Assembly (NCBI GenBank): GCA_029224905.1
Contig: JAQXVL010000186.1
Coordinates: 1 to 38,410 of the forward strand
Source of the DNA: Bacteroidales bacterium
GTDB taxonomy: Bacteria > Bacteroidota > Bacteroidia > Bacteroidales > Muribaculaceae
Length of the DNA: 38,410 nucleotides
Direction: 5' to 3'
The translations under genes were made by a program, and so were the position numbers. The first letter of the stretch is position 1. The number at the start of each line of letters is the position of its first letter. Positions 1 to 38,410 of this stretch are shown one piece after another. Below the pieces are notes generated by a model. The model worked only from the letters and a program-made list of their open reading frames with translations. It was not told the origin of the DNA and did no database searches.

Positions 1-284
1 GGGTCGACTGCGTCGCTGACGGCATCGCCGGCGTGAGCATTACCGCGAACGCCGTGCTCGGGACCGTAGAGGGCAACGAGTTTGACGCCCGGGGCTTCGT
101 TGAGGATGTCGACGGTCGACTTGAGGTTGCTGTCGACGCCCGACGGGTTTGTTACCAGCCCGACGCGCTTGCCTTGCAACTCGCGGAAACCGCCGTCGCG
201 AAGCACTTCCACACCCGTTTTAACGTGTGCCGAAGCCATCACGGTAGCAACGGCACACAGTATTGATAATATCGTTTTTTTCAT
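1..284 (-). CDS. namZ: DUF1343 / NamZ-like exo-beta-N-acetylmuramidase, N-terminal fragment (runs off the window edge)
   Basis: Reverse complement from 284 translates MKKTILSILCAVATVMASAHVKTGVEVLRDGGFRELQGKRVGLVTNPSGVDSNLKSTVDILNEAPGVKLVALYGPEHGVRGNAHAGDAVSDAVDP; signal peptide plus the LVTNPSGVD / YGPEHGVRG motifs typical of DUF1343. Confidence 0.88.
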   Translation of the reverse strand, partial: MKKTILSILCAVATVMASAHVKTGVEVLRDGGFRELQGKRVGLVTNPSGVDSNLKSTVDILNEAPGVKLVALYGPEHGVRGNAHAGDAVSDAVD

Positions 285-296
285 CTTGTTTTTCTA

Positions 297-1649
297 TTAT
301 TTCTGTTTAGCACCGTAAGCAGGGTCGATGTGACGGCGAACGAGAGCCGTTACGAGCCATGTTGCGATGTTGCAAGCGAGTACCCAGAAGAAGAAGTTGA
401 CGTACGAGTTGCCGAGCATCACTTCCTTAATCCAGCCGGCAGCCATGCCCGGAAGCATCATGCCGAGAGCCATAAAGGCTGTGCAGATTGCGTAGTGGGA
501 TGTCTTGTACGGACCTTCCGCGAAGTACATCATAAAGAGCATAAATGCGGTGAAACCGAATCCGTATGCGAATTGCTCGAGGATGATAGCCGAGAAGGTT
601 ATTGCTTTACCGGCAATGGTAGAGTAGTCGGGTTGTACGTTCGAAAGGATGATATAAGCCACGCAGTTGAGCGACGTTGCGAGCGCCATAGGCCAAATCC
701 ATTTGCGCAGACCGCCGTTGGAAGCGCAGATACCGCCGATGATACCGCCGACGGTAAGACCGATGATGGCGAGCGTTCCGTAGGCGAAGCCCACTTCGGT
801 TTGTGTCATTCCCAAGCCACCGGCGTCGCGCGATGCCAACAAGAACGGTTGGCAGAGTTTTACAACTTGAGCTTCGGGCAGACGATAGAGCAGCATGAAA
901 AGCATTGCCAAGATGACGTGTTTTTTCTTGAAGAAAGTGACGAACGAGCCGGCAAATTCGTTGACGATGTCGCCTACGGATTTCTTCTCTGCATTACCGA
1001 CAGCGCGGTCGGCTGCCGGCTTCGGCAGGATGAACAAGTGCCAAATCGAAACGATTCCGAAGAAGATAGCGCAGCAAACCACGGTGAGCATCCATGCTTT
1101 AGCCTTGTCGCCGCCAAAACTGCTCTCCAAAGCGCCGGCAATCATCACCAAACCGCCTTGACCGAACACGTTGGCGCAGCGATAGAATGTCGAGCGGATG
1201 CCGACGAACATACTTTGTTGGTTTGTGTCGAGGGCAATCATATAGAAACCGTCGGAAGCGATGTCGTGGGTTGCCGAGCAGAATGCGGTGATGAAATAGA
1301 AGAACAAGCAGATAGAGAAAGCGCTGACGGGCAGGCCTTCGGCAATCTCAGTCTGGTTGGGCAACGGTAGCGTAAATGCGATTCCGGCGAGTCCTACTGC
1401 AACGCAAATTTGCATTACAACGGTCCACCAACGTTTTGTCTTGATGATGTCGACAATCGGTCCCCAGAAGGGCTTGATTACCCATGGCAAGTAGAGCCAA
1501 CCGGTGTAGAGAGTGGCGTCGGTTTCCGACATGCCAAGTTGTGTGAAGAGCACCATCGTTACCATATTAATAAATATGAACGGTATGCCCTGTGCAAAGT
1601 ATAGTGTGGGAATCCAAGCCCACGGATTGCGATTTGTTGATGATTTCAT
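297..1649 (-). CDS. MFS transporter, AmpG-like (muropeptide/sugar permease)
   Basis: 450 aa multi-pass protein; N-term NPWAWIPTLYFAQGIPFIFINMV and WVIKPFWGPIVDIIKTKRWWTVVMQ resemble AmpG-type MFS. Confidence 0.82.
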   Translation of the reverse strand: MKSSTNRNPWAWIPTLYFAQGIPFIFINMVTMVLFTQLGMSETDATLYTGWLYLPWVIKPFWGPIVDIIKTKRWWTVVMQICVAVGLAGIAFTLPLPNQTEIAEGLPVSAFSICLFFYFITAFCSATHDIASDGFYMIALDTNQQSMFVGIRSTFYRCANVFGQGGLVMIAGALESSFGGDKAKAWMLTVVCCAIFFGIVSIWHLFILPKPAADRAVGNAEKKSVGDIVNEFAGSFVTFFKKKHVILAMLFMLLYRLPEAQVVKLCQPFLLASRDAGGLGMTQTEVGFAYGTLAIIGLTVGGIIGGICASNGGLRKWIWPMALATSLNCVAYIILSNVQPDYSTIAGKAITFSAIILEQFAYGFGFTAFMLFMMYFAEGPYKTSHYAICTAFMALGMMLPGMAAGWIKEVMLGNSYVNFFFWVLACNIATWLVTALVRRHIDPAYGAKQK

Positions 1650-1664
1650 AACGATATCGAAAGT

Positions 1665-2978
1665 TTATTGATACAACTTTGTGACTTTAGCGCCGACAAA
1701 GTAATGTTCTAAAATTTGGTTGTAGTTATATCCTTTTTCGCCCATGACGGCGGCGCCGATTTGGCAGAGCCCGACGCCGTGACCCCATCCGGCACCGCGG
1801 ATGATGAATCGGTCGGGGATTTCGCCGTTGCCGACTTTTTCGACCACGAAAGCCGAGCTGTAGAGGTGCGACGGTGAGAGTGTGCGACGTATCTCGAGTT
1901 CTTTGCCGATGATTTGCGTCTTGTGCGTGCCCACGATTTTCAGGCGATAGATTCTGCCGGAGGTTCCGCGAGCCACGGGAATCAAATCGATGATTTCGCC
2001 ATAGTCTTCGCCGGAGCGCTCGCTGACGAGTCGAGCGAGTTCTTCTTGGCTGTATTCCACTTTCCAGCGGTAGAAGTCGGTAGTCTCTTGGTCGTAGGAG
2101 TTGAGCACTTGCGAGAGGATACGTGCATCGTGAGTGTTGCAGAATGCGTCGGGGGCGTTGAGAATCCATTCGCGGGCGTTTTCTTCGACGGTTAGGTCGG
2201 GGAAATCCGCGGGATTTTCGCCGTCGTGGCGTGCCTGCAGGTAGTTGTGATGGACGGGCTCCCAGCAGTTTTCAAACTCTTCGAAAACGCCGCCGCACGA
2301 CTTTGAGAAGCGTGCGTCGCAGAGTCGGTCGCCGTCCATAAGCACTTCGCCCCAAGTGGCTTCGATAGCTTGGCGAACCGTTTCGGTCGACTCGCGAGTG
2401 ATGCCTTGATAGCGTTGGCAGTGGTCGTCGGCGCAGACGTCGAAGTTGACGTGGTCTTCGCGGTCGAACCATCTGACGAGTTCGTCGTCGGTGCGAGTGC
2501 ATGGGCAATAGGCGGTGGCTGTCTCGGTGAGTTGCTTGTTTTTGTCGATTTGAGCAAGCAGCCAACTGCGTGAAATCACGGCGTGTGCTTTAAGCAGTTC
2601 CAGCGATGCGGTGGCGCTCATTTCCGACGAAATGACGCTGAGCAGATATTCTTCGATGGGAAGAATGTTGACGGCGGTGAGTTTGTCGCCTTCGACAATC
2701 AGGCGCAGACTGCCTCTGAACGATTGGTTTTCCTTTCGTTCCCAGTGGAAGTTGACGCCGATTGTCACGTCGATGAGCGTGAAATGGCTGTCGGCGACAC
2801 AGACCGGCACAAATTCGAGCGACGGGTAGCGGTTGCCGTTCCATTCAATTTCGCCGTCGACGAGCTTTGCCGTATGGCTGCCCGTGACGGTTTTGCCGTC
2901 GAGGGTATAGTCTTTAGCGAACGCGAAACTGATGCTCGTGCCGCTCATTATTCCGACTTTTACGTTTGGCTGTTGCAT
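1665..2978 (-). CDS. SpoIID/LytB domain protein without obvious signal peptide
   Basis: 437 aa; IEEYLLSVISSEMSATASLELLKAHAVISRSWLL and GWGHGVGLCQIGAAVMGEKGYNYNQILEHYFVGAKV are SpoIID signatures. Confidence 0.88.
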   Translation of the reverse strand: MQQPNVKVGIMSGTSISFAFAKDYTLDGKTVTGSHTAKLVDGEIEWNGNRYPSLEFVPVCVADSHFTLIDVTIGVNFHWERKENQSFRGSLRLIVEGDKLTAVNILPIEEYLLSVISSEMSATASLELLKAHAVISRSWLLAQIDKNKQLTETATAYCPCTRTDDELVRWFDREDHVNFDVCADDHCQRYQGITRESTETVRQAIEATWGEVLMDGDRLCDARFSKSCGGVFEEFENCWEPVHHNYLQARHDGENPADFPDLTVEENAREWILNAPDAFCNTHDARILSQVLNSYDQETTDFYRWKVEYSQEELARLVSERSGEDYGEIIDLIPVARGTSGRIYRLKIVGTHKTQIIGKELEIRRTLSPSHLYSSAFVVEKVGNGEIPDRFIIRGAGWGHGVGLCQIGAAVMGEKGYNYNQILEHYFVGAKVTKLYQ

Positions 2979-2986
2979 AGACCGAA

Positions 2987-3916
2987 CTATAATTTGTTAG
3001 CAATTTGTTGAGCTTCGTCAGCCGAGAGGCAACATTCGCTGAGGATTTGAGCGATGTCGTCGGCGGTGATTTTGTCGAAGTCTTTTTCGAGCGGGGTGAT
3101 GAAAACGCCACCCATATCGACCGAAGCCGGGCTGATTAGGATGTTTTCGTCGCCTTCTTTGAAGTAGCAGTCGGGGCGATGCTTTTTGCGCGGGAACACG
3201 AGCACGTGCCAGCCGTTGCCGACGAATCGGCAAAGGACGTTGAGCATCGGTTCGGCTTCGCCTTCGGGGATGTCGAGGCAGTCGTAGAGGCGTTTGAACA
3301 GCGCAGCGCCGTCGACAACGGTGTCGGCTTCAATCAGGAAGCAGCTGTGCGACAGTCCGCCGACGAGCGACATCTTGGCAGAGCCTTCGGTTGCTACCTG
3401 AGTTTTTTCGGCAGTGACAACGTCGTCTTCGACGGGCATAAAGCCGCTGTTTCCGGCTTGGAAGTGCATGTGGTCGGGAGCTGACGCGCCGCATTTCGGA
3501 CCATTATAGAATAATGTATAGCCTTCGAGAGCGCGAGCGAGTTGCATCATGTCGGCGATACGGCCGTCGATGCGTTGGTCGACGTGGTTGTTGTCGGGAA
3601 TTGTCAGGTGGCGCGGGAAGATGGGGAACGGGTTGATGAGAACGGTGTAGTCGCCCCATTCCAATCCGCGTTGAACGGCAGGACGGTTCGCGGCACATAG
3701 GAAGCATTTGCGCTCTTTGAGCGACTTTGCGTCGACTTTTGCTGCCGACGAAGTGATTCTTCCGGGGTTGAATTGCACTTTGAAGTTAGTCGAACCAATC
3801 ATAAAGGTCTTAACCTTTACGTTGGCAAGTGCAGCAAAGTTATTACGTGCAGTATCCCATTCCTCAAGTTGTTGGTTGAGGAATGTGGATACTGTATTTT
3901 TATTGAGTTCTTGCAT
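2987..3916 (-). CDS. DUF4922 domain protein, HIT/GalT-like nucleotidyltransferase or phosphorylase
   Basis: Start taken at MQELNKNTVSTF (3916) to avoid overlap with the upstream gene; CFLCAANRP, INPFPIFPRHLTIPD and APDHMHFQAG (HxHxQ-like) motifs. Confidence 0.75.
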   Translation of the reverse strand: MQELNKNTVSTFLNQQLEEWDTARNNFAALANVKVKTFMIGSTNFKVQFNPGRITSSAAKVDAKSLKERKCFLCAANRPAVQRGLEWGDYTVLINPFPIFPRHLTIPDNNHVDQRIDGRIADMMQLARALEGYTLFYNGPKCGASAPDHMHFQAGNSGFMPVEDDVVTAEKTQVATEGSAKMSLVGGLSHSCFLIEADTVVDGAALFKRLYDCLDIPEGEAEPMLNVLCRFVGNGWHVLVFPRKKHRPDCYFKEGDENILISPASVDMGGVFITPLEKDFDKITADDIAQILSECCLSADEAQQIANKL

Positions 3917-3918
3917 TT

Positions 3919-5382
3919 CTATTTGTTTTTGTTGAACGCGATACGTGCTTTGAGTTCCCAAGTACGGATTCTGTCTTTGTAGAGGTTGTGAGCGTTCATC
4001 TTAACGATGTCGAGCGAAGCATCGGAGTTGTCTTCCCAGCGGCGGCAGAGGTAAACGACGTCGTAGACGCGACCGATTTGGTATTCGCGCGAGAAGTTCA
4101 AGCCGAGAGCGTAGTCTTCGCCGTAGCTTGTGTTAGGCACTTTCACTTCGCGGAGCACCGGAGTGTAGAAAGCACGCGGAGCGCCGAGGCCGTTGATGCG
4201 CAGAGCGTTGTTGCGGCCGTTTTCGGGAGTCCATTCTTTGTGGTCGATGATGCCCGGAGCAATCATATTCATGTTGAAGTCGGTCATCATGTAAGTACCA
4301 ACCACCATTGCGCAGTTTTGTTCGTAGAATGCGTTGACCATCGTAGTGAGTGTGTTTTCGTCTTTGTAGACGTCGTCGCTGTCGAGTTGGATGGCAAACT
4401 TACCGCATTTGGGGTGATGCACGCCGAGGTTCCAGCAGCCGCCGATACCGAGGTCGTCGCGAGTCGGTACGATGTGGATGAGGCGCTCGTCGTCTTTGAA
4501 TTCGTCGATGGCTTCGGTAGTGCCGTCGGTCGAGAGGTTGTCGATGACGATGAGGTTGAATTTGAAGTCAGTCTTTTGAGACAAAACCGACTTAATGGCG
4601 TCGCGGATTGTGCGGATGCGGTTGCGCACGGGGATGATTACCGATGCTTCGTATTCGAAATCGCCTTTGTCGAATTCGATTTTCTTGAATTTCGGTTCGA
4701 GGTAAGCGCCTACGTCTTTAAGGTGTTGAGTACAAGCCTTTTCCATTTCGATTTGCACGCCGCGGTTGCGCGGGTCAACATAGTCGAAAATCTTTTCGCC
4801 GCTCTTGCGAGTATCGAGTTCGACGTCGCTGTAGAGGTATTCGTTGATGTGAACCAATTCGGCTTTTTGAGCCACTTTCAAGCGGATGTCGTAAAGACCT
4901 GCAAATTCGTATTCTTCAGTGATGCGAGCGGCAGCGTCTTTGAATGCTTTTGCGCAGAACATGAGCACCGAGCCGAAGTCGAAGTCGTTGCGGAGGCTAC
5001 CTTCCTGGTAGTCGATAACCGGAGCGTTAGAGCGCGCGTTGCCGACAACGTTGTAGTGGTCGGCGTAGACCATACCTGCTTTTGCGTCGGTAGCGATTTT
5101 CACCATGCGTTCGATGGCAAACATACCGAACGAGAGAGAGTTGTATTTTGTGTAGAGGAGCACGAAATCGGCATCGGCGTTAGCGGCGATTTGTTTCATT
5201 GTGGCGCTGCTTTCGAGGCCTTTGATGTCGATACGTTCGCAACCTTCGATAGCGTCAGCGGCTGCATCGGCTCCTGCAAGAAGGTATATTTTGTTTACGA
5301 GTTGGCTGCCGCGGAGTCCGGCAACAGTGTTTTCTACTTGTTCCTTGTTAAGGAATGGGATAAAGCAATTAATTGTTTTCAT
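3919..5382 (-). CDS. Family 2-type glycosyltransferase with an extra N-terminal GT-like region
   Basis: 487 aa; C-terminal half [26 protein letters not shown]...[16 protein letters not shown]...[12 protein letters not shown]-term [27 protein letters not shown]. Confidence 0.85.
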
Positions 5383-5407
5383 ATCTAATAGTTTTATATT
5401 AAGTTTT

Positions 5408-8400
5408 CTATTTTTGGAAGAATTTTAAGATTTGACACATAAGTTGGTTGCGAGCGTCGCTGTCGGTAATCGTTTCGAACGGGAACCCGACGACGCAGGT
5501 TTTGTGGCTACCGAGGTCGGCAACGATGCCGGCGGATATGTTGTTTTCGTCGTAGCGAAGCAGGGTGCATGCGTTGTCGGTGTTAGCCGGTTGCAGTGCG
5601 TCGGGCGACTCTACGGCGTAGATTCGGTCGTTGTATTGTTGTGCAAAACTGCAGTTAAGTTTGCCGAAATCGTCGAAGTAGGTCGGCACGAGGTGTGCTT
5701 TTCCTTCGACGGCTGCTTGCCCAACGACCCACTTGTAGCCGAGCACGTCGGAGGCGAATTTTTTCTTTTCGTCGGTCGATTTCTTGTTGTCCCAAACGTC
5801 GGAAGCCACGTAAGCGCCGCTGACGAAGATGTTTCCGCCGGCGTTGCAGAACGCTGTGACGGCTCGTTGCAGTTCGCTCGAGTAGAGGGCAAAGCGGTCA
5901 GGCATTTCGCCGCGACCGATGACGGTTGTTTTTTGCTTGCCGAGAATCAGGTCGGCTGTCGGGTATTTCGTGAGGTCGAAACTTCCGCTTTCGACAGATT
6001 CGAGGCTCGCTGAAACGAAAGAATAGCCTGCGGCAAGAATCGATTCGCCGTGGGTGTAGGCGAAGTCGAAGGTGTTGCCGGCAATCACTTCGGTCTCTTT
6101 GTCGGCGCGCGATGAGCCGAATCCGCAAGAGTCGTCGCTTACCCACGGAAGTTCGCGGCGGAACTCAAACATTGCGCCGATGTAGTTGATGTCGTTGATG
6201 TAGGGCACACCGTTGTCGTATTCGGGACGGAATCCGGCGATTTCGCCCGAGTCGAACGAGTCGGGGGCTGACACGCGGGTAAATCCGTTGACGATGGCAA
6301 CAGTGCCTTTCGAATCGGGTGCAACAGCCAGGGCGAGCGTTTCCGACGGGAAACTTTTGCCGCCGTCATTGCAGGCTACGATTTGATAGCTGTGGATTAG
6401 GTTGTCGTCGACGGTTACGGCGAATTCGGTGTCGTCGGTTGTCGCAATTTGGCGGAAACCGCTATTGCCGATGCGTTCAAGCACGATGTAACTGCGAGCT
6501 TCGGCGCGTGCGCATTGTTTGTCGACGGTGGGTTTCCACGAGAGTGTGAAGCTGCGGTCGGCGGTTTGCGCGATGGCGAAACTGTTGACGGGGAGCGGCT
6601 GGATTTGGTAGTCGTGGCGACCTTCAACGTCGGCGAAAAACTCGGCGATGCCTTTATAGATGGCGCGCGAAACGGTGAAGCGGAATGCCGGGTCGAGTCC
6701 GTAGCGCATGTCGGCGAGGTTTTGGTGCGACAGCAGTTCGAGAAGCATTGCGGGCACTTCGGGAACGCGTGCTTCGTAGTATGATTCGTCCCACATACCG
6801 CGGCGAGTCCACTTGCTGTCGAATTGCGAGCGAACGTCGTTGGTGATGTTTGTCAGGACGTAGTCGGTGAGTTTGTGCGAGTTGAATCGGTCGGTGCCGT
6901 TAGCGTAAGTTTCGCCGCGTGTGCAGTAGATACCGAGCGTGCCGATGATAGTGTCGTCCATCGTCGTTCCGGCGTCGGAGTGGAATGCGAACGAGAGGTC
7001 GACGGGAATGTTTAGACCCGGGCGGTCGGGCAGCGTCTTTGAGCCGCCGGCGAGGTAGTTCACCCACAGACCGCGGCAACGGTAGTCGTCGGTGTAGTCG
7101 TTAGCGCCGTTCGACGGCGAATAGATTGTGTCGGGTACGCCCGCCCATTGGAGCCAGTAGCGAGCGGCTTCGGTAAATCGCGGGTAGCCGCTGACGGTGT
7201 TTTCGCTCTTGACGCGGAGTTTGACGGTTTCGGCGGGCTTGTCGGATTCGCTGGAGCGTACGTTGGCGAGTGCTTCGGTGTTAGCGCAGCGTGCGATGTT
7301 GCCCATACCGCCGCCGATTTTGACGGCATCGGCTGTGATTACGGCGTTTTTATGTGCCGAGTGATTTGTGAGTTCGACGATTGTCTGTTCGCCGCTGTCG
7401 AAGTGGAAGTGACCGAGGTAAATCCAAGTGGAGCCGCCCATTGTTTGGTTGACGCGAAAGGCGCGGTCACCTTCGGCGGAATGTACGGTGTAGGTAGCGT
7501 CGTTGGCGCTGTTCGGCAGAGTTGCATACGAAACGTAGACGGCATATTTCCCGGCTTGCGGAATTGTTGCCGACCAGGTTGCCGCTGCGGTTTTATCGGA
7601 TTTTGTTGCGTCGATTTTGCGGAATGTGCCGTGAGTGAACGGGTTGTCGAAGCCTTCATAACTCTGTCGGTCGTGCTTGAATCCCGTGCCGCCGTCGGTC
7701 CAACTTTTGTCGCCGTCGGTTTCGGCATATTTGCCGGTAGCGAGCGAGCCGTCGTTGTCGACGATGATTTCGACGGTGTTGGTGTCGCGTTCGCGAGGGC
7801 TCATAACGTAGGCGCCGGCATTTTCGAGCATGGGCATCAAGAACGGCATGACGTAGCTTTGTGTGTAGAGGTCTTCAACGGTTTGGAAGATGCGCGCGCG
7901 TTGCCATTGCCAGCGGTTTGCTTTTTGCTCGAAGAACCAGCCGTGGCTTTGCCACATTGCGATGATTTTGCCGTCGAGGCCTTTCGCGGGATGCCGCGTG
8001 TCGTCGAGCGGGAAGATAAACCAATCGTCTTTGTGGTTGTTGGCTGTATAGTCGAGGCGTGTGCTGCGGAGAAAGTCGGTTGCCGGGCGCTTGCTGATGA
8101 GCAGGTCGAGGCGATAGCCTTTATACTGAGCGCCGAGTGCGGCTTTCGCTTTTGTTTCGAATTCGGTAAGGAATGCTTTGTCGAAGGGAATGTAGCCGAA
8201 GTTGTCGTTCATACCGATTACGACGCGTCGCGCTTTGTCGTCGACGGTTGCGCTGTCGACGGCAATTTTGCCAATCTGCATATTTGCAGGAATCATGGCA
8301 TTAGCAGTTTTGGCTATTCGGTCTCTAACGTTCTTTGCTAATGGTTGTTCTATTGCCTTAGCTATCGATGCCGTAAGCATGAGCATAAGGATAATTGCAA

Positions 8401-8413
8401 ATTTTCGCATCAC
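5408..8413 (-). CDS. Secreted N-acetylmuramoyl-L-alanine amidase-like protein with inserted golvesin/xanthan-lyase-like domain
   Basis: 1001 aa; signal peptide; [35 protein letters not shown] and [12 protein letters not shown] match Amidase_3 elements; golvesin-like segment [40 protein letters not shown]...[23 protein letters not shown]. Confidence 0.78.
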
Positions 8414-8441
8414 CGTGATTTTTTTTAGTGTTCTATCTCCG

Positions 8442-8449
8442 CAAATTTA
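8442..8449 (-). promoter_or_regulatory. Bacteroidetes-type -7 element (TAAATTTG on minus) for the 8413->1 operon
   Basis: CAAATTTA on plus strand, 29 nt upstream of the start codon; matches TAnnTTTG. Confidence 0.55.
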
Positions 8450-8582
8450 ATACATTCTCGCTATTCTTGAAAAATTTATGTAATCTAATTTGGCGCATTA
8501 AAGATTATTTAATGTTTAATAACTGATTTTTCAATTTCTCGCGGATGCAAGAAGCAGAAGGTCGAATGAATCGACCTGAGGA

Positions 8583-9422
8583 TTAGCCGTTAGTGGCGTG
8601 ATAGCGCACTAATCCGGGCACGGAGCTCGGCAGGATTTTTCGGATTGTGATGCCGAATTTTTTAGCCACTTCGTTGAGCACGCCGGAGTAGGCACAAGCG
8701 TTGGAGCCGACGAAGCAGACGTTTAGGTCGCGATAGTTGTATTGTGCCACGTTGCGTGTAAAGAAGTCGTTGATGCTACTGTAGACGATGTCGTAGACGT
8801 AGTCCATCTCGAGTTTGTCCATCAGGAATCGCGAGTAGACGCTGAGCATATTTCCCGGGAGTGTGTTGTCGTAGATAGACGCCATAATTTCGTCGGGCGT
8901 TTTGTTGATGTATTCGTAGAACGAGTTGCGGAGCTGTTCGGGTGCGATGTCTTTGAGGCAGTCGCTGACGAAGCGCTTACCGATGTAGGAAGCGGAGCCT
9001 TCGTCGCCGAGGACAAATCCGAGCGAGCGTACGTTTTTGACGATTTGCTTGCCGTCGTAGTAGCACGAGTTAGAGCCGCTGCCGAGGATGCAGGCAATGC
9101 CGGGCTCGTTGATGAGCAGGCCTCGAGCGGCGCCGAGCAAGTCGCTTTCGACGGTCACCGGGGTTTTGAATTGTGCGACGAGCGAGGCTTCGACGATTTT
9201 CTTCTTGTCGTTGTTTGCGCAGCCTGCGCCGTAGAAGTAGATGTGTTCCCAGCGTTTTTTCAGGAATGCTTCGGGGAGTTCGAGTCGTATGCTGTGGCTG
9301 ATGTCTCGCCTCGATTGGAAGAACGGATTAAGACCTTTTGTGAATGCGTGTTCTACTACCGTGGTGCCGTCAACGAGTACCCATTCTGTCCTTGAGGCGC
9401 TACTGTCTGCTATTATTTTCAT
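8583..9422 (-). CDS. BadF/BadG/BcrA/BcrD-family ATPase; amino-sugar kinase (MurK / GlcNAc kinase-like)
   Basis: 279 aa ASKHA fold: MKIIADSSASRTEWVLVDG, GIACILGSGSNSCYYDG, SLGFVLGDEGSASYIGKR. Confidence 0.85.
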   Translation of the reverse strand: MKIIADSSASRTEWVLVDGTTVVEHAFTKGLNPFFQSRRDISHSIRLELPEAFLKKRWEHIYFYGAGCANNDKKKIVEASLVAQFKTPVTVESDLLGAARGLLINEPGIACILGSGSNSCYYDGKQIVKNVRSLGFVLGDEGSASYIGKRFVSDCLKDIAPEQLRNSFYEYINKTPDEIMASIYDNTLPGNMLSVYSRFLMDKLEMDYVYDIVYSSINDFFTRNVAQYNYRDLNVCFVGSNACAYSGVLNEVAKKFGITIRKILPSSVPGLVRYHATNG

Positions 9423-9452
9423 GATTCTGAATTTCTTCTAAATTGGTTTTGG

Positions 9453-9460
9453 CAAATTTA
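9453..9460 (-). promoter_or_regulatory. -7 element TAAATTTG for the kinase gene
   Basis: CAAATTTA on plus; matches TAnnTTTG. Confidence 0.5.
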
Positions 9461-9519
9461 ATAAAAAAAATTAAAAACTGTCTATATTTTATTATGTTCT
9501 ACAACATACAATCGGTTGT

Positions 9520-9556
9520 AAAAAAAAGGAGTCGGGCACCGAAAATGCCCGACTCC
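9520..9556 (-). terminator. Rho-independent terminator for the minus-strand amidase gene
   Basis: GGAGTCGGGC(accgaaaat)GCCCGACTCC perfect 10-bp stem preceded on plus by an A run (U run on the minus transcript). Confidence 0.9.
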
Positions 9557-9578
9557 AAATTATGAAAAATTCTCGCGA

Positions 9579-11996
9579 TTAGTGGCGAATGGCAACTCGT
9601 TTTGTTCCGAAGCCGTTAGCCGTGTAGATTTTAGCGACGTAGATTCCTGAAGCCACTTCGCTGACGTTGAGTACGTTGCCGTTGGCGGCAGCCACTTTCT
9701 TGCCGTCGAGCGAAATGAGTTCGATGCCGAGGATTGTCTTGTCGGCGTTGGCGATGAGCAGTTCGGATGCGGGGTTCGGGTGTACTCTAACCGAGGCCGA
9801 TTCGATGTTCTCGATTCCGCCGTCGGCAGCCGTACCAATCTGAATTTTGTCGAGATAGACGGTGCCTTTTTTGCTGAACACTTTGTCGCATTGAGCAATT
9901 TCGAAGCCGTCGAGGGTGTATTCGCCTTCGCCCAAGCCATCGGTGAGAGGCACTGCGATGTCGCGCCAGCCGATGAAGTTGAGTGCGCAGATGTCAACCA
10001 ATCGAGTGTCGGCGCCGTTTACGAAGCGTGCACGGAGGGCGTTTGCGCTCATGTCGCCGTAGACTTTCAGGTTGATTGATTTTGCGGTCGAATAGGTTGT
10101 AGCCGGAGCGGTTTTGAAGCGGAATGCAGCGTTGCCGTCGGATGCGCCCGAGAAGGTGTAGTCGAGTTTGTAGGACGACGTGCCTTCGAGTTTTGTCGAC
10201 GTGTTGCGAGCAACGGCTGTCGACGTTGCGTTGCGTGTTGCATCGGCGTCTTTCTCGAGCAGCGACGTTGCGTCGAGCGATTCAACGAGCGTAAACGGAG
10301 CGCCTTCGGTCGAAGCGTCGACTGCCGTAAATTTGTAGCTATAGCCTTTGGCAATAGGAATGTTGTTGTAGTCGCGCACGTTGTCGGCAACGTTCACTTT
10401 GTAGGTCTTGCCCGGCTCGAGGTTGCTTGACAATTTCATCTGGAAGTAGCCGAATTCGTCGTTCAACGTACTTGTTTTCTTTGTACGAGCGCTGTAAGAC
10501 AGAGGATTGCCGGCTTCGTCGGTGATTGTGATTTCTTCTTGGATAAACGACGTATTGGGATGGCTGTCGAAGCGGAATTCAAGGTAGGGCGATGCGTAGT
10601 GGACGCGCGCGTCGTTTGACGGGTATCCTTCGAGGATTATGAATTCGTTGTCGTCGGCAGTGGTGAACGAGAACGAGAAGTCGTCAGTCATTGACATACC
10701 TTCGGGGTGCATAGCCGATTTGTCGATTTTGACGGTGTAGACGGTGTTGATGTCGTACACTCTTTTAGGCGTAAACACGAGAACGTATTGCGAGTCTTCC
10801 CACGAAATTGTACCTTCGACAGCCGGAGTGATAGAGAATGCCTTTTCGGTCGAAGCAACGTCCATGTCCCAGTTGAACTTTATGCGAATCGGGGTGACGC
10901 AAGAAACGGGTTCGTCGCCTTCGGCATAAACCGGAGAGTATTCTTCGACTTGCGGAGCGGTGTTGCGAATGCGTGTCACCTCGGGATTGATGTAAGTCAC
11001 AGTGTTGGCTGCAACGGTTACGTCGGTTTGGTAAGCGCGGTAGTCGCTATGGCTTACGCGCAGGGTGTAGTTGCCCGGAGTGACAGATTTGAAGATAAAC
11101 ACGCCGTTGAAGTATTCGTCGGTAGTTTTCGATTCGACCACGTTGCCGGAAGCATCGAGCAGTTCTACGGTAGCGCCGCAGACGGGTTTTGCCTGGTCTT
11201 TGCCGTAGAAGATGTTGTTGTAGATTGCTTCGGTGCGAATGAGGCGGTTGTCGAGCACTCTACCGGCAACAGTACCTGTAGCGAACGATTCCGACGTGTT
11301 GAAGTATTGCATAACCGACTTGACGAAGTGGTATGCTTCGAGCCAGCAGTAGTCGTCGTTGAGCAGACGGTAGGTTTCGGGGATGTAGTCGTGGTAAGAA
11401 CCTTCGGAGAGCATGCCGGGAACTGCCAGAGTGCGAAGCACGCCGAGACCGACGCCGACGCCCCAATTGTAGAAGTCATAGTCGCCGGCGAGCCAGATGT
11501 TTTCGCTCGACCAAGAGGTTACGCGGTTTTCGAGGAGTTGTTTGTTGAGGATTTCCGACATAACTTTTGCTTCCGGCCAAACCGGGTCGTTGTTGAATCC
11601 GCGGTAGAGCATCAGTGGCTGATTGACGCGGTTTGCCGAGCCGGTCGCGTTACTGTGAATCGAGAAGAAGAAGTCGGGGGCATAGCCGTTGGCTTCGGTG
11701 TCGATTTCGGTAAGGCCGCGGTCGTCTTCGGTAGTGTTTGTCACGCGCGACATTTTAGTGCCTGCGCCGAAACTTTCGAGCATATCACGCATTTGCAAGC
11801 CTTTAGAGAGGTTGCTGTTCGACTCCCAGAAGCCTTCGGGGTCGCCACTTGAGAAGGGAGGAACGGCAACGTTACGGTCGTCGCTGTCGTGGCCGCCATG
11901 ACCCGGGTTGATGTAGATTTTGAGGTCTTTGAGGTCGGTTGCCGAGGCTGCCAAGGTTGCAGCTACTGCTAATATTGTCATTGCTAACTTTTTCAT
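9579..11996 (-). CDS. Secreted N-acetylmuramoyl-L-alanine amidase (Amidase_3) with CarboxypepD-reg-like and Big_5-like domains and a T9SS type A C-terminal domain
   Basis: 805 aa; IYINPGHGGHDSDD, FWESNSNL, FFFSIHSNATG, MLSEGSYHDYIPE; C-term VHPNPASELLIANADKTILGIELISLDGKKVAAA...GIYVAKIYTANGFGTKRVAIRH. Confidence 0.9.
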   Translation of the reverse strand: MKKLAMTILAVAATLAASATDLKDLKIYINPGHGGHDSDDRNVAVPPFSSGDPEGFWESNSNLSKGLQMRDMLESFGAGTKMSRVTNTTEDDRGLTEIDTEANGYAPDFFFSIHSNATGSANRVNQPLMLYRGFNNDPVWPEAKVMSEILNKQLLENRVTSWSSENIWLAGDYDFYNWGVGVGLGVLRTLAVPGMLSEGSYHDYIPETYRLLNDDYCWLEAYHFVKSVMQYFNTSESFATGTVAGRVLDNRLIRTEAIYNNIFYGKDQAKPVCGATVELLDASGNVVESKTTDEYFNGVFIFKSVTPGNYTLRVSHSDYRAYQTDVTVAANTVTYINPEVTRIRNTAPQVEEYSPVYAEGDEPVSCVTPIRIKFNWDMDVASTEKAFSITPAVEGTISWEDSQYVLVFTPKRVYDINTVYTVKIDKSAMHPEGMSMTDDFSFSFTTADDNEFIILEGYPSNDARVHYASPYLEFRFDSHPNTSFIQEEITITDEAGNPLSYSARTKKTSTLNDEFGYFQMKLSSNLEPGKTYKVNVADNVRDYNNIPIAKGYSYKFTAVDASTEGAPFTLVESLDATSLLEKDADATRNATSTAVARNTSTKLEGTSSYKLDYTFSGASDGNAAFRFKTAPATTYSTAKSINLKVYGDMSANALRARFVNGADTRLVDICALNFIGWRDIAVPLTDGLGEGEYTLDGFEIAQCDKVFSKKGTVYLDKIQIGTAADGGIENIESASVRVHPNPASELLIANADKTILGIELISLDGKKVAAANGNVLNVSEVASGIYVAKIYTANGFGTKRVAIRH

Positions 11997-12006
11997 AGAG
12001 CCACGA

Positions 12007-12900
12007 TTATTTGATGTTTAACTGCATAAGGAAAAGTCTGCCGTCGATGGTGTTGTAGACCAGACGCGAGCCGTCGGCAGAAGCGCTGGGAGCGAACGAC
12101 ATCGATTCGGGAGCCGTGAGTCGTTGGCTGTAGTTGCCGTCGAGGCTGACGATTTCGAGGCATGCCGATTCGTATTGGTGACCGTCGGAGGTTTCGCGGC
12201 ACACAACGATGTGATTGTTGCCGCACCACGACGGCGACGAGCAACGTCCGTAGCTGCCGAGGATGTTGCCTTGGAGGTCGCAAACGAATGCGCCCACGCC
12301 GCCTGCGTAGAAGAGAATCTTCGAGCCGTCGGGCGAAAGACTTGTCCAGAGGTAAGAATATTTGGTGTCGACGGGGCGGAGAGTGCGTTCGCCTGTCGGC
12401 GTAGCAACCACGATTTGGCTACCGTCGGTGTAGGCTGTTGTGCCGGCAGCTTTACCGCGGAGTTGACGTCCGTTGTCGCTGACGGTGATTAAGCCGGCGC
12501 TTGTGGCAACGGGGCTGCGCATGCCGCGTTCGGGATCGGTTATGTCGGTCGATTTTGCCGAAGCAAGGTCGAAGCATTTCACGCTGCGATAGGTCAGCAT
12601 GTCTTTTGTGGTTTGCGACAAGTAGTAGACTTTGTCGGCACTCGGCGAGAATGCCGGTTTAAAGCCTGCCATAGCATCGTCGGCAATGCGAGTGGTTACG
12701 TCGTTGGTGATGTCGTAGAGTTTCAGTCCGCTATAGCGTTCTCCTGTGAAGAGCACTTTTGTGCCGTCGCTACTGATTACGGGCGAGTAGCATTGGCTTT
12801 CGACACCGCGGAGCAATTGCTCGTGGCTAACCACGGTCACCTCTTGTGCTGAGGCGAGTGTGGCAATTGCGAGTGCCAAAGTTGTTAGTTTTAGTTTCAT
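12007..12900 (-). CDS. Exported TolB-like / WD40-like beta-propeller protein
   Basis: 297 aa; signal peptide; repeats YSPVISSDGTKVLFTGERYSGLKLYDI, FKPAFSPSADKVYYLS, LSPDGSKILFYAG, FAPSASADGSRLVYN. Confidence 0.78.
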   Translation of the reverse strand: MKLKLTTLALAIATLASAQEVTVVSHEQLLRGVESQCYSPVISSDGTKVLFTGERYSGLKLYDITNDVTTRIADDAMAGFKPAFSPSADKVYYLSQTTKDMLTYRSVKCFDLASAKSTDITDPERGMRSPVATSAGLITVSDNGRQLRGKAAGTTAYTDGSQIVVATPTGERTLRPVDTKYSYLWTSLSPDGSKILFYAGGVGAFVCDLQGNILGSYGRCSSPSWCGNNHIVVCRETSDGHQYESACLEIVSLDGNYSQRLTAPESMSFAPSASADGSRLVYNTIDGRLFLMQLNIK

Positions 12901-12928
12901 AATAGGTTTGATTATAAAATTTTATTTG

Positions 12929-15481
12929 TTATTTCACGATGATTCTGCACGATTGAGCCTTGCCTTCCGAAACGATGCGAACGAAGTAGATGCCCGGAGC
13001 GAGGCTGCTGAGGTTGAGCGTGTGGCTGCCGCCGACGAATTCGGCGTTGCTGCTCAGCACGTTAGCGCCGGTGCTGCTGTAGACTGTCACAGTTGCGCGT
13101 TCGATGCCCGGAGCGGTAAGGGTTACGATTCCGTCGGTCGGGTTGGGGTATGCTTTGAGAGCCGACGAGTTGATGCGTGTGGCGCTGACGGCTGCGTCTT
13201 TGTTGTAGATGCCGGCAAAATCGCGCACTTTGATTTCAAACTCTTCGTTTTTGGTCGATGCACCCATAGCAAAGCGCAGGTAGTTCAATTGTAGCGGATA
13301 TACGCCGATGTCGTCGGGGTTCGACCATTCGTCGATGGGCACGTCGATCGTCGTGTCGGTGTCGGCGGGCAGTTGTGTCATTCCTTCGGGAAGGTCGACT
13401 GTGAATGCGGGAACGCTGAAGCCCAGCGCGTTAGTGCCCATGAAGGAAATGCCTTTGATGATTGCTTTTCCGGGGTTGACGGTGATTCTCAGTGCGTATG
13501 GCAAGCTGTAGGCGTAAGCGTCGTTTATCACTTGTATATATGCGCCGCGGCTTGTGCCGTTGCCGGTGTAGTTAATCTTGAATCCGTTGCCGTCTTTTGT
13601 TACGGTAGCTCCTGTTCCACCGATTTGCTGCACTGTGGCTTGCTCGAGGTCGGTGAAGATTGGCATTGTGGTCGATTCGGGAATTTCGACGGTCACGGTT
13701 GCTGACGTTGTAAATTCGCTGATGGTGCCGGTGATGGTAGTCGTTCCGTTAGCCACGCCGCGAAGGACGCCGTTGGTGATTGTTGCCACGCTTTCGTCGG
13801 CAACGGTCCATTGAAGTCGCTTCGGGTCGCACGGGTATGTGCCTAAGAGTGTTGAAGCGTTGACTTCGATTGTGTATTCGCGGTTGTCGATGAGTATGTT
13901 TTTGAGGCGCATTTCGACTTGTGCGCTGACGATGTTGGCGTCTTTTGTCACGCTGACGTCGCCGAGTTTAGCCGTGAGCGTTGTTGCGCCGATGTTGCCC
14001 GATACGTTAAAGGTGTCGCCTACGGTTTCGCCAAACGCCGGGTCGCATTCGAGCGTGAAGCCTTGAACGTCGCTGTCGATGAGTTCGCCGTAGCAGTTAT
14101 AGCCCAAAATTGTCGGACGATATGACGTGTAGACGGGCAGGTTAAGTTCGGGGTCGAGGAATTCGATGCGGGTGATGACTTTCGACTGTTCATCGTCGGG
14201 AGCTACCGAAAAGACCATCCAACCGTTGGCAACAGCGCGTGGAGAGCTTTCGGTGGTCTTGTTGACAACCTTACCTTCGACCATTAGTTGTGCCGAGCCG
14301 CCGGCATCGACGTTGCACACTGTCCATGCGCCGAGTTGCTTCATGATTTGGCACATTACACTTGTGTTGCAACCGGCAGAGGTTCCGTAGACGGGGTCGA
14401 GCGATTTGTCGATGACAAACATGTAGAGCGTCTTGCCGTCTTGACTCATACCGTATGCCGAGCGCGAGTATATCTGTGAGTTGTAGTTTTCGTCTTCGTT
14501 GCGACCGGTTAGTTCACCGTCAATCATTACCATAGCATTTCCACCGATAGCTTGCAGAAGAGGAATGTCGTTGCCAGTGGCTACCGACTGCCATGTGTAG
14601 TTGAGCGTGATTTTGTCGCCCGGTTTGAGCTGCTCGAGTGCTGTTTTGTAGCCGCCTGAGCCTACCAAGCAAGCGTCGTAGTCGCCGAGAGTGCCGGCTG
14701 CGCAGTCGGTGCGCACTTGCTTAACGGTGCCGACAATGTCGGTTGTCGTAGCCCATTGTTGACCTTCGTCGAGGTTTATATATACTTCGCACGACTTGTT
14801 GTCGACTGTCTTCCAGTTGCCGTTGTTTTCCTCGATGGTTTGAAATTTCTTGGTGTTGCCGTAGTATGAGTTGTAGAGCACCATTTCGCCTGTGCTGCGG
14901 CAGAACTTGTTGGCGAGGTAGAATTCGTGCTCGGCGTCGCCCCAAGCCTGCGATTTAGCGTAGCCGCGCCATTTCATTGATTCGATGTGGAGCGTTTTGT
15001 CGGCGTCGATGCCAACCACTCCGGTTCGCGCCGGGCCGCCGTTCCATTGGTCGGCGTGGCAGTTGGTTTCGGTGACGATTTTGCCGTTTTTCAAGCAGCA
15101 GTTATACGTCGTACCTAAAGCGAATTGCGAGTATATCCATTGCCCGGAAACGACCCAGAAGTTGCCGTTTTGAGCGCCCAGAGGCTTTTTGCCTTCTTTT
15201 TGCATACGCGTATAAGCAGAGGCTAGCAACTCGGTGCTGCCGGTTTTTTCGGAGCCTTGTTGTGTCTCGATGCTGTTGTAGGGATTAGTCAGGTCGACAA
15301 CCATATAGTTGACGTTGAGCGGAAAGTCGGGGACGCGCAGGCGAGTGTATTCCACGCCGGGACCTATCGACCGTTTTGTTAGTACGTTGTACTCGTAATC
15401 GGTGCCGTCGATTACAAATGATTCGGCAGATGCCGCGATGCTTACCGCAGCAAGCGCCATAGTGAGTAATGTCTTCTTCAT
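12929..15481 (-). CDS. Secreted phosphodiester glycosidase (NAGPA/DUF2233) with BIg2-like domain and T9SS type A C-terminal domain
   Basis: Start chosen at MKKTLLTMALAAVSIAASAES (15481); GAQNGNFWVVSGQ, VCNVDAGGSAQLMVEGKVVNKTTESSPRAVANGWMVFSV; C-term AYPNPTDGIVTLTAPGIERATVTVYSSTGANVL...GIYFVRIVSEGKAQSCRIIVK. Confidence 0.87.
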   Translation of the reverse strand: MKKTLLTMALAAVSIAASAESFVIDGTDYEYNVLTKRSIGPGVEYTRLRVPDFPLNVNYMVVDLTNPYNSIETQQGSEKTGSTELLASAYTRMQKEGKKPLGAQNGNFWVVSGQWIYSQFALGTTYNCCLKNGKIVTETNCHADQWNGGPARTGVVGIDADKTLHIESMKWRGYAKSQAWGDAEHEFYLANKFCRSTGEMVLYNSYYGNTKKFQTIEENNGNWKTVDNKSCEVYINLDEGQQWATTTDIVGTVKQVRTDCAAGTLGDYDACLVGSGGYKTALEQLKPGDKITLNYTWQSVATGNDIPLLQAIGGNAMVMIDGELTGRNEDENYNSQIYSRSAYGMSQDGKTLYMFVIDKSLDPVYGTSAGCNTSVMCQIMKQLGAWTVCNVDAGGSAQLMVEGKVVNKTTESSPRAVANGWMVFSVAPDDEQSKVITRIEFLDPELNLPVYTSYRPTILGYNCYGELIDSDVQGFTLECDPAFGETVGDTFNVSGNIGATTLTAKLGDVSVTKDANIVSAQVEMRLKNILIDNREYTIEVNASTLLGTYPCDPKRLQWTVADESVATITNGVLRGVANGTTTITGTISEFTTSATVTVEIPESTTMPIFTDLEQATVQQIGGTGATVTKDGNGFKINYTGNGTSRGAYIQVINDAYAYSLPYALRITVNPGKAIIKGISFMGTNALGFSVPAFTVDLPEGMTQLPADTDTTIDVPIDEWSNPDDIGVYPLQLNYLRFAMGASTKNEEFEIKVRDFAGIYNKDAAVSATRINSSALKAYPNPTDGIVTLTAPGIERATVTVYSSTGANVLSSNAEFVGGSHTLNLSSLAPGIYFVRIVSEGKAQSCRIIVK

Positions 15482-15513
15482 AATTATTAAATTGGCTCTT
15501 AGGTTTGTTTTGA

Positions 15514-15521
15514 CAAATTTA
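15514..15521 (-). promoter_or_regulatory. -7 element TAAATTTG for the phosphodiester glycosidase gene
   Basis: CAAATTTA on plus, 33 nt upstream of the start codon. Confidence 0.5.
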
Positions 15522-15603
15522 CGAATATTTTTGTATCCCGAGCAGTAAAAACGAATAATTTTATGTATTTGTTTTGTAACAAATGTTAAGGCCTGTCTGC
15601 AAC

Positions 15604-15643
15604 AAAAAAGGCTACAAGCCTCGCGGGGAGGAGTGCAGCCTTT
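15604..15643 (-). terminator. Terminator downstream of secG
   Basis: AAAGGCTaCA...TGcAGCCTTT stem with A run on plus (U run on the minus transcript). Confidence 0.75.
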
Positions 15644-15671
15644 ATGAGTTGTCGGTAAGTCTTTGCAATTC

Positions 15672-16016
15672 TTACTTCGCAGCGGGAGCTTGAGGAGCAG
15701 GAGTTTGCGCTGCCGGAGCGGCGGGAGCCTCAGTTTGGTAAGGCGCTGCTTGTTGTTCTTTCGCTGTTGCTTGTACGTGTGTACCCGACACAATCGACGG
15801 AGCAACGAACGACGAAAGGATGCTCAACACAACGATAACAACGGCAAGTGTCCATGTGGCTTTCTCAACGAAGCTTGTGGTCTTGCGTACGCCGCCGATT
15901 TGGTTATAACTTGCAAAGTTGGACGCCAAGCCTCCACCTTTAGACTTCTGAATCAGTACGATGCCAATCATCAATACTGATGCTATGACAATCAAGATAA
16001 CTAATGCTGTGAACAT
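15672..16016 (-). CDS. secG: Preprotein translocase subunit SecG
   Basis: 114 aa; two TM segments, IGIVLIQKSKGGGLASNFASYNQIGGVRKT; Ala/Pro/Gln tail. Confidence 0.92.
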   Translation of the reverse strand: MFTALVILIVIASVLMIGIVLIQKSKGGGLASNFASYNQIGGVRKTTSFVEKATWTLAVVIVVLSILSSFVAPSIVSGTHVQATAKEQQAAPYQTEAPAAPAAQTPAPQAPAAK

Positions 16017-16017
16017 A

Positions 16018-16803
16018 TTAATTGTTTTTTTGTTTATATTTCTCTAAAACGATAAGTTTTCGAAGAAAACGTATTTGGTCTGCAAAGTAAATACTTTTTT
16101 CCGGAAAATTCAAACTTAAAGACAGAATAATTTCCAAAGCTTTGTCATAACGATGCTTTTTGATGTATATTTTAGCGAGGCTTTCGGAGAGCAGCGACGA
16201 GTCGGCATCGGCTTGCGGAGCCTTTGGCACCGGGGTTTCGTCGGTGTCGGCGGCTTCCGGTTCGGGACTGTCGTTTTCTGTGGGGAAACGTCCGGCTTGC
16301 TGTTTGCTCTTTGCGATGAATCGGTTGATGAGCAAGTCTTGCTCGCTGAGGTCGTCGCCTTCGAGTTCGTCGTCGTCGGGTGTGCTTTGCTCTTCTTCTT
16401 TTGCGAGAATCTGAGCGTAGTCGGGCACGGGGTTGAAGATTAGTTGCTCGAGTGCGTGAGTTTCGGCATCATCGTCGTTGCCAAACGTGTCGAGGAAGTG
16501 CGAAATGGTGTCGATGGTCGACTGGTTTTCTTTCGTTTCTTCGGGGTAAAAGTTGCAGAGCCGAGCCGCATCGGGTCCGAGCAAGTCGTAGAGTGCTTGT
16601 CGGTCGGCAATCGATACGGCAGCCATTGTGGTGAGCCGACGGCGCTCGTCGTCGGAGTCGGCGGCGTTGATGAGTTCCAGGATTGCGGGCACGAAGTAGG
16701 GGTAGTCGGCAACGATTTTTGCTGTTGCCTCTACGTCGAGCGGACAGCTGCCTGCGGTTGCCGCTTCGAAATTGCTTGCGCGTTGACTAATCGGTTGACT
16801 CAT
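16018..16803 (-). CDS. Hypothetical protein, C-terminal TPR-like segment
   Basis: 261 aa; LLSESLAKIYIKKHRYDKALEIILSLSLNFPEKSIYFADQIRFLRKL. Confidence 0.75.
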   Translation of the reverse strand: MSQPISQRASNFEAATAGSCPLDVEATAKIVADYPYFVPAILELINAADSDDERRRLTTMAAVSIADRQALYDLLGPDAARLCNFYPEETKENQSTIDTISHFLDTFGNDDDAETHALEQLIFNPVPDYAQILAKEEEQSTPDDDELEGDDLSEQDLLINRFIAKSKQQAGRFPTENDSPEPEAADTDETPVPKAPQADADSSLLSESLAKIYIKKHRYDKALEIILSLSLNFPEKSIYFADQIRFLRKLIVLEKYKQKNN

Positions 16804-16809
16804 ATTGTT

Positions 16810-17319
16810 TTACCAGTTTCCGGCGGTAGCGTTGAAGATTAGCATAACGAGTTCTTCGGTAATCTCCTGGCAGAGTTGGTCTTGCACGGAGGTGAGCATA
16901 ACCGACGAGTCGAAGTCGCGGAATGCTGAGAACGACTGGTCGACGGAGTTTGCCGGCACTTTGTTGTCGGTATATTTCACGCGGACAGTGATTGTCAGGC
17001 GAGTTTTGGTAGCGTATGCGTCTTCGCCGACGGCTTGCGGGGTGAGTGTGTAGCCGGTGATTTCGCCTTCGACGGAGAGGTCGGTGTTGGAGCTGTCGAT
17101 GATTTTCAAGCGAGTTTGCTTGGTGTAGGTGTCGTGCAAGGCGTTTTCGAACATGGGCTGCAGCGGTGCGTAGACCATGGCGGCGCGGATGGGGAATTGC
17201 CCGATGTTGAGCGTCTTGTAGACGTTATAGTCGATGGCGGCACCGTTGAGCGTTATCTTGGGAATGCATGCGGTGGTTGCCAGGGCTAAAAATATGTATG
17301 TAAGAAGTCGTTTTATCAT
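16810..17319 (-). CDS. lptE: LPS-assembly lipoprotein LptE-like
   Basis: 169 aa; lipobox-like ALATTAC; LNGAAIDYNVYKTLNIGQFPIRAAMVYAPLQPMFENAL; 4-nt overlap with the upstream regulator gene. Confidence 0.8.
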   Translation of the reverse strand: MIKRLLTYIFLALATTACIPKITLNGAAIDYNVYKTLNIGQFPIRAAMVYAPLQPMFENALHDTYTKQTRLKIIDSSNTDLSVEGEITGYTLTPQAVGEDAYATKTRLTITVRVKYTDNKVPANSVDQSFSAFRDFDSSVMLTSVQDQLCQEITEELVMLIFNATAGNW

Positions 17320-18551
17320 AATTCGGCGTTTTCTAATCCGTATTCTTTGATTTTGCGGTAGAGCGTACGCTCCGAAATTTTGAGTTCACCGGCGGTTTTG
17401 CGGCGGTTGTTGCCGTTGTGCTCGAGGGCTTTGCGAATCAGTTCGCGTTCGCTGTCTTCGAGCGAAAGGGTCGTGTCGGTGACGTCTTCGACGATGTGCG
17501 GCATGTAGTCGCCGTGGCTCATCATCGTCGGCAGTTTTGCGTCGGCATCGGAAGCCGGCGTGTGATGGTTGATGAGCACGGGTAGGTTGCTGCCCGCTTC
17601 GGTGTTGTTGCCGTGCATTAGGGTGTAGACTTTCGCTTTGAGGTCTTCGAGTTCGCGGTTGATTTGCAAAATCATCTTGAGCAGCATTTCGCGCTCTTGC
17701 TCGTATGTCGAACTTGAAGGCGTAGCGGATTGGGTTGCAACAGCGCTTGTAAATCCATCGAAATCAGGTAGGTATTTACGCACTTGCAGTGCGTTGAGGG
17801 TGTTGCCCGACTCGAAGAGGTTGATTTGCTCGACGACGTTTTTGAGTTGTCGTACGTTGCCCGGCCACGGGTAGTTGAGCAGCTCGGCTTTCGCCGAATC
17901 GTCGAGCACTACGCCGTTGGTGCGGTAGCGGTTGGCAAAATCGCCGGCAAACTTTCGGGTGAGCAGCAGGATGTCGTCGCCGCGGTCGCGAAGTGCCGGG
18001 ACGATGATGGGAATCGTCGAAAGACGGTGGAAAAGGTCTTCGCGGAATTTACGTTCGGCAACGGCTTTGCGCAGGTCGACGTTAGTGGCGGCAATGATGC
18101 GGACGTTCGACTTTTGAACGACCGACGAGCCGACTTTGATGTATTCGCCGTTTTCGAGAATGCGCAGCAGTCGCGCCTGCGTCGGCATGGGAAGTTCGGC
18201 AACTTCGTCGAGGAAAATCGTACCGCCGTTGGCTTCTTCGAAGTAGCCCTTGCGAGCGGCTACGGCGCCGGTGAATGCGCCTTTTTCGTGTCCGAAAAGT
18301 TCGGAATCGATAGTGCCTTCGGGGATTGCGCCGCAGTTGACGGCGATATATTTGTTGTGCTTACGCGAGCTATTGTCGTGAATGATTTTCGGAAAGAATT
18401 CCTTGCCGGCGCCGCTTTCACCGTTGATGAGCACCGACAGGTCGACCTTCGCGGCGAGCAGAGCGCGGCGAATGGCGTCGTTGAGCGGCTCGGAATTGCC
18501 AATGATGCCGAACCGTTGTTTGGTTGCTAATATTTCCTTATCGTTATTCAT
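17316..18551 (-). CDS. Sigma-54-interacting AAA+ transcriptional regulator with Fis-type HTH, no N-terminal sensor domain
   Basis: INGESGAGKEFFPKIIH, ELFGHEKGAFTGA, GGTIFLDEVAELP, C-term ERELIRKALEHNGNNRRKTAGELKISERTLYRKIKEYGL; start chosen at MNNDKE (18551) because a -7 box lies at 18561-18568. Confidence 0.92.
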   Translation of the reverse strand: MNNDKEILATKQRFGIIGNSEPLNDAIRRALLAAKVDLSVLINGESGAGKEFFPKIIHDNSSRKHNKYIAVNCGAIPEGTIDSELFGHEKGAFTGAVAARKGYFEEANGGTIFLDEVAELPMPTQARLLRILENGEYIKVGSSVVQKSNVRIIAATNVDLRKAVAERKFREDLFHRLSTIPIIVPALRDRGDDILLLTRKFAGDFANRYRTNGVVLDDSAKAELLNYPWPGNVRQLKNVVEQINLFESGNTLNALQVRKYLPDFDGFTSAVATQSATPSSSTYEQEREMLLKMILQINRELEDLKAKVYTLMHGNNTEAGSNLPVLINHHTPASDADAKLPTMMSHGDYMPHIVEDVTDTTLSLEDSERELIRKALEHNGNNRRKTAGELKISERTLYRKIKEYGLENAEL

Positions 18552-18560
18552 AATGTCTCG

Positions 18561-18568
18561 CAAAATTA
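18561..18568 (-). promoter_or_regulatory. -7 element TAATTTTG for the sigma54-activator/lptE/TPR/secG operon
   Basis: CAAAATTA on plus; matches TAnnTTTG. Confidence 0.45.
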
Positions 18569-18690
18569 CACAAAAACTTCGACAATATAGCCCGTTGACC
18601 GGTAAAAGTTTGTGAAAATGATGTGTATATATTTAATAAGGTGTAAAATGAGATGTTCGAAGAGAAAAAATGAGAAAAATTTATCAACAA

Positions 18691-18722
18691 TTTTGCCAAA
18701 CCGAATAAAAGTTGTACCTTTG
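18691..18722 (+). promoter_or_regulatory. Bacteroidetes housekeeping promoter for the rplM operon
   Basis: TTTTG at 18691-18695, about 19-nt spacer, TAccTTTG at 18715-18722. Confidence 0.8.
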
Positions 18723-18834
18723 CGCACCGATTATATCCAAAAAGCGTTTTGTCATGTGGTCGTTGCCGAAGCTTTTGGCCGGGTGGAAGCAGCGAGCGTG
18801 ACTTATGTGATTAATTATTAAACAATTATTAAAA

Positions 18835-19314
18835 GTGGATACTTTAAGTTACAAAACAATTTCAGCGAATGCTGAGACAGCAAACAAGCAATGGGTTGTT
18901 GTAGACGCAACAGACCAACCCCTTGGCCGCTTGTGCGCAAAGGTAGCAGTAATCTTGCGCGGTAAGAACAAGCCCAACTTTACACCGCACGCAGACTGCG
19001 GCGACAACGTGATTATTATCAATGCCGACAAGGTAAAATTGACCGGCAAGAAGTGGACAGACCGCATCTATTTGTCGTATACCGGCTATCCCGGCGGACA
19101 ACGCGAAACAACTCCCGAAACATTGATGAAGAAATCGTTTAACAAGCACGTAAAACCGGGCATTCACCCGTTGTTCGTGAAGGTTATGAAGGGTATGCTT
19201 CCGAAGAACCGTCTCGGTCGTCGTTTGATTGAGAATATGCACGTTTACAACGGTTCGGAGCATCCGCATGCCGCTCAGAACCCGACAGTTATTGACATCA
19301 ACAAGGTAAAATAA
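18835..19314 (+). CDS. rplM: 50S ribosomal protein L13 (GTG start)
   Basis: 159 aa MDTLSYKTISANAETANKQWVVVDATDQPLGRLCAKVAVILRGKNKPNFTPH... Confidence 0.97.
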   Translation: MDTLSYKTISANAETANKQWVVVDATDQPLGRLCAKVAVILRGKNKPNFTPHADCGDNVIIINADKVKLTGKKWTDRIYLSYTGYPGGQRETTPETLMKKSFNKHVKPGIHPLFVKVMKGMLPKNRLGRRLIENMHVYNGSEHPHAAQNPTVIDINKVK

Positions 19315-19322
19315 ATTGAGGT

Positions 19323-19709
19323 ATGGAACAAATTAATGCAACAGGTCGTCGTAAAGCGGCTATCGCCAGAGTATTCGTTACAGAAGGTACAGGCGTTATC
19401 ACTATCAACAAACGCACTTTGGAGTCATATTTCCCCAATCCTATCCTCCAATTTATCGTTAAGCAACCGTTGGAACTTCTTGGTGTAACCGAGAAATATG
19501 ATATTAAGGTAAACCTCGTAGGTGGCGGTTTCACCGGACAAGCAGAGGCTCTTCGTTTGGGCATCGCTCGCGCTTTGGTGAAAATCAACGCAGAAGACAA
19601 ACCCGCACTTCGTGCTGCAGGCTTCGTAACTCGCGACCCGCGTGCCGTTGAGCGTAAGAAACCGGGTCGTCCCAAGGCTCGTAAGAGATTCCAATTCAGC
19701 AAACGTTAA
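19323..19709 (+). CDS. rpsI: 30S ribosomal protein S9
   Basis: 128 aa MEQINATGRRKAAIARVFVTEGTG... ending RKKPGRPKARKRFQFSKR. Confidence 0.97.
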   Translation: MEQINATGRRKAAIARVFVTEGTGVITINKRTLESYFPNPILQFIVKQPLELLGVTEKYDIKVNLVGGGFTGQAEALRLGIARALVKINAEDKPALRAAGFVTRDPRAVERKKPGRPKARKRFQFSKR

Positions 19710-19835
19710 TATTTGTGCGAATCTCTATTTAGTGTTTAGTATCCAAATCGTCAAGACCAGCATGCGGCGCGTCGCCGTGTTCCGCTACTCGACGATTGAA
19801 TTTAGCAGAATGTAAACAAAAACAAAAAACAAATT

Positions 19836-20657
19836 ATGTCAACACCTAATTTTGAACAACTCCTCGAAGCAGGTTGCCATTTCGGCCACTTGAAACGTAA
19901 ATGGAATCCTGCAATGGCTCCGTATATCTTTATGGAGCGCAACGGTATCCACATCATCGACCTTTATAAGACTGCAGCTAAGCTCGAAGAAGCCGCTGCC
20001 GCTTTGAAGAATATCGCTAAATCGGGTAAAAAAGTGCTCTTCGTAGCAACTAAGAAACAAGCTAAGCAAGTTGTTGCCGACAAGGCTACTTCTGTAAATA
20101 TGCCGTACGTTATCGAGCGTTGGCCGGGCGGTATGCTCACCAACTTCCCGACAATCCGTAAGGCTGTCAAGAAGATGACCAACATCGACAAGATGACTAA
20201 AGACGGTACGTTCGACAACTTGTCGAAGCGCGAACGTCTCCAAATCACTCGTCAACGTGCAAAACTCGAAAAGAACCTCGGTTCTATCGCCGACCTTAAC
20301 CGCCTCCCCTCGGCTCTCTTCGTTATCGACGTAATGAAAGAGCACATCGCAGTTGCTGAGGCTAAGCGTCTCGGTATCCCCGTGTTTGCTATTGTCGACA
20401 CCAACTCTAACCCGGACCTCGTCGACTTCGTAATCCCCGCTAACGACGATGCTTCGAAGTCGATCGAACTCATCCTCGACACTGTTTGCGCAGCTATGTT
20501 GGAAGGTCTCGAAGAACGTAAGGCTGAAAAGGCTGACGCTCCCGAAGCCGTTGAAGACAAGGACGCTCCCGCAGCTCCCAAGCGCGAACGCCGCCGCATC
20601 AAAAAGGCTGCTCCCGAGGCTGAAAAAGTAGAAACAGCTGATGAGGCTGCTGAATAA
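19836..20657 (+). CDS. rpsB: 30S ribosomal protein S2 with charged C-terminal extension
   Basis: 273 aa MSTPNFEQLLEAGCHFGHLKRKWNPAMAPYIFMERNGIHIIDL... Confidence 0.97.
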   Translation: MSTPNFEQLLEAGCHFGHLKRKWNPAMAPYIFMERNGIHIIDLYKTAAKLEEAAAALKNIAKSGKKVLFVATKKQAKQVVADKATSVNMPYVIERWPGGMLTNFPTIRKAVKKMTNIDKMTKDGTFDNLSKRERLQITRQRAKLEKNLGSIADLNRLPSALFVIDVMKEHIAVAEAKRLGIPVFAIVDTNSNPDLVDFVIPANDDASKSIELILDTVCAAMLEGLEERKAEKADAPEAVEDKDAPAAPKRERRRIKKAAPEAEKVETADEAAE

Positions 20658-20687
20658 TTTTTAACCAATAAAACAATTTTACAAGAT

Positions 20688-21680
20688 ATGGCTGTTACAA
20701 TGAGCGACATCAGCAAGCTCCGCAAACTTACCGGAGCCGGCATGATGGACTGTAAAAAAGCATTGGAAGAAACCAACTGCGACATGGATGCTGCAGTTGA
20801 AATCATCCGCAAAAAAGGTCAAGCAGTTGCTGCAAAACGCGAAGACCGCGAGGCTTCTGAGGGTTGCGTACTCTCTGCTTGCGACGGCGAATTCGCTGCT
20901 ATCGTAGCTCTTAAGTGCGAAACCGACTTCGTTGCTAAAAACGAAGGCTTCGTAGCTCTTACAAAGTCGATTCTCGACGCTGCTATGGCTGCTAAGGCTA
21001 AGTCTCTCGACGAAGTTAAGGCTTTGACTATCAACGGTACTGCAATCGCTGACCTTATCGTTGAAGAAATCGGTAAGACAGGCGAAAAAATGGAACTCGG
21101 CGCTTACGAATGCCTCGAAGGTGCAGGCACTACTTGCTACGACCACCTCGGCAACAAGCTTTCGACTATCGCTACTTTCAGCAAACCGGTTGAACGTCAA
21201 GTTGGCCGTAACATCGCAATGCAAATCGCTTCGATGAACCCGGTTGCCGTTGACCAAGACGCTGTGCCCGCTGAGGTTAAGGCTAAAGAGCTCGAAATCG
21301 CTATCGAGAAAACTAAGGCTGAGCAAGTTCAAAAGGCTGTAGAGGCTGCCCTCAAAAAAGCAGGTTTCAACCTCTACATCTGCGAGAACGAAGAGCACCT
21401 CAACGAAGGTATCATGAAGAAAATGATTACCGAAGAGCAAGCTGACCAAATCCGCGAAATCAAGAAGACTGTGGCTGAGCAAAAGGCTGCTAACCTTCCC
21501 GAGCAAATGGTTCAAAACATCGCTAACGGCCGTATGAACAAGTTCTACAAGGAAAACTGCCTCGTTGAACAAGGCTTCATCATGGACGAAAAAGGCGCTA
21601 CTGTTAAGGACTATCTTAAGAGCATCGATGCTGATTTGAAAGTCCTCGCTTTCAAGCGCGTTAACTTGAATCAAGACTAA
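20688..21680 (+). CDS. tsf: Elongation factor Ts
   Basis: 330 aa MAVTMSDISKLRKLTGAGMMDCKKALEETNCDMDAAVEIIRKKG... Confidence 0.97.
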   Translation: MAVTMSDISKLRKLTGAGMMDCKKALEETNCDMDAAVEIIRKKGQAVAAKREDREASEGCVLSACDGEFAAIVALKCETDFVAKNEGFVALTKSILDAAMAAKAKSLDEVKALTINGTAIADLIVEEIGKTGEKMELGAYECLEGAGTTCYDHLGNKLSTIATFSKPVERQVGRNIAMQIASMNPVAVDQDAVPAEVKAKELEIAIEKTKAEQVQKAVEAALKKAGFNLYICENEEHLNEGIMKKMITEEQADQIREIKKTVAEQKAANLPEQMVQNIANGRMNKFYKENCLVEQGFIMDEKGATVKDYLKSIDADLKVLAFKRVNLNQD

Positions 21681-21710
21681 TTTGGATTAATTTCTATAAT
21701 TATTCGATTA

Positions 21711-21745
21711 AAGCCGTTGTGCCGATTGGTGCAACGGCTTTTTTT
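21711..21745 (+). terminator. Rho-independent terminator after tsf
   Basis: AAGCCGTTG-tGCC-gatt-GGTg-CAACGGCTT followed by a T run. Confidence 0.92.
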
Positions 21746-21801
21746 AGATACACTTTTTAGTGATTTTTGTTGCCGCTACGAAATATACCACGACTGTGGT
21801 A

Positions 21802-21832
21802 TTGCGCGTTTGTCGTCCTGTCGCTATCTTTG
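21802..21832 (+). promoter_or_regulatory. cysK promoter
   Basis: TTG at 21802-21804, 20-nt spacer, TAtcTTTG at 21825-21832. Confidence 0.75.
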
Positions 21833-21858
21833 CGTCAACATTAGAAAAACGAACTATT

Positions 21859-22806
21859 ATGGCAAAGATTTACAACAATTTGACAGAATTGATTGGCAAT
21901 ACGCCACTTTTGGAAGTGAATAATATTGCAAAAGCAGAGTCGTTGAAGGCTCGCTTGATTGTGAAACTCGAATATTTCAACCCCGGAGGGAGTGTAAAAG
22001 ACCGTATAGCATTGGCGATGATAGAGGCTGCCGAACAGTCGGGCGCGCTCAAGCCCGGACAACTTATCATAGAGCCGACCAGCGGAAATACCGGTATCGG
22101 TTTGGCATGGGTGGCTTCCGTAAAAGGCTATAAACTTATCCTGACAATGCCCGAAACGATGAGCGTAGAGCGTCAGAATCTGCTCAAGGCACTCGGTGCA
22201 ACGCTTGTGCTTACGCCCGGTAGCGAAGGTATGAAAGGCGCAATCCGTCGTGCAAACGAGTTGCAGGCTGAAAATCCCGGCTCGTTCATCCCGCAACAGT
22301 TCGAGAACCCGGCTAACCCTGCCGTGCATCAACGCACTACTGCCGAAGAGATTTGGCGCGACACCGACGGCGCTGTCGACTTCTTCGTGGCAGGTGTCGG
22401 TACGGGCGGTACGCTTAGCGGTACTGCTGCCGGACTGAAAGCGAAAAATCCATCCGTAAAGGCAATTGCCGTCGAACCTGCCGGTTCGCCCGTGCTCGAA
22501 GGCGGTAACCCCGGTCCGCACAAGATTCAGGGTATCGGCGCCGGATTCGTCCCAAAGAACTTTAATGCCGACGTGGTCGACGAGATTGTCGGTGTTGCCG
22601 ACAACGATGCCATCGGCGCATCGCGCTTGCTTGCGCAGAAAGAGGGTCTGTTGGTTGGCATCTCGGCAGGTGCTTCGTTCTACACAGCACTTCAATTGGC
22701 TAAGCGGGAAGAAAATGCCGGCAAGACCATAGTAGCCCTTCTGCCCGACACCGGCGAACGCTACCTCTCGACCGTGCTTTACGCTTTCGAAGACTATCCT
22801 TTGTAA
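21859..22806 (+). CDS. cysK: Cysteine synthase A (O-acetylserine sulfhydrylase)
   Basis: Start at MAKIYNNLTELIGNTPLLEVNN; EYFNPGGSVKDRIA, EPTSGNTGIGLAW, GVGTGGTLSG. Confidence 0.96.
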   Translation: MAKIYNNLTELIGNTPLLEVNNIAKAESLKARLIVKLEYFNPGGSVKDRIALAMIEAAEQSGALKPGQLIIEPTSGNTGIGLAWVASVKGYKLILTMPETMSVERQNLLKALGATLVLTPGSEGMKGAIRRANELQAENPGSFIPQQFENPANPAVHQRTTAEEIWRDTDGAVDFFVAGVGTGGTLSGTAAGLKAKNPSVKAIAVEPAGSPVLEGGNPGPHKIQGIGAGFVPKNFNADVVDEIVGVADNDAIGASRLLAQKEGLLVGISAGASFYTALQLAKREENAGKTIVALLPDTGERYLSTVLYAFEDYPL

Positions 22807-22833
22807 TAAACAGGCTTTAAACTTTTTATATCA

Positions 22834-23481
22834 ATGTCGCGTACACCCACATTCATCCTTGCCGACAATCAGGACGTTACACGGTCCGGACTCTTGCACT
22901 ACGTCACTACCTTGTTCTCAGGAGCCGTGACAATCCCTGTAGCGGACAAATCGCAGTTGATGTCCGTGCTCGATGAATGTGGCGACGGCATTGTGGTTCT
23001 CGATTATACTTTATTTGATTTTCAAGGGATTGATGATTTTTTGATTTTAGTTAATCGCTTCAGCGAAGCGATGTGGTTGCTTTTTTCCGCCGAACTTAGC
23101 GAAGGTTTTATCCGCAGGCTGAGCCTCGAGCATCGCATCGGGATGGTGCTGAAAGAGTGCAGCGGCGACGAAATTACATCGGCATTACGATGTGCCGTCG
23201 CCGGTGAACGCTATCTGTGTCATCAGGTGACAAACCTGTTGGTGTCGGCTCCGTCGACGCTTGCCAAACCTTTGCTCACCGTTTCCGAAACGGAAGTGTT
23301 GCGGTTGATTGCCCAAGGTAAGAGCGTCAAAGAAATTGCTGCAGAACGGAATTCAAGTATACACACAATTACTACACACAAGAAAAACCTTTTCCGAAAA
23401 TTGCAAATCAACAGCGTCTACGAAGCAACCAAGTATGCACTTCGAGCCGGTCTTCTCGAAATGGTAGAGTACTACATCTGA
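22834..23481 (+). CDS. Response regulator transcription factor, LuxR/NarL-type HTH
   Basis: 215 aa; receiver with GIVVLDYTLFDFQG and MVLKE; HTH LLTVSETEVLRLIAQGKSVKEIAAERNSSIHTITTHKKNLFRKL. Confidence 0.88.
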   Translation: MSRTPTFILADNQDVTRSGLLHYVTTLFSGAVTIPVADKSQLMSVLDECGDGIVVLDYTLFDFQGIDDFLILVNRFSEAMWLLFSAELSEGFIRRLSLEHRIGMVLKECSGDEITSALRCAVAGERYLCHQVTNLLVSAPSTLAKPLLTVSETEVLRLIAQGKSVKEIAAERNSSIHTITTHKKNLFRKLQINSVYEATKYALRAGLLEMVEYYI

Positions 23482-23499
23482 TATAATTTCGCTTTGCGA

Positions 23500-23533
23500 T
23501 AGAGCCCGACTTTGGTGAAAAGCCGGGCTCTAT
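23500..23533. terminator. Bidirectional terminator between convergent genes
   Basis: TAGAGCCCG...CGGGCTCTA 9-bp stem between stops at 23481 (+) and 23555 (-). Confidence 0.85.
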
Positions 23534-23554
23534 TCTTTGTCTGTAACGTATGAA

Positions 23555-26500
23555 TCAGATGCTTATTTTACGGGTATATGTGCCGTTGGCGGTCGTGCAA
23601 CGTACGATGAACAGACCTTTGAGGGCGCCGATGTTGACGCTCGAGGTGTTGACGTTTCGGCTAATCAGTGCGCCTGCGATGTTGTAGATTTCGACGATGT
23701 CGACCGTGGTATTGAATGTCAAGCGGTTGCCCGCGCGAGTTATCTTCAGACTGCTGACGTTCTCGTCGACGCCCGACGGCACGTTGCGGTAGATGGTGTA
23801 GGCGGCGAAACCGATGGAAGGAAGGTAGAAGTAGACGTTGGCGCTTTTGCCGTCGCTACTGATTTCGTGGTCGGCGCAAATGTCGCCGTACGAGTCTGTC
23901 GCATAGGGGCCGAAGCCGCCTGTCATGCCCGGCACTTCCCACAGATGTTCCATCAATGCGTATTCGTAGTCGCTATTTGTGCTGACGATGTTAAATGTTG
24001 AGCCTTGGCGGATGCCTTTGTTGGGGTAGACCACGAAATAGTCTTCGCCGAGTTGGAAGAATGTTCCGCCGGTGCTGACGGTTTGTGAGTCTTGGTTTGT
24101 GCCGATTTCGGGGATAACGTCGTTGTTTGCGTTGTCGAACGAGTCGTATTCGCCGGTCGAGAAGTTATATTTTGTCAGCGATGTGTTGCAGCCGTTGATG
24201 AAGAACCAATCGTTGTCTATGGGCATAACGCGTGGAGCCATGCCGAATGAGCCTGCGTTCGACGGCCAGTAGTACGGCGCCGTGAAGGTCGACTGCGATG
24301 CGAGCGAGCCGTTGCGGTAGGTCCACTTCTGCACGCGTTCGGTGTTGGCTTCGCAAGCGAGTACGAAGAAGTTGCCCGACGTTACGTCTCCGTAGACGTT
24401 GCAGTGGTCGATGCGCCTGCCTGTCGACGACGTTACCGATGCCACTTGCGTAGCCGAGCCGCTCGAGAGGTCGATGCGGTGGATTTTTATTGCATATGAT
24501 GAGCAATTGAGCACCATATTGGCAATGCATACGTTGCCTTTGGAGTCTTTGAAAATGCTGTTGTTAGGGAAGTAATAGGCTTGTACGGTAGTCGGGAGGC
24601 TAAGTTTGCCGATATATGCTCCGGTTAGGGCGTTGAATTTTGCGAGGTAGCACGACGAAGTGCTCGCGTTTTCGTCGCGTCCGGTGACGTAGATGACGTT
24701 GTCTTTCACGCAGAAGTCGCGGTTATATCTGAAGTCGGTATAGCTCGGCATATTACCGGTAGCGGTTGAGCGGAACCAGAGATTCTCGATGTTGTAGCAG
24801 CCCGACGGGTTATAGTCGGTGTTGTCGTAGGTCACGTTGTAGGAACTTTCGCTCGATGCGTTGTTGACCTTGAACGAACGGGTCTCGGAGTATGAGGCGT
24901 AGACGCCTTGAGCCGAGGTCTTGACGCGCCAGTAGTAGGTCGCGTTGGCGAGTGTCGATGCGCTGATGAAGAATTGCCAGTTGCCGTTGTCGGCAATTCC
25001 CCAGCCGTCGGGCGCCGAAAGCGGCTCGGTGACGAGCGTGGTGTTGATGACGGTCGATGAGAACGACGACGAGGCCGACACTTCGAGCGTATATTGCGTA
25101 GCGTTTACGTGAGTGAATTCGAGGAAGAAACTTCCGGCAACAGTTTTGCCGCTTGTCGGCGAAACGAGGGTCGTTGCCTCGGCATATTCGCGGTGCGGCG
25201 TGTCGAACGACCAGACTTCCGAAACGGAGTCTTTATAGCCTTCTTTCGACGTCGTTACGCGCCAGTAGAGCGTTTGGTTGTAGGGCAGGGTTGCGGCGCT
25301 GATGGTCGTCGAGTTTGATTGCAAATCGGCGCTGTAGATTACGTTGCTGAAGTTCGCGTCGGAGGCAATCTGCAGATAGTAGGTGCAACCTGCCACCTTC
25401 GTCCAACTGAAACCGAACGACGAAACATCGTCGAGCGTAGAGCCGTTGGCGGGCGACTGAAGCGTTGTAGCGCCGGCGGGCGTCTTGTCGGCGGTGGTGA
25501 ACGACGAAACGTCGGAGGTGCAGTCCCAAGCGTTGTTTTCCGACGTTGTTACGCGCCAATAGTATTTCGTAAGTCCTTCGAGTTGCGTGCGCACGTTTAT
25601 CGTTTTCGAGTTGGTTGTTAGTCCGGATTGCTCGTAAACGATTGTCGAGAAGTCGGATTTGCTCGAAATTTGGATGGTGTATTTCGTGTTAGTGCCTGTT
25701 CCGGCGGTCCATGAGAATGTTGCGCTGCCTTCTACGCCGGTAGCTCCGTTCGACGGCTGCGTAAGCGTTACCTTGGTTGCAAATTTCGTGATTTCGTTGC
25801 TGTAGCGTGCGTCGTATTCGTAGCCGTATCGGTCGTAAACGGTTACGGCGAAATAGTAGCCGCTTTGGTATGCCGACGGGATGGCGTAACTGTTGGTATA
25901 GGTCACGCCGAGCATGTAGTCGGAGGCAATTCCGCCGCCCGAAACGGTACTCTGCACGGCGCTCGTTGTCTTCGATTCGGGGATGGCATAGACGATGTAG
26001 CGGATGTTCGATGCCGGAGCGTCCCAAACGAGGTTGGTGCCGCTCACTTCGAGGTTGTCGACTTTGCCATAGGTTGTCGAGCCCTTCTTCCACGACATCG
26101 TCGGCGGAAGAGCAGGCTTTTGATAGACCGTGCTGATGAGGTTGTTGACCAGGTTAAGGGTTGCGTGGCTCGCCTTGAACGAAATCGACCGATAGTGGAT
26201 TATGCCCGGTGCACCTGTCTTTGTCAGGCTGCGATTGTATTGAATTTGCTTTTTGATGGCGTCATAGCCGCCGAAGCTGGATACATAGTCGCTACCCATA
26301 TCTTTGTCGCTTCTATAGTCGGCAATACTTGCATAATATTGGCGTGAAAATTGGTTGGCAACTGTCGACCACCATGGGTCAAGCTTGTCGAGCGGATAAC
26401 TGCTGCCGTAGTCGGATACGCCCCAATAGAGTTGCGGCGATACGAAGTCGAGATACCGGTTCTTGAGCCATGCAACCGGGTCGGAGAAGATTCGGGTGTA

Positions 26501-27355
26501 TTGACCATCGGAACCAACGGTACAACGTGCAACCCCATGCCCCGAGGCTACCGACGAACTTGTACAAGCGATGCCTTGAGGCGAAACTCCGAAAGAGCAA
26601 TAAGGCTTGATGCTTTTTATGCGAGTATTTACGGCGTTAATCATTTGGTTGACGTTGTTGCGACGCCAATTGCCTATCGACGACCATCCTGAACTTTTAA
26701 ATAGGTTATAGTCATTGGCTGCTGATGACTCTGGAATGTCGCTTGGGTAAAAATAGTCGTCGAAAATCACGCCGTCGACGTCATATTTCGTTACAATCTC
26801 GCCGACGACGTTGCAAATGTAGTTGGTCACTTCCGAAAGTCCGGGATTGAGGACATATGTTCCGTTATACTCAAGCAGCCAACCTTTGTTGTTTATGTTC
26901 TTGTCTTGGTTTGTCGAATTCCATAGACCTGTTTTCGCCGTGGCGAAACGGTATGGGTTAACCCACGCGTGCAACTCGATGCCGCGTTTATGTGCCTCTG
27001 CGACCCAGAATTCCAACGGGTCCCAGCCCGGGTCGGCTCCGCGAGAGCCGGTCAGGTAACTCGACCATGGCTCGTAGCTCGACTTGTAGAACGCATCGGA
27101 GCACGGACGCACTTGCAGATAGACCGCGTTGATGTGGGCTTTTTCGAGTTGGTTGAGGTAGTCGATGGCTTCGTTTTTCTGGCTGGTAATCATCGACGAA
27201 CTAACGCCGACACCGACGCTTGGCCAGTCGAGACTCAGGAATGACGTCATCCACGTGCCGCGGAGTTCTCGCTTCAAATACGTGTCGGCTGATACATTTA
27301 AGGTCATAACGGCAGCCGCCAACAGGAATAATAACTTTTTCGACAGAAATCCCAT
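23555..27355 (-). CDS. GHL10/DUF187-family (YngK/DigH-like) glycoside hydrolase with FN3-like repeats, C-terminal beta-propeller-like region and T9SS-like C-terminus
   Basis: 1266 aa; ELRGTWMTSFLSLDWPS, INAVYLQVRPCSDAFYKSSYEPWSSYLTGSRG, RGIELHAWVNPYRFA, VDGVIFDDYFYP; three WRVTTS-type FN3 segments; C-term VDIVEIYNIAGALISRNVNTSSVNIGALKGLFIVRCTTANGTYTRKISI. Confidence 0.88.
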   Translation of the reverse strand: MGFLSKKLLFLLAAAVMTLNVSADTYLKRELRGTWMTSFLSLDWPSVGVGVSSSMITSQKNEAIDYLNQLEKAHINAVYLQVRPCSDAFYKSSYEPWSSYLTGSRGADPGWDPLEFWVAEAHKRGIELHAWVNPYRFATAKTGLWNSTNQDKNINNKGWLLEYNGTYVLNPGLSEVTNYICNVVGEIVTKYDVDGVIFDDYFYPSDIPESSAANDYNLFKSSGWSSIGNWRRNNVNQMINAVNTRIKSIKPYCSFGVSPQGIACTSSSVASGHGVARCTVGSDGQYTRIFSDPVAWLKNRYLDFVSPQLYWGVSDYGSSYPLDKLDPWWSTVANQFSRQYYASIADYRSDKDMGSDYVSSFGGYDAIKKQIQYNRSLTKTGAPGIIHYRSISFKASHATLNLVNNLISTVYQKPALPPTMSWKKGSTTYGKVDNLEVSGTNLVWDAPASNIRYIVYAIPESKTTSAVQSTVSGGGIASDYMLGVTYTNSYAIPSAYQSGYYFAVTVYDRYGYEYDARYSNEITKFATKVTLTQPSNGATGVEGSATFSWTAGTGTNTKYTIQISSKSDFSTIVYEQSGLTTNSKTINVRTQLEGLTKYYWRVTTSENNAWDCTSDVSSFTTADKTPAGATTLQSPANGSTLDDVSSFGFSWTKVAGCTYYLQIASDANFSNVIYSADLQSNSTTISAATLPYNQTLYWRVTTSKEGYKDSVSEVWSFDTPHREYAEATTLVSPTSGKTVAGSFFLEFTHVNATQYTLEVSASSSFSSTVINTTLVTEPLSAPDGWGIADNGNWQFFISASTLANATYYWRVKTSAQGVYASYSETRSFKVNNASSESSYNVTYDNTDYNPSGCYNIENLWFRSTATGNMPSYTDFRYNRDFCVKDNVIYVTGRDENASTSSCYLAKFNALTGAYIGKLSLPTTVQAYYFPNNSIFKDSKGNVCIANMVLNCSSYAIKIHRIDLSSGSATQVASVTSSTGRRIDHCNVYGDVTSGNFFVLACEANTERVQKWTYRNGSLASQSTFTAPYYWPSNAGSFGMAPRVMPIDNDWFFINGCNTSLTKYNFSTGEYDSFDNANNDVIPEIGTNQDSQTVSTGGTFFQLGEDYFVVYPNKGIRQGSTFNIVSTNSDYEYALMEHLWEVPGMTGGFGPYATDSYGDICADHEISSDGKSANVYFYLPSIGFAAYTIYRNVPSGVDENVSSLKITRAGNRLTFNTTVDIVEIYNIAGALISRNVNTSSVNIGALKGLFIVRCTTANGTYTRKISI

Positions 27356-27396
27356 AACTTTTTAATTTTGGGTGGTTAAGGTTAGGTTGCTTTTGG

Positions 27397-27404
27397 CAAA
27401 TTTA
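27397..27404 (-). promoter_or_regulatory. -7 element TAAATTTG for the GHL10 gene
   Basis: CAAATTTA on plus, 42 nt upstream of the start codon. Confidence 0.45.
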
Positions 27405-27531
27405 CTCCTAATAATTACGAAATGAAAGCAAATCTTCAACTATTTATCGAATTGTTAACGAATTTTAGATATTTGATTTGTTGTATATTAATAAAAGTGA
27501 ATGCGTCTATTGTAAATGAGATAATATTTTT

Positions 27532-27547
27532 ATTTTGTATACAAAAT
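27532..27547. repeat. Perfect 16-bp palindrome ATTTTGTATACAAAAT
   Basis: Direct reading; self reverse-complement. Confidence 0.9.
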
Positions 27548-27588
27548 CAGACGCTTTAGTGTCCTTATTCTGCAAAATAGTAATAATA

Positions 27589-27630
27589 GGATGTTCGACT
27601 CGAAAGCAAATGGATGTTCGGCTCGAAAAG
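27589..27630 (+). repeat. Two near-identical tandem copies of GGATGTTCG(A/G)CTCGAAA(A)G
   Basis: Copies at 27589-27606 and 27612-27630, 23-bp period. Confidence 0.85.
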
Positions 27631-27635
27631 TTGAG

Positions 27636-27676
27636 TTTTTTCCAAACCGGTCAAATTTTCGAGGTTTTGGAAAAAA
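27636..27676. repeat. Inverted repeat TTTTTTCCAAACC / GGTTTTGGAAAAAA
   Basis: 13-bp arms with one bulged base and a 14-nt loop. Confidence 0.85.
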
Positions 27677-27736
27677 TAGTATTGCTTCGCAACGCGCACC
27701 GGACTTCGTCCGACGTACGCTATAAGCTTACTCGCG

Positions 27737-27769
27737 AATATAACAAATCTCGAAAAGATTTGTTATATT
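27737..27769. repeat. Perfect 14-bp inverted repeat AATATAACAAATCT-cgaaa-AGATTTGTTATATT overlapping a -7 box
   Basis: Direct reading; TAtaTTTG -7 candidate at 27764-27771. Confidence 0.92.
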
Positions 27770-27789
27770 TGCAAAAAAATGAATCTGAC

Positions 27790-28239
27790 ATGAAGAAATT
27801 AGTATTGTTGTTTGCGGTAATTTTTGCCTTCAGCGCGTGTGCGCAGACGAAGACCGAAACCGCTACCGAGGAGACTGCAACGGTTGTCGAACCGACGGAG
27901 ATGAACCTTGAAATGTTCACCGAAAAGATATGCGACGTCAACACCAAGACGTGGAAATTCAAAGGCGAACGCCCGGCGGTGATTGACTTTTATGCCACTT
28001 GGTGCGGCCCCTGCCGAGCGCTGTCGCCTCTGGTCGACAAGGCTGCCAACGAATATGCCGGCAAGGTGGATTTCTACAAGGTGGACATCGACAAAGTGCC
28101 CGAATTGGCGCAACTTTTCGGCATTCAGTCTATTCCGGTGCTGCTGTTCATTCCGGTCGACGGCGAGCCGCAAGGTTCGATGGGGCTTATCTCCGACGAC
28201 GAATTGCATCAGCGCATCGACTCGCTGTTGGCAAAATAA
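27790..28239 (+). CDS. Thioredoxin-family lipoprotein
   Basis: Start chosen at MKKLVLLFAVIFAFSACAQT (lipobox FSAC); FYATWCGPCRALSP. Confidence 0.92.
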   Translation: MKKLVLLFAVIFAFSACAQTKTETATEETATVVEPTEMNLEMFTEKICDVNTKTWKFKGERPAVIDFYATWCGPCRALSPLVDKAANEYAGKVDFYKVDIDKVPELAQLFGIQSIPVLLFIPVDGEPQGSMGLISDDELHQRIDSLLAK

Positions 28240-28246
28240 GAGGCTC

Positions 28247-28624
28247 TTAGTCTCTTACGAAGTGCCGTACGAGTAAGAAATTTGTCGGCACGCAGATGGC
28301 AAACACCGGTATCATTGCCAGGCTCTTCGGTACCCCGACGTGAATGAATAGCAGGAGCAATGCCCATTGCAGAACGAAATTGACCACGTGACTCAGCGCA
28401 AAGCCTAACGCCTTGCGTAGGTTCGGGTTTGTCTTGAATGTGAAAAATACCGTCGAAAAGAAGTTGAACACAAAGCTCACCAGGTAGCCGACGACGAAAG
28501 CCGTATTGTGTCCGGTCGCGGAGAGAAGCAGTAGGTAGACGCCATACTGGATAGCCACGGCTGTTGCGCCGACAATGCAGAAGCGCAACGCCTCGCCGAC
28601 GGTTGTTTTCTCTATTTTACCCAT
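28247..28624 (-). CDS. GtrA family membrane protein
   Basis: Start at MGKIEKTTVGEALRFCIVGATAVAIQYGVYLLLL; four TM segments; VVGYLVSFVFNFFSTVFFTFK. Confidence 0.88.
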   Translation of the reverse strand: MGKIEKTTVGEALRFCIVGATAVAIQYGVYLLLLSATGHNTAFVVGYLVSFVFNFFSTVFFTFKTNPNLRKALGFALSHVVNFVLQWALLLLFIHVGVPKSLAMIPVFAICVPTNFLLVRHFVRD

Positions 28625-29211
28625 TTCGGAAAGTCGGAAAGTTGAAGCAATTCGCGGTCGCCTCGGCTGTCGCCATAGGCGTAAAGCACGTAGTCGGCGC
28701 GGTTGGGCTCGCATTCGAGCAGCCGTCGCACTTTCTCCGCGCCGTGGCAGTTTTTCGTGCTGAAGCGTCCCGTAAGATGTCCGTCGACGACTTCTACGCG
28801 AGTCGCCAGCACGCAGTCGGGCTCGACTCCTGCCGACGTGCACCACGGGCGCACCCATTCTTCGATGCTTGCGCTGACGACGTAGGTGCGGTCGCCCTCG
28901 GCAATGTGTCGGCGCAGTGCTTCGACCGTTTCCGTACGCTTTATTTCGTCGACGCGCCGGGCGAACTCTTCGCCGAGACGGCAAAATCGTTCGTATTTCA
29001 TGCCCTTGAAGAAGCACGCAAACAGTTGCTGTTTGGCATACGAATTGCTCACAAGGTGTAGTACGTATGCCGCCAAAACGGGTGAGCAAAGTGCCAATCC
29101 GGCATAGAGTCGACCGCTGCCGCAAGAAAATTTGATGAACTCAAACAGCGTGTCGCGCACGGTGAGCGTGCCGTCGAAGTCGAACGCTGCTACTTTCGGG
29201 CGATTTTCCAT
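28612..29211 (-). CDS. HAD-IB family phosphatase
   Basis: 199 aa; VAAFDFDGTLTVRDTLFEFIKF, YVVSASIEEWVRPW, YAYGDSRGDRELL. Confidence 0.88.
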   Translation of the reverse strand: MENRPKVAAFDFDGTLTVRDTLFEFIKFSCGSGRLYAGLALCSPVLAAYVLHLVSNSYAKQQLFACFFKGMKYERFCRLGEEFARRVDEIKRTETVEALRRHIAEGDRTYVVSASIEEWVRPWCTSAGVEPDCVLATRVEVVDGHLTGRFSTKNCHGAEKVRRLLECEPNRADYVLYAYGDSRGDRELLQLSDFPKWVK

Positions 29212-29223
29212 CTTTGAGGCGTA

Positions 29224-30108
29224 TTAAATGTAAATAATAATCAAGAACGCAACAACCCATCCGGCAAGGCAAACCTGCAAGAATCTGTCGTGGATGAGCA
29301 CCTTCGTCGGGCTGCCGCTGCGGACGTTAACAATCGTAATTTGCAGATAGCGGATGATTCCGGCAAGGACGAATATCGAGGTTAAATAAAGATAATTGCC
29401 CCCCCCCTGGAATCGTGCAACTACGTCGCTGCTAACCGTATACATAATGTAGCACACCATCGTGACGGCAGCCACGAAGCCGATTGCTTGATTCATAAAA
29501 TCGAGATTGTAGGAGGCAACGTTTTTGCGAGGCAGTACTCCCGTTTGTTCGTAGATAGCCACATCGTCGCGGCGTTTGGCAAGTGCCAAAAACAGAGCAA
29601 GCAGGAACGTCATAAGCACAATCCAGTGCGAGATGTAGATGCCTGTGGCAAAGCCGCCGACAAAGATGCGCAGCACGAAGCCGATAGAGATGATAAACAC
29701 ATCGACGATTGCTATTTGCTTGAGCTTCAGGCAGTAGGCAATGTTCATAACGAAGTAGACGCCGATGGCGATGGCAACTTTGTTCCAACCATCGCCGATG
29801 AAATATGCCGATACAAACGAAGCCGCCAAGCAAATTGCGGCAAGTGCCCAACCGGCTGCCGTGCTGACAGCGCCGGAGGCAATGGGGCGGTGGCATTTCT
29901 TGGGATGTCGGCGGTCGGCTTCGACGTCGACAATGTCGTTGATGCAGTAAATGCCGGCGGCAACAAAGCAAAACGCAACGAACGCAAGTAGCGTCGGCAG
30001 AAGGGCATCAGTGTCGAAGAGTTGACCGCTGAAAAACAACGGCAGAAAGACGAATCCGTTTTTCAACCATTGGTGCGGTCTGAGCAGTAGAACGATATTT
30101 CGAATCAT
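29224..30108 (-). CDS. UbiA prenyltransferase superfamily, decaprenyl-phosphate phosphoribosyltransferase (DPPR synthase)-like
   Basis: 294 aa; RPHQWLKNGFVFLPLFFSGQL, YCINDIVDVEADRRHPKKCHRPIASGAVS, KRRDD. Confidence 0.88.
   Translation of the reverse strand: MIRNIVLLLRPHQWLKNGFVFLPLFFSGQLFDTDALLPTLLAFVAFCFVAAGIYCINDIVDVEADRRHPKKCHRPIASGAVSTAAGWALAAICLAASFVSAYFIGDGWNKVAIAIGVYFVMNIAYCLKLKQIAIVDVFIISIGFVLRIFVGGFATGIYISHWIVLMTFLLALFLALAKRRDDVAIYEQTGVLPRKNVASYNLDFMNQAIGFVAAVTMVCYIMYTVSSDVVARFQGGGNYLYLTSIFVLAGIIRYLQITIVNVRSGSPTKVLIHDRFLQVCLAGWVVAFLIIIYI
29399..29407 (-). repeat. Mononucleotide tract: nine G on the coding strand, inside the UbiA-like CDS
   Basis: Plus strand ...aattgCCCCCCCCCtgg...; coding frame CAG GGG GGG GGC. 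Confidence 0.9.
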
Positions 30109-31367
30109 GCTTTAGCGGGTTTTGCGGTTTTCAAATCGAGCCAATACGCAGCCCAGATGATGGCAGCGAAGAAGAATGGATAGTGGTAGCGCGGCGAGAC
30201 GGAGAAAATACACGTCGACAGCGTGCCCAGCAGCAGTAGCAAGAGTAGGTAACCTTTGTCGGTCAGGATGTCTTTGCGCCGCTTGACGACGGCAATGACA
30301 AACATCAGCAGCACGGCGTAGTAGACCACCGACTTGTAGAACATATTCCACACGCGCTTGACAATCGACGCCTTGTCGGCACCGCCGTGGGCGGCTTTGT
30401 CGACAAACCCGTCGCCGCCGATAATCGGGCGTTCGGGCCACGAATCTTCGACATAGAGTCCGGCGAGTTTCATCACGTAGAGCGTGGCAAATCGTCCCGG
30501 GTGCGACTTAATCCACTCGATGGCGCGGGCTTTGCGAATGGAGTCGCGCTCGGCAAACGTGTAGCGCTCAACATCTTTGATGTAGCACGTCGAGGTCGAG
30601 TCGTTGCAGAGCGACGAAGCCACGCCGCCGTAGGCTTTGTCGTTGGCGGTCATTATCAGGTTGATGCCCGACGTGGTCGATTGGTAGACGAAATAGCCCA
30701 TTTGGCGTTGCGCCAACAAGCCGAAACCAATGCTCAGCAGCACGATTGGCGCCAAGAGGGCAACGTAAGATGTCCACCGCGATTTGTGCCGCCAAAAGTA
30801 CAGCAAAATCACCGGAACGAAGATGATAATCAGCGGGCGTACCCAGTTGGCGAATGCCAAAAGCACACCTGCCAAGGCAATCCTACGCAGCCGCGGTTGC
30901 AGCGATAGCGATAGCGCCGTAATCGACAGAAAAAGGAAAGGCACTTCGGTTCCCGCCGGCAGCACGACCATCACATTAGAATACATCAGGCAGAACAGCG
31001 TAACGGCGATGTAGGCTGTGCGTCGGCTGAAAAAGCGGTTCGAAAGATACCATACGTTCCACAGTATGCCGACGTTCATCAGCAAGTTTAGGAAGAAATT
31101 CGCCTTCAGCGTGCCGAACAATTTGAGCTGCAGAATGAAGAAGTTGATAAGTCCGGGAGCCCAAATATATGAGGTGTAGATACTGTCGACGTCGGGATAC
31201 CAAACGCCTTTTTCGAAGCATTCGGTAGCCATTTTTATGTATAGACCCTGGTCGCTACGTTGTGCAACGTCCCAAAACACAACGATAAGCACTACTTGAA
31301 GCAGAAACCACAGAGCCGTAGCTCCGATTGCCGCACGTTTCCAAGTCAATAGAGTTTTTAGTTTCAT
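30105..31367 (-). CDS. GT-C type integral membrane glycosyltransferase (family 39/ArnT-like)
   Basis: 420 aa, multiple TM segments; VVFWDVAQRSDQGLYIKMATECFEKGVWYPD; 4-nt overlap with the UbiA gene. Confidence 0.72.
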   Translation of the reverse strand: MKLKTLLTWKRAAIGATALWFLLQVVLIVVFWDVAQRSDQGLYIKMATECFEKGVWYPDVDSIYTSYIWAPGLINFFILQLKLFGTLKANFFLNLLMNVGILWNVWYLSNRFFSRRTAYIAVTLFCLMYSNVMVVLPAGTEVPFLFLSITALSLSLQPRLRRIALAGVLLAFANWVRPLIIIFVPVILLYFWRHKSRWTSYVALLAPIVLLSIGFGLLAQRQMGYFVYQSTTSGINLIMTANDKAYGGVASSLCNDSTSTCYIKDVERYTFAERDSIRKARAIEWIKSHPGRFATLYVMKLAGLYVEDSWPERPIIGGDGFVDKAAHGGADKASIVKRVWNMFYKSVVYYAVLLMFVIAVVKRRKDILTDKGYLLLLLLLGTLSTCIFSVSPRYHYPFFFAAIIWAAYWLDLKTAKPAKA

Positions 31368-31386
31368 TGTCGCTGTTTCTTTTGGG

Positions 31387-31394
31387 CAAAGATA
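31387..31394 (-). promoter_or_regulatory. -7 element TATCTTTG for the GT-C/UbiA/HAD/GtrA operon
   Basis: CAAAGATA on plus, 20 nt upstream of the start codon. Confidence 0.5.
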
Positions 31395-31457
31395 GTGTAA
31401 AATAATCGTATAACGAGCAAAAACATAGAAATTAAGTTATATTGGTAGGTCTAATAG

Positions 31458-31487
31458 TTGAATAAACAATAATTTTTCGTATTTTTG
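31458..31487 (+). promoter_or_regulatory. speA promoter
   Basis: TTG at 31458-31460, 19-nt spacer, TAttTTTG at 31480-31487. Confidence 0.75.
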
Positions 31488-31533
31488 CGAAAATTTACTT
31501 ACACTAACCACCAAAACGAAGATACTAAGAAAA

Positions 31534-33429
31534 ATGAGAAAATGGCGTGTAGAAGATAGTGCAGAACTCTACAACATCAACGGTTGGGGTCTGAAATATT
31601 TCTCTATAAACGACAAAGGTCATGTGCAAGTGACCCCACGTGAAGACTATGCTCCGGTCGATTTGAAGGAGCTGATGGACGAACTGCAGGTGCGCGACAT
31701 CACTGCGCCGGTGCTGCTGCGTTTTCCCGACATTTTGGACAACCGCATTGAGAAAATTTCGCGATGCTTCGGGCAAGCCGCCGGCGAATATGGCTACAAG
31801 GCGCAAAACTTTATCATTTATCCGATAAAGGTCAACCAGATGCGCCAGGTGGTCGAAGAAATTGTCAGCCACGGACGTAAGTTCAACATCGGTCTTGAAG
31901 CGGGGTCGAAGCCGGAATTGCATGCCGTGCTGGCTACCAACATCGACGAAAGTAGTCTGATAATCTGTAACGGTTATAAAGACGAAAACTATATAGAATT
32001 GGCATTGTTGGCTCAGAAGATGGGTCGACGGATATATATCGTTGTAGAGAAGCTCAACGAACTGCGCCTGATAGCGACGCTTGCCAAGCGCTTGGGCGTG
32101 CGTCCCAACGTGGGAATTCGCATCAAACTGTCGAGCTCCGGTAGCGGAAAGTGGGAAGAGTCGGGCGGCGACCAAAGTAAGTTCGGACTTAACTCCAGCG
32201 AACTGCTCGAAGCCCTCGAGATTCTCGAAAAGCAAAAGATGACCGACTGCCTCAAACTTATCCACTTCCACATTGGCAGCCAAATCACTAAGATACGCCG
32301 CATCAAGAATGCACTTCGTGAGGCGACGCAATTTTATGTGCAACTCACGAAGATGGGCTTCGATATCGACTTTATCGACATCGGCGGCGGCTTGGGCGTC
32401 GACTACGACGGCACGCGCAGCAGCGCCAGCGAGAGCAGCATGAACTATTCCATCCAGGAGTATGCCAACGACGCAGTTTCAGCGCTCGTCGACGTCTGCG
32501 AGAAGAACGGCATCAAACAGCCGAACATCATCACCGAGTCGGGGCGCTCGCTCTCGGCTCACCATTCGCTGCTCATCTTTGAAGCTCTCGAAACCACGCA
32601 GTTGCCAATCTGGAACGACAACGAAGAGGTTGCCGCCGACGACCATGAATTGGCTCGCGAGCTCTACGACATCTGGGACAAACTCAACCAACAGCGCTTG
32701 CTCGAAAGTTGGCACGACGCACTGCAGATTCGCGAAGAGGCGCTCGACCTGTTCAGCCTCGGCATGCTCGACCTGCGTACGCGTGCGCAAATCGAAAAGC
32801 TGTTTTGGTCGGTTGCACGCGACGTCAACGACCTGGCGCGCGGCATGAAGCATGTGCCCGACGAATTGAAGATTTCGAAGATGTTGCCCGACAAATATTT
32901 CTGCAACTTCTCACTCTTCCAATCGTTGCCCGACTCGTGGGCTATCGACCAAATGTTCCCGATAATGCCCATCGCACGGCTCGACGAAAAGCCGACGCGC
33001 ACGGCAACTATTCAAGACATCACTTGCGACAGCGACGGCAAGATATGCAACTTCATCAGCGACCACGGCGTGTCGAATGCGTTGCCAATCCATCCGCTGC
33101 GCGGCAACGAGTCGTACTATATCGGCGTGTTCCTCGTCGGCGCTTATCAAGAGATCTTGGGCGATATGCACAACCTCTTCGGCGACACTACGGCGGTGCA
33201 CATCAGCGTCTATGCCGACCGCTACGAGATTGACCAAATCATCGATGGCGAAACGGTTGCCGAGGTGCTCGACTATGTGCAGTACAATCCCAAAAAGTTG
33301 GTGCGCAACGTCGAAACGTGGGTTACTCAGTCGATGAAAAAAGGCAAAATTACGCCCGAAGAAGGTCGCGAGTTCTTGAGCAACTATCGCTCAGGACTTT
33401 ACGGATATACCTATCTCGAAAAAGACTGA
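31534..33429 (+). CDS. speA: Biosynthetic arginine decarboxylase
   Basis: 631 aa MRKWRVEDSAELYNINGWGLKYFSINDKGHVQV; FIIYPIKVNQMRQVVEEI; LIHFHIGSQITKIRRIK; DIGGGLGVDYDGT. Confidence 0.96.
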   Translation: MRKWRVEDSAELYNINGWGLKYFSINDKGHVQVTPREDYAPVDLKELMDELQVRDITAPVLLRFPDILDNRIEKISRCFGQAAGEYGYKAQNFIIYPIKVNQMRQVVEEIVSHGRKFNIGLEAGSKPELHAVLATNIDESSLIICNGYKDENYIELALLAQKMGRRIYIVVEKLNELRLIATLAKRLGVRPNVGIRIKLSSSGSGKWEESGGDQSKFGLNSSELLEALEILEKQKMTDCLKLIHFHIGSQITKIRRIKNALREATQFYVQLTKMGFDIDFIDIGGGLGVDYDGTRSSASESSMNYSIQEYANDAVSALVDVCEKNGIKQPNIITESGRSLSAHHSLLIFEALETTQLPIWNDNEEVAADDHELARELYDIWDKLNQQRLLESWHDALQIREEALDLFSLGMLDLRTRAQIEKLFWSVARDVNDLARGMKHVPDELKISKMLPDKYFCNFSLFQSLPDSWAIDQMFPIMPIARLDEKPTRTATIQDITCDSDGKICNFISDHGVSNALPIHPLRGNESYYIGVFLVGAYQEILGDMHNLFGDTTAVHISVYADRYEIDQIIDGETVAEVLDYVQYNPKKLVRNVETWVTQSMKKGKITPEEGREFLSNYRSGLYGYTYLEKD

Positions 33430-33436
33430 TTGCCGT

Positions 33437-34183
33437 ATGCCTCGCTACTTCCTCCACCTGGCATACAACGGAGCGGACTACCACGGCTGGCAGTCGCAGC
33501 CTAATGCCGTAACCGTGCAGGAGACCGTGGAGAAGGCGCTCTCGAAGGTGCTGCGGCGGCAAGTGGCAATCGTCGGCGCCGGACGTACCGACACCGGTGT
33601 CAACGCGCGCTCGATGTATGCCCACTTCGACGTCGACGACGAAATCGCCGACCCGCGCCGACTCATTGCCGCGCTCAACAGCCTCGTGGGGCGCGACATC
33701 GCAGTCTACGGCATTCGACGCGTTGCTGACGATGCTCATGCGCGGTTCGACGCCGTAGCGAGAACATATAAGTATTTTATAACCACTCATAAGTCGCCGT
33801 TCGACTATCACTTTGCGTGGAATCCGCCGTATCCGCTCGACGTCGACGCTATGAACGCCGCGGCGGCACGACTGGCGGACTACATTGACTTTACCAGTTT
33901 TTCGAAACTTCATACCGACGTGGCAACCAACAATTGCCGCATCTACGAAGCGCAGTGGACCGCCGAAGGCGACAGACTGACCTTTACCATCAAAGCAGAC
34001 CGCTTTTTGCGAAATATGGTTCGCGCCATCGTCGGCACGCTTGTCGACGTGGGGCGCGGAAAAACGTCGGTCGACGAGTTTTGTCGCATCATAGAGCGCA
34101 AAGACCGCTGTGCGGCAGGTGCTTCCGTGCCGGGTAATGCGCTGTTTCTCTGGCAAGTGGATTACCCTTACGAGGTTGATTGA
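33437..34183 (+). CDS. truA: tRNA pseudouridine(38-40) synthase
   Basis: 248 aa; LAYNGADYHGWQSQPNAVTVQE, VGAGRTDTGVNA, RFLRNMVRAIVGTLVDVGRG. Confidence 0.96.
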   Translation: MPRYFLHLAYNGADYHGWQSQPNAVTVQETVEKALSKVLRRQVAIVGAGRTDTGVNARSMYAHFDVDDEIADPRRLIAALNSLVGRDIAVYGIRRVADDAHARFDAVARTYKYFITTHKSPFDYHFAWNPPYPLDVDAMNAAAARLADYIDFTSFSKLHTDVATNNCRIYEAQWTAEGDRLTFTIKADRFLRNMVRAIVGTLVDVGRGKTSVDEFCRIIERKDRCAAGASVPGNALFLWQVDYPYEVD

Positions 34184-34197
34184 TTTTGAAAATAGCG

Positions 34198-35649
34198 ATG
34201 AAAAAATTCATATTTGTCATACTGACTATCGTCGCTGCCGTACTGACGGCATCGGCTGTCGACTTCAGCGGCTCGAAGGATGCAATCAAGCGGTTTTGCA
34301 CGGCGCGAGGCATGACGCGTGCCCACGTCGGGCTGTGCGTCATGGACTTGCAAACCGGCGAACTGAAGGTGGCATATTGCGAGCGCGATTCGTTCATTCC
34401 GGCGTCGGTCACCAAACTTGTAACGTCGGCAACGACGATGAAAGCGCAGCCCGACGGCTTTTCGTTTATCACCACCGTAGCCTGCCGCGGGAGCATCGAC
34501 GACAACGGCACGTTGAAAGGCGATTTGGTCGTTCGCGCAAGTCTCGACCCGACCGTCGAGTCGCGGTTCTTCAAGGAGCATCCGTCGTTTATTGCCGGGT
34601 GTCTGCGCGCCGTCAAGCGCTGCGGCATCAAGAAAATCGAAGGGCGTGTGGTGGTCGACAACACCATCTATCGCGAAAATCCCGTGCCCGACGCGTGGGA
34701 AGACCCTGACGTTGCCGAAGACTATGGCGCCGGGCTCTTTGCTCTGAATTATGCCGATAACCAGGCGCTGCTTAAGTTCGAAACCACTGCTGACAGCCTT
34801 CGCTTGGTCGAAGTTATGCCGAAGTACGCCTTCGGAGCACTCGACAATCGTGCGCGAATCGTCAGTGCCAAGTCAGCCGCAGGACTGCGTTTCTTCCGTA
34901 AGAAGAACAGCGAAACCCTGCGCATCAGCGGCTCGATGTCGCGCCGAAATAAGCCTTATACCTACCGCACGACGATGAGCGACGCCCACCGCGCGTTCGT
35001 CAATGCGTTGACCGACTCGCTCGCGGCACACGGCGTGGAAGTCGAAGGTCACAATCACGAGCGACATCATGGCGAGGAAACGATAATGTTCTATTCGTCG
35101 CCGTTGCTCGACGACATCGTCAAGTCGTTGCTCTATCGCAGCGATAATATGTTTGCCGAGGCTATTCTGCGCGGCAATTCCGTCGGATTCAACAAAACCA
35201 TAACGCGCAAACACAGCCTGAAAAAGGAGCGGCACATTCTCAAAGAGTGGGACGTCGACCTTCGCCACGTCAACCTCTACGACGGTTCCGGGCTTTCGCG
35301 GTCGAACCATTTCACGCCGGTTTTCCTTGCCTCGACGCTACGAGCCGCCTACCTCGACCCGAAATTGGGTAAGCGTTTCAGTGCGTTGCTCCCGGTGTGC
35401 GGACGCGACGGTACTGTGCGGCGTCTGCTCAAAGACACGCGGCTCGACGGCCGTATTGCGCTCAAATCGGGCAGTATGAACGCCGTTCAGAGCTATGCCG
35501 GATACTTCCCCGCCGACGAGCCTCGCTATGCCGTGGTTTTGATGGCTAACAAGTTTACTTGCTCGCATAGCGACATACGTAAACTTATCGAAACGCTTCT
35601 GCTCGGCGTCCTTGCCGAGTCCCCCGCTGACGAATCGAACGAATCTTAG
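34198..35649 (+). CDS. dacB: D-alanyl-D-alanine carboxypeptidase/endopeptidase (PBP4 family)
   Basis: Start at MKKFIFVILTIVAAVLTASA; PASVTKLVTSATTM (SxxK), LLYRSDNMFAEAILR (SxN), GRIALKSGSMNAVQSYAGY (KSG). Confidence 0.94.
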   Translation: MKKFIFVILTIVAAVLTASAVDFSGSKDAIKRFCTARGMTRAHVGLCVMDLQTGELKVAYCERDSFIPASVTKLVTSATTMKAQPDGFSFITTVACRGSIDDNGTLKGDLVVRASLDPTVESRFFKEHPSFIAGCLRAVKRCGIKKIEGRVVVDNTIYRENPVPDAWEDPDVAEDYGAGLFALNYADNQALLKFETTADSLRLVEVMPKYAFGALDNRARIVSAKSAAGLRFFRKKNSETLRISGSMSRRNKPYTYRTTMSDAHRAFVNALTDSLAAHGVEVEGHNHERHHGEETIMFYSSPLLDDIVKSLLYRSDNMFAEAILRGNSVGFNKTITRKHSLKKERHILKEWDVDLRHVNLYDGSGLSRSNHFTPVFLASTLRAAYLDPKLGKRFSALLPVCGRDGTVRRLLKDTRLDGRIALKSGSMNAVQSYAGYFPADEPRYAVVLMANKFTCSHSDIRKLIETLLLGVLAESPADESNES

Positions 35650-35713
35650 CGCAAATTGTTTGTTTATTATAATTTTTTGTGTACGTTTGCAATAATAAAA
35701 TACTCCACGGCTT

Positions 35714-36466
35714 ATGGATGAGATAAAATCAATGCTTCGCGAAGTGCTCGAATTGGAAGGACTTCTGATGGTCGCTGATTCTCGCGGCGACGAAACGCCC
35801 GACGCGGTTTTTACGTTAATCAGGGAGAAAGTTGAACAACTCCGTGCGGTGTGCGATTGTCTGCCCGAAGAATTGTCCGAGGATGCGGAAGACGAAGAAT
35901 TGCCGGTCGAACCGCTCGCCGATGTGCCCGCTGAGGAAACTCCGGTTGAAGAAACTCTTGTTGAAGAACCGATTGAAGAAGAAATCGTAGACGAAGAACC
36001 CGAACCCGAAATCGAGCCCGAAGTTGAAGAAGTAATAGAAATCGAGGAAGAGCCGGAGCCGGAAATCGAAGTAGTGCCGGAACCCGAAATCGAGGAAGAA
36101 CCCGCGCCGGAGCCTGTCGAGGAAGTCCCCGAGCCGGAAGAAGTTCCCGAAATCGAAGAGGAAATCGAGGAGGAAATTGCAGACGAGCCCGTTGAGGAGA
36201 AAACAATTACCCTCGATGAAGCGTTTATACGTAATAAGGCGAAAGACCTCAAGAGTGCGTTCTCGCTCAACGACACCTTCCGCTTCCGCCGCGAACTCTT
36301 CGGCAACAGCGCTGCTGATATGAACGATGCCATCGATTTGGTTAACGCTATGAACAGCTACGACGAAGCCGAAGACTACTTTATCAACGACCTTGGCTGG
36401 GATGCCGAGTCGGACGAAGTTAGAGAGTTTATGGAGATTATCCGTAACCATTTTATTGCAGAATGA
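35714..36466 (+). CDS. Conserved hypothetical protein with long Glu/Pro/Val/Ile-rich acidic linker
   Basis: 250 aa; low-complexity EPEIEPEVEEVIEIEEEPEPEIEVVPEPEIEEEP...; ordered C-term KDLKSAFSLNDTFRFRRELFGNSAADMNDAIDLVNAM. Confidence 0.85.
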   Translation: MDEIKSMLREVLELEGLLMVADSRGDETPDAVFTLIREKVEQLRAVCDCLPEELSEDAEDEELPVEPLADVPAEETPVEETLVEEPIEEEIVDEEPEPEIEPEVEEVIEIEEEPEPEIEVVPEPEIEEEPAPEPVEEVPEPEEVPEIEEEIEEEIADEPVEEKTITLDEAFIRNKAKDLKSAFSLNDTFRFRRELFGNSAADMNDAIDLVNAMNSYDEAEDYFINDLGWDAESDEVREFMEIIRNHFIAE

Positions 36467-37221
36467 CCGAACGCAACAAAATAACACGAGGTGTGCTCTA
36501 TGTCGTACCCACGCCGGTGGGCAATATGGACGACATGACTTTTCGCGCAATCAACGTGCTGAAGTCGGTCGACACGATTCTCGCCGAAGACACCCGCACG
36601 AGCGCCACGCTGTTGCGCCATTTCGACATAAAAGCACGTTTGGAGAGTCATCATAAGTTTAACGAGCACGAGACGTCGGCGGGCATTGTCGCTCGACTCA
36701 AATCGGGCGAATCGATAGCGCTGATTTCCGATGCGGGCACGCCCGGAATTTCCGACCCGGGATTTATGCTGTCACGCGAGTGCCGCAATCAGGGCGTTGA
36801 GGTGCAGTGCCTGCCGGGCGCTACGGCATTCGTTCCCGCGCTCGTCGACTCCGGACTGCCCTGCGACAAATTCTGCTTCGAAGGGTTTCTTCCGCAGAAA
36901 AAGGGTAGGGCAACGCGAATAGCGCAACTCGCCGAAGAACCGCGTACGACGGTAATCTACGAGAGTCCGTTGAGGCTACTCAAAACGCTTCAGCAACTTG
37001 CCGAGGTGTTTGGCGTCGACCGCGATGCCGCCGTTTGCCGCGAAATCTCCAAACTTCACGAGACCGTCCATCGCGGCACGCTTGGCGAACTCGTCGACGT
37101 GTTTGCCGCAACCGAGCCGCGCGGCGAAATCGTGCTCATCGTTGCCGGTAAGCCGCAGCAACAGCAGAAAAAAGTTGACAAATACGCTCAATTTAAAACC
37201 AATAAAAAACCCGAAATATGA
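36463..37221 (+). CDS. rsmI: 16S rRNA (cytidine(1402)-2'-O)-methyltransferase
   Basis: 252 aa; LYVVPTPVGNMDDMTFRAINVLKSVDTILAEDTR; ALISDAGTPGISDPG. Confidence 0.95.
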   Translation: MTERNKITRGVLYVVPTPVGNMDDMTFRAINVLKSVDTILAEDTRTSATLLRHFDIKARLESHHKFNEHETSAGIVARLKSGESIALISDAGTPGISDPGFMLSRECRNQGVEVQCLPGATAFVPALVDSGLPCDKFCFEGFLPQKKGRATRIAQLAEEPRTTVIYESPLRLLKTLQQLAEVFGVDRDAAVCREISKLHETVHRGTLGELVDVFAATEPRGEIVLIVAGKPQQQQKKVDKYAQFKTNKKPEI

Positions 37222-38072
37222 AACGAACACTATTAATCGCAGCCGCATGTTCTATCCTCTTCTCGTGCGGTAACAACGGAAAAACCGAAGCACAACTTCA
37301 ACACGAATCCGACTCGTTGAAACTCGAGTCGACCGAAGCACAGCGCGACAGCCTGCTCTCGCTCGTCGGCGAAATCAGCGAAAGCCTCACCGAGGTGAGC
37401 CGTATGGAAAACGTCATTACTTCGCCCGATTTCCAGAGCGAAACTCCGCAGCAAAAGCGTCAAATCCTTGCCAACATTCAAGCCCTCCGCGACGAATTGC
37501 GCAACCGTCAAGACAAACTCACACAACTCGAAGCACGCCTGAAGAAGTCGAACAACTTCTCGAAAGAACTCGAAAAGACCATTGAGGCGCAAAAAGCACT
37601 CATCGCCGAGCAATCAGCGAAAATCGACCAACTCCAAGCTCAACTTACTCAGGCAAATGCCGAGATTGCAAACCTCAACGTGCGCGTCGATTCGCTCCAC
37701 ACCGAGGTAGCTACCGTTACCGAGCAGAAAGTAGCAGCCGAACAACATTCGCAAGCCGTTACGAACGAACTCAACACGTGCTACTATGCTATGGGCTCGA
37801 ACGCCGAACTCAAGGCGCATAAGTTGCTCGAAAAGAAATTCTTGGGTAAAACGAAGGTGATGGAAGGCGAATTCGACCGCTCATTCTTCACCAAAGCAGA
37901 CAAGCGTACGCTCAAGTCAATTAACACCTACGCTTCGAAGGCTAAAATCGTAACCAAGCAGCCGGTAAGTTCTTACGAAATCAACGACGTTGGCGGCAAC
38001 AAAGTTATCAACATCACCAACCCGACCCTCTTCTGGGAAAAATCCGATTTCTTGATTATTCAAGTGAATTAG
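37218..38072 (+). CDS. Coiled-coil lipoprotein, hypothetical
   Basis: 284 aa; lipobox ILFSC; heptad-rich central region. Confidence 0.82.
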   Translation: MKRTLLIAAACSILFSCGNNGKTEAQLQHESDSLKLESTEAQRDSLLSLVGEISESLTEVSRMENVITSPDFQSETPQQKRQILANIQALRDELRNRQDKLTQLEARLKKSNNFSKELEKTIEAQKALIAEQSAKIDQLQAQLTQANAEIANLNVRVDSLHTEVATVTEQKVAAEQHSQAVTNELNTCYYAMGSNAELKAHKLLEKKFLGKTKVMEGEFDRSFFTKADKRTLKSINTYASKAKIVTKQPVSSYEINDVGGNKVINITNPTLFWEKSDFLIIQVN

Positions 38073-38188
38073 TAAGAGGTAAGAGGGGCGTCTATCGGTA
38101 GTCAATATCGTCAGGCGCCTCTTCGCTTTTATTCTATCACTATAATTAGGTATTTCTTGCTTTTCGGCGAAATTACGTCTTGTTATTC

Positions 38189-38219
38189 TTGTATCTTCAG
38201 CGCAGATTCCGTAATTTTG
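38189..38219 (+). promoter_or_regulatory. feoB promoter
   Basis: TTG at 38189-38191, 20-nt spacer, TAatTTTG at 38212-38219. Confidence 0.65.
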
Positions 38220-38238
38220 CTATCGAAAGGACTTTTCG

Positions 38239-38410
38239 ATGAAATTATCAGAACTTAAAACAGGCGAATCGGGCATAATCGTGAAAATCACGGGCCACGG
38301 CTCTTTCCGTAAGCGAGTTATGGAAATGGGCTTCGTTAAGGGAAAAAAGATACATGTAGAACTTAATGCGCCGCTTCACGACCCGATAAAATACCGCATT
38401 CTCGACTACG
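38239..38410 (+). CDS. feoB: FeoA domain, probable start of a FeoA-FeoB fusion ferrous iron transporter (truncated by the window)
   Basis: MKLSELKTGESGIIVKITGHGSFRKRVMEMGFVKGKKIHVELNAPLHDPIKYRILDY; FeoA signature; the fusion is inferred from Bacteroidales precedent. Confidence 0.82.
   Translation, partial: MKLSELKTGESGIIVKITGHGSFRKRVMEMGFVKGKKIHVELNAPLHDPIKYRILDY

Follow-up and report, generated by a model that had tools for sequence, protein, structure and literature searches.

A putative operon for periplasmic pentofuranose addition to a surface glycan in a Muribaculaceae bacterium

The mycobacterial DPA pathway is built from Rv3806c, the phosphatase Rv3807c, DprE1/DprE2, the GtrA-family protein Rv3789 and GT-C enzymes of the Emb and Aft types. 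TfpW is part of the group IV pilin arabinosylation of Pseudomonas aeruginosa, a Gram-negative system that places arabinofuranose (Araf) on pilin from a lipid-linked pentose donor made through a polyprenyl-phosphate phosphoribosyltransferase (PPPRS). O-antigen glucosylation of the Gtr type (GtrA/GtrB/GtrX) joins GtrA and a GT-C enzyme to a polyprenyl-phosphate-sugar donor, for which GtrB uses a nucleotide sugar. Finally, a three-component pentofuranose pathway has been proven biochemically in Citrobacter youngae O1 and O2 (Kelly et al., 2024; PMC11127046), in which the PPPRS of ORF15 (PPPRS-PRP) converts PRPP to polyprenyl-P-Rib-5-P and a HAD domain dephosphorylates the product, the MATE protein of ORF14 is the proposed flippase, and the GT-C enzyme of ORF12 (GT136) adds the pentose to the O-antigen in the periplasm. 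That paper also cites a P. aeruginosa PPPRS, PSPA7_6246, and its main text names no Bacteroidota. The pathway type has been known since this 2024 study, and the original prediction of such an operon in the DNA considered here is sound and not new in kind; what is new is a Bacteroidota version with a stand-alone HAD protein and GtrA, a G9 tract within its UbiA gene, and the DUF6080 family as the likely GT-C partner in Prevotella.

The window, a stretch of 38,410 nucleotides (contig JAQXVL010000186.1), belongs to a 2.59-Mb draft genome that is 99.3% complete. On its minus strand lie four genes, beginning with a GT-C-like membrane glycosyltransferase of 420 aa (30105-31367), followed by a UbiA-type PPPRS (also DPPRS) of 294 aa (29224-30108), a HAD-IB family hydrolase (TIGR01490; 28612-29211), recognized by Pfam and NCBIfam models and with its DFDGT motif intact, and a GtrA-family small membrane protein of 125 aa (28247-28624), the 292-aa open reading frame in the same frame reflecting an over-long TTG start. 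Gene calls reproduce the predicted arrangement to the base, with a 4-nt overlap (ATGA) between the GT-C and UbiA genes, a 12-nt gap between UbiA and HAD (29212-29223) and a 13-nt overlap between HAD and GtrA. A minus-strand promoter-like site of the Bacteroidota type, TTTG-N23-TATCTTTG (31387-31421), precedes the first codon of the GT-C gene by about 20 nt. Its spacer, at 23, is among the longer ones allowed; sites of this TTTG-N type number six in the window against 0.84 expected. We infer that the four genes are co-transcribed as one unit. They are flanked by a divergent speA-like gene from 31534, named by eye from its protein, and by a convergent thioredoxin-fold gene that ends at 28239. 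Also adjoining the operon, on the minus strand at 23555-27355, is a gene whose product resembles GHL10 glycosyl hydrolases and has a T9SS type A sorting domain barely above cut-off. A recent foreign origin was rejected on composition, as the GC3 of the operon (0.62-0.68) is similar to that of neighbouring genes.

The identity of the UbiA protein carries most of the argument. Its match to Pfam UbiA (2e-23) is accompanied by 220.2 bits against NF008978, the NCBIfam model for decaprenyl-phosphate phosphoribosyltransferase, for which the curated cut-off is 207, while it scores below the cut-offs of the sister models. Its best solved match is Mycobacterium tuberculosis Rv3806c (PDB 8j8j, E=9e-39), for which the residues contacting PRPP and decaprenyl-phosphate have been listed (PMC10994848). 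By pairwise alignment, whose numbering reproduces the residue letters of that paper, 11 of the 13 mapped contacts are identical: R22, K28, Y70, N73, D77, K87, R90, Y138, K143, K191 and K208 of Rv3806c correspond to R10, K16, Y54, N57, D61, K71, R74, Y125, K130, K178 and K195 of the window protein, in which the motif NDIVDVEADRRHPKKCHRPIASG occupies residues 57-79. The other two are conservative changes (Q135 to N122 and Y157 to F144), and the Y157 position is Phe in some mycobacteria (PMC10994848). This retention argues for PRPP as the donor. Other UbiA enzymes are reported to lack conservation at the sites that bind phosphoribose (PMC10994848). Judged from its sequence, the window UbiA is a polyprenyl-phosphate phosphoribosyltransferase, as had been predicted from its motif.

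Gene calls were examined at 90 related loci, giving, with the window, 91 loci and about 1,306 genes; the counts are rough, being derived from sequence profiles and a hydrophobicity rule, and the HAD gene of the window itself was lost to an overlap rule. All 64 HAD relatives counted lie within four genes of UbiA, so their pairing is not due to chance. In 63 of the 91 loci the HAD gene is at most three genes downstream of UbiA (directly downstream in 54), and by the detection rule used 28 have no HAD near UbiA. The window HAD protein (Pfam HAD, 7e-37) is proposed, from its sequence, to be the 5′-phosphatase of polyprenyl-P-ribose-5-P. A fused HAD-UbiA protein at another locus (L024) was considered as a link between the two window proteins, but the window HAD does not match its HAD part.

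The GtrA protein (Pfam GtrA_DPMS_TM, PF04138, 1e-16) is proposed to be a flippase or a partner protein. A rather unlikely alternative is that it acts as a scaffold that recruits the transferase, leaving the lipid to be flipped by another carrier. Such a role has been put forward for mycobacterial Rv3789, whose function is disputed between flippase and scaffold (PMC7389260), and an adjacent GtrA or SMR-like gene is missing from many loci. However, where such a gene is present (GtrA in 10 loci and an SMR-like protein in five, directly after HAD in 13 of these 15), the two kinds interchange at one position, the flippase position, as in L058, which has the same GT-C as the window (52% identical) and in which an SMR-like gene takes the place of GtrA; this interchange fits a transport role better, and the GtcA work also favours flipping.

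The GT-C assignment is a weak one, drawn from the sequence matches to PMT_2 and a conserved motif. The window protein matches Pfam PMT_2 at 3e-4, below the curated cut-off; PMT_2 matches recur in all three orthologues and exceed the cut-off in L058. The SDxGxY motif that follows the first transmembrane segment is conserved, with D39 as its acidic residue. An AlphaFold model computed from three sequences is poor (pLDDT 48.5), and a fold search with it gave mostly GT-C oligosaccharyltransferases as top matches, none of them significant; a profile search against PDB sequences found no match. A GT-C-like membrane protein lies near UbiA in 58 of the 91 loci, and distant relatives of the window GT-C are also found away from UbiA (L143-L145), so the donor is not fixed by the GT-C family. 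The roles originally envisaged for the three partners (a phosphatase for HAD, a flippase or helper for GtrA and a periplasmic transferase for GT-C) agree with the sequence and neighbourhood evidence and with the Citrobacter pathway (PMC11127046).

Taken as a whole, it is probable that the operon serves to attach a pentofuranose to a cell-surface glycan in the periplasm, D-ribofuranose (Ribf) being the likeliest sugar. UbiA would act in the same role as the Citrobacter PPPRS, joining PRPP and polyprenyl phosphate into polyprenyl-P-Rib-5-P; HAD would take off the 5′-phosphate; GtrA would move the resulting polyprenyl-P-Ribf to the periplasmic side or help to do so; and GT-C would transfer Ribf from it onto an acceptor that is probably O-antigen still linked to its lipid, or else another polysaccharide of the cell surface. 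We infer the lipid carrier, the order of the steps, the sugar and the acceptor. Proteins of the GtrA and HAD families also occur in inositol-lipid clusters (PMC9246714); a reading of the operon in those terms was dropped, as CDP-alcohol transferases are present in such clusters and the paper makes no mention of a UbiA there.

How does this arrangement compare with the described systems? As in Citrobacter, a UbiA-fold PPPRS, a HAD phosphatase, a transporter and a GT-C enzyme (weakly assigned in the window) are encoded together, and Ribf would be supplied without need for DprE1/DprE2. In contrast to Citrobacter, the window HAD is a separate protein instead of being fused to the PPPRS, the putative transporter is of the GtrA family (PF04138) and not of the MATE family, and the 420-aa GT-C, in which no carbohydrate-binding domain was seen, is matched in Pfam by PMT_2. 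The likeness to the mycobacterial pathway lies in the UbiA protein, a homologue of Rv3806c that has kept the PRPP site, and in a GtrA-family protein as in Rv3789, whereas the window has a HAD in place of an Rv3807c-type phosphatase, its genome yields no DprE1 and its host is Gram-negative. With the P. aeruginosa system it has in common a Gram-negative host and a pentose donor, predicted for the window, that a PPPRS builds on a lipid, but no pilin gene was identified near the operon. The Gtr systems are alike in pairing GtrA and GT-C with a polyprenyl-P-sugar, yet their GtrB draws on a nucleotide sugar while the donor synthase of the window is of the UbiA type and would use PRPP.

The identity of the pentose turns on epimerases. 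A donor of polyprenyl-P-xylofuranose, which would call for a separate SDR epimerase like Citrobacter O2 ORF13 encoded elsewhere, is possible in principle and appears improbable here: epimerases of the ORF13 type do diversify the Citrobacter pathway (PMC11127046) and an SDR-like gene adjoins UbiA at one related locus (L022), but there is no SDR gene in or beside the window operon. Still less credible is a donor of polyprenyl-P-D-arabinofuranose supplied by DprE1/DprE2 from genes at another site in the genome. In its favour, DprE1/DprE2 adjoin the same UbiA at three Bacteroidales loci (L020, L029 and L097). Together with a fourth locus (L102), where DprE1 joins the module, these also count for the main reading, as they make it likely that the same lipid intermediate is used in this lineage. 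For the L020 pair, the DprE1 model ranks first among the matches of DprE1 and the DprE2 model second among those of DprE2, both below the curated cut-offs. However, a Bacteroidales DprE1 query, which finds itself in its own genome (G027) and distant FAD oxidases elsewhere, has no match at E<=1 in the window genome, for all its 99.3% completeness, and the only match to PF01565 there is a 930-aa open frame. Counting the window genome, 20 genomes of the family carry the UbiA, and DprE1 is matched in none of them. The absence of an epimerase that the original prediction had remarked on at the locus thus extends, for DprE1, to the genome, and makes arabinofuranose unlikely and ribofuranose the most likely sugar. 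Two of the epimerase-bearing loci, from Bacteroidales or Bacteroidia (L020:8941-12494 and L097:9001-12522), encode UbiA, DprE1, DprE2 and HAD consecutively, and probably represent an arabinofuranose donor operon outside Actinobacteria.

An ordinary aromatic prenyltransferase of the menaquinone or heme type amid unrelated neighbours is the least tenable reading, for although the UbiA protein falls in Pfam UbiA and its NDxxDxxxD motif is common to ordinary UbiA enzymes, its scores against cyoE and UbiA-type models are small next to those of the phosphoribosyltransferase models, its PRPP-site residues are kept, another UbiA protein (L001) is present in the genome, and the same neighbour genes recur across genera.

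Among 149 sampled genomes of the order, 10 others have relatives of the window UbiA, as do 19 others among 149 from the family, and none of three congeners does; all three congeners are different on the upstream side of speA as well. The operon is thus accessory. Most of a set of 80 related loci are from Bacteroidales, with Segatella copri and Tannerella forsythia among the carriers of related loci, and three of the 80 lie in contigs labelled Fibrimonadaceae, Bacilli or Clostridia that may be binning errors. In one Prevotella locus (L065) the module follows an EptA-like protein of sulfatase fold and two acyltransferase-3 proteins, and at L015 and L017 it lies among nucleotide-sugar genes, neighbours that point to a surface polysaccharide. 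Together, the window and its 90 related loci indicate that gut and oral Bacteroidales often carry machinery for a pentofuranose, from which a prediction follows, open to test, on what abundant commensals display at their surface; the literature searched yielded no report of such a sugar in these Bacteroidales and nothing relevant on ribofuranose in Prevotella LPS. A 63% identical UbiA is also encoded on an unverified scaffold of 6.6 kb from human faeces that is labelled "Bacteriophage sp." (L161, MT837543.1) and is probably a mislabelled bacterial fragment.

In Prevotella the GT-C position may be filled by another family. There, UbiA and HAD, with or without GtrA, are followed by one to three DUF6080-like membrane proteins, and DUF6080 (PF19558) proteins lie beside UbiA and HAD at L065:11050-14074 and similar Prevotella loci. 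The family exceeds its cut-off in only 2 of 247 genomes of the order, in both of which it adjoins the UbiA gene; among 23 Prevotella-type genomes, copies number one to four per genome, wherever encoded. An AlphaFold model of a DUF6080 protein is of good confidence (pLDDT 85), and Foldseek relates it to GT-C enzymes, namely human OST, ALG12 and AftD, the best at E=8e-4. The adjacency to UbiA and the GT-C-like predicted fold make DUF6080, of which no mention was found in the literature searched, a likely GT-C partner of PPPRS, and its members are, on the predicted structure, likely pentofuranosyltransferases.

Lastly, the UbiA gene might be subject to on/off switching. The UbiA coding sequence contains a tract of nine Gs on the minus strand (29399-29407), the only G/C run of at least seven in the window. 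In the present frame it encodes GGG, a two-residue insertion absent from aligned UbiA orthologues, and in each of the alternative frames a stop codon follows the tract, after 4 and 23 codons; a change in its length would shift the frame, as at a contingency locus. In the closest relative (L025), an acyltransferase-3 gene directly after GtrA (6945-7989) is split into two frames by a G9 tract at 7254-7262, the two pieces matching successive parts of PF01757, so that in this related operon the tract resides in a glycan acyltransferase instead of UbiA. One congener (G192) has many G9 and G10 tracts (L178, L179, L181 and L183), several of them frame-breaking, for example in an aldo/keto reductase gene, and two within one acetyltransferase-like gene. 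These observations suggest poly-G on/off switching in this group, which, if real, would be an extra mechanism of surface variation in bacteria best known for invertible promoters. Against it, homopolymers are prone to assembly error, and the number of G9 tracts in the window genome is not above shuffle expectation (four observed and about four expected from dinucleotide shuffles of the window, scaled up). We therefore entertain only tentatively, as a possibility somewhat to be doubted, that the operon is phase-variable and that slippage at the UbiA tract toggles synthesis of the donor lipid and hence pentose decoration of the surface glycan. Of the other three G9 tracts in the genome (L157:1501-1509, L160:1501-1509 and L159:1501-1509), two lie in the signal peptides of related-looking secreted proteins, with RGGV soon after the start, and the remaining one is near the start of a SusC-like gene, just upstream of it.
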